Assembly: GCA_020073665.1 (NCBI GenBank)
Contig: JAIQEU010000016.1
Span: 1 to 64,000, forward strand
Length of the DNA: 64,000 nucleotides
From: Terriglobia bacterium
GTDB lineage: Bacteria; Acidobacteriota; Terriglobia; Terriglobales; Acidobacteriaceae
Direction: 5' to 3'
Positions 1-64,000 of this stretch are shown one piece after another; the first letter of the stretch is position 1; every line of letters begins with the position of its first letter. The position numbers were made by a program, and so were the translations under genes. Under the pieces are notes generated by a model. The model was given only the letters and a program-made list of their open reading frames with translations. It made no database searches and was not told the origin of the DNA.

Positions 1-187
1 TTCTCCTCCGCCCTGCTGCCGACATCCTGCGCCGCGGCTCGCCCGCGTCCGATGAACGCGCATTCTTACTGCCACGCCCATTCAATCCGGTCAGCGCTGC
101 AATGGCGGTATCCAAGCGGTCCAGTTCCTGTCTTAAGTGCTTTCGCTGCGCGGTCAAACCTCTCAAAACGTCCGCAAGATTAACCAT
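1..187 (-). CDS. Small coiled-coil hypothetical protein, cut by the window edge
   Basis: Reading the minus strand from the ATG at 187 gives an open frame to the window edge, with no stop in 62 codons. It starts MVNLADVLRGLTAQRKHLRQ and continues with a heptad-like LDRLDTAIAALTGL segment, which suggests a short coiled coil, then a basic serine/alanine-rich tail. A strong ribosome binding site (AGGGGG) lies about 6 bases before the ATG. The arrangement resembles short acidobacterial proteins with a leucine-heptad head and a basic MSAA-type tail. The function is unknown, and the C-terminus lies outside the window. Confidence 0.6.
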   Translation of the reverse strand, partial: MVNLADVLRGLTAQRKHLRQELDRLDTAIAALTGLNGRGSKNARSSDAGEPRRRMSAAGRRR

Positions 188-404
188 GTATTCCCCCTCA
201 GGAATGAAATTCTATCAGGAGATACTAACAGAGATAGAGAAGATTCACGGCTGGTAGAAGAAACCGGTACAAGAGCCTGCGGGGAGGGACTGGGCGCAAT
301 ATGACCCCCGGTTTTATTGGCAGTGCCCGGAGTGCTACGATTCAGTTGGAAGCCAGAAGCCAGTTGCGGCGCAGGCAGGCAGGCAGGCTTCCGCCGGACG
401 AAAC

Positions 405-1652
405 ATGCGGGCTGTGGTCGATATTTTCGCGCAAATCTTTCGCGACTTGTGGGCGCACAAGCTGCGCTCCTTCCTCACCATGTTCGGCATCGCCTGGGGA
501 GTGGGCTCGCTGCTGCTGCTCGTCGGTCTGGGCGAGGGCTTCCGCTCGGGCAACAAGCGCCAGATGGCCGAGTTCGGCAAAGACATCATGTTTATCTTTC
601 CCGGGCGGGCCCCGGTGGTCGCGGGCAGCATGCACTCGGCGCGCACCTATTTGCTGACCTATCAGGACTATATGGATACCCGCAGGGAAGCCCCGCACGT
701 CGGAGATGCTTCCCCGGTGCTGGCGCGTAGCGACCTGCACGCGGTCAGCGAGTTTGCCAACGCCAACGGCGAGGTCATTGGGGTGGAACCCCAGTACGGC
801 CTGATCCGCTACCTTCCGCTTAAGCAGGGACGCTGGCTGAACGAGCTGGATGAAACTCAGAGACGCAACGTCGTCGTTCTCGGCGACGAATTGACCAAGA
901 ATCTTTTTCCCGGACGTCCTGTCGTCGGCACCACCATCCTGATCAACGGCCTTCGTTTTGAGGTCATCGGCAGCGTGCAACGGGTGGGCCGAGGAGACGA
1001 GAACTCCACCAACATGCGGGCTTACATCCCGTTCCGAGTGATGGCAACCTACTTCCCGCTCAAGGGAAACAACCAGGAAAAAGCCATTTCCTTCATCAAT
1101 TACCGGCCACGGGTGGCGGCGGAGCACTTGCTGGCGCAGGAAGACGTCCGCAAGATCGTTGCCCGCAACCACGGTTTCGACTATCACGATGAAAACGCTT
1201 TCGAGGGCTGGGACACGGTCAAACAGACAGAAATGATGGGCGCAATTTTCGACGCTATGAATATGTTTCTGGGCAGCGTCGGCCTGGTGACCCTTCTCCT
1301 GGGGGCGATCGGCGTGATCAACATCATGCTGGTGGTGGTCAGCGAGCGCACCCGCGAGATCGGCTTGCGCAAAGCTCTCGGGGCCACCAATCGAAGCATC
1401 TTGTTTCAGTTTTTCCTGGAGGGAATTCTGCTGACCCTGGGCAGCGGACTGATTGGTATGGGGCTGGCGGCGGGGTTGATGGCGCTGATAGGCGGTCAAC
1501 CGATCGCAGAGGGCTTTGATCCTCCCAAGATCGTGCCCATGTCGGCCATGGTGGCGATCGGCTCCCTGACCCTGGCGGGCGTGGCGGCGGGACTTTATCC
1601 CGCGCGCAAAGCCGCCATGCTGCAGCCGGTAGATGCCTTGCGGCAGGAGTGA
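405..1652 (+). CDS. MacB/FtsX-family ABC transporter permease (first of a pair)
   Basis: This 415-residue inner-membrane protein has the MacB layout. A first membrane segment lies at about residues 21-41, a large periplasmic core domain at about 45-265, and three further membrane segments at about 285-310, 335-360 and 375-400. The FtsX signature SERTREIGLRKALGAT follows the second membrane segment. Such permeases work with an ATPase and often a periplasmic adaptor to move lipoproteins, peptides or drugs, or to transmit force. The next permease overlaps it by 4 bases. No ATPase or HlyD-type adaptor gene lies on either side here, so the partner must be elsewhere or upstream of the window. The substrate cannot be deduced. 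Confidence 0.88.
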   Translation: MRAVVDIFAQIFRDLWAHKLRSFLTMFGIAWGVGSLLLLVGLGEGFRSGNKRQMAEFGKDIMFIFPGRAPVVAGSMHSARTYLLTYQDYMDTRREAPHVGDASPVLARSDLHAVSEFANANGEVIGVEPQYGLIRYLPLKQGRWLNELDETQRRNVVVLGDELTKNLFPGRPVVGTTILINGLRFEVIGSVQRVGRGDENSTNMRAYIPFRVMATYFPLKGNNQEKAISFINYRPRVAAEHLLAQEDVRKIVARNHGFDYHDENAFEGWDTVKQTEMMGAIFDAMNMFLGSVGLVTLLLGAIGVINIMLVVVSERTREIGLRKALGATNRSILFQFFLEGILLTLGSGLIGMGLAAGLMALIGGQPIAEGFDPPKIVPMSAMVAIGSLTLAGVAAGLYPARKAAMLQPVDALRQE

Positions 1653-2899
1653 CCACGATGCTCCGCGACTTGCTCCATGAAGCCTACGGCGCCATGCAGC
1701 ACAACCGCCGCCGCACTGCGCTCACCATGCTGGGCATGGCCTGGGGCATCGCCACGGTGGTGATGTTGCTCGCTTACGGCGATGGGTTTGGGCAAGCCAT
1801 CAACAATATTTTCGCCAATTTTGGCACCAAAGTGATGGTTGTCGCCCCCGGCCGCACGTCCATGCAGGCCGGCGGCCAGAAGGCAGGCGAGCCTCTACAC
1901 TTCACCCTGGACGACATCGATCTCCTCACCACCAACGTCCCACAGATCACACACATTACGCCCGAGGTTGGCAAGCAGGCCAACGTCCAGTATGAGACGC
2001 GCAGCTTCAATTTCTACGTGACCGGGAATTATCCCAACGTAGTTTCCATCCGCGCCCTCAATCTGGCACAAGGACGCTTCTACACCATGGAGGACCAACT
2101 GCAGCGCGGCCGCGTCGCCGTCATCGGTTCGGAGAGCAAGGAGAAGTTGTTTTCCGGACGCAATGCGCTGGGCGAGCGCATCCGCATTGACGGTCTTAGC
2201 TTCGAGGTGATCGGAATCCTCACTCCCCGGATCCAGGAGGGCGACAACGACATAAACCGCGTGATTTATGTGCCCTTTACCACCATGCGCGATCTTAAGG
2301 ACACCCACTACCTCGGCTCCATCTGGTTCAAGTACGAGACGCCGGAGTACCTGAGGCTGGAGGCTTCGGTGCGCGCCGTGATGGCTACCCAGCACAAGTT
2401 TAGCCAAGCCGACCGCCGAGCTTTAGAGGTGTTCAACCTCATGGTGCAGGTCCACCAACTGGAGATCATAACCATCGGGCTGAAGATCCTGCTGGCTTTC
2501 ATCGGCACGCTGACACTCGGCATTGGCGGGGTTGGACTCATGAACATCATGCTAGTGTCGGTGACGCAACGCACCCGGGAGATCGGCGTGGAGAAGGCGC
2601 TGGGTGCGCGCAAGCGACACATCCTGGTCCAGTTCCTGGCGGAGGCGCTGACCATTACTTTCATGGGCGGAGTGCTGGGAGTGGTGCTGGCCTACGCGGT
2701 ATCATTCTCCGTTGGCCGGCTTACCTTGTACAGCGCGGTCGCCAAACATGCAGAGGCGGGCGACATTCGGCTGTCCATTCACTGGGGCACGCTGGTGGTG
2801 GCCACGCTTATTCTGACCTTCGTAGGGCTGGTAAGCGGCATGGTGCCTGCCATCCGCGCCTCGCGGTTGGATCCGATTGAGGCTTTGCATTATGAGTAA
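1649..2899 (+). CDS. MacB/FtsX-family ABC transporter permease (second of a pair)
   Basis: This 416-residue protein has the same topology as its upstream neighbour: one N-terminal membrane segment (about 25-45), a periplasmic core, and three C-terminal segments with the signature TQRTREIGVEKALGAR. It starts at a GTG overlapping the previous stop codon (GTGA), or possibly at the ATG 9 bases later, so the two are translationally coupled. Each probably contributes one half of a heterodimeric permease. It is a paralogue of the first protein rather than a duplicate, since the periplasmic domains differ clearly. It ends 26 bases before the convergent phoU gene. Confidence 0.88.
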   Translation: MTTMLRDLLHEAYGAMQHNRRRTALTMLGMAWGIATVVMLLAYGDGFGQAINNIFANFGTKVMVVAPGRTSMQAGGQKAGEPLHFTLDDIDLLTTNVPQITHITPEVGKQANVQYETRSFNFYVTGNYPNVVSIRALNLAQGRFYTMEDQLQRGRVAVIGSESKEKLFSGRNALGERIRIDGLSFEVIGILTPRIQEGDNDINRVIYVPFTTMRDLKDTHYLGSIWFKYETPEYLRLEASVRAVMATQHKFSQADRRALEVFNLMVQVHQLEIITIGLKILLAFIGTLTLGIGGVGLMNIMLVSVTQRTREIGVEKALGARKRHILVQFLAEALTITFMGGVLGVVLAYAVSFSVGRLTLYSAVAKHAEAGDIRLSIHWGTLVVATLILTFVGLVSGMVPAIRASRLDPIEALHYE

Positions 2900-2925
2900 G
2901 AGTGATGACCAAGCGCGGCCGGACC

Positions 2926-3717
2926 TCACTCTGGTTTTCGGCGTTTGAGTTCGTGGCGAAGGCTGCGGCCTTCCACCAACTGGTAGACTTCCTCGGCCAA
3001 ATTCTTGCTGTGGTCGCCGGCGCGCTCAAAGGCCTGGGCGATGAACAGCAGGTTGGTGCTGTACTCGCGCCGCCGTGGATCAGTGCGCTCCAGGTGCCGG
3101 TGGAAGATAGCGCGGCAAGTCGTGTCCATGCGGGAGTCGGTCTGCAGTACCCATCCGGCGGATTCCACGTTCCGGTTCACGAAGCCGTGATGGATGTGCT
3201 CCAGCATTTCCTCCAGGGTTTCCGCCATCACCGTCAGATCACGGCTGTCTTCGCTCAGCAGGGGAGCGGTCAAGCCTTGCAGCCGCTTGGTGGCTGACCA
3301 GGCCAGGTCCCCAATCCGTTCCAGGTCGATAATAAATTTCAGGCAGGCCAACAGTTCGCGCGCTTCCGCTTCGGTCACCTCGGTGATGGCGCTGGTGATG
3401 CTCCCGTCTACCGTGCGCTCGATGCGGTCCAGTTCCTTTTCGCAATCTTTGACCGCGAGAAAAGCCATCTTGGAAGCGCTGCCGATAAACTCACGCACAT
3501 TGTAAGCGGCGTCCTTCGCTACCAGGCAGGCTTGTTCGATAGCCCGCGTCAGCGCCACAGTGGAAGGAGATTCTCTGGGAACACTTCGTTTTGCCTTCGT
3601 CGCGCGGGATGCAGCCATTGATCGGGGAGCGGCCTTCGGATGTCTTTCTTGTACATCAACACTGCTGGGCTTGCAATCCGAGAGGGCGGATGGTCGCACC
3701 GAGCCGCAAATTGTCAT
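2926..3717 (-). CDS. PhoU-domain phosphate signalling regulator
   Basis: The 263-residue protein has the two three-helix PhoU repeats. Each carries a metal-binding acidic motif, LERIGDL in the first repeat and FERAGDHSKN in the second. PhoU proteins couple the Pst phosphate transporter to the PhoR kinase and repress phosphate uptake. An unusual basic, low-complexity stretch of about 50 residues precedes the first repeat. No ribosome binding site is visible at the first ATG, so the true start may be an internal one such as the ATG near 3621. No pst, phoB or phoR gene is nearby, so phoU is separated from its usual operon. It ends convergently with the permease pair. Confidence 0.85.
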   Translation of the reverse strand: MTICGSVRPSALSDCKPSSVDVQERHPKAAPRSMAASRATKAKRSVPRESPSTVALTRAIEQACLVAKDAAYNVREFIGSASKMAFLAVKDCEKELDRIERTVDGSITSAITEVTEAEARELLACLKFIIDLERIGDLAWSATKRLQGLTAPLLSEDSRDLTVMAETLEEMLEHIHHGFVNRNVESAGWVLQTDSRMDTTCRAIFHRHLERTDPRRREYSTNLLFIAQAFERAGDHSKNLAEEVYQLVEGRSLRHELKRRKPE

Positions 3718-3727
3718 GCAACTGGGC

Positions 3728-4846
3728 CTAGTTGGCCGCGATGCCGAACGAACTGGTCGGGCTTCCGCTCACGCTGGTGACCTGCACTAGGCTGCCATCG
3801 GGCTGGATCTGAAAGCCGACAATGCCCTGGGCCGTCCCTTCCAGGGTGTAGAGGTAATTGTTATCAGCGCTGACGGCCATGTCGATCGGGTCCGAAGTAG
3901 GCCCCAGGTCCACGGTTATCCCGTCAGGGTTCAGCAGCGCGATGCTTCCGTCGGAGTTGATCCGATATCCCGACATAGTACCGCTGGCGGTATTGGTGAC
4001 ATACGAATACTGGTTGGGGAAAGCAGCGTTGTTAGTGTTGACTACCCAGCAGGCGGCAGCCCCCAAGTCCAACAGCGACCCGGTGATGACGCTCAGCGCT
4101 CCCGAAGGCGAGACCGCGTACGAAGACATGGCGCTCTTGGTCACTTCCGAGACGATCAGGCGTCCTGCATTATCGAAAGCGAATCCGAATGGCCCGCGCC
4201 CGTTGGAGTTCTGCACCTGCGGGCCAGTGGCCAGCCCTGTCTTTGCGACCGTGTAGGTGTCGAGCTTACTCGTACTTATTTCTGCCACCACCAGCAGTTT
4301 GCCACTGGGGCTGAACGAAATCTGCGCTGGGTTCGGCAAGCCCGTGCTCAGCGGCAGCGTGGATCCTGCGATGGGAGTCATGCCAGTACGCGAAAACTTG
4401 AACGCGGTGATGTTCGCCGAGACTCGCGCGTTCAGCACGTAGAGAACGTTGCGGAAAACCGCCAGGCTCACCGGATACTGTCCACCCGAACTGACTCTTT
4501 GCAAGAAGGTCAGTTGCCCGGGCCCGGTCACGGCGAACATGGTGATGTCATTACTGATGTTGTTGACCACGAACAGGGCCTTGCCGTTCGGGCTGAGCAC
4601 GATGCCGCCTTGCGAGTTCACGCTGGAGAGCGCCGAGCCGCTGCCCTGGGTGGAGTAGGTCCCGGCGAACGTGAGGGTTCCGTCCGCGGCGCGGGTGTAG
4701 GCCCAGACTTCGTTGGCGGCGGTATTGCCGTTGATGTAAACCGCGCCAGTCGTCTGTGCGAAACCGGCAGGACTCATCGCTAAGATGACTAGGATCCCGG
4801 CAACTGCGCAGAGCAGTACTGTCCCCCGATTATGTGGTTTCAGCAT
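3728..4846 (-). CDS. Secreted lactonase-family/YVTN-type beta-propeller protein
   Basis: The start at 4846 is favoured over a longer frame because a GGGGG ribosome site precedes it and it opens with MLKPHNRG and a clear signal peptide ending near SPAGFAQ. The mature part of about 340 residues holds repeated blades with phrases such as LSPNGKALFVVNN, FSPSGKLLVVAE and VSADNNYLYTLEG, typical of seven-bladed 6-phosphogluconolactonase-like propellers. Secreted members are common in acidobacteria and mostly uncharacterised, so lactonase activity should not be assumed. It lies just upstream of phoU on the same strand, with 10 bases between them. Confidence 0.8.
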   Translation of the reverse strand: MLKPHNRGTVLLCAVAGILVILAMSPAGFAQTTGAVYINGNTAANEVWAYTRAADGTLTFAGTYSTQGSGSALSSVNSQGGIVLSPNGKALFVVNNISNDITMFAVTGPGQLTFLQRVSSGGQYPVSLAVFRNVLYVLNARVSANITAFKFSRTGMTPIAGSTLPLSTGLPNPAQISFSPSGKLLVVAEISTSKLDTYTVAKTGLATGPQVQNSNGRGPFGFAFDNAGRLIVSEVTKSAMSSYAVSPSGALSVITGSLLDLGAAACWVVNTNNAAFPNQYSYVTNTASGTMSGYRINSDGSIALLNPDGITVDLGPTSDPIDMAVSADNNYLYTLEGTAQGIVGFQIQPDGSLVQVTSVSGSPTSSFGIAAN

Positions 4847-4958
4847 GGTCACGCCCCCAAGGCCAAACTGGGGCGGAATTATAGGCAAATTCTAGCGCTT
4901 CTGACAACGCCGTCCCCCGGGACGGTGCGGTCCACAAGAAGCTGCGCACCAGGCTTCC

Positions 4959-5132
4959 TCACTCTGTAACGGAAGGGTGAATATCCGAGGAGCCGTGATC
5001 GTGAGTTTTGCCGCAAGCTGGACACACTACCCTGGCATTACGTTCCGACATTTCCGCGAGAAACGCGGCCAGGGTCTGCCCGCAGTGCCTGCAGAGAACC
5101 TCGCCATCCTGCTGATTCAAGTCGCCACTCAT
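4959..5132 (-). CDS. Small zinc-ribbon-like protein, 57 residues
   Basis: A short open frame on the minus strand starts at the ATG at 5132 and ends with TGA. It encodes MSGDLNQQDGEVLCRHCGQT and onward. It has two CxxC knuckles, CRHC at residues 14-17 and CPAC at 37-40, spaced 19 residues apart, with a following GKTH. That is the pattern of a small zinc ribbon. No catalytic domain is present. It could bind nucleic acid or protein, but the function is unknown. It fills an otherwise empty gap between the propeller gene and the TonB-like gene, all on the same strand. Confidence 0.6.
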   Translation of the reverse strand: MSGDLNQQDGEVLCRHCGQTLAAFLAEMSERNARVVCPACGKTHDHGSSDIHPSVTE

Positions 5133-5180
5133 AGTTTCCTAGTATACCGTGCGGATTTTCCACCAAATGATCGGGCTGAC

Positions 5181-5828
5181 TTAGCTGGGGAAGTGAAAGT
5201 AGACATCCTGCTGCGAAGGAATGGGCACGCCGTCCATGGTGGCCGGGCGGAAGCGCCAGTTGCGCAGCACCGCCAGCACTTTGTCTTCAATGCCGTAGCC
5301 AAACGGCTGCAGGACCTTGGTTTCGGTTACGTTGCCCTGGGCGTCGATGGTGACTTCTACCACCACGTCGCCGACGACGCCAGCTGGTATTTCCGATCGC
5401 GAGACCACCGGATCGGGGAAAACTACCGGCAGTGCCGGCCGCACTTCATGGCCGGTGGTCGGTCCGTACGCCTGTGACCCTAAAGGAGAGCCGGCAGCTG
5501 CCGAAGGTACAGTGCTTTCAGTTGCCTGCTCCCGCGGCGGAGCAAGCACCGCTTCCTGGGTTCGGCGGCTTGCGGGTACCGGCGGCTTGGGCGTGGCGGG
5601 CTGGTGCTTGGCCGCACGCGGAGGCCTGATGGCATCTTCATTCCCAGACTGGGAAACATAAACCAGTTCCGTGGCTCGACCTCGTCCTCCCGCCGCCAGA
5701 CCTGACGGCCGGACGAATATCGCGTGCGGTGGGCGGAGAAGCAGAAACAACAACAGGCCATGGGTCGCAATCGAAACCAATTGCGATTTGATTTCTCGGT
5801 GGCTGCCAGGTTGTAGCTGCGTGAACAT
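5181..5828 (-). CDS. TonB-family energy-transducer-like protein
   Basis: The protein has the TonB plan: a short cytoplasmic N-terminus, one membrane segment (THGLLLFLLL), a proline- and alanine-rich periplasmic linker of about 100 residues, and a C-terminal TonB domain of about 80 residues. The C-terminal domain carries the typical GDVVVEVTIDAQGNVTETKV and the VLRNWRFRPA motif. Such proteins transfer proton-motive energy to outer-membrane receptors. ExbB and ExbD are not in the window. The ATG at 5828 was chosen over a TTG 39 bases upstream because AAGGAA lies before it. A likely client is the large receptor at 30.7-34.1 kb, but that is inference only. Confidence 0.82.
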   Translation of the reverse strand: MFTQLQPGSHREIKSQLVSIATHGLLLFLLLRPPHAIFVRPSGLAAGGRGRATELVYVSQSGNEDAIRPPRAAKHQPATPKPPVPASRRTQEAVLAPPREQATESTVPSAAAGSPLGSQAYGPTTGHEVRPALPVVFPDPVVSRSEIPAGVVGDVVVEVTIDAQGNVTETKVLQPFGYGIEDKVLAVLRNWRFRPATMDGVPIPSQQDVYFHFPS

Positions 5829-5975
5829 CCCGATGCTGGTTTCCTTGCGGTACACCCCAAAAGGCAATATAGGGAGTGTAGCCTTGTTCTCGCAGGAGAC
5901 GCAAGAAAACAGTGCAGTTACCCGGTTGCCTGGATGAGCGCCAGCAGCCGGCGGTCGCGAAAACCTAGCGTATCT

Positions 5976-6140
5976 CTACTGGATTGAGCTAGCGACGGCC
6001 GAGAAAGCGTTGTTGGCGTTAGTTCCGATCAGCCGGATCGTTCCCACAACGAGCACTAGGATGACAGCCAGCATCACAGCGTACTCCGCGATGTCCTGAC
6101 CCTGGTCCTCGGACCAGATCCTGCGAATCAATTCAGCCAT
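5976..6140 (-). CDS. Flp/Fap-type (type IVb) pilin, orphan
   Basis: This 54-residue prepilin begins MAELIRRIWSEDQG, followed by the processing motif G|QDIAEYAVML. The glycine at -1 and glutamate at +5 are those recognised by TadV-type prepilin peptidases. A hydrophobic helix (VILVLVVGTIRLIG) follows. The start at 6140 is set by a GGAGG site 6 bases upstream. Flp pilins build Tad pili used in surface attachment. No tad, rcp or cpa genes are nearby, so this copy is an orphan. It may supply a Tad system elsewhere or be a minor pilin. Confidence 0.85.
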   Translation of the reverse strand: MAELIRRIWSEDQGQDIAEYAVMLAVILVLVVGTIRLIGTNANNAFSAVASSIQ

Positions 6141-6274
6141 AGCGAGCCTCCGGGATGGGGGATTGGTGGAGAGCGCACCTATGATGCAGCCAGACGCAGC
6201 GCTTGTCAAATCGGAAGCTGTGGATTCTGAAGTCCGCGCCCAGCAACGGTTCTGGCCCCATTTAGAATGCTTGA

Positions 6275-7192
6275 ATGACGGTAGTGCTGGAGTACGACAA
6301 CCTGACTAAGGAATACCGAAGTTTTGCCAGCCGCCGCCGGGTGCGTGCGCTCGACCATTTCAGCCTGCAGGTCGAAGCCGGGGAAATTTTCGGCTTTCTA
6401 GGTCCCAACGGAGCCGGCAAGAGCACCGCCATTCATCTCGCCATGGGCTTCATGCGGCCCAGCAGCGGCAGCGGCCGCATGCTCGGCAAACCCTTTGGCC
6501 GCGCGTCGACGCGGCGCCGGGTGGGGTTCCTTGCTGAAAACGTCGCCCTCTACCATCGCCGTGCGGAACCGTTGGTGCGCTTCTATGGAGCCCTGAACCG
6601 CATGGGCGGCGCGAGGCTGTCGCAGCGCGCGCGCGAAGTCCTGGAAGCGGTGGGCATGCTGGATCAGGCCAAGGGCAATGTAGGTAAGTTCTCGCGCGGC
6701 ATGCTGCAGCGCATCGGCCTGGCGCAAGCCCTGGTCAATGATCCCGAACTGCTGATTCTTGACGAACCCACTTCGGCGCTGGATCCTGTGGCACGCGTGA
6801 TGGTGCGCGAACTCCTGCTCAAAGCACGTGAAGCAGGGAAGACCATCTTCCTGAGTTCTCACCTGCTTTCGGAAGTGGAACTGGTGTGTGATCGCGTGGG
6901 CGTACTGCATCAGGGAAAGCTGGTGCGCCTGGGGCGGACGGAGGACCTTCTGGCATCGGCGGGGCAGACGGAAATTGTGGCCCGTGGAATTGCGCCCGAC
7001 GGCTTTGCGGGCGCCGTGGCGCGGCATGGCGTCGTCACCTTTACCGTGCCTGTCCACCAGCAACAAGCCGCGCTGGAGCGTGTCTGGAGCCTGGGAGGGG
7101 AAGTGGTGAGCGCCAACCCGGTGCGGCGTTCGCTGGAAGAGATGTTCCTGGAAGTGACGGGGGCGGCAAACTCCACGGGAGGTGCGCGGTGA
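6275..7192 (+). CDS. ABC-2-type exporter ATP-binding protein
   Basis: This 305-residue ATPase has Walker A GPNGAGKST at residues 43-51, a CcmA-type signature FSRGMLQR at about 139-146, Walker B with the catalytic Glu in LILDEPTSALD at about 160-170, and the H-loop SSHLLSEVE. A C-terminal domain of about 80 residues follows, as in exporters of the NatA/CcmA/DrrA group. The downstream permease overlaps it by 4 bases, so together they form a two-gene ABC-2 exporter. The substrate is unknown. It lies divergently from the orphan pilin gene. Confidence 0.9.
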   Translation: MTVVLEYDNLTKEYRSFASRRRVRALDHFSLQVEAGEIFGFLGPNGAGKSTAIHLAMGFMRPSSGSGRMLGKPFGRASTRRRVGFLAENVALYHRRAEPLVRFYGALNRMGGARLSQRAREVLEAVGMLDQAKGNVGKFSRGMLQRIGLAQALVNDPELLILDEPTSALDPVARVMVRELLLKAREAGKTIFLSSHLLSEVELVCDRVGVLHQGKLVRLGRTEDLLASAGQTEIVARGIAPDGFAGAVARHGVVTFTVPVHQQQAALERVWSLGGEVVSANPVRRSLEEMFLEVTGAANSTGGAR

Positions 7193-7905
7193 AGCCGGTG
7201 CTGCTGATTGCAATGAATTTTGTGCGGGAGCAACGCTGGCCCATCCTGGTCCTGCTGCTGTGGGTGCTGCTGCTCGCGTTTCTCGGACTGATGAGCGACA
7301 TTCGCCGCCAGCGCGAAGATCTGCTCTTCGTCTTCAAGCAGGTGGCGTTTTATGTGGTCGTGTTCAGTGTTTTTTTTGGCGGGTCAGCCATCTACAGTGA
7401 GCGCAGATCGCGCCGCATTCTGGCTGTCCTTTCCAAGGCGGTGAGCAGGCAACAGTACCTCTCGGGACTGGTGCTGGGTGTGACCATCGCCTCTGCAATC
7501 TACTGTTTTACTCTTGGCCTGACCGGGAGCTGGACTCTCGGCGAGGCGGGATTTCCCATGTCGCAAGTGTGGTTTCTCATGCTGTGCCTGGTGGCTGCAT
7601 GCATGTTGGCGGGGACGGTTGCGCTCATGTTCTCAACATTCCTGAACCCGTTTTTTGCGGCAAGCGCGACCGCAGCGGTATTGGGCTTGCCCGCAGTCGC
7701 GGGCGAAAGCCACGCTCTAGCGGCGCAATGGGGATACGTTATTCCTGCTTATGCGCTTACCAGGACAGTGCTGCAGGCTTCCTTTCAGTCTCCGGGGAAC
7801 AGTTTCTGGCTACCCATCCTGCTGGCTCTGGTCGAAACGGTCGGGTTCTGGTTGGTGGCAGCCAGGATTTTTGCCTACGTGGACATTGCGGTGGCCGTAG
7901 AGTAG
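7189..7905 (+). CDS. ABC-2-type exporter permease
   Basis: This 238-residue protein starts at a GTG that overlaps the stop of the ATPase gene (GTGA). It has about six hydrophobic segments, beginning with WPILVLLLWVLLLAFLG at residues 17-33 and including VAFYVVVFSVFFGGSAIY. The RRSRRILAVLSKAVSRQQY loop between segments two and three is typical of ABC-2 permeases of the CcmB/NatB type. It is the membrane partner of the upstream ATPase. The gene ends only 6 bases from the convergent nuoN stop codon, with no obvious terminator between them. Confidence 0.85.
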   Translation: MKPVLLIAMNFVREQRWPILVLLLWVLLLAFLGLMSDIRRQREDLLFVFKQVAFYVVVFSVFFGGSAIYSERRSRRILAVLSKAVSRQQYLSGLVLGVTIASAIYCFTLGLTGSWTLGEAGFPMSQVWFLMLCLVAACMLAGTVALMFSTFLNPFFAASATAAVLGLPAVAGESHALAAQWGYVIPAYALTRTVLQASFQSPGNSFWLPILLALVETVGFWLVAARIFAYVDIAVAVE

Positions 7906-7911
7906 GTGGCG

Positions 7912-9372
7912 TTAGCGTAGCAATGCGGCCGCGGAGCGTGCGTACTCCAGCACCCGGCCCGGCAACAATCCCAGATAGAGAGTCGCGAACCCGCTGATGG
8001 CCAGTGCGGCGCCCAGGCCAAACGGGATGGGGGCAACCGGCGTTTCTTCTCGGGGCTCGCGCATGTACATCATCACGATTACCCGCAAGTAGTAGTACGC
8101 ACCGACAGCACTGTTCAGAACGCCGATCACCGTGAGCCCAACCAGATCCGCCTGCAAGGCCGCGCTGAACACGTAAAACTTCGCGAAGAAGCCACCTGTG
8201 ATCGGAATGCCGATCAGCGAAAGCAGGAATAATGTCAGCGTAGCCGCCAGGATAGGAGAGCGCCGTCCCAGGCCGGCGTAGTCTTCCAGGGTGACGCGAC
8301 GCTCGCCGGCGCTGGCGAAGTGGCTGATCACAGCGAAGCAGCCGACATTCATGGCCGCATACGCCGCGGTGTAAAACATGGCAGCAGGAATGCCGCTGCT
8401 GGGAAGCGCGGCGAATGCCACCAGGAGATAACCGGCGTGGGCGATGGATGAGTACGCAAGCAAACGTTTGATGTTGTCCTGCACCAGCGCGCCGATATTG
8501 CCCAGAGTCATGGACAGCGCCGCCACCACCCAGATCAGCCACAGGCGTCCGGGGGCATGGGCTTCAAACAGAACCCGCAACAGCACCGCAAACACCGCCG
8601 CTTTGGGAGCGGTGGACATGAATCCCACGATCGGCGCGGGCGCGCCTTCGTACACATCCGGCGTCCAGATGTGGAACGGTGCCGCCGCTACCTTGAAGCC
8701 GAGGCCGACAAACATCAGCGCGATTGCCACGTAGGCCAGCAAGGGGACCGGTCCGGCGTTGAGTGTTTCGCCGATCTTCGCGATGCTGGTCGAGCCGGTG
8801 GCGCCAAACATCAGCGCCACGCCATAGAGAAAGAAGGCAGTGGCGAAAGAGCCCAGCAAAAAGTATTTGACCGAAGACTCGCTGCTGATGGCTACCCGGC
8901 GACGATATCCGGCGAGGATATAGGTCGAGATCGAGGAAATTTCCAGGGCGATGAAGATCAGTACCAGTTCCACCGCCGACGACATGAGGCACATGCCGAC
9001 CGCGCCGAACAGGACGAGCGCGTAATATTCTCCGGCATGGAGCTGCTGCACGTCCATGTATTCGAACGAGGTCAGGATCACAACCGCTGTGACCGTGGTG
9101 ACCACGATGTGGAAGAAGATACTGAAGGCGTCCACCCGCACCATGTCCCAGAAGGCGGTGCCGGGAGGGCACTGGGTCTGGTACTGCGATGCGGCGATGG
9201 CTGCCAGCGAGCCAATCAGGGCGATCGTTCCCAGCATCCGCGAGCTGCGGCGCTGGTCGACCAGGGGATCGAGCAGCATGATGACGATGCCGAAGGCCGA
9301 CAGCACGATTTCCGGCAGGATGCGAACGTACTCGATGCCCTGGGGAAGAGTCTGCAGAGTGGATGGCGTCAC
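7912..9372 (-). CDS. nuoN: NADH-quinone oxidoreductase subunit N
   Basis: This 486-residue antiporter-like subunit of complex I is the last gene of the operon. It has about 14 hydrophobic segments. The conserved proton-channel region has VAIALMFVGLGFKVAAAPFH with the key lysine and histidine, and a second region has DNIKRLLAYSSIAHAGYLL. It sits in the membrane arm and pumps protons. Its start overlaps the nuoM stop by 4 bases. Length and order (L-M-N) match other bacterial nuo operons. Confidence 0.96.
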   Translation of the reverse strand: MTPSTLQTLPQGIEYVRILPEIVLSAFGIVIMLLDPLVDQRRSSRMLGTIALIGSLAAIAASQYQTQCPPGTAFWDMVRVDAFSIFFHIVVTTVTAVVILTSFEYMDVQQLHAGEYYALVLFGAVGMCLMSSAVELVLIFIALEISSISTYILAGYRRRVAISSESSVKYFLLGSFATAFFLYGVALMFGATGSTSIAKIGETLNAGPVPLLAYVAIALMFVGLGFKVAAAPFHIWTPDVYEGAPAPIVGFMSTAPKAAVFAVLLRVLFEAHAPGRLWLIWVVAALSMTLGNIGALVQDNIKRLLAYSSIAHAGYLLVAFAALPSSGIPAAMFYTAAYAAMNVGCFAVISHFASAGERRVTLEDYAGLGRRSPILAATLTLFLLSLIGIPITGGFFAKFYVFSAALQADLVGLTVIGVLNSAVGAYYYLRVIVMMYMREPREETPVAPIPFGLGAALAISGFATLYLGLLPGRVLEYARSAAALLR

Positions 9373-10886
9373 TGGCCCACCACCTTGCTAGCCAGCTGAA
9401 CAAATGGCGCCAGCGCAGTCTGCACCGCGGGATCAATCGCGTTCAACCACAGCAGCGGCGCCACGCCCATGATGAGGGCAGCGACCGCGGTGGGCCAAAG
9501 CGCAATCTGCTCGCGGCCATTCAGGTCGGGCAGGCTCAGGTTCACATCGTGGGTAACTTTCCCGAAGAAGACTCTCTGATACATCCAGAGTAAGTAACAG
9601 GCGCTCCAGATGACGCCGGTCGCGCCCAGAGCGCCGTACACCGCCCGAGCCTGGAAAGCCCCGCTCAAGACCAGGAATTCGCCGACGAATCCGTTCAGCA
9701 ATGGCAGACCAACCGATGCCAGCGTGATGAACAGGAAAAAGGTGGCGTACACCGGCATCGGGGTCGCGATCCCGCCAAAGCTGGCAATGTCGTAAGTGTG
9801 GCGGCGTTCGTACAGAATGCCAGCCAGCATGAACAACGCGCCGGTGGAAACGCCGTGCGCCAGCATGACGAACGTGGCGCCGTCGAGTCCGGCCTGGGTA
9901 AAGCTGAAGATGCCCAGCACAACGAATCCCAGGTGGCTGATCGACGAATACGCAATTAGTTTTTTCAGATTGGGCTGCACCATGGCGACCAGCGCGCCAT
10001 AAATGATGCCGATGATGGCCAGCACCATGATCCATTTGGCGTTGGTGCGCGATTGCTCGGGAAACAGGCCGAGGTTGAAGCGCAACATGCCGTAGGTGCC
10101 CATCTTCAGCAGCACCCCGGCCAGCAACACTGAACCTGCGGTGGGTGCCTCGACGTGCGCGTCCGGCAGCCAGGTGTGTACCGGAAAGAGTGGGACCTTG
10201 ACCGCGAACGCGACAAAGAATCCCAGGAAGAGCCATGCGCCAGCGCCGGCAAAGCCTGCGACTTGTCCACCGCGGATGGCGGTTTGGATGGCTACGAAAT
10301 CAAACGTACCCGTCTTGGCATACAGCCACAGAATGGCCGCCAGCATGAACACTGACGCAACCATGGTGTACAAGAAGAACTTCACCGCCGCATATACCCG
10401 CCGCTCGTGTCCGTAGATGCCGATCAGCAAAGCCATCGGGATCAGCGTCGCTTCCCAGAAGAAGTAGAACAGGAACAGGTCGAGCGAAACGAACACGCCG
10501 ATTAGCGCAGTTTCCAGAATCAGCAGCAGAATGAAGAATTCTTTCACCCGATCATGGATCGATTTCCACGAGATGAGCACGCACAGCGGCGTGAGGAAAG
10601 TAGTCAGCACCACCAGCCACATGGAGATGCCATCGATACCCATGTGGTAATGAATGTTGGGCGTGGGGATCCACGGGACATTTAATTCATACTGAAATCC
10701 CGCTTGTGCCCGCGCAAAGTGTACCGGCAGGTGCAGTGAGGCGAAGAACCCGAGCAGAGATACACCCAACGCAAACCAGCGGATCTCACGGTCGCGCCGT
10801 GGGGCGACGATCAGCAGCAACGCACCCGCCAGCGGGATGAACGTCACCAGCGTCAGGATTGCGCCGTCGAGAGTAGGTGAGTTCAT
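9369..10886 (-). CDS. nuoM: NADH-quinone oxidoreductase subunit M
   Basis: This 505-residue antiporter-like membrane subunit starts at [14 protein letters not shown], an ATG that overlaps the nuoL stop. A longer upstream frame is only the other-frame shadow of nuoL. Recognisable blocks are the channel segment AFAVKVPLFPVHTWLPDAHV with the invariant lysine, AGVLLKMGTYGMLRF, and PNLKKLIAYSSISHLGFVV. It pumps protons as part of complex I and overlaps nuoN by 4 bases. Confidence 0.97.
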   Translation of the reverse strand: MNSPTLDGAILTLVTFIPLAGALLLIVAPRRDREIRWFALGVSLLGFFASLHLPVHFARAQAGFQYELNVPWIPTPNIHYHMGIDGISMWLVVLTTFLTPLCVLISWKSIHDRVKEFFILLLILETALIGVFVSLDLFLFYFFWEATLIPMALLIGIYGHERRVYAAVKFFLYTMVASVFMLAAILWLYAKTGTFDFVAIQTAIRGGQVAGFAGAGAWLFLGFFVAFAVKVPLFPVHTWLPDAHVEAPTAGSVLLAGVLLKMGTYGMLRFNLGLFPEQSRTNAKWIMVLAIIGIIYGALVAMVQPNLKKLIAYSSISHLGFVVLGIFSFTQAGLDGATFVMLAHGVSTGALFMLAGILYERRHTYDIASFGGIATPMPVYATFFLFITLASVGLPLLNGFVGEFLVLSGAFQARAVYGALGATGVIWSACYLLWMYQRVFFGKVTHDVNLSLPDLNGREQIALWPTAVAALIMGVAPLLWLNAIDPAVQTALAPFVQLASKVVGQ

Positions 10887-12865
10887 CGTGTTCCCACCCA
10901 GATCATGTAAGCGATCACTGCCGCGGCGCCCACCGCCACCCATCCAGCATAAGAACGAATGTTGCCCGACTGCATGCGGCGGGCGGTGTCCGACACGTCG
11001 CGGGCGCTGTCGGCGGTGTCGTCGAGCGTGGTATCAATGACGCCCTGGTCAATGGTGTGCCAAAGAATACGCGTGGAACCATCCACCAGCGGCTTGACGA
11101 ACAGCGTGGCGTAGAGTTCGTCGACGTAATACTTGCTGAGCACCGCTGTGTAGAAGCCGCCAAGTGATTCCGCAATTTGCTGCGGAAGTTTGGGCCGGCG
11201 ATAGTACAGAAGCCATGCCAGGAAAAGACCAAGGCCAGCCGCGGCAACGGAAACCATGGTCAGGGTGGACTCCAGGCTTTCCATCTGCCTCATTTGTGCT
11301 GCCTCTTCCGAAGACGGTGCGATCAGGTGCCCTGAATTATGCGAGTAGAAAACGGGTGAGAGAAACAGTTCGAAGCGCGAAGCTCCAACCCATCCGCCAG
11401 CCACTGACAACACCGCCAGAATCACCAGTGGCACCAGCATGATAGCGGGACTCTCGTGGATGCCACCATGCCCGTGTGGCGCGGGCACTCCTGCCCGGGT
11501 TTGATCACCATGTGCGTGGTCGGCTTCACCCCGATACTCACCAAAGAAAGTCAAGAACCATTGCCGGAACATGTAGAACGAAGTCAGGAATGCAGTGAAC
11601 ACGCCGATTGCCCAATAGATCCAGTTGGTCTGATACGCTCGCCAAAGGATCTCGTCCTTGCTGAAGAACCCCGCCAGAGGCGGAAATCCGGCGATAGCAA
11701 AAGTTCCCGCGGTCATGGTCCAGAATGTCCACGGGATCTTGGTGCGCAGCCCGCCCATCTTGCGCATGTCCTGCTCGCCGCCGATGGCGTGAATCACCGA
11801 GCCCGCCGCCAAAAACAGCAGGCCTTTGAAAAAAGCGTGCGTCATCAGGTGGAAGATGCCGGCAGAGAAAGCGCCCACGCCGCAGGCAATGAACATGTAA
11901 CCCAACTGCGACACGGTGGAGTAGGCCAGCACTTTCTTGATATCCGTCTGGGCAATGCCGATGGTCGCGGCAAACAGCGCGGTCAGCGTTCCGGTGATGG
12001 CTACCACCATCAGCGCGGTGGGGGCATGCTCAAAAATCACATGCGAACGCGCCACCATGTAGACACCCGCCGTAACCATGGTGGCCGCGTGGATCAGGGC
12101 AGAAACGGGAGTGGGGCCCTCCATCGCGTCCGGCAGCCATACGTAGAGAGGAATCTGCGCCGACTTGCCGGCGGCGCCCACCATCAGCAGGATTCCGATC
12201 GTGCTCAGTAGACCCGCGCCCGCGGTCTCCGGATTCATGGCGTCGATCTTCTGGAAGACCTCCGCGAAAGTCAGCGAGCCAAAGTGCTGGATCAGCAGGA
12301 ACAACGCGATGAGGAATCCGAAGTCGCCAATGCGGTTAACGATGAATGCTTTTTTGCCGGCGGAGGCCGCCGAGTCCTTCAGGAACCAGAATCCGATCAG
12401 CAGGTACGACGCCAGACCTACGCCTTCCCAGCCGATGAACATCAGCAGGTAGTTGTTGGCCAGCACCAGCGTCAGCATGAAGAACATGAACAGGTTCAGG
12501 TAAGAAAAGAAGCGGTAGAACCCGCCTTCCTCCCACATGTAGCCGACGGAATATATGTGAATCAGGAAGCCGACGCCGGTCACAACCAGCAACATGACGA
12601 ACGAAAGCTGGTCCAAATAAAACGCGAAGTCCGCCTGGAAAGCGCCGGCGCGCATCCAGTGCGCGAGGGTCTCGATATGCGGCACCACCGGCAGGGAACT
12701 GAACTGCGTGGCAACCGCGATCGCCATGGCAAAGGCCGCGCCGCAGAACCCGAGCGCCACCGCCGCTACGGTCTGGCGCGAGAATCGGCGCCCCAAAAAG
12801 CCATTGATGGCAGCGCCCACCAGCGGTAGTACCGGAATCAGCCAGAGATGGAGGTTCGGCGTCAT
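10883..12865 (-). CDS. nuoL: NADH-quinone oxidoreductase subunit L
   Basis: This 660-residue subunit is the distal membrane-arm antiporter of complex I. The ATG at 12865 begins [20 protein letters not shown] and overlaps the nuoK stop by 4 bases. Diagnostic segments include [40 protein letters not shown], and [18 protein letters not shown]. The C-terminal third contains the long lateral-helix region and ends with a further membrane segment. Length is within the usual 600-720 range. A His/Gly/Glu-rich patch near [19 protein letters not shown] may be a flexible loop. Confidence 0.97.
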
Positions 12866-13164
12866 AGTTTGAGCAGGTTCACCCGGTCCACGTTCAGAGT
12901 TTCGCGGGTGCGGAACACGGCGATGATGATGGCCAATCCGACCGCCGCTTCCGCGGCCGCCACCACCATTACGAAGAACACAAACACCTGCCCGCTCAGT
13001 GCATGCCACTGCGCCGCGAAGGCGACGAACGACAGGTTGACCCCGTTGAGCATCAACTCAATCGACATGAAGATGGTGATGATGTTGCGCTTGATCAGGA
13101 ACCCGGTCACGCCGCAGGCAAACAGAAAGCCGCTCAGCGCCAGGTAATACGACAGCGGTACCAT
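12862..13164 (-). CDS. nuoK: NADH-quinone oxidoreductase subunit K
   Basis: This 100-residue protein has three membrane helices, [40 protein letters not shown] and [20 protein letters not shown]. The two membrane glutamates essential for proton transfer are present, in SIELMLN and AAAEAAVG. It starts on a TGATG junction with nuoJ and overlaps nuoL by 4 bases, so translation is probably coupled along J-K-L. Confidence 0.97.
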
Positions 13165-13685
13165 CAGCTCTCCTTCTTCTGCTGCGTTTCTGAGTCGGGA
13201 TGGCTCGCCAGCACCACGGCCCCCATGATGGCGATCAGCACCAGCACCGACGTGACTTCAAACGGCAGCAGGAAATCGTGGAACAGCAACCCGGCGATTT
13301 CCTTGGGATATCCCGGCAACGAGCCCACGGCGACCGAACTCGTGCCCGAACGCTCGAGCAGTACCCATGCCACCAGCGCGCTTCCGACCAACATGCCGGG
13401 AATACCTAAGATCATCGCTACCCGGCTGCCCTCGATCCGCTCCTCTACGCCGGCGTTTAACAACATGATGACGAACACGAACAGCACCATGATCGCACCG
13501 GCATAAATAATGACCTGGACGGCGGCCACGAATTCCGCTCCCAGCAGCAGGTATTCCACCGCCAGTGACACCATGACCGCGATCAGCGACAGGGCGCTGT
13601 TGATGGGGTGGCGCTGCACCAGCAGGTTGACCGCCCCTGCCGCGCAGATCGCACCGAAGAACAAAAATATGCTCAGGTGAAGCAT
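13164..13685 (-). CDS. nuoJ: NADH-quinone oxidoreductase subunit J
   Basis: This 173-residue membrane subunit has five hydrophobic segments. The family signature is present as [20 protein letters not shown], followed by [20 protein letters not shown]. It is slightly long for NuoJ but within range. It is separated from nuoH by about 50 bases that contain an inverted repeat, and nuoI, which normally lies between H and J, is absent. Confidence 0.96.
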
Positions 13686-13696
13686 GTCTAGTAGTC

Positions 13697-13736
13697 AGTA
13701 GTCCGGAGTCAGCGACGCAGCCGACTCCCGACTACT
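13697..13736. repeat. Imperfect inverted repeat between nuoH and nuoJ (AGTAGTC class)
   Basis: The arm AGTAGTCCGGAGTC at 13697-13710 pairs with GACTCCCGACTACT at 13723-13736 with one mismatch and a 12-base loop. A further AGTAGTC copy lies at 13690-13696. The element sits where nuoI would normally be, and its right arm overlaps the last base of the nuoH stop codon. A related AGTCGTC repeat lies at 44611-44689. Confidence 0.6.
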
Positions 13737-14776
13737 CAAGCTTTCAACGCCACAATCAGCGCTGTAATCACCAAATTCGCAATTGCCAGGGGAAACAGAA
13801 ACTTCCATCCAAACGACATCAGCTGGTCATAGCGGAAACGCGGCAACGTGCCGCGAATCCAGATATACAGAAAGAGAAAGCCGAAAATTCTCAGCGCGAA
13901 CCAGGCGATGGGCAGAAGTTCCTGCAGCCACGCTGGCCCGAAGAGCGGTCCGTGCCATCCACCCAGGAAAAGCAGCGATGCCAGGCAGGCCACGGTAATC
14001 ATGTTGGCGTACTCGGCCATGAAGAACATGGCGAATTTCATGGCGCTGTACTCGGTGTGGTAACCGGCCACCAACTCGGTTTCCGCTTCCGGCAGATCGA
14101 AGGGAATGCGATTGGTCTCGGCAAAGGCCGCCATCAGGTAAATAAAGAAGGCAACAAATTGTCCCTGGAAAATGTTCCAGCGCGGAATGAATCCCCAGAA
14201 CGTGCCTCCCTGGGCATCCACGATCTCGCGCAGGCTGAAGCTGCCCGACATGATCAGCACGCCGATGAGGGACAGTCCCAGCGCAATTTCGTAGCTCACC
14301 ATCTGGGCGCTGGCCCGCAGACTTCCCAGCAGCGAGTACTTGCTGTTGGAAGACCACCCCGCCAGCGCAATGCCGTACACGCCCATCGAGGTGATGCCCA
14401 GCACGATGAGCAAGCCGATGTTGACATCCGCGATCTGCAGCGGCGTGCGGATTCCGCCGACGGTGATCGAGTTCCCGATGGGGATCACTGCGATTGAAGT
14501 CAGCGCAAAGATCACCGAGATCATGGGCGCCGCAATGTATAGCGGCTTGTACACGTATGGCGGCGTGAGATCTTCTTTGAATAGAAACTTCGCGCCATCG
14601 GCCAGCGGCTGCAACAGGCCGAAGGGCCCGACCCGCGTGGGGCCCCAGCGGTTCTGGATGTGACCGACAACCTTGCGCTCCAGCCAGACGCTATACGCCA
14701 CCGCCGTGAGCAGCAAGACTAGCGCGATCACGATCTTGACCAACGAAATGAGTGCGTACATGCCAACGCTTATCAA
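13736..14776 (-). CDS. nuoH: NADH-quinone oxidoreductase subunit H
   Basis: This roughly 346-residue multi-pass subunit forms the quinone-chamber end of the membrane arm. Motifs seen are ERKVVGHIQNRWGPTRVGP, GLLQPLADGAKFLFKED, the acidic loop AETNRIPFDLPEAETELVAG with the conserved ETNR and EAE, and IWIRGTLPRFRYDQLM. The frame opens at a TTG at 14776 preceded by AGGA. An ATG five codons later (14761) is the alternative start. It follows nuoG with about 75 bases between them. Confidence 0.96.
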   Translation of the reverse strand: MISVGMYALISLVKIVIALVLLLTAVAYSVWLERKVVGHIQNRWGPTRVGPFGLLQPLADGAKFLFKEDLTPPYVYKPLYIAAPMISVIFALTSIAVIPIGNSITVGGIRTPLQIADVNIGLLIVLGITSMGVYGIALAGWSSNSKYSLLGSLRASAQMVSYEIALGLSLIGVLIMSGSFSLREIVDAQGGTFWGFIPRWNIFQGQFVAFFIYLMAAFAETNRIPFDLPEAETELVAGYHTEYSAMKFAMFFMAEYANMITVACLASLLFLGGWHGPLFGPAWLQELLPIAWFALRIFGFLFLYIWIRGTLPRFRYDQLMSFGWKFLFPLAIANLVITALIVALKA

Positions 14777-14852
14777 TCTGTTTTCCTATGAAACCGCAGC
14801 GCCGGCCCTTCGACTTCGCTCAGGGCAGGCTACCGGCAAGCACTGCGCTCGA

Positions 14853-17213
14853 CTAATCCGCCACAACGTCGCTTTCCGCTGGCTGATTGCGATGATTCTC
14901 CATAACCGAATTCAAGGCCCGCGAATAGCGTCCCAAAGTTCCGGAGCTGAACAGGTCGTCCTTCGCCGCGACGATCAGTTTCGGATTTTGCGCCGCTCCC
15001 GGCCCGCTCTGCGACAAAGAGGTGTGCTGATCATTGCCCGCCAGCAGGTTGATGCGGGGTACGTCGTATCCCGGCACCAGCCGCTGAATTTCGTCGAGAA
15101 TGGCCGTGGGATCGAAGGGGCTCATCTTAGGTTCAAGGCCGCGCGCCTCAAGCCAGACCGCGTGCCGGTCGGCTTCGCCCGACTGCGCGCCGCGAGACTG
15201 GCCCATGTCCATGCGCGTGCCGGGGCCGAACGGCACCAGTTGGCGGACATCGAAGCCCATGGCCGCGGCAATGCGCACGATCATCTCGAAGTCGGGCTTC
15301 ACTTCGCTCACTTCGCCGGCCTTTTTGACCACTTGCAGATCCCCGCAGGTGTTGGTGAAGGTGCCGGACTTTTCGTAAGCGTTGGCCGCGGGTAAAACCA
15401 CGTCGGCCATGGCCGCGGTCTCGGTCAGGAACATGTCCTGCACGACCACGAAGCTTTTGGAAAAAACGTAAGGATCGATCGCGAACCGGCCTATGGGATT
15501 GGCGCCAACCACATACCAGGCCTTCAGCTTCCCAGTCCGGGCGCTCTCGACCATCTCGGGCAAAGTCAATCCGCGAGTCTGCGGGACTGCGCCCCACTCT
15601 TCGTGGAATTTGCTTGCCTGCGCCACCGGTTGGTATCCCGGCAGCAAGTCAGGGTAGAGGCCCATGTCGGCGGCGCCGCGCGAGTTGGCATAGTCGGCCA
15701 GGCAGACCAGCTTCGCGCCCTGAATGTTCAAAGTGAACTTGACCAGCGACGAAACATCGCCACCGCGGATCTCGCTTCCGAAGATGATGATCAAGTTGGC
15801 TTCGCTGCGCAGCTTGTCGCGAAGCGCAATCCACCCCTCGCGATTGGTGTTGCCTGTCAAAGCATCGGCGGCGGAGTCGTCGCCCGCGAGGAACGCCGCC
15901 ACTCTGCCCTCAGCCCCCGACGGGACCTGCGTCACGCTGGTTGCCTGACGTTCCAGCTTGATGGGCTCGGCATTGACCAGGTACAAACGCGCACCATGCA
16001 GGCGAACGTTGTTGCGGATCTGCCAGGCGAGCAGCGGGTGCTGGTTCGTCGGATCGTTGCCGATCAGGAGGATCGCCGGAGCATTGAACACATCGCGCAT
16101 CGATGCGGTCAGGTCGGGCTTGCCCGTGAGCGCCGCGGCAAGGGCAGGGAAGTCGGCGGTGCGGTGATGATCAATGTTGTTGGTTCCGAGCACCACGCGG
16201 GCGAACTTCTGCAGCAGGTAGCTCTCTTCATTGGTGGTGCGGTTGGAACCCACCACTCCGATGGCTTGCCCGCCGTCCTGCTGTTGGACCCGAGAAAATT
16301 CTCTGCCAATCAATTCGAACGCTTCTTCCCAAGTGGAGGGAGTCAGGCGGCCGTCCTTGCGAATCATCGGCTGCTTCAGTCGCTCGGCGTGGTCAGCGAA
16401 GTCGAACCCGTAGCGTCCCTTGATGCAGAGGAAATCTCCGTTAATGCCGCTTTTGTCGCGATTGTCGCCGCGGACGATTTCCATGCCGCTGTCAGAACGG
16501 CGCACGCCCAACGTGGTCTTGCAGCCATCGGCACAATGGGTGCAGGTGGTGCCGACATGTTTCATCTCCCAAGGGCGGGTCTTGTATCGATAGGCGCCGG
16601 AAGTGAGCGCGCCTACTGGGCATATGTCGATGCACATGCCGCACTCTTCGCACTCCAGGTGGTCTTCTTTATTAGGCGCGATGATCGAGCTGACCCCGCG
16701 GTTCTGCACCCCCAGCGCCCACACGTCCATGCCCTCACCGCAGACCCGCACGCAGCGGTAGCACAGGATACAGCGTGGACGGTCAAAGTACACCACTGGA
16801 GACCACTGCTGCTCTTCGCGATGATTCTTGGGCTCAATGTACTTGGACTCGGCAGCGCCGTAGGAGAACGTCATGTCCTGCAATTCGCACTCGCCGCCGG
16901 CATCGCACACCGGGCAGTCCAGAGGATGGTTCCCTAGCACCAGTTCGACCATCGACTTGCGCGCCTGATGAATCTCTGGACTATCGGTGGTGACCGCCAT
17001 GCCTTCGCTGATCACCGTGGTGCAGGCGGTTTGCAGCTTGGGCATCTTTTCGACTTTGACCAGGCACATGCGGCATGCGCCCTGCAGCGACAAGTTCGGG
17101 TAGTAGCAGAACGAAGGCACTTCGATGCCCACGCTCTTGCAGGCCTCAATGAGAAGAGTGCCCGCGGGGGCGGTCACCTTCTTGCCGTCGACGGTTATGT
17201 TTACGTCAGGCAT
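14853..17213 (-). CDS. nuoG: NADH-quinone oxidoreductase subunit G
   Basis: This 786-residue iron-sulfur subunit of the NADH-oxidising arm begins MPDVNITVDGKKV. The N-terminal 2Fe-2S ligands are Cys36, Cys47, Cys50 and Cys64. A His96-Cys100-Cys103-Cys109 group follows, then two 4Fe-4S groups in CILCYRCVRVC and CEECGMCIDICP. The next domain is molybdopterin-oxidoreductase-like with its own cluster motif CTHCADGC and a distant Cys (FLCIKG), the N7-type cluster. It is therefore a full-length form. It lies just downstream of an inserted 137-residue gene. Confidence 0.96.
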   Translation of the reverse strand: MPDVNITVDGKKVTAPAGTLLIEACKSVGIEVPSFCYYPNLSLQGACRMCLVKVEKMPKLQTACTTVISEGMAVTTDSPEIHQARKSMVELVLGNHPLDCPVCDAGGECELQDMTFSYGAAESKYIEPKNHREEQQWSPVVYFDRPRCILCYRCVRVCGEGMDVWALGVQNRGVSSIIAPNKEDHLECEECGMCIDICPVGALTSGAYRYKTRPWEMKHVGTTCTHCADGCKTTLGVRRSDSGMEIVRGDNRDKSGINGDFLCIKGRYGFDFADHAERLKQPMIRKDGRLTPSTWEEAFELIGREFSRVQQQDGGQAIGVVGSNRTTNEESYLLQKFARVVLGTNNIDHHRTADFPALAAALTGKPDLTASMRDVFNAPAILLIGNDPTNQHPLLAWQIRNNVRLHGARLYLVNAEPIKLERQATSVTQVPSGAEGRVAAFLAGDDSAADALTGNTNREGWIALRDKLRSEANLIIIFGSEIRGGDVSSLVKFTLNIQGAKLVCLADYANSRGAADMGLYPDLLPGYQPVAQASKFHEEWGAVPQTRGLTLPEMVESARTGKLKAWYVVGANPIGRFAIDPYVFSKSFVVVQDMFLTETAAMADVVLPAANAYEKSGTFTNTCGDLQVVKKAGEVSEVKPDFEMIVRIAAAMGFDVRQLVPFGPGTRMDMGQSRGAQSGEADRHAVWLEARGLEPKMSPFDPTAILDEIQRLVPGYDVPRINLLAGNDQHTSLSQSGPGAAQNPKLIVAAKDDLFSSGTLGRYSRALNSVMENHRNQPAESDVVAD

Positions 17214-17220
17214 ACAGGGA

Positions 17221-17634
17221 TCAATTGTGTTGCTTCCATGCTCGCTTGTAGTCTTCTTTGCGGTAGAACGGCCAGATCGACTGGTCGCCAGAGCGGTTGA
17301 TCTCGCGGCGATGTCCGTCAAGCAGTTCGAGTATCCGAGGAACCAGGCCTTCAGTTAACCCAGAACCGACCCACTCGTATTCCAGTTCGGACTTTAGGAA
17401 CACGAGGCACCGATGAATGGCCTTTGCCACTGAATAGTTTCTCCTCAGCTTAGGCTCGACAAATTCTTCTCGCAAATCTGAATAGAAACCCCACTTTGCC
17501 CAGAACACTATACTCAAAGCAGGATCTTCTGCATCTCGCGGCCAAGCATCATCCATTTGATCGTTTGTGATCCGACCTCTGTAAAAGTCGAGCAGCAACT
17601 GGGCCGCCTTTCGCCTTTTGTCTGTCGCAACCAT
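17221..17634 (-). CDS. Unknown 137-residue protein inserted between nuoF and nuoG
   Basis: This frame begins MVATDKRRKAAQLLLDFYRG, 1 base after the nuoF stop codon, and ends 7 bases before nuoG. It is rich in charged and aromatic residues, with AIHRCLVFLKSELEYEW near residue 90 and a tail ending FYRKEDYKRAWKQHN. I see no signal peptide, membrane segment or cofactor motif. It is not a known complex I subunit. Tight packing means it is almost certainly transcribed with nuo. It may be a cargo gene or a lineage-specific accessory protein. Some small immunity-type proteins have a similar composition, but that is only a guess. Confidence 0.72.
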   Translation of the reverse strand: MVATDKRRKAAQLLLDFYRGRITNDQMDDAWPRDAEDPALSIVFWAKWGFYSDLREEFVEPKLRRNYSVAKAIHRCLVFLKSELEYEWVGSGLTEGLVPRILELLDGHRREINRSGDQSIWPFYRKEDYKRAWKQHN

Positions 17635-17635
17635 A

Positions 17636-18958
17636 TCAGTGGGCTAACACAGGGAGCTCCATTGTCCTGCCCAGTGGTTCATAGGGACAGGGTTTGCCTT
17701 CCAGATGATCTTCAAATTCCTTTCTGAACTTCTTCACAAAAGCCATGGTCGGCATCGCAGCTGCGTCGCCCAGCGGACAGAACGTCCGCCCCAGCATGTT
17801 CTCAGCCAAGTAATAGATGTTGTCGATGTCTTTCTTCAGTCCGGCGCCAGCATGAAAGCGCGCCAGCGTCTTCTTGAGCCAATCGGTACCTTCGCGGCAG
17901 GGGATGCACCAGCCGCAGCTTTCGTGTTGATAGAACTTGATGGTGCGCAGCGCGAACTTCACCATGCAGGTAGCGTCATCGAGCACCACCACGCCACCGG
18001 AGCCGAGCATGGATCCGGCCTTGGCCAGCGAGTCGAAATCCATACCTACGTCGACTTCATCGGCGGTAAGTACGGGCGTGCTTGCGCCTCCGGGGACCAC
18101 CGCTTTCAGCTTGCGGCCGTTAGGAATTCCACCGGCCACCTCGTAGATCATCTTCTTCAGGTTGTAGCCCATCGGCAGTTCGTAGACGCCGGGACGGCTC
18201 AGGTGCCCGCTCAGGCAGAACAGCCGCGTGCCGCCATTCTTCGGCGGGCCAAGGCCGGCATACCACTCAGCGCCGCCCATAATGATGTGCGGAACGTTGG
18301 CCAGGGTCTCGGCATTATTGATGATGGTGGGGCCTCCCCACAGCCCAACGACCGCAGGGAATGGTGGCCGGATGCGGGGGATGCCGCGCTTGCCTTCGAG
18401 CGATTCCATCAATGCGGACTCTTCACCCACTTCGTACGCACCTGCGCCCCCGTGCCAGTAGACGTCAAAGTCGTAACCACTGCCGAAGATGTTCTTGCCC
18501 AGAAATCCGCGGGCGTAGGCGTCGCGGATCGCCTTCTGCATGATCTCGGAAAGGTAGCGATACTCGCCCCGCACGTAGATGTACCCGACATGCGACCCCA
18601 CCGAGAGCCCGGCGATGACCACGCCTTCGATCACTGCGTGCGGGTCGTGCTCAAAAATCAGGCGGTCCTTGCAGGTTCCAGGCTCGCTCTCGTCCCCGTT
18701 GCAGAGCACGTACTTGGGTTTGGGTGACTGCTTGGGAACGAACGACCATTTCATCCCGGTGCTGAACCCCGCACCGCCGCGCCCCCGCAGACCTGAGTTC
18801 TTAACCTCGTTAATGATGGCGTCGGGTCCCATGGCCAGGGCCTTCTGTACGGCCTTGTAGCCGTCAAGCTCCAGGTAGCGGTCGAGGTTGGTCGCACCTT
18901 TGCCGAAGCGTTTGGAGACGACCTTTACCTCGTCGGGATGTGATACCAGGTCAGCCAT
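17636..18958 (-). CDS. nuoF: NADH-quinone oxidoreductase subunit F
   Basis: This 440-residue subunit binds NADH and FMN and begins electron transfer. The nucleotide site is seen as GLRGRGGAGFSTGMKWSF, and the FMN region as CNGDESEPGTCKDR. The 4Fe-4S ligands lie in ESCGWCIPCREGT and the later TFCPLGDAA. It works with NuoE and NuoG in the peripheral arm. Between it and nuoE lies an AT-rich palindromic repeat of about 66 bases. Confidence 0.97.
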   Translation of the reverse strand: MADLVSHPDEVKVVSKRFGKGATNLDRYLELDGYKAVQKALAMGPDAIINEVKNSGLRGRGGAGFSTGMKWSFVPKQSPKPKYVLCNGDESEPGTCKDRLIFEHDPHAVIEGVVIAGLSVGSHVGYIYVRGEYRYLSEIMQKAIRDAYARGFLGKNIFGSGYDFDVYWHGGAGAYEVGEESALMESLEGKRGIPRIRPPFPAVVGLWGGPTIINNAETLANVPHIIMGGAEWYAGLGPPKNGGTRLFCLSGHLSRPGVYELPMGYNLKKMIYEVAGGIPNGRKLKAVVPGGASTPVLTADEVDVGMDFDSLAKAGSMLGSGGVVVLDDATCMVKFALRTIKFYQHESCGWCIPCREGTDWLKKTLARFHAGAGLKKDIDNIYYLAENMLGRTFCPLGDAAAMPTMAFVKKFRKEFEDHLEGKPCPYEPLGRTMELPVLAH

Positions 18959-18960
18959 TT

Positions 18961-19026
18961 GAAATTTGTGATTTGTAATTTGTAATCGAGGGTTTCAATT
19001 GCAAATTACAAATCACCAATTACAAA
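18961..19026. repeat. TTTGTAATT palindromic repeat, copy 1 (nuoE-nuoF gap)
   Basis: This AT-rich element in a GC-rich operon has a perfect 15-base inverted repeat: GTGATTTGTAATTTG at 18968-18982 and its complement at 19002-19016, with a 19-base loop. Additional TTTGTAATT units flank it. It fills the whole gap between nuoE and nuoF. In the transcript it could form a stable hairpin that affects RNA decay or read-through. Confidence 0.8.
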
Positions 19027-19503
19027 TCACACTTTGCTCTTGTACCCGTCCAAAATCTTATCCATCTTCACTGTCGTCAGGTTCTCATGAAAGTCGTAGT
19101 TCACCTGCACCGCCGGCGCCCAGCTGCAGGCGCCGATGCATTCCACTTCCTCCAGCGAGAACAGGCCGTCCGCGGTAGTTCCTTTGTGGCCGATTCCCAG
19201 CTTCTTGCTGCAGTGCTCGAGCAGTTCTTCCCCACCTCGCAGCATGCAGGCGATGTTGGTGCAGACCTGCACGTTGTACTTGCCTCGGGGCTTGGTGGTC
19301 AGCATCGAGTAGTAGCTGATCACGTTGCGCACTTCGAGGTCGGTGAGGTCGAGGCGTCCGGCGATTTCGTGGATGATTTCGTCCGACAAGAAGCCGGCCT
19401 CGTCTTGAGCGTACAGAAGAGTCGGAACCAGCACCGAACGTTTGGTCGGATAATGCCCAAGCATTTCGGTGAAACGTTGCTCGAATTGTTCCGAGAAGCG
19501 CAT
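19027..19503 (-). CDS. nuoE: NADH-quinone oxidoreductase subunit E
   Basis: This 158-residue thioredoxin-like 2Fe-2S subunit begins MRFSEQFEQRFTEMLGHYPT. Cluster ligands are the two cysteines of CTNIAC and the two of CIGAC, in the order and spacing of the 24-kDa family. It partners NuoF in the NADH dehydrogenase module. It follows the inserted four-helix-bundle gene, with a TTTGTAATT repeat between them. Confidence 0.97.
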   Translation of the reverse strand: MRFSEQFEQRFTEMLGHYPTKRSVLVPTLLYAQDEAGFLSDEIIHEIAGRLDLTDLEVRNVISYYSMLTTKPRGKYNVQVCTNIACMLRGGEELLEHCSKKLGIGHKGTTADGLFSLEEVECIGACSWAPAVQVNYDFHENLTTVKMDKILDGYKSKV

Positions 19504-19540
19504 TTAATTTGTAATTGGCAATTTGTAATTTGTAATTGTC
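19504..19540. repeat. TTTGTAATT repeat, copy 2 (after the four-helix-bundle gene)
   Basis: Three spaced units of the form AATTTGTAATT lie here, between the stop of the four-helix-bundle gene and the start of nuoE. They are in the opposite orientation to the units at 19906-19931, so the inserted gene is bracketed by inverted copies. Confidence 0.75.
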
Positions 19541-19545
19541 GCTAC

Positions 19546-19899
19546 TCACTTGCGACCGCGAACCGATTGCCGTGTTGCCGTAAAGATCGCAGTCAATTCT
19601 TTCGATTCTTGCAGCAAATCCTTCAGCAATTCCTCCCGCACGATCTCACCATCGGCCAACATCTCCAGCCAGAATCCACTTTCATCCGCTTCTTCAACGA
19701 CTATTCCAATCCTTGCCGCGAACTCAGCTCGCGACCGGGCCCGACAAGACGCCCGATAGTTGGCTGCCACCGAAGTGCCGCATCGCAACAGTTGTTTGCC
19801 CAATACCTGCGCGTCAGGTGTTTTGGGTAATGCACGATACAGCTTCACTATCCGCAATGCAAAAGACTTCGTTCGGCCGCGCAACTCATCCGGCGTCAT
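19546..19899 (-). CDS. Four-helix-bundle protein (S23/IVS-like family) inserted in the nuo operon
   Basis: This 117-residue protein begins MTPDELRGRTKSFALRIVKL at the ATG at 19899. It shows the family pattern: a first helix with ALRIVKLYRALPKT, then LGKQLLRCGTSVAANYRA, then ARIGIVVEEADESGFWLEML. This is the family (TIGR02436-like) found in 23S rRNA intervening sequences and related to Avd of diversity-generating retroelements. Members are small, often pentameric and nucleic-acid associated, with few known roles. Here it stands between nuoD and nuoE, bracketed by inverted AATTTGTAATT repeats, which suggests insertion into the operon. No reverse transcriptase or rRNA gene is nearby. Confidence 0.85.
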   Translation of the reverse strand: MTPDELRGRTKSFALRIVKLYRALPKTPDAQVLGKQLLRCGTSVAANYRASCRARSRAEFAARIGIVVEEADESGFWLEMLADGEIVREELLKDLLQESKELTAIFTATRQSVRGRK

Positions 19900-19905
19900 A
19901 GACTT

Positions 19906-19931
19906 CAATTACAAATTTCAAATTACAAATT
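19906..19931. repeat. TTTGTAATT repeat, copy 3 (before the four-helix-bundle gene)
   Basis: Two AATTACAAATT units lie between the nuoD stop and the start of the four-helix-bundle gene. They are the reverse complement of the units at 19504-19540, forming an inverted bracket around the gene. Confidence 0.75.
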
Positions 19932-19933
19932 CC

Positions 19934-21139
19934 CTACCGGTCAATCTCTCCCAGCACAATGTCAATCGAGCCGATCGCGGCTACCACGTCGGCGATCAGA
20001 CGGCCTTCGCACATGGCGGGCAGCAGTTGCAGGTTGGCCAGGCAGGCGGACCGCATGTGGACCCGGTAGGGCTTGGCGGTTCCGTCGCTGACCACGTAGT
20101 AGCCCATCTCGCCGCGCGGCGACTCTACCGCCTGGTAAACCTCGCCTTCGGGCACCGCAAAGCCCTCGGTGATGATCTTAAAGTGATAGATGAGGGCTTC
20201 CATCTGGGTCTTCATCTTCTCGCGATCGGGCAGAACAACCTTGGGCGCGTCGGCCTTGATCGGACCTTCTGGCATGCCGTCGAGCGCCTGCTGCACGATG
20301 GCGTTCGATTCGCGCAGCTCCTGCACCCGGCACAGGTACCGGGCGAACACGTCGCCATCCTGAGAAACCGGCACCTTGAACTTGAAATTCTCGTATCCGG
20401 AATACGGCATGTCGCGGCGCAGGTCGATGTCAACGCCACTGCCCCGAAGAGTCGGGCCGCTGGCGCCGAGCGCAATCGCGTCTTCGGCCGTAATCCGGGC
20501 CACTCCCTTGGTGCGCATCATCCAGATGGGGTTCCCGGTAAGCAGGTTCTCGTACTCGTCGACTTTGGAAGGGAAGCGAGCGATAAAATCGCGCACTCGA
20601 TCGAAGAATCCCAGCGGCGGCTCCAGCGCTAGCCCGCCTATGCGGAAGTAGGAAGTCATCATGCGCTGGCCGCTGACCATTTCAAACAGCCGCAGGATGT
20701 CCTCGCGCTCGCGGAAACAATAAAGGAAGACCGACATGGCGCCGATGTCGAGCGCGTGCGTGCCCAGCCAGACCAGGTGCGAGTTGATGCGGGTCAGTTC
20801 GTTCATCAGCACCCGCATCCACTGCGCCTTGGGGGGAATTTCCAGGCCCAGCAGTTTCTCCACCGCCAGCACGTAGCAGAGATTGTTGGTCAAAGGGCAG
20901 AGATAATCGATGCGATCGGTAAGCGGCACCACCTGCTGGTAGAACTTGGCTTCGCAAGTCTTCTCGATCCCGGTGTGCAGGTAACCGATATCGGGCATGA
21001 TCCGCACCACGTTCTCGCCGTCGATCTCGAGAATCACCCGCAGCACGCCATGGGTCGAGGGATGCTGCGGACCCATGTTCAGGATCATGGTGCGATCCTG
21101 GCCAACCTCGAGACTTGCAATCGGATTCAGGTGTCCCAT
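19934..21139 (-). CDS. nuoD: NADH-quinone oxidoreductase subunit D
   Basis: This 401-residue 49-kDa-type subunit lines the quinone site. The conserved N-terminal block LNMGPQHPSTHGVLRVILEI contains the key quinone-binding histidine, and RIDYLCPLTNNLCYVLAVEK follows. The C-terminus has the expected RVHMRSACLANLQLLPAMCE and ends DIVLGEIDR. NuoD normally contacts NuoB and NuoC. NuoC is the adjacent upstream gene, but nuoB is missing. Confidence 0.97.
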   Translation of the reverse strand: MGHLNPIASLEVGQDRTMILNMGPQHPSTHGVLRVILEIDGENVVRIMPDIGYLHTGIEKTCEAKFYQQVVPLTDRIDYLCPLTNNLCYVLAVEKLLGLEIPPKAQWMRVLMNELTRINSHLVWLGTHALDIGAMSVFLYCFREREDILRLFEMVSGQRMMTSYFRIGGLALEPPLGFFDRVRDFIARFPSKVDEYENLLTGNPIWMMRTKGVARITAEDAIALGASGPTLRGSGVDIDLRRDMPYSGYENFKFKVPVSQDGDVFARYLCRVQELRESNAIVQQALDGMPEGPIKADAPKVVLPDREKMKTQMEALIYHFKIITEGFAVPEGEVYQAVESPRGEMGYYVVSDGTAKPYRVHMRSACLANLQLLPAMCEGRLIADVVAAIGSIDIVLGEIDR

Positions 21140-21141
21140 GG

Positions 21142-21639
21142 CTAGCGATAGCCCTCCACGGGATAATCCTTGCGCAGGGGGTGGCCTTCCCAGTTTTCCG
21201 GCATCAGCAGGCGGCGCAGGTAGGGATGACCGTTGAAGCGAATCCCGAACAAGTCAAAGACCTCGCGTTCAAAGTAGTTTGCTGCCGGCCACAGCGGGGT
21301 GATGGATTCCAGCGCCGGACTGTCACCCGGTAGCCGGACCTTCAGCCGTACCCGCTCCTTGTTCGGGATGGACAGGAGATGGTAGACCACTTCGAATCGG
21401 GGTTCCTGCGGGTACCAGTCCACGCAGGTCACGTCGGAAAGGTAGTTGAAGGGGCAACCCGGATCCTCGCGGAGCAAAGCGCAAGCCTCGCGGATGGAGG
21501 AGCGATGGACGTAGACGGTCATCTCGTCCCGATCGAACTTCGCTCCCTCGACCGTGACCGAGTTGGAGGCCAGCAGCCGTGCGACCGCGGGATGGCCTTT
21601 CAGTTTGTCGAGATCAGTAACCGCGGGGACAAGCGGCAT
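21142..21639 (-). CDS. nuoC: NADH-quinone oxidoreductase subunit C
   Basis: This 165-residue 30-kDa-type subunit has the family signature YFEREVFDLFGIRFNGHPYL followed by LLMPENWEGHPLRKDYP. It is a separate protein, not a NuoCD fusion. Its start overlaps the nuoA stop on a TGATG junction. In almost all nuo operons nuoB lies between A and C, but here A runs directly into C, so the absence of nuoB is not an assembly gap. Confidence 0.97.
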   Translation of the reverse strand: MPLVPAVTDLDKLKGHPAVARLLASNSVTVEGAKFDRDEMTVYVHRSSIREACALLREDPGCPFNYLSDVTCVDWYPQEPRFEVVYHLLSIPNKERVRLKVRLPGDSPALESITPLWPAANYFEREVFDLFGIRFNGHPYLRRLLMPENWEGHPLRKDYPVEGYR

Positions 21640-22034
21640 CAGACCTCACCTCGTCTGGCCGAAGGGCCGCCCCATTCGAGCACGCCCTTTTTCCACACGT
21701 AGAAAAAGCCCACCAGGACGATGCCGATGTACACCAGCATCTCCCAGAAGCCGAACATCTTCAGCTCCCGCAGGATCACCGCCCAGGGATACAGGAACAC
21801 GGCCTCGACATCGAATATGATGAACAGCATGGCCACCAGGTAAAACTTCACGGAGAAGCGACCGCGGGCGTCGCCCACCGGCACCATGCCGCATTCATAA
21901 GGTGAGGATTTCGCCCGGGAGGGTCGGCGGTAGCCAAAAATCGAGGACAACAGCACGATGGCGCCGGCCAAAGCACCAGCCACAACGAAATGAAGCAATA
22001 ATGGCAGGTAACGAGCGAAGTAATTGTCCGGCAT
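21639..22034 (-). CDS. nuoA: NADH-quinone oxidoreductase subunit A
   Basis: This membrane subunit of 131 residues begins MPDNYFARYLPLLLHFVVAG and has three membrane helices. The diagnostic loop SSPYECGMVPVGDARGRFSV contains the conserved cysteine used in active/deactive studies of the mitochondrial homologue. The acidic FIIFDVEAVFLYPWAV of helix 2 is also present. It is the first gene of the operon, with a promoter about 45 bases upstream of the start. Confidence 0.96.
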   Translation of the reverse strand: MPDNYFARYLPLLLHFVVAGALAGAIVLLSSIFGYRRPSRAKSSPYECGMVPVGDARGRFSVKFYLVAMLFIIFDVEAVFLYPWAVILRELKMFGFWEMLVYIGIVLVGFFYVWKKGVLEWGGPSARRGEV

Positions 22035-22078
22035 AGGGGAGCTATATATAATTCGCGCCAGCAATGCTTAAACGTTCT

Positions 22079-22107
22079 AGATTAGATTTCGCTTGTGGTA
22101 GTGTCAA
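22079..22107 (-). promoter_or_regulatory. Sigma-70-type promoter of the nuo operon
   Basis: On the minus strand the -35 box TTGACA (22107-22102) and the -10 box TAATCT (22084-22079) are separated by exactly 17 bases. Transcription would begin near 22072, giving a leader of about 38 bases before nuoA. This is the only clear promoter seen for the 14-kb operon. Confidence 0.7.
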
Positions 22108-22167
22108 GCGACCACGCCGCGGTTTAACCAGCGTGCAACAATTCCACCCGTTCTTGAGCAGGATGGC

Positions 22168-22755
22168 ATGATCTTTGGCTTCAACACCGACGTGAAGCAC
22201 GACAGCACCGTTTACCATGTGCAGAGCGAGGCCCGTGAAAACGAGTTGCTGCTGCAGACCCAGGTATTCGTCCGCGGACGTTGCATCGGCAAGCGCGCCA
22301 CCCCTTATGCCGACAAGGTCAAGGAACCCAGCTTTACTGACCAGCAGAAAGAGCAGATCCTGCGCGACCAGCATCGCCTGGTGCTGGATTCGATTCGCGA
22401 CGGCAAGTTGGACGATGTCCTGGACAAACGCGACCCCGAAGTTCTGGCCGCCATCAAGGAACTGGACGTGCTGTGGCTGAACGCCGAGTCGGTACATAGC
22501 GATCGCAGCATCGTGATGCGGTTGCGGGTCACCGACGGCGGTTCGGGAGCGCAGGGGGCCAAGCTTACAGTGCGATTTGCGCGTCCCGACGCCGCGCCGT
22601 TCTACACCCAGGTGGTCACCGACACCGCCGGGAATGCGGAGATGAAGATCGAAATGGATGAATCCGGGCTGCCGGATTCGTCCATCCTGGTGCAGGCCGC
22701 CTACTCCGGCCGCACCGCCACCCGGAAGTTCCGCTTACGCAAGGTGGAAGCGTAG
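22168..22755 (+). CDS. Conserved hypothetical protein, 195 residues
   Basis: The protein begins [20 protein letters not shown] after an AGGA site. The first 55 residues form a beta-rich domain with [20 protein letters not shown]. The middle is helical ([20 protein letters not shown]), and the C-terminal 90 residues look like an immunoglobulin-type beta sandwich, with [20 protein letters not shown] resembling carboxypeptidase-regulatory domains. There is no signal peptide, so it is probably cytoplasmic. It starts divergently from the nuo operon and is followed 20 bases later by thiS. The function is unknown. Confidence 0.75.
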
Positions 22756-22775
22756 CTGCCGCGAATCTTGCCCGT

Positions 22776-22982
22776 ATGAAACTTCAGATCAATGGCGTGG
22801 AGCGCGAGTTCGCGGCAGCGCTGTCCCTAGCCTCGTTAATCGAACAGCTGGGCATGAAGCAGGATCGGGTCGCGGTTGAGTTGAATCGCAACATAGTTCC
22901 CCGTGAGCAGTGGGCGGAAACCGGCCTCGCCGAGGGAGATCAGCTGGAGATTGTGCACTTTGTCGGCGGAGGATCTTTGTAG
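22776..22982 (+). CDS. thiS: ThiS-like sulfur-carrier protein with a C-terminal extension
   Basis: This 68-residue ubiquitin-fold protein begins [11 protein letters not shown] and has [15 protein letters not shown] and [14 protein letters not shown]. ThiS carries sulfur as a C-terminal thiocarboxylate on a di-glycine for making the thiazole of thiamine. The usual end is GG or GGG, but here two more residues (Ser67, Leu68) follow, which would block adenylation unless they are trimmed. No thiG, thiF or thiH gene is adjacent, so it is an orphan. It may serve another thiocarboxylate-dependent pathway. Confidence 0.85.
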
Positions 22983-23061
22983 CGCCGGCGTCCCGCCGGC
23001 TGCCTCGGGGGGCCCCGCCCCCGGAACTTCCTTAGTTAACCTGCTGTGACCAAAAGTTTTA

Positions 23062-23089
23062 TTGACACCTACCTCATCACGCCTAAAAT
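23062..23089 (+). promoter_or_regulatory. Promoter of the MerR-family gene
   Basis: TTGACA (23062-23067) and TAAAAT (23084-23089) are separated by 16 bases. The -10 box touches the first arm of the palindrome at 23088-23125, so a repressor bound there should block polymerase. Confidence 0.7.
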
Positions 23090-23125
23090 GTTTCAAACAT
23101 TGGCCAAGCGGATTGTTTGAAACAT
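23088..23125. promoter_or_regulatory. Probable MerR operator: 12-base perfect inverted repeat
   Basis: ATGTTTCAAACA at 23088-23099 is repeated in exact inverse at 23114-23125, with a 14-base spacer. Each arm is itself nearly palindromic (TGTTTCAAACA). The pair spans the transcription start of the downstream MerR gene, which suggests autoregulation. Classic MerR operators lie inside a long 19-20 base spacer. Here the site overlaps the -10 box, so repression is more likely than DNA-twist activation. Confidence 0.65.
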
Positions 23126-23128
23126 TCC

Positions 23129-23596
23129 ATGCAGGAACGGTTCACATCCCGCGAAGTCGTAAGCATGACCGGCATCACCCCGCGCCAGCTGCAATGGTGG
23201 GATGAGCGCGGCATCGTGGTTCCCGCCCGGGAAGGGCACCGCCGGCTTTATTCGATGGAAGATCTGGCGGAGGTTGCAGTGATTTGCGAGCTGAGGGCGC
23301 GCGGCTTCTCGCTACAGCGAGTGCGCAAAGTTGTCCGCTTCCTGCAACGCGAGTTCAGTAAGCGCTTGGCGGAGACCGTGAGCGGCACTTCCGAGTACCA
23401 CTTGCTCACCGATGGCAAGACGCTTTACCTGGAAACCTCGGCGCAGCAGATTGTCGACATCCTGAAAAACGCCCGCCAGCCCATGCTGGCGGTTTGTCTC
23501 AGCGACACGGTGCGGCGGGTGCGCGCGGTGGTCCGCGGCCGCAAGAAGAGCAGCGCTTTCATACCTGCAGTGCGCAGGCGGAAACAGGCTTCATAA
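23129..23596 (+). CDS. MerR-family transcriptional regulator
   Basis: The N-terminal winged helix-turn-helix reads MQERFTSREVVSMTGITPRQ then LQWWDERGIVVPAREGHRRL, the hallmark of MerR proteins, followed by SMEDLAEVAVICELRARGFS. The C-terminal 70 residues are helical with few cysteines, so a metal sensor is unlikely. A TTG start four codons upstream would lie in the operator arm, so the ATG at 23129 is preferred. The very basic tail (RRVRAVVRGRKK) is unusual. The effector is unknown, and the gene probably represses itself through the palindrome ahead of it. Confidence 0.85.
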   Translation: MQERFTSREVVSMTGITPRQLQWWDERGIVVPAREGHRRLYSMEDLAEVAVICELRARGFSLQRVRKVVRFLQREFSKRLAETVSGTSEYHLLTDGKTLYLETSAQQIVDILKNARQPMLAVCLSDTVRRVRAVVRGRKKSSAFIPAVRRRKQAS

Positions 23597-23626
23597 GCAG
23601 GGAAGTTTAGCTCTACGGGAGGCGAG

Positions 23627-23890
23627 ATGGTCGGAGAACTGAGCGTCCTTAGCGAATGGATCCCGGAGCAGATGCTCCCCGGCACCATCTTTGTGCTGGA
23701 GAATGCGGGCAGCGTAGGGGAAAAAAATGATCCCTACTGGGCGGTGCTGTCCTGTCCGAACTGTGGCACCCTGGGCCTGATCACGCGCAAACAACTTGCC
23801 GGGCTGCTGCCGGTGATTTGCGGCTCCGATCAGTGTTCGGCGCAGTTCTTTATCAACGACAACGATGTCGTAATCCGCAAACCTTTCTGA
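23627..23890 (+). CDS. Small Cys-rich hypothetical protein, 87 residues
   Basis: The protein begins MVGELSVLSEWIPEQMLPGT after a GGAGGC-type site. It carries CPNC at residues 43-46 and a second pair Cys65 and Cys70 in VICGSDQCSAQFFI, a likely zinc-ribbon fold. It has no signal peptide. It lies 30 bases downstream of the merR gene on the same strand and may be co-transcribed with it. The function is unknown. Confidence 0.7.
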   Translation: MVGELSVLSEWIPEQMLPGTIFVLENAGSVGEKNDPYWAVLSCPNCGTLGLITRKQLAGLLPVICGSDQCSAQFFINDNDVVIRKPF

Positions 23891-23938
23891 CCTTCGGATG
23901 GGGGCGCGGCTGCCGCAGCGGGTATGCGCGCCTCCAGG

Positions 23939-25108
<1,170 letters not shown>

Positions 25109-25127
25109 GAGTGGATTGTAGCAAAGT

Positions 25128-25158
25128 AGTACCGAGTACCTCGGTGCCGAGTACCGAG
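25128..25158. repeat. AGTACCGAG tandem/hairpin repeat upstream of ribBA
   Basis: The stretch holds repeated AGTACCGAG and GAGTACC units that can also fold on themselves. It lies about 20 bases upstream of the ribBA start. A single related unit, AGTACCGAGTAGCGAG, covers the rhodanese stop codon at 63171-63186. Confidence 0.5.
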
Positions 25159-25191
25159 CAACGCGCCATAAGGGGAGTCCAGCCGCGCAAC

Positions 25192-25280
25192 AGCCGCGAA
25201 GCGGCGACAGAGTGAAGCCCACGGCGCCAGCCGTGGGTGGGCGTTCAATCCCGACCCAGCCCCAAAGGGGCGCAAGAGAC
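25192..25280. repeat. Three-stem intergenic element, copy 1
   Basis: The roughly 89-base element has three hairpins in a row: GCCGCgaaGCGGC, CCCACGGCgccaGCCGTGGG and GCCCCaaaGGGGC, ending CGCAAGAGAC. A second copy at 62059-62149 has the same stems but different loop sequences and the same orientation. It may be a REP-like mobile repeat or a structured RNA. Confidence 0.75.
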
Positions 25281-25303
25281 GACTTTAAGACATGCTCCGA
25301 GTT

Positions 25304-25906
25304 CTATTTCACCAATTCTCGCTCGGCGCCGCGGAACAATCCACGTAGCGCCCGTACCACCCAGCGCGCCAGGAGCACAATAATCCCGAGCAGCACGACC
25401 ACAATGCCCGCTGCCCAATAGGGGTGCCGGGTGGCAAACCAGGTCAGAAAAACGGCGACCGCATCCTCACCGAAACTCAGTGCGATGTTCGAAAAAGGCT
25501 CGGGAGACGGGGTGACCGCGGCGCGCACGGCGGTCTTTCCGCCGTGGGCGGCCAGGGCAATGGCCCCGCCCGCGGTTGCTGCCAAGACTTGTTCCCAGGG
25601 CGAGAGTGCTGCGGTAGCGTGGTACGCGATTAGGGAAGCCGCTGGGACGCGGATAAAGGTATGCAACGCATTCCAGATCAGGTCGAAGACCGGTATCTTG
25701 TCGGCGACAAACTCAATGGCGAACATCACCCCGCTGGCCGCAATCACGTACCAGTTCGCCATCACCTGCAACTCGGGAGGCAACGGCAGTAGCCCGGCAT
25801 GCGCCAGCAGACCAAGCGTCGCCAGGGTGGCATACAGGTTCAGTCCAGCGGCAAAGCTGATCGCTACCAGCAGCGCAACCAGTTCGTTGGTGGGGATGTG
25901 CGGCAT
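25304..25906 (-). CDS. DUF4126 integral membrane protein
   Basis: This 200-residue protein has about six hydrophobic segments. The N-terminus reads MPHIPTNELVALLVAISFAA, and the family pattern GLNLYATLATLGLLAHAG is followed by FAIEFVADKIPVFDLIWNAL. The C-terminus has GIVVVLLGIIVLLARWVV and a basic tail. DUF4126 proteins are conserved in acidobacteria and other groups without an assigned function. The ATG at 25906 is preferred over the TTG just before it. It is about 90 bases downstream of a minus-strand terminator, so it probably has its own promoter. Confidence 0.85.
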   Translation of the reverse strand: MPHIPTNELVALLVAISFAAGLNLYATLATLGLLAHAGLLPLPPELQVMANWYVIAASGVMFAIEFVADKIPVFDLIWNALHTFIRVPAASLIAYHATAALSPWEQVLAATAGGAIALAAHGGKTAVRAAVTPSPEPFSNIALSFGEDAVAVFLTWFATRHPYWAAGIVVVLLGIIVLLARWVVRALRGLFRGAERELVK

Positions 25907-25959
25907 CAAGAAAACCTGCCGAGCGGATTAGGCCAGCCCAGGATGTGAACAGCAAAAGC

Positions 25960-25985
25960 AAAGGGTCGCCGGCTGGCGACCCTTT
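25960..25985 (-). terminator. Rho-independent terminator after the 75-residue gene
   Basis: AAAGGGTCGCC (25960-25970) pairs perfectly with GGCGACCCTTT (25975-25985) over a 4-base loop. On the minus strand a T-rich run (GCTTTTGC) follows the stem. Confidence 0.75.
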
Positions 25986-26001
25986 CTTCGCGAACCAACG
26001 C

Positions 26002-26229
26002 TTAGAGCGTCGACTCGATCTCGAATCCCCAGGCCTCAAGCAACGGCTCAGGGATGTACTTCGAATTCTTGTTGCGCCGCGCCCACTCGCGCAGGCGGGT
26101 AGAACGCAGGTACTGGTCGGGCGAGAGCTTGTACTCCCGCACTACTTGCTCAAACTCGGTGATGGTTGGGGTAATGGGCCCGATCGGTTCGGGCTTGCCC
26201 CAGTTAGGATTTCCGCGTCGCTTAGCCAT
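26002..26229 (-). CDS. Conserved small hypothetical protein, 75 residues
   Basis: The protein begins MAKRRGNPNWGKPEPIGPIT and continues TITEFEQVVREYKLSPDQYL then EWARRNKNSKYIPEPLLEAW. It is charged, without membrane segments or cysteines. The basic N-terminus and the helical segment would fit a small nucleic-acid-associated protein, but no known domain is evident. It is followed by a good terminator, which supports its being a real gene. Confidence 0.65.
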   Translation of the reverse strand: MAKRRGNPNWGKPEPIGPITPTITEFEQVVREYKLSPDQYLRSTRLREWARRNKNSKYIPEPLLEAWGFEIESTL

Positions 26230-26578
26230 GAAGATTCCGCCTCGTACCCAGAATTAAGGTTTCCCTCTAGAAATGCTTGTAACAGTTAGATTCGCTTGGC
26301 CTCAGCAAGGATTCACACCCTGCCTCTACAAGCCCGAAAATTACCCAGGCTCCTACTAACCAACCGGGAAGTAACTGGAAACTGAAGATTTTACAGCTTT
26401 TTCGGAGAAAGTCAACGAATTTCGCGCGCCAAACTGCAATGCTTGACGGATAAATAATTTATTATCAATGCGTTACATAACCTTAGTTGGCGCAGTTCAG
26501 CCCGTCTGGAGCTGGTTTCATAGCTGTTTTCTTCCGAAGCTGTTACTAGAGAGTAACGCGGCGCCTACACCTGCCAGG
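26230..26578. other. Gene-free stretch, AT-richer than its surroundings
   Basis: About 350 bases separate the 75-residue gene from the HD-GYP gene. The part at 26440-26470 is AT-rich (GATAAATAATTTATTATC) and may contain the minus-strand promoter of the 75-residue gene, though no clear -35/-10 pair with standard spacing was found. The plus-strand frame that starts here is a shadow of the HD-GYP gene. Confidence 0.5.
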
Positions 26579-27616
26579 TCAGACCATCATTTCAGGAATG
26601 TCCATCAGGCCCAGGCGGAAGCAGGTGGAAAAGGCGTCCACCACCCTGGGATCGAAATCCGAACCGCCAGCCTTGACAATGGTTTCTTTGGCTTCGAACG
26701 GGGACATGGCTTTGCGGTAGGGCCGGTCGCTGGTCAGGGAGTCGTAAACGTCGGCCACAGAGAGAATGCGCGCCTCCAAGGGGATGTTTTCGCCCTCGGT
26801 CTGGTGGTAGCCGGTGCCGTCGAACTTGTCGTGATGCGCCAGGATGATCGGAATCACGCGCGCTAACGGGCCACCCACAGGCTGCAGCATCTGGACTCCC
26901 AGGTCCACATGCTTCTGCATCTCCTGGTACTCGTCGGAAGTCAGGCGTGCGGCTTTGTACAAGATTTCGCGGCTGACATCCAGCTTTCCCAGGTCGTGAA
27001 TCAGAGCTGCGGCGCGGATGTCCTCGATGGTGTCGGTGGGCAACCCCATCTGCGCGGCGATCTTGGTGGCATACACCGAGACCCGGTAGGAATGGTTCTG
27101 GGTGTATTTGTCTTTCGAAATGAACTGGCTGAGGATGATCAGCACGCCGTGGTAAGTGCTGCGCAACTCGCGGAAGTGCTTCTGTTTGTGCTCGTACAAA
27201 GTACCCATGGCGTAGGCGTTGATCAGCAAAATGCCACCCCACACCGAGATCTCGAACCATTTTTCCGCAATCGGCAAGGGGGCAGACTGCCGGCCGAACA
27301 GCACCGGGTTGAAGTAGGTGATCAACACTACCACCAGCACACTGCTGAGGGCGGTCAAGGTGGCATGGCGGCGGCCATACACATAAGCCGAAAACAAGGT
27401 CGGCAGCGTGTACAGGCCTAGCAGCATGTGGTGGGAGTCCAGCAGGGAATTCAGCAGAGCCGTCAGAAGGAAGATCGAGAGCAGCAACCAGAGTTCACGG
27501 TTCACTTCACCGAGACGGCGCAGCCCCTCGGACTGCAGACGCTGCAGCCAAGGTGTGGAACGAGTCGGGGTGAAACGGGCGGTAGCTTGCACGGGCGCGA
27601 TCGCATCGAAATCCAT
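26579..27616 (-). CDS. Membrane HD-GYP protein, probable c-di-GMP phosphodiesterase
   Basis: This 345-residue protein has about four membrane segments between residues 42 and 140 (LLLSIFLLTALL, GGILLINAYAMG), then a cytoplasmic HD-GYP domain from about 155. The HD pair is at 207-208 (ALIHDLGKLD) and the second block is HHDKFDGTGYH at 261-271, followed by VADVYDSLTSDRPYR. The GYP motif reads GYH, a departure at the proline that often accompanies altered partner binding. Such enzymes cleave c-di-GMP. The start at 27616 follows an AGCAGG site. The adjacent divergent genes include a PilZ protein, the usual c-di-GMP receptor. Confidence 0.9.
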   Translation of the reverse strand: MDFDAIAPVQATARFTPTRSTPWLQRLQSEGLRRLGEVNRELWLLLSIFLLTALLNSLLDSHHMLLGLYTLPTLFSAYVYGRRHATLTALSSVLVVVLITYFNPVLFGRQSAPLPIAEKWFEISVWGGILLINAYAMGTLYEHKQKHFRELRSTYHGVLIILSQFISKDKYTQNHSYRVSVYATKIAAQMGLPTDTIEDIRAAALIHDLGKLDVSREILYKAARLTSDEYQEMQKHVDLGVQMLQPVGGPLARVIPIILAHHDKFDGTGYHQTEGENIPLEARILSVADVYDSLTSDRPYRKAMSPFEAKETIVKAGGSDFDPRVVDAFSTCFRLGLMDIPEMMV

Positions 27617-27821
27617 AACAACCTGCTTCTGACCGGCGCCTGTTACTGCCCGGTACGACAAACTGGCTCGCAACCGCAAGAAACGAGAAGCCCCTGCGGC
27701 TTGGTGATGCTGATGTTAGGTGCCTGCCTGGGGACTCGCAAGTTACTGCCGTAACCCGGGAGTACTGCTGCTGGATTGACGGGCGATTCGCAGGTACCTA
27801 CATTGCCTTCAGGGGGGCAAC

Positions 27822-27983
27822 GTGAAGGATATCTACGAAGTACTGCGCAGAAAACAGGCCGAGCAGGCGCAACTGGGCAAGCAGATTGAGGCGCTGCAAA
27901 CCGCCGCGGAACAGCTCCGCACCGTGGCTCATTTGCTAAACGATGAGCACGAAGAGAAAGACATGGCCGCCGGCCGCGGTTGA
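27822..27983 (+). CDS. Small coiled-coil protein, 53 residues
   Basis: A GTG start at 27822, preceded by AGGGGGG, opens a frame encoding MKDIYEVLRRKQAEQAQLGK and then a leucine/glutamine heptad segment (QIEALQTAAEQLRTVAHLL). It is strongly predicted as a coiled coil of about 40 residues with a short tail. Acidobacterial genomes often carry such tiny proteins beside signalling genes. It sits 43 bases upstream of the PilZ gene on the same strand and may form an operon with it. Confidence 0.6.
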   Translation: MKDIYEVLRRKQAEQAQLGKQIEALQTAAEQLRTVAHLLNDEHEEKDMAAGRG

Positions 27984-28026
27984 GGACCAAAGGCTTGCTG
28001 ATTTTTTCCGGACTTGAGGCGGCGTC

Positions 28027-29166
28027 ATGAGTCTGCACGCACTGGTGGTCGGTTCCGACGAGAAGATCGTGCGGGTGCTGCGGCGTGTCCTCAGCGACCT
28101 GGAAATCGGGATTGATACCTGCCAGGACTCCGGGGCCGCGGTGCACAAGCTCAGCCGCCAGAGATACGAAGCCGTGATCGTGGATTGCGCCGACGAGCAC
28201 ATGGCTTCCCAGGTCCTGCGCAGCGCCCGCAGCGCGCCGTGCAACAAGCGCGCAGTCGCGGTTGCGGTCATCGATGGCCAGACCGCGGTGCGCAGCGCTT
28301 TCGCCCTGGGCGCCCACTTTGTCCTCTACAAACCGATTTCGACCGAACGCGCCAAGTCCAGCTTCCGCGCGGTACGCGCCCTGATGAAGCGCGAACGCCG
28401 GCGCAATACCCGGCTCGCGGTACAGATCCCCGTCGTCCTGACAGTGGACAAAGGTTCCGGCCAGCAGAAAACGGTTACCACTGATCTCAGCGAAGGAGGC
28501 ATGGCCATCCAATTGTCCCGGCGCCCCGGAAATGCAGGCGCCATGCGGGCACACTTTACCCTTCCTGGAACTGACTGCTTGATCGACTGTGCGGTCGAGG
28601 TGGCCTGGGGCAATGCCGGTCGCCAGGCTGGGATTCGCTTTGTGGACCTGGCGCCGGAGAGCCACCGGCGGCTGAAGGCATGGCTCAATAGTCATTCCCC
28701 CGAAACCGAGAAAGATGATCCGCCGGTGGCCTGCAAGTTGACCGATTTGAGCCTGGGCGGCTGTTACCTGGAGATGACCTCGCCGTTTCCGGTGAAGACC
28801 CGCGTCGTGCTCTCCATGCGGGTTGCGGAAGCGGAAGTGCAGGTCGAAGGCGTGGTGCGCGTCATGCATCCCGAAGTCGGTATGGGAGTGTTGTTCCGAC
28901 AGAAGACCACGCAGCAAAGAGAGCAGGTCGAGAAATTCATCCAGGCGCTGATGAGCAATAGGGGAGATCCGCCGGAACTGCTGGTGGAACCGGAAGGCTT
29001 GGACACGGAAAACGTGGAACCCCGGAATGGGGATGGCGATGCCGACGACCCCCTGGTCGAACTCTTCCACACCAAGGCCGACCTCTCGACCGATGCCTTC
29101 CTGATCGAGTTGCGCCGCCAGCGCGGCCCGAATTCGGACGCGGCGCGGGCTTCCGCCTCTTCCTAG
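28027..29166 (+). CDS. Receiver-like domain with two PilZ domains
   Basis: This 379-residue cytoplasmic protein begins with a receiver-like domain (about 1-115), with a possible phospho-acceptor Asp53 in AVIVDCADE and the signature lysine in LYKPIS. The first PilZ domain (about 125-220) has the basic motif RRRNTRLAVQIP and TTDLSEGGMAIQ, matching the c-di-GMP motif RxxxR...DxSxxG. A second PilZ-like domain (about 225-325) has TDLSLGGCYLEM but no RxxxR, so it may be structural. An acidic tail ends it. It probably reads the c-di-GMP controlled by the HD-GYP protein encoded divergently. Confidence 0.85.
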   Translation: MSLHALVVGSDEKIVRVLRRVLSDLEIGIDTCQDSGAAVHKLSRQRYEAVIVDCADEHMASQVLRSARSAPCNKRAVAVAVIDGQTAVRSAFALGAHFVLYKPISTERAKSSFRAVRALMKRERRRNTRLAVQIPVVLTVDKGSGQQKTVTTDLSEGGMAIQLSRRPGNAGAMRAHFTLPGTDCLIDCAVEVAWGNAGRQAGIRFVDLAPESHRRLKAWLNSHSPETEKDDPPVACKLTDLSLGGCYLEMTSPFPVKTRVVLSMRVAEAEVQVEGVVRVMHPEVGMGVLFRQKTTQQREQVEKFIQALMSNRGDPPELLVEPEGLDTENVEPRNGDGDADDPLVELFHTKADLSTDAFLIELRRQRGPNSDAARASASS

Positions 29167-29247
29167 CCGGCATTCAACTCTGCCCTGTTTTCCTCCCAAC
29201 TCTTTCAAAACACTTCTTGGCCGCCCCTTGCGACGGCACGCATGCGG

Positions 29248-29261
29248 GTGACGCACGTCAC
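29248..29261. promoter_or_regulatory. Palindrome GTGACGCACGTCAC, possible operator
   Basis: The site reads GTGACG-CA-CGTCAC, a perfect 6-2-6 palindrome about 200 bases upstream of the gene at 29461. Its TGAC/GTCA halves recall CRP/FNR-type or bZIP-like sites, but no regulator is known here, and a short palindrome can arise by chance. Confidence 0.3.
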
Positions 29262-29460
29262 GGCGTAGAAGGACGGGGGAGGTGACAATTAAATTGTGTA
29301 AGTGTGCCCTTCGTCCCATGAAGTCAACCGATCACGGCTCGCTGCAGCCTGTGCCGATCGCGACAGAAGGCCGCACGATGCTCTTTAACCTGGAACCTCC
29401 GCGGGCCACGCCGCTGCGGCTGGCGCCCGGGTGTTGGCGATGCGGAAAGGAGAAGCGGCC

Positions 29461-29895
29461 ATGAAACTATCCAGTTTGTTCTTGGGAGCTCTTTTCGCGG
29501 TGGCAGTGCTTGCCGTCCTGCTGCTGGTGGTGGGAGGAGAGTTTTACCGTCCGGTGCAAGGGCAGGGTGCAGCCCTCTACAACCCGGCGAACGAGGTGGT
29601 GGTGAAGGGTGTGGTCGAGCAAGTCACAGAGTTTACCTGCCCGGTGAGCGAAGGCGAATTGGGCACGCACTTGATGGTCAAGACCAGCGACGGGATGATG
29701 CAGATACACCTGGTGCAGGCGCGCATCCTGCGCAGCCAGCAAGTCAAATTCAATTCCGGCGACCAAGTCGAAGTGGTAGGCGCGAAACTCCACTACCGCG
29801 GGCACGATGACTTGATTGCGCGGGAAATCACCCGCGGCAACGAGACGCTGGTGTTCCGGGACCACGCAGGCAAGCTGCTGATGACGCAGCCGTAG
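29461..29895 (+). CDS. Membrane-anchored or secreted OB-fold-like hypothetical protein
   Basis: The start at 29461 follows GAAAGGAGAAGC. The protein begins MKLSSLFLGALFAVAVLAVL, a long uncleaved-looking hydrophobic segment that may be a membrane anchor, then a beta-rich domain of about 110 residues. Repeating VVVKGVVEQVTEFTC, FNSGDQVEVVGAKLHYRGHD and LIAREITRGNETLVFRD resemble an OB-fold similar to DNA- or metal-binding periplasmic domains of the YdeI/NlpE type. The function is unknown. It precedes the tRNA gene, which is on the other strand. Confidence 0.7.
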   Translation: MKLSSLFLGALFAVAVLAVLLLVVGGEFYRPVQGQGAALYNPANEVVVKGVVEQVTEFTCPVSEGELGTHLMVKTSDGMMQIHLVQARILRSQQVKFNSGDQVEVVGAKLHYRGHDDLIAREITRGNETLVFRDHAGKLLMTQP

Positions 29896-29948
29896 TCTGA
29901 GAGTCGTGAATCGAATCGCCGCATTCGACGAAGGGCAGTAACTTCGGA

Positions 29949-30037
29949 TGGTGCCCGGGATCGGAATCGAACCGATACGTCCCTTTCAGGACCCGGGATT
30001 TTAAGTCCCGTGCGTCTGCCAGTTTCGCCACCCGGGC
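29949..30037 (-). tRNA. tRNA-Leu, anticodon TAA
   Basis: The minus strand gives an 89-nt tRNA including an encoded CCA. The acceptor stem is GCCCGGG with CCCGGGC, and the D-loop begins TGGCGAAACTGGCAGACGCA. The anticodon loop CTTAAAA is enclosed by CGGGA/TCCCG, so the anticodon is TAA (UUA codon). The variable arm is long, as expected for Leu, and the T-loop is GTTCGATTC. It is the only tRNA in the window. Confidence 0.97.
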
Positions 30038-30743
30038 GGGGGTTGCAACTTCTACATCTTACTGCACGTTTGCGGTGTGCCGGGGGGCATGGCTGGAATC
30101 AAGGTTCCGCTTGCCGCAGGCCGGTCAGAAAGCACCAAACCGGCCGCTTCTTCTCGAAATGCCTCCAGGCGGCCGGGAACATTCCGACACCAACGCTGAG
30201 CCTTTTTCCCCGTATTCTCCACATTCAATTATTAGAGCGTGTTCTCGGCTCCGCGCGGAAAGCGCAGAACAGCAGGTGAATCAAACCCCGGGAATTTCAT
30301 TCACGCATTCCCCTGGGCGCTGCAGAACTGAAGTGTGGAGGACGATGATGCTTTATCGATATACCCGTTGTCTGCACCTGCTGACGTTCGCGAGGCGGGC
30401 GGCGAGCCAGGGCCTAAGTGCGCGGGCACGCAGGTTGAAGCCGGAGATCCAACAGGTTTTCATAGGTCCACTGGACGAGAATCCAATAGTTGGTAGGTCA
30501 CTGACTAGCGTCCAATGTGAGTTCAGCGGCAATTTGCCGCCCCAGAGCTGAGGCCACGATCCTCCCATCCGGCTCACAGTAAAGCACAATAGGACAATGA
30601 CTGCCCGAGTTGTTGTGTCCTGACAATGGCGTGTTTGTTCTGGTGAAGTGTCTTTGGATGTAGAATTGCTCGCCTAGGCTCTACAGGGAACCTCGTCTTT
30701 TTGCGTATCGGGCTAAGAAACACCAACCGAAGCCTTCCAGGAG
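30038..30743. other. Gene-free region between tRNA-Leu and the TonB-dependent receptor
   Basis: About 700 bases without a convincing gene. A plus-strand frame at 30345-30551 (MMLYRYTRCLHLLTFARRAA and onward, 68 residues) follows a GGAGG site, but its composition is basic and unlike neighbouring proteins, so I treat it as doubtful. The overlapping minus-strand frame at 30353-30589 is equally weak. The region may hold the receptor's promoter or old gene debris. Confidence 0.4.
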
Positions 30744-33700
30744 ATGCGCGTTATGCATGCAAAAAAAGAAGCGACACCAGTCGTGGGTCTACGGAACCTA
30801 ACCGTTGTTCTCATTTCGATACTGCTGACCCTGTCGGCATTCGCCCAGGAGTCCACGGTCAAGGGGAACCTGGCCGGCGTAGCGACAGATAAGACGGGGG
30901 CTGTAGTTCCCGGTGTCAAGGTGAACATCAGCGGGCCAACTGGGAGCAAGAGCGTACAAACCGATTCCCAGGGCAGGTTCTCGTTCCCGCTGTTGGTCCC
31001 GGGTTTCTACGACCTTGCAACCGAGAAAGCAGGGTTCAGGTCTGCCCAGGTCAAGCACTTGGAAGTCTTGGCTGGCCGCACCGCTGAGGTCAATGTGCCG
31101 GTCGAAGTCGGCGTCAGCACGGAAGTAATCGAAGTTCACGCCGATACTACCGCGATTGACACCACGTCGAGTGCAGTCGGCTCGAATCTTACCGATGAGT
31201 TCTATTCCAAGGTACCTATCTCTCGCGGAGTGGCCAGCCTTTTCTATACCGCGCCTGGGGTCGCCGACGGTGGCGGCACGGGCAATGCGAATCCTTCGAT
31301 TTCAGGGTCATCCGGACTGGAGAACCAGTACGTGGCGGATGGCGTGAATATCACTAACTCAGCGTACGGCGGGCTGGGAGTCTATACCCAAAATCAGGGC
31401 GCGATTGGTTCCGGCATCACGTTGAGCTTCATCAAGGAAGTAGACGTGAAGACGGGCGGCTTCGAGCCACAATACGGCCAGGCGACTGGCGGTATTGTGC
31501 AGATCATCACCAAGTCAGGCAGCGAGCAGTATCACGGAGCGCTGTCGCTCTACGGGGCGCCTACTTGGGGACGGGCGACGGCAAGGTATCGGGATGATGT
31601 CGCGGTCAGCAAGCGTGGCAAGCTGGTGGACTACGGACAGTATGAATTGAGCGGAGAATTGGGCGGGTTCGTCCCCGGCTTGAAGGAACACCTGTTCTTC
31701 TTCGGTTCGTTTGATCCTTCCTACACCCACAATTTCTGGAACGCTCCTCCCGGGGCGGGAATTTTTGGCACGCAGGAGCAGCGAACCAATGCTTACGACT
31801 ACGCGGGCAAGCTGACCTTTAAGATCAATAGCCGGCACACCATCGAAGGGTCGGTGTCCGGCGATCCCGCCCACACCGGCACCGGGCAGCTAACCCCTCC
31901 AGCCAATCTGGCGGTTGCTAACAACACCGGGTTCAGCAAATGGGACTATGGAACCAGGAACACGGTGGCCCGCTACAACGGTACGCTCAGCAACACGTGG
32001 CTGGTGAACGCTTCCTACGGCTACAACATCAATTACTTCCACGAGCAGCCGCTGTTCGACGTCTTCAACATCGTGGATGCGACTACACCCAATGTCACGA
32101 CCTTGCAGGGTTTCGGGCGTCTTGAACAGCATGAGGCCGATGGCAGCCGACTGACTCTGGACACTTCGAAGGTCGTGAGTCATTGGGGTTCGCACACCTT
32201 CAGCGTAGGCTACCAGTGGGAAAACCCTCACTATGACGATGGTCAGAACCGTTCGGGCGGTACCTACACCGTTCCGGATACGAACTTCATGGGAGGGAGT
32301 TATCTTCCCAGCAGCAATCCACCGGCGGCGGGCGCTCCCTCGGACGCGCAGTTTCAGTTACAGCAGCTGCCCATGGATTCCAGTGGGAATATCATCACGG
32401 GGTGCGCTATTTGCCCGACATATGCACCTTTGGGGGGAGCACAGGTTGTACTCGTACAGACCCGTGGTCAGTTCGGCGGCAGCGGTCTCCGGGCCACCCG
32501 CGGGCTCTACCAGGCCGCCTATGTCAACGACAACTGGACGATCAATCGGCGGATCAGCGTTAGTGTTGGCTGGCGCTGGGAACAGCAGCGCGTGACCGGG
32601 ACTCTCACCCACTACTCTTTTACCGACAACTGGGAACCACGCCTAGGTTTCTCAATTGACCCCTGGGGCAACAAGAAGACCAAGATCTTTGGCAACTTTG
32701 GACGCTACAGCTATTCTCTGCCTCTTGACGTGGCAATCCGTTCACTCTCGGGGGAAAACGATCTCAACAATGTCTTCTTCGCCCCCGTGATTGGGGCCAA
32801 CAACAGTGTCTCCGTGGCCCTGGACTCGGCGCATGTCCTCAACGGAACTGGGGGCACCCCGACGCCAACGTGTCCCACGTGCACAGTAAACTTCCCGCTG
32901 CCCAGCGTCTCCACCGCATCGCTTGGCGAGAATTTCTTGCCTGGATCGAAGCTGAGCTACGAGGACGAGTATCTGATCGGCGCCGAGCATGAGTGGCACG
33001 GCATTGTCTTTAGCGGCCGCTACATTGACCGCCGCTTGAAGCGCATCATCGAGGACATCAGCGGCACTTCTCCGGAAGGGTCGCAGCTCATCGGACAGAA
33101 CTTCTCGATTGGAAATCCGAGCCCCAGCCTGGATGCGTACATCAATGAACAGCAGGTTGTGATTCCTGCAGGCACGCTGGCGCCCAGTTTCCCAACCATC
33201 AATCCAGCCTGTTCTTGGTCAAACGCCGGCGGCATTATTACGACTAATGTGATTGGTGTCGACAGCACTGGGAAGGCCGGCCCGGTCGCTGATACGAACG
33301 GCAATGTATTTACGCCGAACAGCATTTGTTTTGCGAATAACACCACCGCCGGCTTATTCGGAGCCGACGGCAAGCCCGACGGTTTCGCCAAGCCCAAGCG
33401 GAACTACACTGCGTTGGAATTCGAAGCCAACAAGTCCTTCAGCAATGGCTACCTGATGCGCTTTAACTACCGGCTGGCAAAGCTCTATGGCAACTACGAG
33501 GGCGCCTACCGCAACGATAACGGGCAATCCGATCCGGGAATCAGTTCGCTGTTTGACTTCACTCCCGGCCTGTACAACTTGTTGGGCGACCAGTTCAAGC
33601 CGGGCATCCTGAGTACTGATCGTCTGAGCGTGTTCAACGCATTTTTCAGCTACACCTTCAGCAATTCGCGGTTCAAGGGCCTGACCATAGGGACTTCTGC

Positions 33701-34064
33701 CAGGATCCAGAGCGGCACTCCGCTCAGTACCCTGGCGGACCATCCGGCGTATGGCAATGCCGGAGAGGTTCCGCTTGGCGGTCGCGGGGCGTTGGGCCGT
33801 AGTCCGGTGACTGGCGGAGTGGATGCCAAGGTCGACTATCCGGTGAAACTGTCCGAACGGTGGACCCTGCGGCTCGCGGCGGACATGTTCAATATTTTCG
33901 ATTCCCGCCCAGCCTCGATCATCGATCAGGCACGCGACCTGTCGTTCCAGGGAGCCGGTTCTAATCTAGACTTCCTGAAACCCGGACAGACCAACGGTAC
34001 GGGCTCCATACCGGCGTACCAGGACCCGTTCTATGCCCGGTTCACGGTGAAGCTAGAGTTCTAA
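30744..34064 (+). CDS. Oar-like TonB-dependent receptor with carboxypeptidase-type N-terminal domain
   Basis: This 1106-residue outer-membrane protein has a signal peptide (MRVMHAKKEATPVVGLRNLT, then VVLISILLTLSAFAQ), then a carboxypeptidase-regulatory-like domain of about 80 residues (GVATDKTGAVVPGVKVNISG and FSFPLLVPGFYDLATEKAG). The plug follows (GSNLTDEFYSKVPISRGV), with IDEQ-like TGGIVQIITKSGSEQYHG, and then a long beta-barrel rich in aromatic/Gly patterns, ending ARFTVKLEF. The terminal Phe is typical of outer-membrane barrels. These receptors are multiplied in acidobacteria and presumably import oligomeric nutrients. A perfect terminator follows. Confidence 0.93.
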   Translation: MRVMHAKKEATPVVGLRNLTVVLISILLTLSAFAQESTVKGNLAGVATDKTGAVVPGVKVNISGPTGSKSVQTDSQGRFSFPLLVPGFYDLATEKAGFRSAQVKHLEVLAGRTAEVNVPVEVGVSTEVIEVHADTTAIDTTSSAVGSNLTDEFYSKVPISRGVASLFYTAPGVADGGGTGNANPSISGSSGLENQYVADGVNITNSAYGGLGVYTQNQGAIGSGITLSFIKEVDVKTGGFEPQYGQATGGIVQIITKSGSEQYHGALSLYGAPTWGRATARYRDDVAVSKRGKLVDYGQYELSGELGGFVPGLKEHLFFFGSFDPSYTHNFWNAPPGAGIFGTQEQRTNAYDYAGKLTFKINSRHTIEGSVSGDPAHTGTGQLTPPANLAVANNTGFSKWDYGTRNTVARYNGTLSNTWLVNASYGYNINYFHEQPLFDVFNIVDATTPNVTTLQGFGRLEQHEADGSRLTLDTSKVVSHWGSHTFSVGYQWENPHYDDGQNRSGGTYTVPDTNFMGGSYLPSSNPPAAGAPSDAQFQLQQLPMDSSGNIITGCAICPTYAPLGGAQVVLVQTRGQFGGSGLRATRGLYQAAYVNDNWTINRRISVSVGWRWEQQRVTGTLTHYSFTDNWEPRLGFSIDPWGNKKTKIFGNFGRYSYSLPLDVAIRSLSGENDLNNVFFAPVIGANNSVSVALDSAHVLNGTGGTPTPTCPTCTVNFPLPSVSTASLGENFLPGSKLSYEDEYLIGAEHEWHGIVFSGRYIDRRLKRIIEDISGTSPEGSQLIGQNFSIGNPSPSLDAYINEQQVVIPAGTLAPSFPTINPACSWSNAGGIITTNVIGVDSTGKAGPVADTNGNVFTPNSICFANNTTAGLFGADGKPDGFAKPKRNYTALEFEANKSFSNGYLMRFNYRLAKLYGNYEGAYRNDNGQSDPGISSLFDFTPGLYNLLGDQFKPGILSTDRLSVFNAFFSYTFSNSRFKGLTIGTSARIQSGTPLSTLADHPAYGNAGEVPLGGRGALGRSPVTGGVDAKVDYPVKLSERWTLRLAADMFNIFDSRPASIIDQARDLSFQGAGSNLDFLKPGQTNGTGSIPAYQDPFYARFTVKLEF

Positions 34065-34088
34065 GGAGCCGATCAAACGCAGTTACTA

Positions 34089-34126
34089 CTCGGGGAGGAG
34101 CTAACATACCTCCCCGAGTTTTCTTT
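34089..34126 (+). terminator. Rho-independent terminator after the receptor gene
   Basis: CTCGGGGAGG (34089-34098) pairs perfectly with CCTCCCCGAG (34109-34118) over a 10-base loop, followed by TTTTCTTT. It separates the receptor transcript from the TPR gene. Confidence 0.9.
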
Positions 34127-34151
34127 CAGACCGGTTGCGTCGAGGTTACGC

Positions 34152-35159
34152 GTGCGAGTTGCCGGCATTCTCCGGATCACACTCCTCCTGGGGGCTGTCT
34201 GCCTACCTGTCCCCATATGCAGGGCGCAGTTGTTTTCGATTACTGAACTGAAGGGACAACTCAGACTTACCAATGGCACAAGCGGGCCGGCGGGGATTCA
34301 GATTCTCCTGGAGAATGCCACAGGAGCCGAAGTGGCGCGCACCACTACCGATTCCCGGGGTAAGTTCTTGTTTACCAGCCTTAGTCTTGGGATTTACACG
34401 GTTAGAGTTCACCAACTTGGATACTTGCGGAGCTCGCAACAGGTTGATCTTTCGTTCACGCCGAGCGGGTCGGTGGATCTAACCCTGGTCCCAGACAGCA
34501 AGCCGGAATCGATTACGCCGTCGTCCTCTGCGAACCCGGTGAACCTTGCCGGTCTACAAGAGCCTGAGACCAAGACCGGCCGCGCCGAGCTCAAGAAGGG
34601 CCGGGGACGGCTGTTCGAGGCCAACGACCCGGCAGGAAGCCTGCCACACTTCGCAAAGTTGATTGAGGCCGAGCCCAAATACATTAGCGGCCACGTCTAC
34701 CAGGGGATCGCGCTGTTGCGACTGAATCGCGCATCCGAAGCCGAAAGTGCCTTGCGGGATGCGGTGAAGCTCGACTCCACCAACTTTTCCGCTCAATTCC
34801 TGCTAGGGGTGTGCCTGAACCAGGAGAACCAGTTTGCAGAGGCGGCCAAGAGCTTAGAAAAGGCCTTGCAGCAGGACTCCACGTCGGTGGAAGGCCACTA
34901 CGAGTTGAGCCGAAGCTACCTGGCCCTGAACCGCTGGCAGGATGCCGAGCCGCATGCCCTGGAGGCGGTCAAGCTGCGGGCCGACTTTGCACCCGTCCAC
35001 GTGGTGCTGGGAAATATCGACCTGAAAAAAGGAGATGCTAAAGCCGCGCTGGCCGAGTATGAACGGTACTTGACCCTCGATCCCAATGGACCGTTTGCCG
35101 CTCCCACTCGAACCATGGCTGCCAAGATTCGCAGCGGCCTGGGGATGCCGCCGCAGTAG
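34152..35159 (+). CDS. Secreted protein with carboxypeptidase-regulatory-like domain and TPR repeats
   Basis: This 335-residue protein starts at a GTG and has a signal peptide ending ICRAQ. Residues about 30-115 resemble a carboxypeptidase-regulatory-like domain (DSRGKFLFTSLSLGIYTVRV), the same fold as in the upstream receptor. Residues about 140-325 form TPR repeats (LIEAEPKYISGHVYQGIALL, EQALQQDSTSVEGHYELSRS-like, EYERYLTLDPN). It is a protein-interaction scaffold in the periplasm. Juxtaposition with the receptor and the GWxTD protein recurs in acidobacteria. Confidence 0.82.
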   Translation: MRVAGILRITLLLGAVCLPVPICRAQLFSITELKGQLRLTNGTSGPAGIQILLENATGAEVARTTTDSRGKFLFTSLSLGIYTVRVHQLGYLRSSQQVDLSFTPSGSVDLTLVPDSKPESITPSSSANPVNLAGLQEPETKTGRAELKKGRGRLFEANDPAGSLPHFAKLIEAEPKYISGHVYQGIALLRLNRASEAESALRDAVKLDSTNFSAQFLLGVCLNQENQFAEAAKSLEKALQQDSTSVEGHYELSRSYLALNRWQDAEPHALEAVKLRADFAPVHVVLGNIDLKKGDAKAALAEYERYLTLDPNGPFAAPTRTMAAKIRSGLGMPPQ

Positions 35160-35174
35160 AATCAGAACAGCCAC

Positions 35175-37310
35175 ATGTCTTCCAGGGGTACATTGTTGAT
35201 CTCGCTCCCGAACCGCCTTCCATCCCAGCCCTGCACTTATTCCGGGGCCATTCTTCGCGCGAGTATTTGCGCGGTGGTGGCGCTCGCCTCGGTGCTGTGC
35301 CTGGCCGCTTCCAGCGAGAAGCAGCTGGCGCCGCAGTATAAGAAGTGGCTCAATCACGACGTGGTGTACCTGATCAGCAAGGAGGAGCGGGAGGCTTTCT
35401 TGCTGCTCAAGACCGACGCCGAGCGCGACCAAGCCATCGAGACCTTCTGGGCGGTGCGCAATCCCAACCCGGGCGCGCCTACCAACGAATACAAAGAAGA
35501 GATTTACCGCCGCATCGAATACGCCAACCAGTACTTTGGCGTTCCTGGGCAGGATAGCGGCTGGAATACCGATCGGGGCCGGGTTTACATCACGCTGGGC
35601 GAGCCGCAGCAGAAAGCGCCGTATTACGGCCAGCAGCAGGTGCGGCCCATGGAGATCTGGTTCTATCAGAATACGAATCCGGCGCTGCCGCCATTTTTCT
35701 ATATCATCTTCTACCAACGAGACATTGGCGGCGATTTCAGGCTGTACAGCCCCAATTTCGACGGTCCGGACAAGCTCACCACTTCGAGTTTCACCATCAA
35801 TAACCGGCTGCGGGCCTTCCAGGAGATTGACCGGGCTCTGGGCAGGGAAGTGGCTCGTACTACCCTGAGCCTGGTTCCCAACGAACCGGTTGACATCGAC
35901 CGCGCTACTTCGAGCCTCGAGTCTGACCTGATGCTTTCGGTGTTGAAGAATCTGGCCAACCATCCCCTGACCAAAGAGCAGATTCGGCGCAACCGCGACC
36001 TGCTGGCCAACGTATCGCACCGGTTAGTGCTGGGCGCCGATTATCTCGATCTGCTGACCGCTACCCTGCGCGACCGGGAAGGCACTCCCAACTTGCATTT
36101 CGCGTTGCGGTTCGTGAATCCACAGGATTTTGCGGTACAGAAGTCTGGGGAGCGATTCTCTTATTCAATTGAACTGGTGACCCGGGTTTTCGATAGCAAT
36201 AACCGGCTTCTGTTGCAGCGGGACAACTTTGTAGCGGATTACCTGACGGCGAACCAGATCGAGGACATTAAAGGCAAGAACTTCGGTGTTGAGGGCATGC
36301 TGCCGCTGCCACCGGGCGCCTACCGGTTGAATTTCGAACTGACCAACAAAGTGAACCAGACCGGGTACCGGCTGGAAAAATCGGTGACGGTCGCGGAGCC
36401 TTCGGCGAAGGGCTTATGGGTGTCGGAGATCATTCCGTTTTCCAACGCCGAAGCGCTCCATGGCGCCTCACCGGTCATGCCCTTCGGCATTGCTGGGGTG
36501 AAATTTGATCCGAGACTCGGCGACAGCCTCGTCCTGACCCAGGGCCAGGACATCAAGATCATGTTCCAGATATGGTCGCAGCCGGGCGATCCGGCAAAAA
36601 ACCAGGGGAAGAAGTTCACCGTGGAGTACAGTTACGGCCGCCCGGGTGTTTCCGGCGATGCCAAGGAATTGCAGGACGAAGTCCCGCGGGAGGAGTCTGA
36701 TGCCAATGGCTCTCTGGTCCACGGGACAACCATCCCCACCAAAGATTTATTGCCCGGGAACTACCGATTGATCGTCAAGGTGCTCGACCCAGAAACCCAG
36801 CAGAAGGCGTTCAGTTCCACCAGTTTTCGGATTGCCGACGCCCTAGCTTCGACATCCGAGCCTTGGGACGTGTGGGATGACAAAGGTTCGTTGCCACAGC
36901 AGCAAAGCGCACATGACTACGACCGCGGATGGATCTACCTGCAGCGCGGCGATTCTGCCCAGGCGACGCGCTATTTCGAGCGCGCCTTGCAGGAGTCCGG
37001 CGAGGACGAAAGAGCTCGCGCCGCTCTGGCCCATCTTTACTATACCCAGGCGAAGTATCCGGCGGTGGTGGAGCTCTATTCCCACACCGAGATCGATAAG
37101 TCTACCGAGGACGGCACTTTGCTCGACGTGGCGGACAGCTTTGCCAAGGTGGGTGAGACGCAGAAGGCCATTCACCTGCTGGAAACCGCGCTGGGAGTAA
37201 GGACGCAGAGCGAGCCCGTTTACCTGGCGCTGGCGTCTTATTACGAAAAGTCGGGAGATTCCAGCAAAGCCGCAGAATTGCGAAAGAAGGCCGCCTCAGC
37301 CGACAAGTAG
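35175..37310 (+). CDS. GWxTD-domain protein with C-terminal TPR repeats
   Basis: This 711-residue secreted protein has a membrane segment at about residues 30-46 (VVALASVLCLAAS). The GWxTD domain follows, with KTDAERDQAIETFWAVRNPN, YEYANQYF-like text and the signature GWNTDRGRVYITLGEP at residues 129-144. Two beta-rich domains occupy about 300-560, and TPR repeats follow from about 585. The GWxTD family is common in acidobacteria, secreted, and without assigned activity. It is only 15 bases after the TPR gene, so the two form a transcript. Confidence 0.88.
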   Translation: MSSRGTLLISLPNRLPSQPCTYSGAILRASICAVVALASVLCLAASSEKQLAPQYKKWLNHDVVYLISKEEREAFLLLKTDAERDQAIETFWAVRNPNPGAPTNEYKEEIYRRIEYANQYFGVPGQDSGWNTDRGRVYITLGEPQQKAPYYGQQQVRPMEIWFYQNTNPALPPFFYIIFYQRDIGGDFRLYSPNFDGPDKLTTSSFTINNRLRAFQEIDRALGREVARTTLSLVPNEPVDIDRATSSLESDLMLSVLKNLANHPLTKEQIRRNRDLLANVSHRLVLGADYLDLLTATLRDREGTPNLHFALRFVNPQDFAVQKSGERFSYSIELVTRVFDSNNRLLLQRDNFVADYLTANQIEDIKGKNFGVEGMLPLPPGAYRLNFELTNKVNQTGYRLEKSVTVAEPSAKGLWVSEIIPFSNAEALHGASPVMPFGIAGVKFDPRLGDSLVLTQGQDIKIMFQIWSQPGDPAKNQGKKFTVEYSYGRPGVSGDAKELQDEVPREESDANGSLVHGTTIPTKDLLPGNYRLIVKVLDPETQQKAFSSTSFRIADALASTSEPWDVWDDKGSLPQQQSAHDYDRGWIYLQRGDSAQATRYFERALQESGEDERARAALAHLYYTQAKYPAVVELYSHTEIDKSTEDGTLLDVADSFAKVGETQKAIHLLETALGVRTQSEPVYLALASYYEKSGDSSKAAELRKKAASADK

Positions 37311-37390
37311 TCGTCCCGAGCGTTCCACTGCTGCCGGTGCCCCGTTGTAAACTCTCACTCGGCGCAAACCTGCACCACGGGAGGGCATCC

Positions 37391-38293
37391 ATGAGTTGGG
37401 CGACGAAGCTGGCGAAGCCGTACCGCGTGGAGGACGGCAAGAAGTTTCGGCTGAAAGATTATGATCCCGGCGATACCGGAAGGCTTCGTTCCCGGGAGCA
37501 TGCCGAGGAGCTTCTGGTGAAGGGCGTCGCCACCCTGGCCGAGTTGCAGGACAAGCTCTACGCCCAGGACCGCTGGGCGGTGCTGATCATCTTTCAGGCC
37601 ATGGATGCGGCCGGGAAGGATGGCGCCATCAAGCACGTAATGTCGGGCGTCAATCCGCAGGGTTGCCAGGTTTATTCCTTCAAGACGCCTTCCTCGGAAG
37701 AGCTGAACCACGATTACCTTTGGCGAACCATGCAGAAGGTGCCGGAGCGCGGCCACATCGGCATCTTCAATCGCTCGTATTACGAGGAAGTGCTGGTGGT
37801 CCGGGTACACCCCGAATTGCTGCAGAGCCAGAGAATTCCTCCCGAGCTCTTGACCAAAGACATATGGAACGATCGTTTCGCGGATATCGCGGGGTTCGAA
37901 CGCTACCTGGCACGCAACGGGGTGGTGATTCGGAAGTTCTTTCTCAACCTGTCCAGGAAAGAACAAAAGAAGCGGTTTGTGGATCGGCTGGATCACCCGG
38001 AGAAGAACTGGAAATTTTCCACGGCTGACGTCAAGGAACGTGAATGCTGGGATGACTACATGGCCGCCTACGAAGACATGATCTGCCACACCGCCACCAA
38101 GCACGCTCCCTGGTACGTGGTTCCGGCAGATAACAAATGGTTCACACGCACGGTGGTGTCGGCGGCCATCATCGAAACCTTGGAAGATTTGAACCTGGCA
38201 TATCCGACAGTGGACGATGAAAAGCGGAAGCAGTTGCAGGTAGCCCGAAAGATCCTGGAAGGCAGGAAAGAGACCGGGAAGAAGAACGGCTGA
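37391..38293 (+). CDS. PPK2-family polyphosphate kinase
   Basis: This 300-residue enzyme uses polyphosphate to phosphorylate nucleotides, or the reverse. The Walker A motif is QAMDAAGKDGAIKHVMSGV, the lid and Walker B region is NRSYYEEVLVVRVHPE, and the arginine-rich lid has RKFFLNLSRKEQKKRFVDRL. A start at 37391 is chosen because GGGAGGG precedes it, as MSWATKLAKPYRV. No ppk1 or ppx gene is nearby. PPK2 class I members in this length range prefer nucleoside diphosphates, but the class cannot be read from the sequence with certainty. Confidence 0.9.
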   Translation: MSWATKLAKPYRVEDGKKFRLKDYDPGDTGRLRSREHAEELLVKGVATLAELQDKLYAQDRWAVLIIFQAMDAAGKDGAIKHVMSGVNPQGCQVYSFKTPSSEELNHDYLWRTMQKVPERGHIGIFNRSYYEEVLVVRVHPELLQSQRIPPELLTKDIWNDRFADIAGFERYLARNGVVIRKFFLNLSRKEQKKRFVDRLDHPEKNWKFSTADVKERECWDDYMAAYEDMICHTATKHAPWYVVPADNKWFTRTVVSAAIIETLEDLNLAYPTVDDEKRKQLQVARKILEGRKETGKKNG

Positions 38294-38382
38294 GGCATCC
38301 AGGTGGGCAAGTAGGGTAGAAGAATTCTTCCCCGGATCCCGTCGCACCCGTTACCATATCCATTCCACTTCTTTCCCTGGAG

Positions 38383-41300
38383 ATGAAACAAATGTGTCAC
38401 TTCGAGCAAAGGCTAGGCAGAACCGTGCGGTGGGTATTGTTGGTGGCGTTGTTTACGACGAGTATGGCCTGGGCGCAGACCCAGGCCGGCAAAGACAAGA
38501 AACCGGCAGCGTCGGCACAACCACCGAGTCAGCAAGCGGTCACTTCTGAGCCTAATAGTGAAGACACGGCTTTCAAAGGGATGAAATACCGCCCGATCGG
38601 TCCGTTCCGTGGCGGGCGGTCGCTGACCGCTTCCGGCATCGCCGGCGATCCCAACACCTACTACTTCGGCGCCACCGGCGGCGGGGTGTGGAAGTCAACC
38701 GACGGCGCCCTGACCTGGACTTCGGTTTTCGACAAGGAGGGAACATCCGCGATTGGCAGCCTGGCGGTCGCCGCCTCTGATCCCAACATCGTTTACGTCG
38801 GCACTGGCGAGGGCTGCATTCGCGGCAATGCCTCGCACGGCGACGGCGTCTACAAGACGCTGGACGGCGGCACGACCTGGAAGAACATTGGCCTGCGCGA
38901 CACCCGTGCCATCGGCAAGGTGATCGTGAACCCGCACAACGCCGACAACGTATTCGTGGCAGCGCTTGGGCACCCGTACGGTCCCAACACCGAGCGTGGC
39001 GTGTTCCGCACCACCGACGGCGGCAAAACATGGGAGAAGGTGCTCTACAAAGATGAGAACACGGGCGCAATCGACATTGCGTTCGATCCGCACAACGCCA
39101 ACATCCTGTATGCATCGTTGTGGCAAGTGCGGCGCGAGCCCTGGAAGCTGACCAGCGGCGGTCCGGGCAGCGGCATCTACCGCTCCAACGACGGCGGCAC
39201 CACCTGGAAGCAACTGGAGGACCACGGCTTGCCCAAGGGACCCTACGGCCGCATCGGGGTGGCGGTGGCGGCGAGTTCCGAGCGCGTGTATGCCCTGATT
39301 GAGGCGGCGGAAGGCGGCGTCTACCGCTCCGACGATGACGGCGCAACCTGGCAACTGGTCAACGACAGCCACTCGTTCACGCAGCGTGCATGGTACTACA
39401 TGCATATCGTTGCCGACCCGCAGGACCCCGAAACCGTCTACGTGCTGAACGTGGATGCCTACCGCTCCACCGATGGCGGGCGCACCTTCAACAAGGTGAA
39501 GATCCCGCACGGCGACAATCACGGCCTGTGGATTGATCCCAGGAATCCGCGTCGCATGATCGCGTCGAACGACGGCGGAGTTACCGTGACGCTCGATGGT
39601 GGCAATACCTGGTCGCGGCTGGACAACCAGCCGACGGCACAGTTCTACCATGTCATTACTGACACACGCACCCCCTACTGGGTCTACGGCGCGCAGCAGG
39701 ACTCGAGTACCGTGGGGATCGCCAGCCGCAGCGATGACGGCACCATCGGCCGCGCCGACTGGTACGACGTGGGGGGCGGGGAAGCGGGCTACATTGCGCC
39801 GTATCCGCCGGACCCGAACATCGTTTACGCCGGCGACTATCAGGGCAAGATTACCCGTTTTGACAAACGCACTGGCCAACTCAAGAACGTGTCCGTCCAG
39901 CCGGAGATCAGCGATGGCGGCGGGGCGGCGATTGTGGAGCACCGTTTCCAGTGGACTGCGCCCATCGTGATTTCGCCAAACGATCCCAACACTCTCTACC
40001 ATGCCGGTGAACGCCTGTTTAAGACGACTGACGGCGGCATGCACTGGGAGGCGATCAGTCCGGACCTCACCCGTAATGACAAGAGCAAACAGCAGCCCTC
40101 GGGCGGTCCCATCACCATTGATGACACCGGCACCGAGTACTACGACACAATTTTTGCGGTAGCGGAGTCCCCGGTGGCCAAGGACCAGATATGGGCGGGC
40201 ACCGACGACGGTCTCGTCCACATTACCCGGGATGGCGGCAAGAACTGGTCGAACATCACGCCCAAGGACATGCCGGAGTGGAGCCGCATCAGCCAGATCG
40301 ATGCCTCTCCCCATGATGCCGGCACCGCCTATGTCGCGGTAGAGCGTCACCAGTTCGATGACTTCCGTCCTTACATTTACAAGACCAGTGACTTCGGCAA
40401 GACCTGGACGAAAATCATCAAGGGGATCCCCGACAACACTTTTGTGCGGGCGGTGCGCGAGGATCCCAAGAAGCGCGGCCTGCTCTACGCCGGGACCGAG
40501 ACGGGCGTGTACGTCTCCATGAACGATGGCGCGGATTGGCGCTCGTTGCAACTCAACCTGCCGACCACACCGGTCCACGATTTGGTCATCAAGAACGATG
40601 ACCTGGTGCTGGCGACGCACGGCCGCTCGTTCTGGATTCTTGACGACCTGTCACCACTACGTCAGTACAGTGCCGAGGTGGCTAAGCAGGAGGTTCACCT
40701 CTACGCTCCAGCCACCGCATACCGTATGCACAACCCGAACCAGGACGACGTGCCTGCCAAGCCGGTGCTGGCCGGGCAGAATCCGCCGCCGGGTGCGGTG
40801 ATCTACTACTCCGTAAAGGACGTCCCAAAGGGCGAGCTGGCGCTTGAGATCCTGAATGCCTCGGGCAATGTGCTGCGGAAATATTCCAGCACCAAGATTG
40901 AAGAGCCGGATGAGCCGCTGGATCCCGATGCCAAGAAACCGGATCCGCAGATTAAGCCCGAGCCCGGCCTGAACCGCTTTGTCTGGGACATGCGCACCGA
41001 GGGAGCCAGCCGCGTGCCCGGCTACCATCTGTGGGAATACAACAACGGACGCCTGGGACCGCTGGTAGTGCCGGGCCAGTACCAGGTGCGGCTGACGGTG
41101 GATGGCAAGAGCCAGACCGCACCTTTCGAGGTGAAGCTCGATCCGCGCGTGAGCGTTGCCCAAGCGGACTTGCAGAAACAGTTTGAGCTGCTGGCGCAGA
41201 TTCACGCCGAACTCAGCCGGGTCTACGACGCGGTCAACCAGATCGAGGATGTCCGCGCCCAGATCAGCGGAGTCCAGAAACGGCTGCCCGACAACAAACC

Positions 41301-41655
41301 CGTCCTCACCGCCACTGCTGCCTTCGATCAAAAGCTGCTCGCAGTGCGCGACGAACTGGTGCAGAGGAAGATCACGGCCAACGAAGACTCGCTGCGCTAC
41401 CCGCAGCGGGTTGACAGCAAGCTGGCTTACCTGGCCATGGCGGTCGGAGACGGGACCGATTCGGCCCCGACGGACGGAGACGATCGTCTGTTCGACAAGC
41501 TGAAGAAGCAAGCCGACGAGCTCCTTGGCCGGTGGGCGGATCTCCAGAAAACTGACCTGGCGGCCCTGCAGCAGATGATGGCAGGGCATAGTGTCCCGGC
41601 GATCGTGGTACCGCCGGCGGACGCCGTGGATGCAGGTGGAGGGGAGCCGCACTAG
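38383..41655 (+). CDS. Large secreted Asp-box (BNR/sortilin-type) beta-propeller protein
   Basis: The 1090-residue protein has a signal peptide ending SMAWAQ and then repeats of the form STDGGxTW: GVWKSTDGALTW, GVYKTLDGGTTW, GVFRTTDGGKTW, GIYRSNDGGTTW, GVYRSDDDGATW, LFKTTDGGMHW, and several more, about eleven in total. They build two seven-to-ten-bladed propellers like those in VPS10/sortilin and xyloglucanase-type glycoside hydrolases. The C-terminal 250 residues are helical (SVAQADLQKQFELLAQIHAE). No catalytic signature is visible. The ATG at 38392 is a near alternative start. It is probably a secreted binding or glycoside-processing protein. Confidence 0.85.
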   Translation: MKQMCHFEQRLGRTVRWVLLVALFTTSMAWAQTQAGKDKKPAASAQPPSQQAVTSEPNSEDTAFKGMKYRPIGPFRGGRSLTASGIAGDPNTYYFGATGGGVWKSTDGALTWTSVFDKEGTSAIGSLAVAASDPNIVYVGTGEGCIRGNASHGDGVYKTLDGGTTWKNIGLRDTRAIGKVIVNPHNADNVFVAALGHPYGPNTERGVFRTTDGGKTWEKVLYKDENTGAIDIAFDPHNANILYASLWQVRREPWKLTSGGPGSGIYRSNDGGTTWKQLEDHGLPKGPYGRIGVAVAASSERVYALIEAAEGGVYRSDDDGATWQLVNDSHSFTQRAWYYMHIVADPQDPETVYVLNVDAYRSTDGGRTFNKVKIPHGDNHGLWIDPRNPRRMIASNDGGVTVTLDGGNTWSRLDNQPTAQFYHVITDTRTPYWVYGAQQDSSTVGIASRSDDGTIGRADWYDVGGGEAGYIAPYPPDPNIVYAGDYQGKITRFDKRTGQLKNVSVQPEISDGGGAAIVEHRFQWTAPIVISPNDPNTLYHAGERLFKTTDGGMHWEAISPDLTRNDKSKQQPSGGPITIDDTGTEYYDTIFAVAESPVAKDQIWAGTDDGLVHITRDGGKNWSNITPKDMPEWSRISQIDASPHDAGTAYVAVERHQFDDFRPYIYKTSDFGKTWTKIIKGIPDNTFVRAVREDPKKRGLLYAGTETGVYVSMNDGADWRSLQLNLPTTPVHDLVIKNDDLVLATHGRSFWILDDLSPLRQYSAEVAKQEVHLYAPATAYRMHNPNQDDVPAKPVLAGQNPPPGAVIYYSVKDVPKGELALEILNASGNVLRKYSSTKIEEPDEPLDPDAKKPDPQIKPEPGLNRFVWDMRTEGASRVPGYHLWEYNNGRLGPLVVPGQYQVRLTVDGKSQTAPFEVKLDPRVSVAQADLQKQFELLAQIHAELSRVYDAVNQIEDVRAQISGVQKRLPDNKPVLTATAAFDQKLLAVRDELVQRKITANEDSLRYPQRVDSKLAYLAMAVGDGTDSAPTDGDDRLFDKLKKQADELLGRWADLQKTDLAALQQMMAGHSVPAIVVPPADAVDAGGGEPH

Positions 41656-41670
41656 CCTCGCCTTTCCACG

Positions 41671-41743
41671 GTCATCCTGAGCGCAGCGAGGGACCCGGGT
41701 GCTTGTCGGCAGCAGTTGCACCGCCGGCAAGCACCCAGGTCCC
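41671..41743. repeat. GTCATCCTGAGCG-type intergenic repeat with a long hairpin
   Basis: The segment begins GTCATCCTGAGCGCAGCGAG and contains a long hairpin: about 21 bases (41690-41710) pairing with 41723-41743 with a few mismatches over a 12-base loop. It resembles the terminal-repeat element at 53598-53704 at its left end. It lies just after the propeller gene and could also act as its terminator. Confidence 0.65.
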
Positions 41744-41906
41744 TACCCTTCGGGTCGGGTGTAACAACCCAGGGTGTCAGCACTCTGGTGTAGGACTCGC
41801 TGGACGGTGGGCACGCTTTCTGCGGGTTTAGATGATAAAATCCAGCCTTCCTTGAAGTTAGAACCAGCCGGCAGGGGTGTTCCGGCATCTAACCAGCGGT
41901 ATACGT

Positions 41907-42245
41907 GTGAAAATCAGTCACCGAGATACGGGGCGCGCGAAGTGGCTAGGTTATGCCTGCGTTGCCGTACTGTTGTTGGCCAGTACCGCACAGGCCGTGC
42001 ACCTCTGCGGGTTTGCGTTGCCTGACACCAGTGGCGCGTCTCGGTTTTCTTCGACTTCGTCGTCGCCCTCCAGCGGCACTCTGTGCATGACCTGCCTGAT
42101 GGCCCAGTCGGCGACCACACTGGCGTTCTTCATCGTGTTCTTTCCCGCCCTGCGGCGGAGAATTCCAGTGTGGGCCGCGCAATGCACGCCTCGGCCGTTT
42201 CTGCCATCTTTCCAATTGTGCGTTCGCCCTCCACCGGCTTACTGA
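41907..42245 (+). CDS. Small membrane/secreted protein with CxxC, in the metal uptake cluster
   Basis: A GTG start at 41907 gives MKISHRDTGRAKWLGYACVA followed by VLLLASTAQAVHLCGFALPD, a clear signal peptide or anchor. The rest of about 110 residues is short, with a CMTC motif (residues about 60-63) and a second hydrophobic segment (TTLAFFIVFFPALRRRI). The HLCGF...CMTC pattern resembles DUF2946-like proteins often found next to copper or zinc genes. It lies about 100 bases upstream of the porin gene. A start at 41877 is an alternative. The function is unknown, with a role in metal binding likely from context. Confidence 0.55.
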   Translation: MKISHRDTGRAKWLGYACVAVLLLASTAQAVHLCGFALPDTSGASRFSSTSSSPSSGTLCMTCLMAQSATTLAFFIVFFPALRRRIPVWAAQCTPRPFLPSFQLCVRPPPAY

Positions 42246-42315
42246 CCATCCTGCTCGTCATTAATCACCGCGTGTAAGCCGTTTTCGAGCCCATAGCAGC
42301 TCGAGCAGTGAAATG

Positions 42316-42340
42316 CACCTGCAATCTCTGCAGGTGGAGG
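42316..42340 (+). promoter_or_regulatory. Hairpin directly ahead of the porin ribosome binding site
   Basis: CACCTGCA (42316-42323) pairs perfectly with TGCAGGTG (42329-42336) over a 5-base loop, and the last G of the stem starts the GGAGG site (42336-42340). The stem sits against the ribosome binding site of the gene at 42345 and could modulate its translation. Confidence 0.45.
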
Positions 42341-42344
42341 ACCG

Positions 42345-43661
42345 ATGACAATGAGGAATTCGTTTCTGCCATTTTGCATGACGATTTTGTTCGGGTTGCC
42401 GCTGTGTGCCCAGCAGGCTGGCACTGTGCCCGCGGCCAATGACCAGAACGCTGCCATGGAGCAGCACATCCGGGACCTGGAGGACCGCATCATCGCACTG
42501 GAAGGCCAGGTACGCATGTTGAAGAGCAGCGCCACCGCGGCGCCGGCCGCGGAAGCCGCAGCTGCATCGGCTGCACCATCGGCGGCGCCGCCGGCCCCTG
42601 CCCCTGCGGAGGCGCTAGCCTCGCAGGCAACCGGCACTCAGGCCCAAGTCTACGGAGGCGCCGGTGGTTCCGCGGCCAAAGCTTTGAACCCGGACATCAG
42701 CGTGATTGGCGACTTCATCGGCGCAGTGGGAGGAAATTCGCCCCCGCCCCTGGCGACGTTGCAGCCTTTCCCGTCGCTGCAGATGCACGAGTCCGAAATC
42801 GGCCTGCAGGCTATCATTGACCCCTATTCTCGCGGCGACTTCTTTATCTCGTTCGGCGAGGAGGGCGTGAACCTGGAAGAGGGCTACATCACCTTTACCG
42901 CGCTGCCAGCGAGCTTCGTGGGGAAAGTTGGAAAGATGCGCTCGGCTTTCGGCAAGGTCAACATGATGCACAACCACGTGTTGCCCTGGATTGACCGGCC
43001 GCTGGTCACCACTAACCTGGTGGGCGGCGAGGACGGCATCGATGACGCCGGAGTCTCCATTGAACGTATCCTGCCCGCGCCTAAAGGTATCTTTCTAGAG
43101 GCCACCGGACAGCTGTTTCGCGGCGACTCGGGGGATGTGTTCAAGGCATTCCAGAAGAACGATGTCAGCACGGTGGACCACCTGCGCGCCTACAAGGACA
43201 TCACCGAATCCACCAACCTCGATCTCGGGCTCTCCTACTCGCGCGGGAATAACGATTTCGGTCCCAACTTCATCACCAACCTCTACGGGGTCGATGCCAC
43301 GCTGCGCTGGAAGCCGTTGCGGCGCTCCATCTACCATTCGTTTGTGGCCCGCAGCGAGTTCGTCTGGAGCCAGCGTCAACAGCTTCCTGTGGAGCAACGC
43401 GGCTTCGGCTACTATGCTTCCGCGGATTACCAGTTAGGACGCCGCTGGTTCCTCGGCGGCCGTTACGACTCCTCAGACCGCAGCCGGTACGCCAACCTGA
43501 CGGACAAGGGCGGCTCGCTGGTGCTCACCTACTGGCCTAGCGAGTTCGCCCAGATCCGCGGCCAGTACGAATTCACCAAGTACGCCGAAGGCCTTAACAG
43601 CAATCAATTGTTAATGCAGGTTATTTTTTCGTTAGGGGCGCACGGAGCCCATCCTTTCTAG
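42345..43661 (+). CDS. Outer-membrane porin-like protein of the metal uptake cluster
   Basis: This 438-residue protein has a signal peptide ending PLCAQ. A short coiled coil follows (AAMEQHIRDLEDRIIALEGQ), typical of trimeric porins, then an Ala/Pro-rich linker. The beta-barrel follows with many alternating strands (GDFFISFGEEGVNLEEGYIT, ADYQLGRRWFLGGRYDSSDR), ending VIFSLGAHGAHPF. Coiled-coil-first porins anchor to peptidoglycan. The gene stands directly before the metal-binding protein gene, 9 bases apart, so it most likely lets metal or its complex cross the outer membrane. Confidence 0.78.
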   Translation: MTMRNSFLPFCMTILFGLPLCAQQAGTVPAANDQNAAMEQHIRDLEDRIIALEGQVRMLKSSATAAPAAEAAAASAAPSAAPPAPAPAEALASQATGTQAQVYGGAGGSAAKALNPDISVIGDFIGAVGGNSPPPLATLQPFPSLQMHESEIGLQAIIDPYSRGDFFISFGEEGVNLEEGYITFTALPASFVGKVGKMRSAFGKVNMMHNHVLPWIDRPLVTTNLVGGEDGIDDAGVSIERILPAPKGIFLEATGQLFRGDSGDVFKAFQKNDVSTVDHLRAYKDITESTNLDLGLSYSRGNNDFGPNFITNLYGVDATLRWKPLRRSIYHSFVARSEFVWSQRQQLPVEQRGFGYYASADYQLGRRWFLGGRYDSSDRSRYANLTDKGGSLVLTYWPSEFAQIRGQYEFTKYAEGLNSNQLLMQVIFSLGAHGAHPF

Positions 43662-43670
43662 GAGAATGGA

Positions 43671-44609
43671 ATGACGAGCATGCGAACTAACCCTGGCTTC
43701 GTGGTTGCACTTGCCATCACCCTCGCGCTGGTGGGAATTTTCCTCCCCGCGCCGGCGCAGGCGAAGAAGCTCAACATTGTGACCGCTACCACCGATATGG
43801 CGGCCCTCACGCAGGAAGTGGGCGGCGACAAAGTGAGCGTCGAATCGATCGCCAAGGGCTATCAGGACCCGCACTTTGTCGAGGCCAAGCCCAGTTTCCT
43901 GCTGAAACTGCGCCAGGCCGACCTGTTAGTAGTGGTCGGATTGCAACTGGAGATCGGATGGTTGCCGCCGCTGATCACCCAGAGCGGCAATCCCCGCATC
44001 CAGGTCGGTGCCAATGGCTATCTCGATGCTTCACAGTTTGCGGAAATCCTCGACATCCCTACTGGCACGGTTACGCGGGCCATGGGTGACGTCCACCCGC
44101 TGGGCAACCCGCACTACTGGCTCGATCCTGACAACGGACGGCGCATCGCGAAGGGCATCGCCGGGAAACTCGGGGAACTGGATCCCGAGGATGCCGGCTA
44201 TTTCCAGCAGCGCTACCAGGATTTTGACAAGCGCCTGGCTGCCGCCGAACAGAAGTGGGACGCCGATATGAAACCGTATCGCGGGCGCAAGGTCGTGACC
44301 TATCACAATTCCTTTCCCAATTTCGCCAAGCATTATGGGTTGAATGTGATTGGCTATGTCGAGCCCCGTCCCGGCATTCCGCCAACCCCCAGCCACACCA
44401 TCGAACTGATCGGGTTGATGAAGCGAGAGAACTGCAAGGTAATCCTGGTGGAACCGTATTTTGACCTAAAGACCCCTAACTCAATCGCGCGAGATACCGG
44501 GGGCACGGTCGTACAGTATTTACCTTCGGTGGGCGGCCAAAAGGATGTAACCGACTATTTCAAGCTGTTTGATTACGACATCGGTCTGCTGATGAAAGCG
44601 TTGCAGTAG
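43671..44609 (+). CDS. Metal ABC transporter substrate-binding protein (ZnuA/cluster A-I family)
   Basis: This 312-residue periplasmic protein has a signal peptide ending PAPAQA and the two-lobe fold. Metal ligands visible are His68 (GYQDPHFVEAKP), His142/His148 (GDVHPLGNPHYWLDP) and His212 (TYHNSFPNF), with an acidic fourth ligand expected in the C-terminal lobe. The His-rich loop typical of many ZnuA proteins is absent, so zinc or manganese are both possible. It ends about 90 bases before the permease gene, with an inverted repeat between them. Confidence 0.88.
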   Translation: MTSMRTNPGFVVALAITLALVGIFLPAPAQAKKLNIVTATTDMAALTQEVGGDKVSVESIAKGYQDPHFVEAKPSFLLKLRQADLLVVVGLQLEIGWLPPLITQSGNPRIQVGANGYLDASQFAEILDIPTGTVTRAMGDVHPLGNPHYWLDPDNGRRIAKGIAGKLGELDPEDAGYFQQRYQDFDKRLAAAEQKWDADMKPYRGRKVVTYHNSFPNFAKHYGLNVIGYVEPRPGIPPTPSHTIELIGLMKRENCKVILVEPYFDLKTPNSIARDTGGTVVQYLPSVGGQKDVTDYFKLFDYDIGLLMKALQ

Positions 44610-44610
44610 C

Positions 44611-44689
44611 AGTCGTCAGTCGTCCGTCATCAGTCGTCAGGAAAAGCTGCAAAACGCGCGGGTTGCTGACCACGGACGACGGAAGACTA
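44611..44689. repeat. AGTCGTC-class repeat inside the metal uptake operon
   Basis: The left part (44611-44640) repeats AGTCGTCAGTCGTCCGTCAT-type units. The right part (44667-44689) is their imperfect reverse complement (CTGACCACGGACGACGGAAG). The result is a hairpin between the binding-protein and permease genes, in the same position as the repeat between nuoH and nuoJ. Confidence 0.6.
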
Positions 44690-44700
44690 TAAGGAGAAAC

Positions 44701-45594
44701 ATGGAAATTCTGCCCTTTCTTTTGTGGCCATTCGTGGCCAGCTTGATTCTGACCGGCATTCATGCCTACCTCGGGGTCCACGTGGTGGAGCGCGGGGTCA
44801 TCTTCGTTGATTTGGCGCTGGCGCAGATTGCCGCCCTGGGGGCCACCATCGCCATCCTGGTCGGCATGGATCCTCACGGGCACGGAGCTTACTGGCTCAG
44901 CCTGGCGTTTACCTTTGTGGGCGCCGGTATCTTCGCCTTCGCCCGCACCCGCCGCGGCCACATTCCGCAGGAAGCTTTCATCGGTATCGCTTATGCCGTG
45001 GCGTCGGCAACCGCCATTCTGGCTATGAGTAAGGCCACCGGCGAAACCGAGCATCTAAAAGACATGCTGGTGGGCAATATCCTGGCGGTGGACAAGGCCG
45101 AAGTGATCAAGACCGCCGTCCTGTACGGTGTAGTTGGCCTCTTTCACTACATATTCCGCCGCAAGTTCCTGCTGATCTCCACCGATCCAGCGCAAGCGGA
45201 GGCCAAAGGCCTGAACATCCGCTTCTGGGATTTTCTGTTCTACGCTTCTTTCGGTTTTGTAGTGACCTCCTCGGTGGCGATTGCCGGTGTGTTGCTGGTG
45301 TTCTGCTACCTGATTGTGCCTTCGGTGGGAGCCATGCTGTTTGCGGATAAGGTGGGACGCCGGCTGGCCATCGGCTGGACCATGGGAACGCTAGTCTCGG
45401 CCCTGGGCGTGTATTTCTCGGTATGGCTCGACACGCCCACGGGAGCCACCATCGTGTGCACGTTTGGGGCGGTGCTGGTAGTCATGTTCCTGGTGCATCT
45501 GCTGTTCTTCCACGGGTCCAGGGCACACCCGCTGAGAGGGGCGGCGGTTTCGGTGGAGCATCAGCAGGAATCGGTGATGCAACGGACACACTAG
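44701..45594 (+). CDS. Metal ABC transporter permease (ZnuB/ABC-3 family)
   Basis: This 297-residue inner-membrane protein has about eight membrane segments. It begins MEILPFLLWPFVASLILTGI and carries the family blocks HVVERGVIFVDLALAQIAAL and VAIAGVLLVFCYLIVPSVGA. The ATP-binding partner (ZnuC-type) is not encoded in the window, although the porin, binding protein and permease are. A His-rich tail (HPLRGAAVSVEHQQESVMQ) is unusual. It probably moves zinc or manganese into the cell. Confidence 0.88.
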   Translation: MEILPFLLWPFVASLILTGIHAYLGVHVVERGVIFVDLALAQIAALGATIAILVGMDPHGHGAYWLSLAFTFVGAGIFAFARTRRGHIPQEAFIGIAYAVASATAILAMSKATGETEHLKDMLVGNILAVDKAEVIKTAVLYGVVGLFHYIFRRKFLLISTDPAQAEAKGLNIRFWDFLFYASFGFVVTSSVAIAGVLLVFCYLIVPSVGAMLFADKVGRRLAIGWTMGTLVSALGVYFSVWLDTPTGATIVCTFGAVLVVMFLVHLLFFHGSRAHPLRGAAVSVEHQQESVMQRTH

Positions 45595-45855
45595 ACCTCA
45601 GGCAAATGCCCTGGATGTCGGCTGCTGAGCGCTGAATTCCGACAGGACCGGGGAATGCAGGAGGCCCTCTGCATCCGGTATTTCCAACGGCGCAGGTAGG
45701 GTTTGGAGTTATTCTCCGAGGTTCCCGCCTATTACTTTCGTGCCATACGGATAGCACCATTGGGACATTGACCCACTGGTGCCCCCTTGCTACTTTGAAC
45801 CTGCGGTGATTGGTCTCCCCCGAGGTGCATAGCATCTTTCCAAGTGGGGGGCCCT

Positions 45856-45978
45856 ATGAAGTTGCTTCATCTCTGCTACGCGGCATTGGGGTTCGCGGTG
45901 GCCCGCTGGATCTTCAAGCGGGAGCCCTTGCCGGTGGCCGATCCGGTTACAAGGTTTCGTTCCTCTGGCCTGCTGTAA
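45856..45978 (+). CDS. Possible 40-residue small protein
   Basis: An ATG after GGGGGGCCCT opens a frame MKLLHLCYAALGFAVARWIF followed by KREPLPVADPV and ends with TAA. It has a hydrophobic N-terminal half that could span the membrane. It is only weakly supported: its length and base composition do not stand out, and no homologue is known to me. The inverted repeat just downstream could be its terminator. Confidence 0.25.
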   Translation: MKLLHLCYAALGFAVARWIFKREPLPVADPVTRFRSSGLL

Positions 45979-45994
45979 GGGGAAAGTGTAGCTT

Positions 45995-46044
45995 CTTGGG
46001 CGTGCGGAGCCCCGTTGCGTGCCTCTTTGTCCCGCACGCCCAAG
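45995..46044. repeat. 13-base perfect inverted repeat
   Basis: CTTGGGCGTGCGG (45995-46007) and its exact complement CCGCACGCCCAAG (46032-46044) flank a 24-base loop. No T-run follows, so it is not a standard terminator. The purpose is unknown. Confidence 0.6.
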
Positions 46045-46231
46045 CTTCACCTCTGGCTTCGTTCTAAGGTTCTACTACCAACGGTCACTGCCTGCCTCGT
46101 TCTTTCCGCAGCAATGCTGATTACAATTTCTGTCAGGGCCGCGGTCCGCTCGCGCTAGTTATCAGTTGAATGCGCCTTGCGACGGATCTGTATCGGCATG
46201 CCTCTGCTTACGGCAGAATGAATAACCAGTC

Positions 46232-47011
46232 ATGAGGACGAGGTTCCATTACGTGATGGCAGCGGTTGTCCTGGGTTTGCTGCTCCCGCAGTTGGTCGCG
46301 GCACAGAACTCAGACGGCGACCTCTCGTTGGGCGAGCTGGCACGCTCTCTGCGCAAGGCCAAGGCGGCGCCAGCCAAGACCGTCATCGACAACGACAATC
46401 TGGCGCAAGTAATGGACGATGTGGAGAGCCACCGTGTCGGCAGCGGCCTGCTGTTTTCGTTTGATAGTCTGGGGAAAAACTTCACCATCACTTCGCCCGA
46501 CGTGACCTGCAGCCTATCATTCAATGCGCAAGCTACGTCGCTATTGTCTGATCCATTCACTCCGCGGGAGCTTCCCGACAGTGAAGTCGCCAAACTGGAT
46601 GGCCCGGCCACCATCAATGGCGATACCCTGCAGGTTTCGGTTTACAACGGATCAAGCTGGAGCCTGCAGGAAATTACCGTGGGATTGACCATCCTGCGGC
46701 CGTCCGCAACCAAGACTGCTTATTACGGACCGGCTCGGCTGGTAACGGCGGCCGCGGGCGACACCGCGCCAGCAGCAGACCCGGCGCCGGCGGAGAAGCG
46801 GTCCGATCTGACCGTGCTTTACCACCTGAAAGGTACGGCGGCGCCGCTTACCACCACCGTGTTCAGTGAGACCCTGGGCACAGCGCTCGGACCCAACCAG
46901 GATTGGCACTGGGCGATTGTGCAAGCCAAGGGATTACCGCCGACGCCACCTGCGCCACTGGCACCTGCAGTGCCGCTGGCACCTGTCGCGCCGACCGCAC
47001 CTCCGCAATAG
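46232..47011 (+). CDS. Secreted hypothetical protein, 259 residues
   Basis: A signal peptide (MRTRFHYVMAAVVLGLLLPQ, ending LVAAQ) is followed by a charged segment with DLSLGELARSLRKAKAA and a beta-rich core (GLLFSFDSLGKNFTITSPDV, LQVSVYNGSSWSLQEITVGL). The C-terminus is Pro/Ala-rich (PAVPLAPVAPTAPP). A similar arrangement is known from conserved acidobacterial proteins without a function. It ends at the same base as the convergent oxidoreductase gene, without a terminator between them. Confidence 0.7.
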   Translation: MRTRFHYVMAAVVLGLLLPQLVAAQNSDGDLSLGELARSLRKAKAAPAKTVIDNDNLAQVMDDVESHRVGSGLLFSFDSLGKNFTITSPDVTCSLSFNAQATSLLSDPFTPRELPDSEVAKLDGPATINGDTLQVSVYNGSSWSLQEITVGLTILRPSATKTAYYGPARLVTAAAGDTAPAADPAPAEKRSDLTVLYHLKGTAAPLTTTVFSETLGTALGPNQDWHWAIVQAKGLPPTPPAPLAPAVPLAPVAPTAPPQ

Positions 47012-48016
47012 CTAGCTCACTCTGGCAACGTTCTCGACTTTCCCGCTCTTCATACTGCGATAGGCGGCATCCAGGATCTCCTGGTTCTGCCAGCCCTGTT
47101 CGCCGGGGACGGGGAATTCTGCTTTTCCTTCCACCGCAGCCGCGAATGCGTCTACCTGTCGCGCGTACGCGGTCTTGTTAGAGACGACTTCGGTTTCCAC
47201 CACGGCTCGTCCGCGACGCAGTTCCAGGGTGATAGGCCACTCCACGTTCAAGGCGTCGTCAGCGCGCAGCACGCCGCCGTCCCCGACCACCTCGAGCGGT
47301 GAGCGGTATTCCGCGCGGAACGACACCAGCACCGTCCCCAGGGTTCCGCGTGAAAATTCAAGCGCCACCACGGCAGCGGATTCGACGCTTCCAGAATGCT
47401 CGTCTGATGCTCCGCGGGCGCTCACCCGCACGACTTCGTCCTGCAAGATGTAGCGCAGGGCGTCAACGCAATGCACCCCCACGTCGGCAACCGGGCCGCC
47501 GCCTGCGACGGCGGCGTCGTTGATCCAGGTGCGTGGGTGCCCGCTGCCCCCGAGGAAGGAGAATTCCGAGCGCACAAAAAGTGGCCTGCCCACCTCCCCG
47601 GCAGCAACTCTCTCGCGCAGGCGAGCCGTGCTGTCCTCAAAACGAAACACCTGCGCAACCCCGAGCAGCACATTGGCTTGGCGTGCGGCCTCCACCATTT
47701 GCTGGCACTGCTGGGCGTTGATCGCCGTGGGCTTTTCGCAGAGCACCGGTTTGCCGGCCTCGATGGCGGTCAACACGTCTTTCAGGTGACAGGCGTTGGG
47801 CGTGGTTACGAAGACAACATCGACTTCCGGCGAGCGGCACAGCTCCGCAGCCGAGTCGAACGCCAGGGCGATGTTGAATTGTCGGGCCGATTCGCGCGCC
47901 TGGCTCATGGCCCGGCGGGAAAGAGCAGTCACCCGGCAGTTCTGTGCCATAGCAAAACCCGGCATGAGCCGCTTTACGGCGTGCAGTCCGAAACCTACGA
48001 TGCCAAATCGAATCAC
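47012..48016 (-). CDS. Gfo/Idh/MocA-family oxidoreductase
   Basis: This 334-residue NAD(P)-dependent enzyme starts at a GTG at 48016, preceded by AAGG. The Rossmann motif is FGIVGFGLHAVKRLMPGF. The conserved cofactor/active-site block AIEAGKPVLCEKPTAINAQQ follows, then GGGPVADVGVHCVDALRYIL with the family histidine, and DAAYRSMKSGKV near the end. These enzymes act on sugars, inositol or related alcohols. No sugar-related neighbour identifies the substrate. Confidence 0.88.
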   Translation of the reverse strand: MIRFGIVGFGLHAVKRLMPGFAMAQNCRVTALSRRAMSQARESARQFNIALAFDSAAELCRSPEVDVVFVTTPNACHLKDVLTAIEAGKPVLCEKPTAINAQQCQQMVEAARQANVLLGVAQVFRFEDSTARLRERVAAGEVGRPLFVRSEFSFLGGSGHPRTWINDAAVAGGGPVADVGVHCVDALRYILQDEVVRVSARGASDEHSGSVESAAVVALEFSRGTLGTVLVSFRAEYRSPLEVVGDGGVLRADDALNVEWPITLELRRGRAVVETEVVSNKTAYARQVDAFAAAVEGKAEFPVPGEQGWQNQEILDAAYRSMKSGKVENVARVS

Positions 48017-48231
48017 GAGAATGACCTTAGGTATGAGATAGAACGGAAAACTATGGCTACATCCCATTCGTGTTGCACACGGCTAAGCAGAATACGCCAA
48101 GCTGGCGGAAGAACGAAATCGGCCGATACAGACGAGTTACGCGAGGTCTCTACCTCACTGTGTTGATTTGAGCCCCGCGTCACCCTAACATGCAGGCCAA
48201 CTTATTTCCGCCACGGTCATGACTGTCCGAG

Positions 48232-48552
48232 GCGCATAAGAGGGGTATCGTCCATCGTGATTTGAAGCCGGAAAATCTGTTTATCACCAAGGATGGCCGG
48301 GTCAAAATCCTCGACTGCGGCATCGCCAAGCTCACGTCGCCGGATGCCGGTTCCGAACGCTCGATCGCCACCATGACCACCCAGACCAAGGCGGGGTCGG
48401 TGCTGGGCACCGTGGCCTACATGTCGCCCGAACAATGCGGGCGAAGCCGGTCGATCATCGCAGCGATATCTTCAGCTTTGGCGCAATCTTGTACGAAATG
48501 CTAACCGGAAACCGCGCTTTCTCGCGGGAAACCGAAGTTGACACCATGACCG
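48232..48552 (+). pseudogene. Broken serine/threonine protein kinase fragment
   Basis: The frame from 48232 encodes [19 protein letters not shown], the catalytic-loop HRD motif, then [11 protein letters not shown], with Cys in place of the Phe of DFG, and [10 protein letters not shown]. After about 48435 the frame is lost, and the next frame continues [20 protein letters not shown] with [17 protein letters not shown] single base deletion in the EQ(V)R segment would account for this. The N-lobe (glycine loop, lysine) and the rest of the C-lobe are absent. It is a remnant of a PknB/Hanks-type kinase gene, without a promoter or ribosome site. Confidence 0.85.
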
Positions 48553-48641
48553 GGCAGTCCGGGAAAAAGCGAACGGGGAGCCGAAGAGTAGTAGAAAAAG
48601 TGAGTGAGCGAAAGGGATAAAACAAATCGCGATGGAAGGGC

Positions 48642-49337
48642 CTACTTTTCCGCCATGGCTCCAACCAAAGATTCGAAGATCTTAAAGCCCTCGGTGCATC
48701 CCAGTTCAGGTTCGCTGGAGCGTTCCGGATGCGGCATCATGCCCAATACGTTACGGCCGGGGCTGCAGATGCCGGCGATGTTGTCCAGCGACCCGTTCGG
48801 GTTTGCGGCGGGAGTGATGTCCCCGTCCGGCGTGGCATAGCGGAACACAATGCGCTGATCGCGTCGTAGCTCAGCCAGCGTGGCCTCGTCGCAGAAGTAG
48901 TTACCTTCCATGTGGCCGATGGGGATGGTCAGGACCTCGCCCTCACGGCAGGTGCTGGTAAAGGGCGTATTGGCGTTCTCCACTCGAACATAAACGGGCT
49001 TGCAAACATACTTCAGACCGACGTTCCGCATCAGCGCGCCCGGCAGCAGCCCCGACTCGCACAGAATCTGGAAGCCGTTGCAGATCCCCAGCACCAGCCC
49101 GCCCCCGGCAGCGAACTTGCGCACCGAGTCCATCACCGGAGAAAACTTGGCGATGGCGCCGGTCCGCAGGTAATCGCCATAGGCGAACCCGCCCGGCACA
49201 ATGATGGCGTCGCAGTTCTCCAGGTCGTGGGATTCGTGCCACAGAAAGGTGACCGGCTGCCTGGCCACGTGCTGAATGGTCCAGTAAGCATCGTGATCGC
49301 AGTTCGATCCGGGGAAAATGATGACGCCGAATTTCAT
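48642..49337 (-). CDS. purQ: Phosphoribosylformylglycinamidine synthase, glutaminase subunit
   Basis: This 231-residue class I glutamine amidotransferase delivers ammonia in the fourth step of purine synthesis. The nucleophile lies in [20 protein letters not shown], and the His-Glu pair is in [12 protein letters not shown]. The N-terminal [20 protein letters not shown] and [16 protein letters not shown] are also diagnostic. PurL and PurS are not adjacent. The gene is followed by the kinase fragment on the other strand. Confidence 0.96.
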
Positions 49338-49389
49338 CCAGGTGCCTCGCTATAGGGGCTTAAAACTGAGTTTAGCATGAGCAAAAAGC

Positions 49390-49427
49390 AAGCCGCCTGT
49401 TTCCTGAAGCAGGGGATCAGGCGGCTT
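49390..49427 (-). terminator. Rho-independent terminator after the Spy-like gene
   Basis: AAGCCGCCTG (49390-49399) pairs perfectly with CAGGCGGCTT (49418-49427). On the minus strand GCTTTTTGC follows. It ends the sigma / anti-sigma / Spy operon. Confidence 0.8.
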
Positions 49428-49444
49428 ACGGTGTGGTTCCCAAG

Positions 49445-50047
49445 TTAAAAGAGGTCCTCTTCCGCGGGGGCTGGCGGGAGTGGCGGCTGGGGAGCATCTG
49501 GGGGCAAAGGAGTCACGGTCGGTCCCGCTCCCGGGCCTGGCCCCACGAACTTCTGAAAGAAGACGCGATCGCCAAAGGCACCGTGCTCGCCCCGCATAGA
49601 CTTCAACGCGCGCCACTGCTCCAGCGACAGCACTTTCCTCAGGTCGAGGTTCATCATGGTGAATTCGCGCTCCAGCTTGCCACGGGCCGCGAGAACGTGG
49701 TCGACTTGCACGCTAATCTGACCTTCATTGGGGACGTCAGCGTCGAGCAAGGTTTGTAGCTTCTCATCCTGGGTTGCCATTTCTGCGGTGTGTTGTTTGA
49801 GCTTGGTGCGGTGCTCGTTGAAGACCTCATCCAGGTGGTTGATTTGGTCATCGCTGAGTTGGAGCTTTTTGACGACTTCCGAGCGTTTCCACCAGGTGCC
49901 GAATTCGTTCCGATAAATGATCTTGACGTGATCGGGAGCCGGCGTCGCGCCCATCTCAACGGAAGCGTCGGGCGCAGCGGGGGCATTAGTCTGGGCTGAA
50001 GCCGAGACCACGAAAAAAGCAAACGCTAGCATCAAACTCATCTTCAT
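49445..50047 (-). CDS. Spy/CpxP-like periplasmic protein
   Basis: The 200-residue protein has a signal peptide (MKMSLMLAFAFFVVSASAQT) and a helical middle with LQLSDDQINHLDEVFNEHRT and LDLRKVLSLEQWRALKSM, resembling the LTxxQ repeats of Spy/CpxP chaperone-sensors. A Pro-rich tail (PPDAPQPPLPPAPAEE) closes it. It overlaps the anti-sigma gene by 4 bases. Position suggests a stress sensor or chaperone that feeds the same sigma pathway, but metal binding is not evident. Confidence 0.75.
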   Translation of the reverse strand: MKMSLMLAFAFFVVSASAQTNAPAAPDASVEMGATPAPDHVKIIYRNEFGTWWKRSEVVKKLQLSDDQINHLDEVFNEHRTKLKQHTAEMATQDEKLQTLLDADVPNEGQISVQVDHVLAARGKLEREFTMMNLDLRKVLSLEQWRALKSMRGEHGAFGDRVFFQKFVGPGPGAGPTVTPLPPDAPQPPLPPAPAEEDLF

Positions 50048-50544
50048 TGGTGCTTCTCCTTGTGTGCCGGGTCGGTTGACACGGGTTGAAAGTTTTCGCT
50101 GATTTCTCCTGCCAGAAAAGCGGCCGGCTCTAACGAGGGTGGGCCACCAATCTGCAGAACTTCCTCCACTTCGACTAAGAGCTGGTGATCAGAGTCGCCA
50201 TCGAGTTGGGCTGCGGGCAGGGGCTGCGGTGTCTTGGTAAGCATCAGGCTGGCGATTCCAAGAACCACAGTTGCGGTAACCCAAGCGAGCTGAGGCAGCC
50301 TGGGTTTGACTGGCTGAACGACGTGGAGCCTGCTGCGGATTGCCGCCCTTTGCCGAAGCCAGAATTCCTCCGGGCGGTCAACCTCGGTACGTGCCGAGCC
50401 TGCCAATCGCGAGACCCCCCGCTGCATGTCCTGAATTGCCAACCGGCATTTCTCGCAATGCTGCGCGTGCGATGGCGTTGCAGAGGCAGGCTGCAGCAGA
50501 AGTTCCACCAGGTCGGATTCGCTTAAGTGTGCGTTCATCTCCAT
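50044..50544 (-). CDS. Putative anti-sigma factor
   Basis: This 166-residue protein has an N-terminal zinc-finger-like region with PSHAQHCEKC (HxxxCxxC-like), a membrane segment (WVTATVVLGIASLML) near residue 90, and an acidic periplasmic tail. That layout fits anti-sigma factors that hold an ECF sigma factor at the membrane. It overlaps the sigma-factor gene by 10 bases upstream and the Spy-like gene by 4 bases downstream, so the three are co-translated. Confidence 0.75.
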   Translation of the reverse strand: MEMNAHLSESDLVELLLQPASATPSHAQHCEKCRLAIQDMQRGVSRLAGSARTEVDRPEEFWLRQRAAIRSRLHVVQPVKPRLPQLAWVTATVVLGIASLMLTKTPQPLPAAQLDGDSDHQLLVEVEEVLQIGGPPSLEPAAFLAGEISENFQPVSTDPAHKEKHQ

Positions 50545-51119
50545 TGCTGCTCCTTCATGACCTTGCGCAGCTTGCTCAAGGCCCGCGACAGTTGTGCTTT
50601 CACACTGCCTACTTTCAGGTCGAGCACCGCCGCGATTTCCGAGAGCGACATCTCCTCCGCAAAACGCAACAGGAAAACGGTGCGCTGTTGCTGCGACAGC
50701 GACTTCATCGCGTCGCGGACTGCGTCCAGCTCTTCGCGCGCCAGCAGCGCCCTCTCAGGGGATGCCTGCGGCGACGCCATCTGGTCGGCATAACCGTTGT
50801 CGTTCTCCAAACCAACCAGTCGCTTCCAGAACGAAATGCGGCGGCTTTTGTGGTGATCTCTCGCCAGGTTGACCGCGATTCGCAGGAGCCACGTCTCCAC
50901 GCTGCATTCGCCGCGAAAACTGGCCAGATTGCGATAAGCGCGTAAGAAGCACTCCTGGGTCAGTGTGTCCGCCGCGTCTGCATCTTTCAGCAGAACCCAC
51001 AAAACGCGATACACGCGTTTCTGATGCAGGCGTACGATCTCGTCGAAAGCCTCTGGCGAAATGCCTTCCGCTTTCTCCACAGCCGAGGATGGCAGAGCCG
51101 CCGTCAGTATCGTATCCAC
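50535..51119 (-). CDS. ECF-type RNA polymerase sigma factor
   Basis: This 194-residue sigma factor has a region-2 block (EAFDEIVRLHQKRVYRVLWV, then DTLTQECFLRAYRNLASFRG) and a region-4 helix-turn-helix (MSLSEIAAVLDLKVGSVKAQ then LSRALSKLRKVM). Region 1.1 is absent, as in ECF factors. It is the first gene of a three-gene operon with its probable anti-sigma factor and a Spy-like protein, a typical cell-envelope stress arrangement. No recognisable own-promoter motif was identified upstream. Confidence 0.92.
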   Translation of the reverse strand: MDTILTAALPSSAVEKAEGISPEAFDEIVRLHQKRVYRVLWVLLKDADAADTLTQECFLRAYRNLASFRGECSVETWLLRIAVNLARDHHKSRRISFWKRLVGLENDNGYADQMASPQASPERALLAREELDAVRDAMKSLSQQQRTVFLLRFAEEMSLSEIAAVLDLKVGSVKAQLSRALSKLRKVMKEQQWR

Positions 51120-51212
51120 GCGCCTTCTCGGGTGACTGATTTGCTGCTACGAGTATGGACGAGCTTGTAAGGCCCGGGTTTACACCGGCCGGCAAGAAAC
51201 CTCCATCCTTCA

Positions 51213-51701
51213 ATGCGGATCAGGCATCACATAACAGTCATGGATTTACGCGACCACTTCCAGTTGACCGGCAACGCTCTGAAGAACTGGATCGTGGCAC
51301 AGCTTCAGGATTCACTCGCCGTCGGCCTTTTGTGGATGATCGGTTTGTTTATTATTGGCGTGCCCTGGGCGCCCCTCTGGGCCCTCCTGGCGGCCACTCT
51401 GCAATTCATCCCGCACATTGGACCTGTTCTAGGCCTGATCGGCCCGGCCTTGGCCGCAACTCTGCGTTGGGGTGACTGGGAGCACCCCCTCGCGGTTTTG
51501 GTGCTTTACGCGATTATCGTGATGATCGACGGCTTCCTGCTGCAGCCTTACCTCATGAAGCGCGCCGCCAAAGTGCCGATGTGGGCTTCCATCCTGACCC
51601 CCTTGGTGCTTGGTATCCTGATTCCTTTCTGGGGCGTGCTGCTGTCGGCCCCGCTGCTGGCCGTTGTCTACGCCTACCGGGCAAGGGCCGCAAGCCAGTA
51701 A
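51213..51701 (+). CDS. AI-2E-family transporter, half length
   Basis: This 162-residue protein begins MRIRHHITVMDLRDHFQLTG and carries the C-terminal half of the AI-2E (UPF0118) family, with LQDSLAVGLLWMIGLFIIGV, LWALLAATLQFIPHIGPVLG and LLQPYLMKRAAKVPMWASIL. Full members are about 350 residues with around eight membrane segments. Here only about five remain and the N-terminal half is missing. No intact N-terminal piece lies upstream, where the sigma factor begins on the opposite strand. It may be a truncated remnant or a short variant. Confidence 0.7.
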   Translation: MRIRHHITVMDLRDHFQLTGNALKNWIVAQLQDSLAVGLLWMIGLFIIGVPWAPLWALLAATLQFIPHIGPVLGLIGPALAATLRWGDWEHPLAVLVLYAIIVMIDGFLLQPYLMKRAAKVPMWASILTPLVLGILIPFWGVLLSAPLLAVVYAYRARAASQ

Positions 51702-51856
51702 CCAGCCAGCGACTTCCAGCCAAAGACGGCCTGCCTGCGTGCTATAATTTTATTTCGCCTGCGTGCGTTTCGAGGCAATCACGTGATCTCCTCTACGGGC
51801 GAGTCCTGCTTTATTAAGATCCGCGCCATTAAAGTTCATAAAGACGAGGTATAACC

Positions 51857-52606
51857 ATGTCCGGCCATTCAAAATGGGCCACAATTAAGCACAAGAAGGG
51901 CGCGCTTGACGCCAAGCGGGGAAAGATCTTTACCCGCCTCATCAAGGAAATCGGCATCGCCGCCAGGAACGGTGGCGGAGATCCCGACAGCAATCCCCGC
52001 CTGCGCACCGCGATTCTCGCCGCCAAGGCGGAGAACATGCCCGCCGACAACATCAAACGAGCCATCCAGCGCGGCACTGGCGAATTGCCGGGCGCCGTCT
52101 ATGAAGAGTTCACTCTCGAAGGCTACGGCCCCGGAGGCGTCGCAATTCTCGCGGAGATCAATACCGACAATCGCAACCGCACGGTCAGCGAAATGCGGCA
52201 TGTCTTCAGCAAGAATAACGGCAACATGGCCGAGGCCGGAGCAGTTTCGTGGATGTTTCACAAGAAGGGTGACATTGTGGTGCCCAAGGCGGCCGCCAAG
52301 GAAGATGACCTCATGGCGATCGTCCTGGATGCCGGCGCCGAAGACCTGCGTGACGACGGCGAGCACTGGGAAATCCTGACCGAACCCGCGGCCTACGAAG
52401 CGGTGCTCGAAGCGGTGAAGAAAGCTGGCATCGAACCATCCTCGGCCAGCGTCTCCATGATTCCGCAAAACTACATCAAGCTCGAAGGGGTCGCGGCCAG
52501 TCAGATGATCCGGTTGCTCGAAGCCCTGGAAGAACAGGACGATGTGCAGAACGTGCATGCCAACTTCGACATCGACCAGAAGCTGCTGGAAGAAGTAGCC
52601 GGCTAG
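51857..52606 (+). CDS. YebC/PmpR-family regulatory protein
   Basis: This 249-residue protein begins [20 protein letters not shown], the family hallmark, and continues [20 protein letters not shown]. The three-domain fold ends with a helical C-terminus ([20 protein letters not shown]). YebC proteins bind DNA and act in transcription, and some help the ribosome through poly-proline stalls. A possible -10 box TATAAT lies at 51743-51748, about 100 bases upstream, but its -35 box is weak. A GAGG site precedes the ATG. Confidence 0.95.
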
Positions 52607-52628
52607 CGAGGTGGAACAATAGACTTGG

Positions 52629-52655
52629 AGCCGCCCGGAAAAAGGGCGGCTTTTT
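52629..52655 (+). terminator. Rho-independent terminator after yebC
   Basis: AGCCGCCC (52629-52636) pairs perfectly with GGGCGGCT (52644-52651) over a 7-base loop, followed by TTTTT. Confidence 0.88.
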
Positions 52656-52839
52656 GTTGGCTGGTCGAAGCACTGCAACTAGGGCGCATAGTTTTTCAAC
52701 ACTGCGGTGGAAAATCCTGTGGAAAAACTGGAAGAAATATTTGTAAGTGGTTCGCTGACATTCACTTCTGCATTTTGCACAAATGCGAGTGCTGGCACTT
52801 TCGTGGAGTGAGCACACCACTTCCGGGCAGGGGAAAGAG

Positions 52840-53589
52840 TTGAAATCCAGGCTAGACAAACTGCTCCTGGAACGCGGCATGGCTGGGTCGCGCGAACGCG
52901 CGCAGGCCCTGATCCTTGCGGGCAAGGTGCTGGTCAACGGACAGAAGATCGAAAAAGCGGGCGCGAGTGTGGAGGTAGAAGCAGAGCTCCGGCTGCTGGG
53001 CGAAGACCTGAAGTACGTCAGCCGCGGCGGCCTCAAACTGGAGAAGGCGCTGGATCACTGGGGCATCGACGTGGCCGCCAAAACCTGCCTGGATGTCGGT
53101 GCCTCGACCGGCGGCTTCACAGATTGTCTCTTGCAACGCGGCGCCGCCCGCGTGATTGCGGTCGACACCGGCTACGGCCAGATCGATTTCCGGCTGCGCC
53201 AGGATCCGCGTGTGCGCTTGCTCGAAAAAACCAATGCCCGTTACCTCACCCGGGAACAACTGGGCGAGATGGCGGACCTGATAGTCATGGATGTGGCGTT
53301 CATTTCTGCGACCCTGGTTCTGCCCGCGGTGATTGCGTCCGCTTTCCCCGAAGCGCCGGAATCGCGCCGCGGTCGTCAGGTCGTGGTCCTGGTCAAGCCA
53401 CAGTTCGAAGTTGGGCGTGACAAGGTAGGGAAGGGCGGCATCGTGCGTGACCCAGATGCTCAGGCAACCGCCGTGGGACAAGTGCGACAAGCAGTGCTCT
53501 CCGCAGGAGCCGCCCACACGGATGTAATCGAGTCGCCCATCCTGGGCGCGGAAGGCAACCGGGAGTTTCTGCTGTACGGGATTTTCTAG
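52840..53589 (+). CDS. tlyA: TlyA-family rRNA 2'-O-methyltransferase
   Basis: This roughly 249-residue protein carries an N-terminal S4 RNA-binding domain (SRLDKLLLERGMAGSRERAQ, KVLVNGQKIEKAG) and an FtsJ-type methyltransferase domain with the SAM motif LDVGASTGGFTDCLLQRGAA and VVVLVKPQFEVGRDKVGKG. TlyA methylates 16S and 23S rRNA in other bacteria. I favour a TTG start at 52840, because AGGGG lies 6 bases before it. An ATG at 52783 would add 19 residues with no ribosome site. It may be transcribed with nadK downstream. Confidence 0.9.
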   Translation: MKSRLDKLLLERGMAGSRERAQALILAGKVLVNGQKIEKAGASVEVEAELRLLGEDLKYVSRGGLKLEKALDHWGIDVAAKTCLDVGASTGGFTDCLLQRGAARVIAVDTGYGQIDFRLRQDPRVRLLEKTNARYLTREQLGEMADLIVMDVAFISATLVLPAVIASAFPEAPESRRGRQVVVLVKPQFEVGRDKVGKGGIVRDPDAQATAVGQVRQAVLSAGAAHTDVIESPILGAEGNREFLLYGIF

Positions 53590-53597
53590 ACTGTACG

Positions 53598-53704
53598 GTT
53601 GTCATTCCCGACCCGAAGGGGAGGGATCCAGGTCTTGCTTGTGGCCGGCACTGGTCATGGCGTCGGCCAGAACCCCGGTCCGTCGCTGCGCTCGGAATGA
53701 CAAC
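53598..53704. repeat. MITE-like element with 11-base terminal inverted repeats
   Basis: GTTGTCATTCC at 53598-53608 is repeated in exact inverse (GGAATGACAAC) at 53694-53704, giving a 107-base element. The inside has further GC-rich pairing (CTTGTGGCCGGC with GTCGGCCAG). It lies between tlyA and nadK and provides an artificial upstream ATG for nadK, so the real start is further on. The related left end at 41671 suggests a dispersed family. Confidence 0.75.
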
Positions 53705-53783
53705 TTCACGAAGAAAGATTCCCAGCGACTCGCCGCCCAACTCGCTACTTTTCCTGCTGTTTCTGTACAATTCAATTTCCACC

Positions 53784-54653
53784 ATGGACACCGGGAAGCC
53801 TAAGTCTGTCGCCATCATGTCAAAGCCGGGCAAGCCGGAACTGGCGCAAGTCCTGCCCGGGCTGCTGGAGTGGTTCCGCAAGCACGGGTACCAGGTGGTG
53901 GTCGATCGCGAGACGGCTCCGTACGCCCCCGGGGCGGAAGTGCTGCCGCGCAAGGAAATGGCGTCGTGCCCCCTGAAGTTTGTGGTGGTGCTGGGCGGCG
54001 ACGGCACACTCCTCGCCGCTGGGCGGGTGGTCGCCAAGGCCGGGATTCCGGTCTTGGGCGTGAATCTTGGGTCCCTGGGTTTTCTTACCGAGGTCCCCTT
54101 GTCCGAGCTCTATCCCACGCTGCAGGCGATTGACGACAACAGTTGCAGTGTGGAGTCGCGCGCCCTGGTGCACTGCCAGCTACTCCGCTCCGGCTCCTGC
54201 GTCGCCAGCTACGAAGCGTTGAACGATGTTGTAGTCAGCAAGAGTGCGATCGCGCGTTTGAACAATTTCGATCTGTTTATTGACCAGGTATTTGTTTCCA
54301 GCTACAAGGCGGACGGCCTCATCGTTTCCACGCCCACCGGCTCCACGGCGTATTCGCTGGCCGCGGGTGGCCCCATCTTGATGCCCTCGGTGGATGCCTT
54401 CGTGGTTACGCCGGTATCACCGCACTCGCTTACGCACCGGGCCCTGGTGGTGCGCGACTCCGCGGAAATCGAGATTCTGATCAAGACCGGCGATGAAGAG
54501 GCCTACCTCAGCGTTGACGGACAGGTGGGCATGCCCATTCTCGACGGCGATCGCGTGCATTGCCGCAAGTCAGAACACAAGGTTCGCTTGCTGCGGCTGA
54601 AGAAGACATTCTTCGATGTGCTGCGCACCAAGCTGAAATGGGGCCAGCGGTAA
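53784..54653 (+). CDS. nadK: NAD kinase
   Basis: This 289-residue enzyme starts MDTGKPKSVAIMSKPGK at 53784. A longer frame beginning inside the repeat element is rejected. The ATP/NAD motifs are VVLGGDGTLLAAGR, GVNLGSLGFLTEV, ALNDVVVSKSAIARLNNFDL and YKADGLIVSTPTGSTAYSLA. It makes NADP+ from NAD+ and ATP. It ends about 30 bases before the amidohydrolase gene. Confidence 0.94.
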   Translation: MDTGKPKSVAIMSKPGKPELAQVLPGLLEWFRKHGYQVVVDRETAPYAPGAEVLPRKEMASCPLKFVVVLGGDGTLLAAGRVVAKAGIPVLGVNLGSLGFLTEVPLSELYPTLQAIDDNSCSVESRALVHCQLLRSGSCVASYEALNDVVVSKSAIARLNNFDLFIDQVFVSSYKADGLIVSTPTGSTAYSLAAGGPILMPSVDAFVVTPVSPHSLTHRALVVRDSAEIEILIKTGDEEAYLSVDGQVGMPILDGDRVHCRKSEHKVRLLRLKKTFFDVLRTKLKWGQR

Positions 54654-54681
54654 TCAAACCGAACACCCTTTGAAACCCATT

Positions 54682-56367
54682 ATGAAGCTGACAATCGGCT
54701 TTCTCTTCCTACCACTGCTGGCGGTAACCCTCCGGGCCCAATCCCGTCCTGCCGCCGAACTCATCATCACGAACGCCAACATTTGGACCGTTGACAAGGC
54801 CCACCCAAAGGCACAGGCGGTCGCGGTGCTCGGAGATCGCATCGTTGCAGTGGGCTCCAACGCCGAGGTCGAGGTCTGGCATGGCGAACACACGCGCGTC
54901 ATCGATGCCGCGGGCAAGCTCCTGCTGCCGGGATTCGACGATGCCCACGTGCACTTCGTCAGTGGCGGCTCACAGCTTGACAACGTGCAGCTCAACGACG
55001 CCACCAGCGCCGAGGAGTTCGCCCGCCGCATCGGCGAGCAAGCCAAGAAGGCCGCTAAAGGCGAGTGGATCCGGGGCGGGGACTGGGATGAGACCAAGTG
55101 GAGCCCAGCCCAACTTCCTACCAAGGAACTGATTGATCCGCTGACCCCCGACAACCCGGTCTTCCTGAGCCGCTACGACGGCCACATGTCGCTGGCCAAC
55201 TCTGTGGCATTGCGTCTGGCCGGCGTCACTGCCCAGACTCCCGACCCGCCCGGAGGCACCATCGTGCGCGACACCCATGGCAATCCCACCGGCGCTCTAA
55301 AAGACGCCGCCATGGATTACGTCTACAAAGTGATTCCCGAGCTCTCGCATGAGCAGCGTCTGCATGCCGTGAAGCGCGCCCTGGCCCACGCCGCTTCGCT
55401 GGGAGTGACCAGCGTGCAGGATATGAACCCGGACTACGCCGACATTGCGGTGTACTCCGAGTTGCTCGATCGGGGCGAGTTGACCACGCGCATCTACGCT
55501 GCTCCCCTCATCACCCAGGTGGATGACCAAGTCAAGATTGGTATTCGGCGCGCCTTCGGCAGTCCGTACTTGCGGATCGGCGCTCTCAAGGGATATGCCG
55601 ATGGGTCGCTGGGCTCGGGCACCGCGTATTTCTTTGAACCGTTCGGTACTCCGCCCCAGACGCACGGCCTGCTCTCCGACGAGATGCAGCCGCTCTCACT
55701 GATGCGCGACCGCATGATGAAAGCTGATGCTGCCGGGCTGCAGCTGTGCACCCATGCCATCGGCGATCAGGGCATTTCGATCATTCTCGATCTCTATAGC
55801 GAGATCACCAAAGCCCACGGCGATGCCGACCGCCGCTTTCGCATCGAACATGCGCAGCACATGGCGGCCAAGGACTTCGACCGCTTCGCCCAATTGAAAG
55901 TCATCGCCTCGATGCAGCCCTATCACGCCATTGACGACGGGCGCTGGGCGGAAAGCCGTATCGGACACGACCGCGCCAGCCGCACCTATGCGTTCCGAAC
56001 CTTTCTCAATCATGGCGTGCGCCTGGCCTTCGGGACCGACTGGGATGTGGCCCCGCTGAATCCCATGCTGGGACTTTATGCCGCTGTTACTCGCGCCACG
56101 CTCGACGGCAAGAATCCTAACGGCTGGTTTCCCGAGCAGAAACTTACCGTGCCCGAAGCCATTGAGGCCTACACCATGGGTTCGGCCTACGCCGAGTTCC
56201 AGGAAAAAGAGAAAGGCTCCATCACTCCTGGCAAATTAGCGGACATGGTCCTGCTCAGCGACGATATTTTCTCAATTGCCCCAGAGAGGATCCGCGACGT
56301 CAAAGCGCTTAAGACAATCGTCGGCGGCAAAATCACGTGGGACGCGATGGCCGGAGGAGCGCAGTGA
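54682..56367 (+). CDS. Secreted amidohydrolase of the YtcJ/Amidohydro_3 type
   Basis: This 561-residue protein has a signal peptide (MKLTIGFLFLPLLAVTLRAQ) and a metal-dependent TIM barrel. The first metal motif is LPGFDDAHVHFVSGG, followed by LCTHAIGDQG, RIEHAQHM and the late FGTDWDVAPLNPML. These are the hallmarks of the family that hydrolyses cyclic amides or N-acyl compounds. A TTG four codons upstream is an alternative start. It overlaps the alpha/beta hydrolase gene by 4 bases, which suggests the two enzymes act together. Confidence 0.9.
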   Translation: MKLTIGFLFLPLLAVTLRAQSRPAAELIITNANIWTVDKAHPKAQAVAVLGDRIVAVGSNAEVEVWHGEHTRVIDAAGKLLLPGFDDAHVHFVSGGSQLDNVQLNDATSAEEFARRIGEQAKKAAKGEWIRGGDWDETKWSPAQLPTKELIDPLTPDNPVFLSRYDGHMSLANSVALRLAGVTAQTPDPPGGTIVRDTHGNPTGALKDAAMDYVYKVIPELSHEQRLHAVKRALAHAASLGVTSVQDMNPDYADIAVYSELLDRGELTTRIYAAPLITQVDDQVKIGIRRAFGSPYLRIGALKGYADGSLGSGTAYFFEPFGTPPQTHGLLSDEMQPLSLMRDRMMKADAAGLQLCTHAIGDQGISIILDLYSEITKAHGDADRRFRIEHAQHMAAKDFDRFAQLKVIASMQPYHAIDDGRWAESRIGHDRASRTYAFRTFLNHGVRLAFGTDWDVAPLNPMLGLYAAVTRATLDGKNPNGWFPEQKLTVPEAIEAYTMGSAYAEFQEKEKGSITPGKLADMVLLSDDIFSIAPERIRDVKALKTIVGGKITWDAMAGGAQ

Positions 56368-57248
56368 CCCTGTCCGACCGTGACCATCATCACGGGCTGC
56401 AGGAAAAAACCTTTGACGCCGGCGAGGCCACGCTGAACTACGCCGAGGGAGAAGACAACGGTCCAGCCCTGGTGCTGGTGCACGGTTTGGGCCGACGTTG
56501 GCAGGTCTTCCTGCCCTTGATTCCCAGCCTCTCATTGCGCTGGCACATTTTCGCCGTGGATCTTCGCGGACACGGCCAGTCCACCCACATTGCGCGCGGG
56601 TACACCGTAGCCCGCTATGCCCAGGACTTAGTCAGCTTCCTGGTCGGCTGCGTCAAAGCTCCCGCCGTGCTCTTCGGGCATTCTCTGGGTGGGATGATTG
56701 CCATGTGGGTTGCGGCCCACCATTCTGATCTGGTGCGTGCCCTGGTACTGGGAGACAACGCCATCGCCGGTGACGAATTCCAGCACAGCATGTACCCATC
56801 ACTGTTTACCGGATTGCGCGACCTCGCCGCAAAAGGCGGTTCGGTGGAAGAGCTGGCCCGAGGCCTGGCCCGGATCGAATTGCGGGTCCCCGGCCTGGAC
56901 GAGCCGGTGCCGATTGGTGACCTGCCGGGGAATGACGATGCCTATCTCTTGTGGTGGGCGCGCTGTCTAAAACAGGTGGATCCCGATACCTTTGCCATGA
57001 CCCTTGACCAAACCTGCTTTGAGGGTTGGGTTGGTGACGCTCTCCTCCGCCAGATCGCTTGCCCCACGCTGCTGCTGCAGGCGAATCCGGCGCTCGGTGG
57101 ACTGATGACCGATGCCGATGTGAAGCGCGCCACCGAGTTGCTGGCGCATCCGGTGCACGTGCTGTTGCCGACGCTGGGACACGCTCTGTACATTCAGCAA
57201 CCGGAACCGGTGCTGCGCGCCGTCACTAATTTTCTGGAAGCGTTGTAA
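56364..57248 (+). CDS. Alpha/beta-fold hydrolase
   Basis: This 294-residue protein starts at a GTG overlapping the amidohydrolase stop (GTGA), with GGAGGAG ahead of it. The oxyanion block is LVLVHGLGRRWQ, the nucleophile elbow is VLFGHSLGGMIAMW (Ser in GHSLG), and the late histidine lies in LLPTLGHALYIQQP. The acid is probably in the HIFAVDLRGHGQS region or later. It lacks a signal peptide, unlike the secreted amidohydrolase. Confidence 0.9.
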   Translation: MTLSDRDHHHGLQEKTFDAGEATLNYAEGEDNGPALVLVHGLGRRWQVFLPLIPSLSLRWHIFAVDLRGHGQSTHIARGYTVARYAQDLVSFLVGCVKAPAVLFGHSLGGMIAMWVAAHHSDLVRALVLGDNAIAGDEFQHSMYPSLFTGLRDLAAKGGSVEELARGLARIELRVPGLDEPVPIGDLPGNDDAYLLWWARCLKQVDPDTFAMTLDQTCFEGWVGDALLRQIACPTLLLQANPALGGLMTDADVKRATELLAHPVHVLLPTLGHALYIQQPEPVLRAVTNFLEAL

Positions 57249-57310
57249 TTGGCCAAATGCCGTGCTGGGCGTGCCCTTTCGCGGAATTTCCACATGTACT
57301 TCCGGACATC

Positions 57311-57339
57311 TTGACGCACGCCGCTTCTCCGCCTAAAGT
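57311..57339 (+). promoter_or_regulatory. Probable promoter of the di-heme protein gene
   Basis: TTGACG (57311-57316) and TAAAGT (57334-57339) are separated by 17 bases. Transcription would begin near 57346, leaving a leader of about 185 bases before the gene at 57531. Confidence 0.5.
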
Positions 57340-57530
57340 GCCTCCTAATCTAGCGGTGCCTGAAAACAGCAATTAGCCCGACGCGGAAATTCCGGCACAC
57401 AGAGCACGACGCCAGTCTTTTTCCGCTCGGGCCGGGCCGAACACTTGGGATGAACAACTGCGCCGCTCCTCCCAGAAACCCAACTCTGTGCTGACGCCGG
57501 AGGTGTGTGTCTCCGCGCCTGGAGGAACCA

Positions 57531-58859
57531 ATGAAACGCTGGAATTTGCTTGCAGTGATCTTCTGCCTTACCGTGTTCGTGATCGCATCCACCGCCGGGA
57601 TGAACCACCACGGCGGCGGCGGTACCGGCGGCAGTACCGGTGGCAACCCGTCTGCAACCGAAGCGCCCACCGGATTTACCACGCCCACCCTGGCTGACAA
57701 TCCCGGATCGCTAAGCGTTAGCAACGGTCTTGCCGAAGCGGCGGGAGACACTTTCGCCGAGGATCAAGCCACCTTTGAAGAGGCCGAGGGAGTGGACAAG
57801 GGGCTTGGCCCTCTCTATAACGCCCGCTCCTGTGCCGACTGCCACCAGAGTCCGGTTACCGGGGGCATTAGCCAGGTATCGGAGTTCCGGGTTGGGCATG
57901 TGGATCACTCCGGCCATTTCGTGAGTCCCAGCATCACCATCAACGACGGTCAGAATACGGTTCCCAACCGATCACTGGTTAACGATCGGGCGGTATGCCC
58001 TGAAGCCCAGGAACGCGCCCCGCACTCCGAGTTTGTGCGGACCTTCCGCATGTCGCTCAATGTCTTGGGAGATGGATTCGTGGAAGCGATCGACGACGCC
58101 ACCCTGCAAGCCATCGCGGCGGCACAACCCAAGCTCAGTGGCGGGAAGATCAGCGGGGAATTTATTTCAGTGCCGTTGCTGGAAGCCCCCGGCCAAACCC
58201 GCGGCGGGCGCTTCGGTTGGAAGAACCAGCAGGCCAGCTTGTTGTCCTTTGCTGCAGATGCGTATCTGAACGAACAGGGCATCACCACGCGCTTGCTGTC
58301 CACCGACACCACCACGGTCTGCAAGGACCCGAATATTCCCGATCCCGAGGACCATCCGGATGCCATCGGAATGGCGGACATCGATCACTTTGCGGCGTTC
58401 ATGCGCGGCACTAATGCGCCGCCGGTGGATTCGTTTCTTATGGCCACCCCGGATGCCCAAGCCGGCCAGCAGATTTTCAACAGCATCGGCTGCGCCACCT
58501 GCCATGTGCCATCGATTACCACCGCGCCGGTCGGGACGGTGATCAACGGCGGCACCTTTGTTGTGCCCGACGTCCTGGGCGACAAAATTATCCATCCCTA
58601 CAGTGATTTCCTGCTGCACGACGTCGGCACCGGAGACGGTATCGTGCAGAACGGGCCTTCCGACACTGCCGCCAAACTGCGCACGGCCCCGCTCTGGGGT
58701 TTGCGCACGCATGACCGCCTGATGCATGACGGTTTGTCGGGCACGCGCGAACAGGCCATCAGTCGCCACGGCGGGGAAGCTAGCGATGCCAGAAGGAATT
58801 TTCAGGGTTTGTCCAGCACGCAGAGAGCCCAGCTGCTGACCTTTCTGGATTCCTTGTAA
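57531..58859 (+). CDS. Di-heme oxidoreductase-like protein (DUF1111 family)
   Basis: This 442-residue secreted protein has a signal peptide (MKRWNLLAVIFCLTVFVIAS), a Gly/His/Thr-rich stretch (residues 26-38), and two c-type heme motifs, CADCH at residues 101-105 and CATCH at 321-325. Both fit heme attachment in the periplasm. The region AAKLRTAPLWGLRTHDRLMH near the end is typical of the family, sometimes called thiol oxidoreductase. The reaction is not established. The start at 57531 follows a GGAGG site. A terminator shared with lysA follows. Confidence 0.85.
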   Translation: MKRWNLLAVIFCLTVFVIASTAGMNHHGGGGTGGSTGGNPSATEAPTGFTTPTLADNPGSLSVSNGLAEAAGDTFAEDQATFEEAEGVDKGLGPLYNARSCADCHQSPVTGGISQVSEFRVGHVDHSGHFVSPSITINDGQNTVPNRSLVNDRAVCPEAQERAPHSEFVRTFRMSLNVLGDGFVEAIDDATLQAIAAAQPKLSGGKISGEFISVPLLEAPGQTRGGRFGWKNQQASLLSFAADAYLNEQGITTRLLSTDTTTVCKDPNIPDPEDHPDAIGMADIDHFAAFMRGTNAPPVDSFLMATPDAQAGQQIFNSIGCATCHVPSITTAPVGTVINGGTFVVPDVLGDKIIHPYSDFLLHDVGTGDGIVQNGPSDTAAKLRTAPLWGLRTHDRLMHDGLSGTREQAISRHGGEASDARRNFQGLSSTQRAQLLTFLDSL

Positions 58860-58876
58860 GAGCGATTGCGTTACCG

Positions 58877-58906
58877 GAAGCGGAGGGCGCCCTCACCCTC
58901 CGCTTC
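58877..58906. terminator. Bidirectional terminator between the di-heme gene and lysA
   Basis: GAAGCGGAGGG (58877-58887) pairs perfectly with CCCTCCGCTTC (58896-58906) over an 8-base loop, with TTTCCTT on the plus strand. It lies between convergent genes. Confidence 0.8.
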
Positions 58907-58913
58907 TTTCCTT

Positions 58914-60206
58914 CTAGTTTTCCGGGCGGAGCAGGTCGGCGACGCTTTCCCGCCGCCGGACGAGTTTCGCCGACTTGCCGTCTACCAGCACTTCCGCTGG
59001 GCGTGGACGAGTGTTGTAGTTCGATGCCAGAGACATGCCATACGCGCCCGCGTCGAGGATCGCCAGCAGATCACCTTCCCGCGTCGCCGGGAGCTTTCGG
59101 TCGCGGGCAAAGAAGTCTCCCGTCTCGCACACCGGGCCGACCACGTCGATGGTCTCGGTCGAATCGGCCGCGTCCAACAACTGCACTGCGGCAATCTCGT
59201 GATACGCGTCGTAGAGGGCGGGACGCAGCAGATCGTTCATGGCCGCGTCCACCACGGCGAATTTCTTTCCATCGTTGGTCTTGCGGTACAGGACGCGGGT
59301 GACCAGGGCGCCGGCGGGCCCCACCAGCAAACGGCCCGGCTCCAGCAAGAGATGTACCTTCAGGCCGCGCAGCGGGCGAAGCAGCGCATCCGCGTAATCG
59401 GCAACATACTCCTCAAAGTCGGTCACTTCCGTCGGTTCGTAGTCAATTCCCAGCCCACCGCCGGCGTCCACGTAGTCGATCCGGTGTCCGTCTGCCCGAA
59501 GCTGGTTCACCAGTTCCGCCACCCGCTCCATGGCCAGGCGGAAGGGTTCGACATCAGTGATCTGAGAGCCGATGTGCACGCTTACGCCGCGGATTTTCAG
59601 GTGCTTGCTGCCGGAGGCGCGCGCGTACAAGCTGCGAGCTTCCACCAGGGGAATGCCAAACTTGTGCTGGTGCAATCCGGTGGAAATGTAGGGATGGGTT
59701 TTCGCCGGCACATCGGGATTCACCCGCAACGCCAACCGGGCCACCCGCTTCAGGCGCGCCGCGCAACCGGCCAGTGCAGAAAGCTCCGATTCGCTTTCCA
59801 CGTTGAACAACAGGATCCCCGCCCTGAGAGCGGCCTCGATCTCGTCCGGTGTTTTACCGACTCCGGAGAAGACAACCTTGCGGGCAGCGCGGCTGCTTAC
59901 CTGCAATACCCGTTCCAGTTCTCCGCCAGAAACCACATCAAACCCTGCACCCATTGCCGCCAGCAGGCGCAGAATCCCCAGGCTGGAGTTGGCTTTCACC
60001 GAATAGCAGACAGTATGGTCGGCGCTGCGGAACGCGCGTTCGAAGCCGCGCACACGCTCACGGATCATGGATGCGGAATAAACGTACAAAGGTGTGCCGA
60101 AGTGTTCGGCCAGGCGGGGCAGCGGTATCCGGTCGCAACAAAGGATGGACTCGGTGGAACGGCGAAAGAGTCCCCTGCTCACCGCGCGATAGCTGAAGGC
60201 CGGCAG
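58914..60206 (-). CDS. lysA: Diaminopimelate decarboxylase
   Basis: This PLP enzyme of about 430 residues completes lysine synthesis. The PLP lysine is in VCYSVKANSSLGILRLLAAM, the glycine loop in VDAGGGLGIDYEPTEVTDFE, and HIGSQITDVEPF, LLLEPGRLLVGPAG and VVGPVCETGDFFARDRKLPA follow. The conserved start PAFSYR is preceded by a CTG at 60206, so translation may begin at a non-ATG codon. A GTG at 60182 is the alternative. It is the last of three minus-strand genes, 29 bases after the phosphatase stop. Confidence 0.92.
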   Translation of the reverse strand: MPAFSYRAVSRGLFRRSTESILCCDRIPLPRLAEHFGTPLYVYSASMIRERVRGFERAFRSADHTVCYSVKANSSLGILRLLAAMGAGFDVVSGGELERVLQVSSRAARKVVFSGVGKTPDEIEAALRAGILLFNVESESELSALAGCAARLKRVARLALRVNPDVPAKTHPYISTGLHQHKFGIPLVEARSLYARASGSKHLKIRGVSVHIGSQITDVEPFRLAMERVAELVNQLRADGHRIDYVDAGGGLGIDYEPTEVTDFEEYVADYADALLRPLRGLKVHLLLEPGRLLVGPAGALVTRVLYRKTNDGKKFAVVDAAMNDLLRPALYDAYHEIAAVQLLDAADSTETIDVVGPVCETGDFFARDRKLPATREGDLLAILDAGAYGMSLASNYNTRPRPAEVLVDGKSAKLVRRRESVADLLRPEN

Positions 60207-60235
60207 ACGCTCAGGACGCCGGCCCGGGCTGCGGC

Positions 60236-62002
60236 TCACTTGCGTTTCCCGGAACGGCCTTTGACTTTGATGGCCACTACGGTCTGGTCGTCGAACGTCT
60301 CCTCTCCGGCGGCGTGATCGGCTACGGCTTTGAACAACGAGTTGACCACGCAGTCGGCGGAAACGTTGGCACACTTGGCCACGATCTGTTCAATCTGCTC
60401 GCGCGTGAACATTTCGCCGGCTTTGTTGCGCGCATCCAGGATGCCGTCACTGAAGAACACAAACATGTCCCCAGGCTTGGCCCGGAAGGTGAATTCGTCA
60501 TACTCAGCGTCGTCAAACAAGCCCAGGGGCAGCCCGGTGGCTTCGATGATTTCGATCTTGCCATCGTGGCAATACACGGGCCGCGGCAGGCCCGAGTTGG
60601 CGACCTGCAGGGTGCGGTTGGCGTCGTCCCACACCGCGTAGATCAGCGACACGAACTGGCCTTCGATGCGGCGCTCGCCCAGGGAGAAGTTCACCGCCGA
60701 GAGCATTTCGGCCGGCCCCGGCTCAATCGGTGCATGCGAGCGCAGGATGCCGCTGACCAGCGCCGCGTAGATGGCCGCCGGCGCGCCTTTGCCACTGACA
60801 TCGCCCACCACGATGGCGGTGCGGGAGAGGGAATAGCTCACGAAGTCGTAAAGATCGCCGCCAATGGCCCGCGCCGGAGCAAACTTGGCCGCGAAGTCGA
60901 GATTCGTCACTTTGGGCAGCGAGTGCGGTAAAAGCCGGAACTGCAATTCGCGCGCCAGGGCCAGGTCGCGCTCGAGTCGCTTCTCCTGGCGGGCGATTTC
61001 TTCGTAGAGCCGCGCATTCTCAATCGCAATCGCCACCTGCGCCGCCAGCGTGGTCACGGTGCGCTTGTGGTCCTCGGTAAAGAATCCGCGACGGGTGTGC
61101 TCCAGGTCGAGCACGCCAATCACCTTGTCTTTGTAGATCAGCGGCACAGCCAGCTCGGAGCGCGTCTCCGGGTTCGCCATGATGTAACGGGAATCTTTGC
61201 TGACGTCCGGTACCAGCACGGCCTGCTTGTGCTGGGCGGCGTAGCCGACCAATCCCCGGCCCAGGGCGATGTCGTGTTTGAGCTGGATATTTTCCTGGAA
61301 GCGCAGGGAAAACCGGTGTTGCAGCTTCTCCCCGCCGGGCTCGAGCAGCAGGATGCTGAACATCTGGTAGTCGATCAGCCGGCTCAGCAGTTCCGCAATC
61401 CGCTTGAGCAGCTCATCCACGTTCAGAATAGACGTGAGTTCGCGGGCAATCTCGTTCAGCAGCACCAGGGTGCGGGCCTGCCGGGTGGTACGAGTGTAGA
61501 GGCGGGCATTCTCGATGCCGATCGCCATGCGCGACGCGATCAGCATCAGCAGCCGCTGGTGTTCCTCGGTGAAGTGGTCGGCCTGCGGCGACTCAATGTC
61601 AATGACGCCGATGATCTTGTTCTTGACGATCAGCGGAACCGCCAGCTCGGAGCGCACATTGGGCACGCTGGAAATGTAGCGCTTGTCTTTGGTGACATCG
61701 CCCACCAGCACGGCCTCGCGCCGCTGTGCCGCAACCCCGGTCACGCCTTCGCCGACTTTTACCCGCAGCCGCTCGGCAATCTCGCGGGGATGCCCCACCT
61801 GGAAGCGGATATAGAGCTCCTGCGTCTTCTCGTTCAACAGCATGATGGCGAAGATTTCGTAGTCAATGACTTTGCGCACCAGTTCGGCCACACGGCGCAA
61901 GGTCGTGTCCAGGTCTAGGGTCGTATTGACCACGTCGGCCACTTCCAGAAGAAGCGGTTCAACTCCAGCGGGGACGTCAGGTTTGAGGACAGTCGTTTCC
62001 AT
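60236..62002 (-). CDS. Protein phosphatase with two GAF domains and SpoIIE domain
   Basis: This 588-residue protein has a GAF domain at about 15-165 (RFQVGHPREIAERLRVKVGE, SELAVPLIVKNKIIGVIDIE), a second at about 185-340 (SELAVPLIYKDKVIGVLDLE), a coiled linker, and a PP2C/SpoIIE phosphatase domain at about 375-583. The metal-binding aspartates lie in AIGGDLYDFV, VVGDVSGKGAPAAI, MFVFFSDGILDA and TFDDQTVV. Such RsbU-type proteins act on anti-anti-sigma factors after sensing a small ligand. No anti-sigma partner is nearby. Confidence 0.92.
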   Translation of the reverse strand: METTVLKPDVPAGVEPLLLEVADVVNTTLDLDTTLRRVAELVRKVIDYEIFAIMLLNEKTQELYIRFQVGHPREIAERLRVKVGEGVTGVAAQRREAVLVGDVTKDKRYISSVPNVRSELAVPLIVKNKIIGVIDIESPQADHFTEEHQRLLMLIASRMAIGIENARLYTRTTRQARTLVLLNEIARELTSILNVDELLKRIAELLSRLIDYQMFSILLLEPGGEKLQHRFSLRFQENIQLKHDIALGRGLVGYAAQHKQAVLVPDVSKDSRYIMANPETRSELAVPLIYKDKVIGVLDLEHTRRGFFTEDHKRTVTTLAAQVAIAIENARLYEEIARQEKRLERDLALARELQFRLLPHSLPKVTNLDFAAKFAPARAIGGDLYDFVSYSLSRTAIVVGDVSGKGAPAAIYAALVSGILRSHAPIEPGPAEMLSAVNFSLGERRIEGQFVSLIYAVWDDANRTLQVANSGLPRPVYCHDGKIEIIEATGLPLGLFDDAEYDEFTFRAKPGDMFVFFSDGILDARNKAGEMFTREQIEQIVAKCANVSADCVVNSLFKAVADHAAGEETFDDQTVVAIKVKGRSGKRK

Positions 62003-62058
62003 GAATCCCTAATGATAACAGCCGGGGAAAATGCCCCAGCTCGGGGGCCAGTTCCGCA

Positions 62059-62149
62059 AGCCGCGAAGCGGCGAAAGAATGCAGCCCACGGCTTAAGCCG
62101 TGGGTGGAAAGTAGAACATGTGCAAGCCCCTTTCAGGGGCGCAAGAAAC
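62059..62149. repeat. Three-stem intergenic element, copy 2
   Basis: The roughly 91-base element contains GCCGCgaaGCGGC, CCCACGGCttaaGCCGTGGG and GCCCCtttcaGGGGC and ends CGCAAGAAAC. Compared with the copy at 25192-25280 the stems match and the loops differ, as expected when base pairing is conserved. It lies between the phosphatase and hpt genes. Confidence 0.75.
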
Positions 62150-62158
62150 CGCTGCTGA

Positions 62159-62719
62159 TCACCCGCGCGGCACCACGCAAATATCCGGCAGATTGCGGTA
62201 CCGTTCCGCGTAGTCCAGCCCATAACCCACCACGAACTCGTCGGGGATGCTGAAGCCCACGTAGTCGGCCTGGATGGGTTTTTTCCGCCGCGAAGGCTTG
62301 TCGAGCAGGGTGGCGATGCGCAGTGCTTTCGGCTTGTGCGCCAGCAGAATGCTTTTCAGGTAGGTGAGCGTCAGTCCCGTATCCAGGATGTCTTCGACCA
62401 GGATCACGTTCTTGTCTCGCATGGACTGATCCACATCTTTGGTCAGGCGCACCTCGCCGGTTGAGTCCCAGCCGTGCTGCAGCTCCTGGCTGGGGGTGGG
62501 TCGGTTGCCGTAGCTGGAGACACCGATGAAATCGAACGTGGCATCCAGATCGACGTGCCGGGCCAGGTCGCCCAGAAAAATGGCGGCGCCTTTCAGCACG
62601 CCCACAAATATGATGGACTCCCCGGCGAAGTCGCGGGTGATCTCCGCGCCCATCGCGGCCACGCGGTAGGCAATCTGATCACGCGAAATCAGAACTTTCA
62701 GGTCGTTCACGGCAAACAT
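62159..62719 (-). CDS. hpt: Hypoxanthine phosphoribosyltransferase
   Basis: This 186-residue enzyme salvages hypoxanthine (and often guanine) with PRPP. The PRPP loop is NVILVEDILDTGLTLTYLKS. Earlier come FVGVLKGAAIFLGDLARHV and FDFIGVSSYGN. Later VGFSIPDEFVVGYGLDYAER is seen, a hallmark of the family. The start is MFAVNDLKVLISRDQI at 62719. A start 27 bases upstream is unlikely. It heads a minus-strand set with the phosphatase and lysA. Confidence 0.95.
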   Translation of the reverse strand: MFAVNDLKVLISRDQIAYRVAAMGAEITRDFAGESIIFVGVLKGAAIFLGDLARHVDLDATFDFIGVSSYGNRPTPSQELQHGWDSTGEVRLTKDVDQSMRDKNVILVEDILDTGLTLTYLKSILLAHKPKALRIATLLDKPSRRKKPIQADYVGFSIPDEFVVGYGLDYAERYRNLPDICVVPRG

Positions 62720-62732
62720 ATTAATGCAGCAG

Positions 62733-62758
62733 TTGGCATTTAGCACTTGGCATTTAGC
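62733..62758. repeat. Direct repeat TTGGCATTTAGC upstream of hpt
   Basis: TTGGCATTTAGC occurs at 62733-62744 and again at 62747-62758, with a 14-base period. It sits just upstream of the hpt start on the minus strand. Confidence 0.6.
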
Positions 62759-62831
62759 TTTGGCGACCGTTGCGCGCCCACGGGCCGGTCACTAGAATAG
62801 GAGTTTCCCCGATGCGTGAGGACTTCTTCCT

Positions 62832-63182
62832 ATGGTCATACCCGAATTTCATGCGCTGGTAAACGCGGCCAAGAAAGAAATCCAGGAGATCGGACCGGAA
62901 GAGCTCAAGAGACTGCAGCAATCCGGCGACGACCTCATCGTCATTGACGTACGCGAACGCGAAGATGCTGCCAAGGGCACCATCCCGGGCGCGGTCAATG
63001 TTCCGCGGGGCGTACTGGAACACAACATCGACCAGGTCACCACCGACAAAAATAAAAAGCTGGTTCTTTATTGCGGCGGTGGAAGCCGATCCGCCCTGGC
63101 CGCAGCCTCGCTCAAAAAGATGGGCTTCAAGAACGCGATCTCGCTGGCCGGCGGCTATCGGGGATGGAAAAGTACCGAGTAG
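62832..63182 (+). CDS. Rhodanese-like domain protein
   Basis: This 116-residue single-domain sulfurtransferase begins MVIPEFHALVNAAKKEIQEI. The typical strand DLIVIDVREREDAAKGTIPG is followed by the active-site loop LVLYCGGGSRSALAAASLKK with the catalytic Cys, and the end GFKNAISLAGGYRGWKST. It has no signal peptide, so it is cytoplasmic. Its stop codon lies in a repeat unit. UPF0173 follows about 40 bases later, perhaps in one transcript. Confidence 0.92.
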   Translation: MVIPEFHALVNAAKKEIQEIGPEELKRLQQSGDDLIVIDVREREDAAKGTIPGAVNVPRGVLEHNIDQVTTDKNKKLVLYCGGGSRSALAAASLKKMGFKNAISLAGGYRGWKSTE

Positions 63183-63196
63183 CGAGCAAGCTGAGG

Positions 63197-63220
63197 GCTA
63201 ACAGCTAAGAGCTAGAAGCT
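63197..63220. repeat. Seven-base tandem repeat abutting the UPF0173 start
   Basis: GCTAACA-GCTAAGA-GCTAGAA-GCT runs directly up to the ATG at 63221, so it occupies the position of the ribosome binding site. No standard GGAGG is present there, only GAAG within the repeat. Confidence 0.65.
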
Positions 63221-63919
63221 ATGAATCTCAAAGGCATCAAACTCACCTGGTTAGGACACGCGACGTTTCGCATCGAGACGCCGGGAGGCAAGACCATCCT
63301 GCTCGACCCCTGGGTCATGGGCAACCCCATGTGCCCGGCGAGCGAAAAGAACGTCAAACGAGTGGACATCATGCTCGTCACCCACGGGCACGGCGATCAC
63401 ATCGGGGATGCGGTGGAGATCGCCAAGAAGCACAACCCGCAGGTAGTCGGCATTCCCGAGCTGTGTCACTGGCTCCGCAAGAAGGGCGTCAAGCAGGCCG
63501 CGGAAATGAACAAGGGCGGCACCCAGACGCTGGGCGACATCAAGGTCACCATGGTGCACGCCGACCACTCCTGCGGCATTCAGGATGGCGACGAGATGGT
63601 CTACGGCGGCGAAGCCTGCGGCTACGTCGTCGAATTCGCCAATGGAGTGAAGATCTACCACGCCGGAGACACCAACGTCTTCGGCGATATGGCGATCATT
63701 CGCGACCTCTACGCACCGGAGATCTGCATGTTGCCCATCGGCGATCACTACACCATGTCGCCGCGCGAAGCCGCGTATGCCTGCAACCTGCTGAAGCCGA
63801 AAACCGTCATCCCGATGCACTTCGGAACGTTCCCGGTGCTGACGGGAACTCCCAGCCAGCTGCAGAAATTGGTGAAGGGCGTCGAAATAGTCGAGATGAA
63901 ACCGGGACAAACGCTGTAG
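63221..63919 (+). CDS. UPF0173 metal-dependent hydrolase (metallo-beta-lactamase fold)
   Basis: This 232-residue protein begins MNLKGIKLTWLGHATFRIET. The metal motif is VTHGHGDHIGDAVEIAKKH (HxHxDH), with later ligands in MVHADHSCGI, KIYHAGDTNVFGDM and KTVIPMHFGTFPV. This matches the UPF0173 group, whose natural substrate is unknown. It follows the rhodanese gene. AT-rich TTTGTAATT repeats fill the space beyond it. Confidence 0.93.
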   Translation: MNLKGIKLTWLGHATFRIETPGGKTILLDPWVMGNPMCPASEKNVKRVDIMLVTHGHGDHIGDAVEIAKKHNPQVVGIPELCHWLRKKGVKQAAEMNKGGTQTLGDIKVTMVHADHSCGIQDGDEMVYGGEACGYVVEFANGVKIYHAGDTNVFGDMAIIRDLYAPEICMLPIGDHYTMSPREAAYACNLLKPKTVIPMHFGTFPVLTGTPSQLQKLVKGVEIVEMKPGQTL

Positions 63920-63924
63920 TTGAT

Positions 63925-63989
63925 AATTTGTAATTGGAAATTTGTAATTGAGATCAAAATTACAAATTACAAAGCGCAAATTACAAATC
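63925..63989. repeat. TTTGTAATT palindromic repeat, copy 4 (window end)
   Basis: Several AATTTGTAATT units are followed by their complements. TTTGTAATT (63941-63949) pairs with AATTACAAA (63958-63966) over an 8-base loop. The element matches those in the nuo operon. Confidence 0.75.
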
Positions 63990-64000
63990 AGAATTCAGGA

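Follow-up and report, generated by a model that had tools for sequence, protein, structure and literature searches.

Solo three-hairpin modules in an acidobacterial contig as probable end modules of an IS200-like transposon

The window analysed here, a single stretch of 64,000 nucleotides, holds two copies of a three-hairpin module that are, with high probability, solo, non-autonomous ~90-bp end modules of an IS200-like transposon with a TnpA-Y1 transposase of subclass 1.2 (HUH plus Y---Q--HH). Directly supported are the module anatomy, the covariation of the stems, the tight linkage to subclass-1.2 tnpA genes, the unit boundaries in two genomes and the co-occurrence of module and gene across the phylum; binding, cutting and transposition of the module by TnpA we infer by analogy. 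The Rfam 'sRNA' label is most likely a misassigned mobile DNA element.

Scanning of the whole window with R1, a covariance model built from 24 of 46 extracted copies, returned copies 1 and 2, both among the 24 building sequences, and no third match at E≤1. Rfam assigns the same two copies to RF01687 (Acido-Lenti-1) at 49.5 and 54.2 bits against a cut-off of 37. An earlier note on this DNA had placed two three-hairpin copies here in a common orientation, and both models confirm it. The Rfam model measures 46 nt and spans two of the three hairpins, the palindrome and the right one, of a conserved unit of ~90 bp. The RF01687 motif is reportedly found near group II introns. The features, in window coordinates, are as follows.

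23939..25108, minus strand: ribBA gene (DHBP synthase/GTP cyclohydrolase II; PF00926 + PF00925), downstream of copy 1; start codon assumed
25191..25278, minus strand: copy 1, full ~90-nt three-hairpin module (R1, 78.8 bits, model 1-90, E 6.9e-17)
25192-25237: RF01687 match of copy 1 (Rfam)
25193..25205, minus strand: copy 1, right (second) terminal hairpin GCCGC-TTC-GCGGC, then T (Rfam, R1)
25218..25237, minus strand: copy 1, central 8-bp palindrome CCCACGGC-TGGC-GCCGTGGG (Rfam, R1)
25259..25271, minus strand: copy 1, left (first) terminal hairpin GCCCC-TTT-GGGGC, beyond the Rfam model (R1)
25304..25909, minus strand: DUF4126 gene (Pfam PF13548), stop codon 25 bp before copy 1; context only
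60236..62002, minus strand: GAF/SpoIIE gene (PF07228, PF13185), downstream of copy 2; context only
62058..62147, minus strand: copy 2, full ~90-nt three-hairpin module (R1, 74.7 bits, E 6.2e-16)
62059-62104: RF01687 match of copy 2 (Rfam)
62060..62072, minus strand: copy 2, right terminal hairpin GCCGC-TTC-GCGGC, then T (Rfam, R1)
62085..62104, minus strand: copy 2, central palindrome CCCACGGC-TTAA-GCCGTGGG (Rfam, R1)
62126..62140, minus strand: copy 2, left terminal hairpin GCCCC-TGAAA-GGGGC, beyond the Rfam model (R1)
62159..62746, minus strand: hpt-like phosphoribosyltransferase gene (PF00156), stop codon 11 bp before copy 2; context only

In minus-strand direction the module consists of a GCCCC..GGGGC-T hairpin, a variable spacer, the 8-bp palindrome CCCACGGC..GCCGTGGG-CT, ~12 nt and a GCCGC-TTC-GCGGC-T hairpin. 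The differing loops, paired stems and tail CGCAAGA(G/A)AC that the earlier note had described are all present in both copies, and Pfam calls on the flanking genes agree with its placing of both between minus-strand genes. No likeness between the flanks of copies 1 and 2 was found beyond the module ends, their alignments scoring 16 and 14 against an average of 15 for one-flank shuffles. Antisense within ribBA lies a V_AS9 Rfam match (24896-24999, plus strand; 50.3 bits against a cut-off of 50), probably reflecting coding-sequence similarity rather than RNA. A short AGTACCGAGTACC..GAGTACCGAG repeat is present upstream of the same gene (25128-25160), and similar GTACCTAGTACC runs occur in intergenic stretches of two further loci (L139 and L090).

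The check proposed in that note, a covariance model scanned against relatives, revealed strong stem covariation and further copies in other genomes. Across alignment A1, comprising the window pair and 22 copies from its own and other genomes (n = 24), the three helices are paired in 98.6% of cells, 84 cells have changed on both sides versus 20.9 after shuffling, and 14 of 18 pairs display such a two-sided change, figures that lean towards well-formed copies because the 24 were picked for showing the third hairpin clearly. When the partners were shifted by a single column, pairing fell to 42.6 and 54.4%. The window pair alone yields no compensatory change, since its stems are identical in both copies, and the signal becomes visible only across genomes. 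Covariation of this kind fails to separate RNA from single-stranded DNA. A C closes each end hairpin and a T comes next in 23 of 24 copies, CT stands directly after the palindrome in all 24, and the foot ahead of either end hairpin is most often TGCC (8/24 each). Within one module both end hairpins are direct repeats, and on the opposite strand the palindrome foot reads ATAG in 10 copies, TTAG in 4, GAAG in 3, GTAG in 2 and others in 5 (n = 24).

Y1 transposase genes (PF01797) are found in 17 of 20 copy-rich genomes, with RF01687 adjoining some of them. The module-flanked proteins, mostly 142–155 aa in length, possess a DHxH-like motif, WQ and Y---Q--HH; in 31 sequences W92, Q93, Y112, Q116 and H120 are invariant and the other H of HH is conserved in at least 90%, while the HUH is variable. 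By motif, not by its authors' HMMs, these proteins are assigned to TnpA-Y1 subclass 1.2. One of them (L058) matches PF01797 at E 4.3e-27, NF033573 is above cut-off in three of four flanked proteins, and the nearest solved structure by profile is the ISHp608 transposase, 2a6m; 2xm3 and 2xma we take to be ISDra2. The same four proteins gave 28.6 and 16.7 bits and, in two cases, no match to NF047646 (REP-associated tyrosine transposase; cut-off 80). The search for a RAYT/TnpA-REP enzyme suggested in the earlier note has led to a Y1 partner located elsewhere, which by its motifs is an IS200-like subclass 1.2 protein and no canonical RAYT. Class 3 TnpA-Y1 of Acidobacteria, described in the cited part of PMC6006769, was considered as partner and dropped, the flanked proteins bearing the subclass 1.2 motif.

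Inspection of 55 Y1 loci (38 of subclass 1.2 and 17 other) with R1 reveals how closely module and gene are linked. The 38 loci come from 20 genomes selected for their high RF01687 copy number; 18 of them were among the first 30 loci, 17 with a module, and 20 were added from strong PF01797 matches. At 37 of the 38 a module lies ≤61 bp from the gene, on both sides in 30 and as an inverted pair in 28; the one miss is a pseudogene (L064) that, like L215, was placed in the subclass by a looser motif, and the module call at L219 is a 15.9-bit match. Upstream copies are antisense in 34 of 35 cases and downstream copies sense in 29 of 32, leaving one upstream and three downstream copies in the opposite orientation. 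Among the 17 other Y1 genes, R1 placed a module within 300 bp of none, with one at 334 bp. A further 19 subclass-1.2 loci, out of 30 from a phylum search, each contain at least one module match, some of which are weak or deviate from the usual orientation or position (L245, L250, L255).

A protein-only scan of named genomes, free of RF01687-based selection, gave at least 586 stretches, from which 80 loci were kept, with gene ends taken as tblastn match ends and phylum labels from record titles. A module lies ≤200 bp from the gene in 70 of these 80, on both sides in 54 and inverted in 45 of the 54. By group, the counts are 23/23 in Acidobacteriota, 24/24 in Planctomycetota, 7/7 in Verrucomicrobiota, 4/4 in Deltaproteobacteria, 2/2 in Calditrichota and 1/1 each in Chloroflexota and Nitrospirota, or 62/62 outside Bacteroidota and Gammaproteobacteria and 8/18 inside, where R1 finds the module at 8 of 17 and 0 of 1 loci, respectively. 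Upstream and downstream copies number 62 each, and in both sets 8 are in the opposite orientation. The tally draws on part of 245 match rows, with repeat and weak rows dropped; restoring these could do no more than raise the ≤200 bp count (e.g., L323, E 0.07), but might alter which copy is nearest. A model-free comparison, with fixed gene ends at most loci, detected an inverted repeat between both flanks in 61 of the 80 loci, while the control of 12 other Y1 genes had such repeats, of other sequence, in three. Where units carry both modules, the module's own partner is the best match in 17 of 21 units versus 6 expected, so each transposase tends toward its own module type. At one locus (L228, genome G258) DHIN replaces DHxH, removing the second HUH histidine, with both modules kept; this sequence suggests an inactive transposase copy.

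The module–tnpA–module unit (~0.7 kb) recurs at different sites in two genomes. In the first (G074), two loci (L215 and L217) are 82% identical over ~695 bp, a stretch bounded on each side by the outer hairpin, and are unrelated beyond; a third copy at a contig end (L073) has ~76 bp past the outer hairpin also in common with L215, so the unit end is not sharp for this pair. In the second (G257), L210 and L211 behave similarly, less sharply. The earlier note had held that a long IS of which the copies are only the ends would count against its reading; elsewhere, modules do end an IS-like unit of ~0.7 kb, whereas the window copies are solo.

Comparison with relatives adds cases of presence and absence, which fall short of proof of insertion. 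The copy-2 site is without a module in two relatives (G303 and G084) that have the same gene order, by R1. Three sites were compared between another genome, G121, and its genus mates: at S1 the full module is not matched by R1; at S2, with one module, the gap in G334, the mate alignable there, is shorter and module-free, and the adjacent module has a diverged counterpart (33.7 bits); at S3, the site of an inverted pair around ~550 bp, all three alignable mates are module-free, namely G334 (with a shorter gap), G333 and G073. No clean empty-site junction could be aligned at S1, S2 or S3, because the flanks have diverged. A home-made module scanner applied to 400 kb each of G123 and G165 returned 10 and 13 matches in repeat clusters, at least one seemingly false, and one length difference with no clean junction. 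One unit with its flanks (G141), compared with 41 genomes of its genus, gave no usable joint match to both flanks among the matches listed. Many of the 20 modules in G121 (examined at L195-L203, L191-L193, L206 and L207) are enclosed by larger units whose terminal inverted repeats are TGTCTGYGTCATAGC or of a second type, several of these units flanked, by eye, by a short duplication, CCTACGG or CCTGCGG, from the loop of another REP hairpin. As judged by eye, the larger unit would be a MITE carrying a REP and inserting into REPs, and another transposase may therefore spread the copies there.

The window's own genome (5.42 Mb) contains 17 RF01687 matches at E≤1e-3, 10 of them above cut-off, and 22 copies with the full model R1. 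No subclass-1.2 tnpA was matched in it at E≤1e-15, leaving the window copies without an assignable local partner. It does encode five Y1 genes of other types (PF01797), which were rejected as partners, being of other types and having a module in none of their five loci. These genes (L018-L022, on C16, C38 and C54) include two that score as REP_Tyr_transpos (L018 and L022), and L019, L021 and L022 are surrounded by palindromes of another sequence, e.g., CCCACTCAAGCC..GGCTTGAGTGGG; by sequence, genes and palindromes make up a second REP system. Probable histories for the own-genome modules are that they are relics, or that the enzyme which moved them has disappeared since or is absent from the 62-contig assembly.

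Across the phylum, RF01687 matches occur in 78 of 297 genomes (threshold 1e-3, up to 20 candidates scored per genome), with sharp differences within one family and one genus. Transposase (threshold 1e-15) and RF01687 are both present in 57 genomes, RF01687 only in 21, tnpA only in 11 and neither in 208, corresponding to an odds ratio of 51 that ignores kinship among genomes. The gene is thus missing in 21 of 78 RF01687 genomes, including a 650-contig assembly (G140) with many near-identical copies, and RF01687 matches are missing in 11 of 68 tnpA genomes. Thirteen of 16 genomes of other phyla, reached via tnpA loci, carry RF01687, with 9–126 copies in 12 and 3 in one; it was matched in none of the remaining three, all Bacteroidota. 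Counted over the loci of the protein-only scan, the module–tnpA association extends over at least eight phylum-level groups. Regular head-to-tail module arrays were observed in the planctomycete Roseimaritima (~100 bp apart; G336:C130:101317-101662) and in Desulfonema magnum (69–206 bp apart; G346:C1:166057-166789), whose genome has 126 RF01687 matches.

Among known systems, the IS200/IS605 family (IS608, ISDra2) shares with the present unit a Y1 transposase, ISHp608 being nearest, and direct-repeat end hairpins, here within one module. It differs in that the tnpA unit described here is bounded mostly by inverted modules, with hairpins at the extreme tips; to our knowledge, IS200/IS605 elements lack inverted repeats at their termini, and in IS608 the hairpins of the left and right ends are direct repeats. 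PATEs and REPINs are short palindromic mobile elements, a general description that our module would share. The likeness to RF01687 consists of the central palindrome and one terminal hairpin, with both window copies above cut-off. RF01687 is described as a predicted motif or sRNA with no assigned function (Weinberg 2010, PMC2864571), and differs in that the present module has ~90 nt, a third hairpin and a transposase-gene flank, the last without mention in the cited portion of that paper.

In Table 1 of Quentin 2018 (PMC6006769), TnpA-Y1 subclass 1.2 is entered as 'REP: no', and the cited sections describe it as generally lacking typical terminal IS200 structures and as occurring mostly in Cyanobacteria and Bacteroidetes. 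The proteins studied here share DH[IV]H, WQ, Y---Q--HH and a length of ~148 aa with that subclass, but are module-flanked and occur in Acidobacteriota, Planctomycetota, Verrucomicrobiota and others. REP/REPtron systems with TnpA-REP/RAYT, as outlined in the parts of PMC6006769 and PMC8266576 drawn on here, likewise have palindromic repeats flanking a Y1 gene, inverted and dispersed copies and CT by the hairpins, whereas here there are three hairpins per ~90-nt module and a transposase not of class 2 by motif. Their GT[AG]G foot is replaced here mostly by ATAG or another NNAG, GTAG occurring in 2 of 24 copies. According to the cited text of PMC8266576, TnpA-IS200 and TnpA-REP bind single-stranded hairpins, a guide sequence 5′ of the hairpin selects the cut site, and REPs are commonly cleaved at CT. 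TIRtrons, in which a Y1 transposase (TIRYT) lies between inverted repeats, as here, include a named Acidobacteria group in the cited part of PMC3733652; compared by description only, these acidobacterial TIRYTs possibly overlap with subclass 1.2.

Rfam types RF01687 as a small RNA, and a genuine trans-acting RNA from intergenic regions would fit both the above-cut-off scores of the window copies and the strong covariation of three helices, which is expected of RNA too. DNA hairpins read by a Y1 transposase should covary as well, however, and such an RNA appears highly improbable against the many copies per genome (9–126 in 12 of 16 other-phylum genomes, 22 in the own genome), the patchy presence within families and the position right beside a transposase gene, usually in inverted pairs; what Weinberg 2010 (PMC2864571) gives, in the cited portion, is a predicted motif. 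The earlier note had offered 'structured RNA or REP element': the REP/mobile half is strengthened by the position of the module beside one particular type of Y1 transposase, in most cases as two inverted copies around it, and the RNA half corresponds to the RF01687 database label, a matter of prediction and annotation. A cis-acting role, as a 3′-UTR or a terminator/attenuator element of neighbouring genes, would suit copies lying 11 and 25 bp past a stop codon in the sense direction, as those of the window do. Yet a rough ORF tiling around 17 copies of the own genome puts the upstream gene on the module's strand in 8 cases and on the opposite one in 8, with no strand call in 1; 7 of the 17 overlap a tiled ORF (read as over-long ORF starts, unproven). 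The copy-2 site, moreover, is module-free in two relatives with conserved gene order, and we give this role very little probability.

The terminal-inverted-repeat units that enclose many of the 20 G121 copies, several with a short duplication seen by eye, speak for a third origin, in which the module is a passenger of other MITEs and the tnpA link marks a preferred landing site only. Against it stands the close tnpA linkage, with modules on both sides and inverted at most loci across several phyla. In the window, elsewhere in the family and in a second genus, moreover, what recurs is the module of ~88–90 bp rather than the MITE; we regard this origin as most unlikely.

On the favoured reading, as end modules of an IS200-like transposon, the complete unit would consist of an inverted module, tnpA (~150 aa) and a second module over ~0.7 kb, with the outer hairpins as ends. 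The transposase would recognise single-stranded hairpins, as TnpA-IS200 and TnpA-REP do, may cut beside them at the conserved CT, and could move the whole unit or a single module. Such TnpA-driven movement would account for the high and patchy copy number, the strong stem covariation and the presence/absence among relatives. We put at somewhat below an even chance the further proposal that each ~90-nt module is a complete miniature single-strand transposon, movable alone by subclass-1.2 TnpA; the enzyme could excise and insert a lone module because its two end hairpins repeat each other in direct orientation and have similar feet, like the ends of IS608.

Already known are the 46-nt core, as an Rfam family, and subclass 1.2, as orphan transposases. 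In the open-licence PMC literature we found no paper linking RF01687 to a transposase, nor the union of module and transposase, the third hairpin, the compact inverted unit or its spread. Their association makes the orphan Rfam 'sRNA' a DNA substrate open to testing and supplies a partner sequence for an orphan transposase subclass that the cited sections of PMC6006769 describe as REP-less. Annotations naming Acido-Lenti-1 as a possible regulator, such as that beside Tannerella proteases in the cited part of PMC13298647, may describe mobile repeats. The matched transposases and hairpins form a natural series of pairs for how Y1 enzymes choose DNA. Should the lone-module transposon prove true, few known mobile units would be smaller, and it would be one that Rfam files as an RNA and that occurs in eight or more phylum-level groups.
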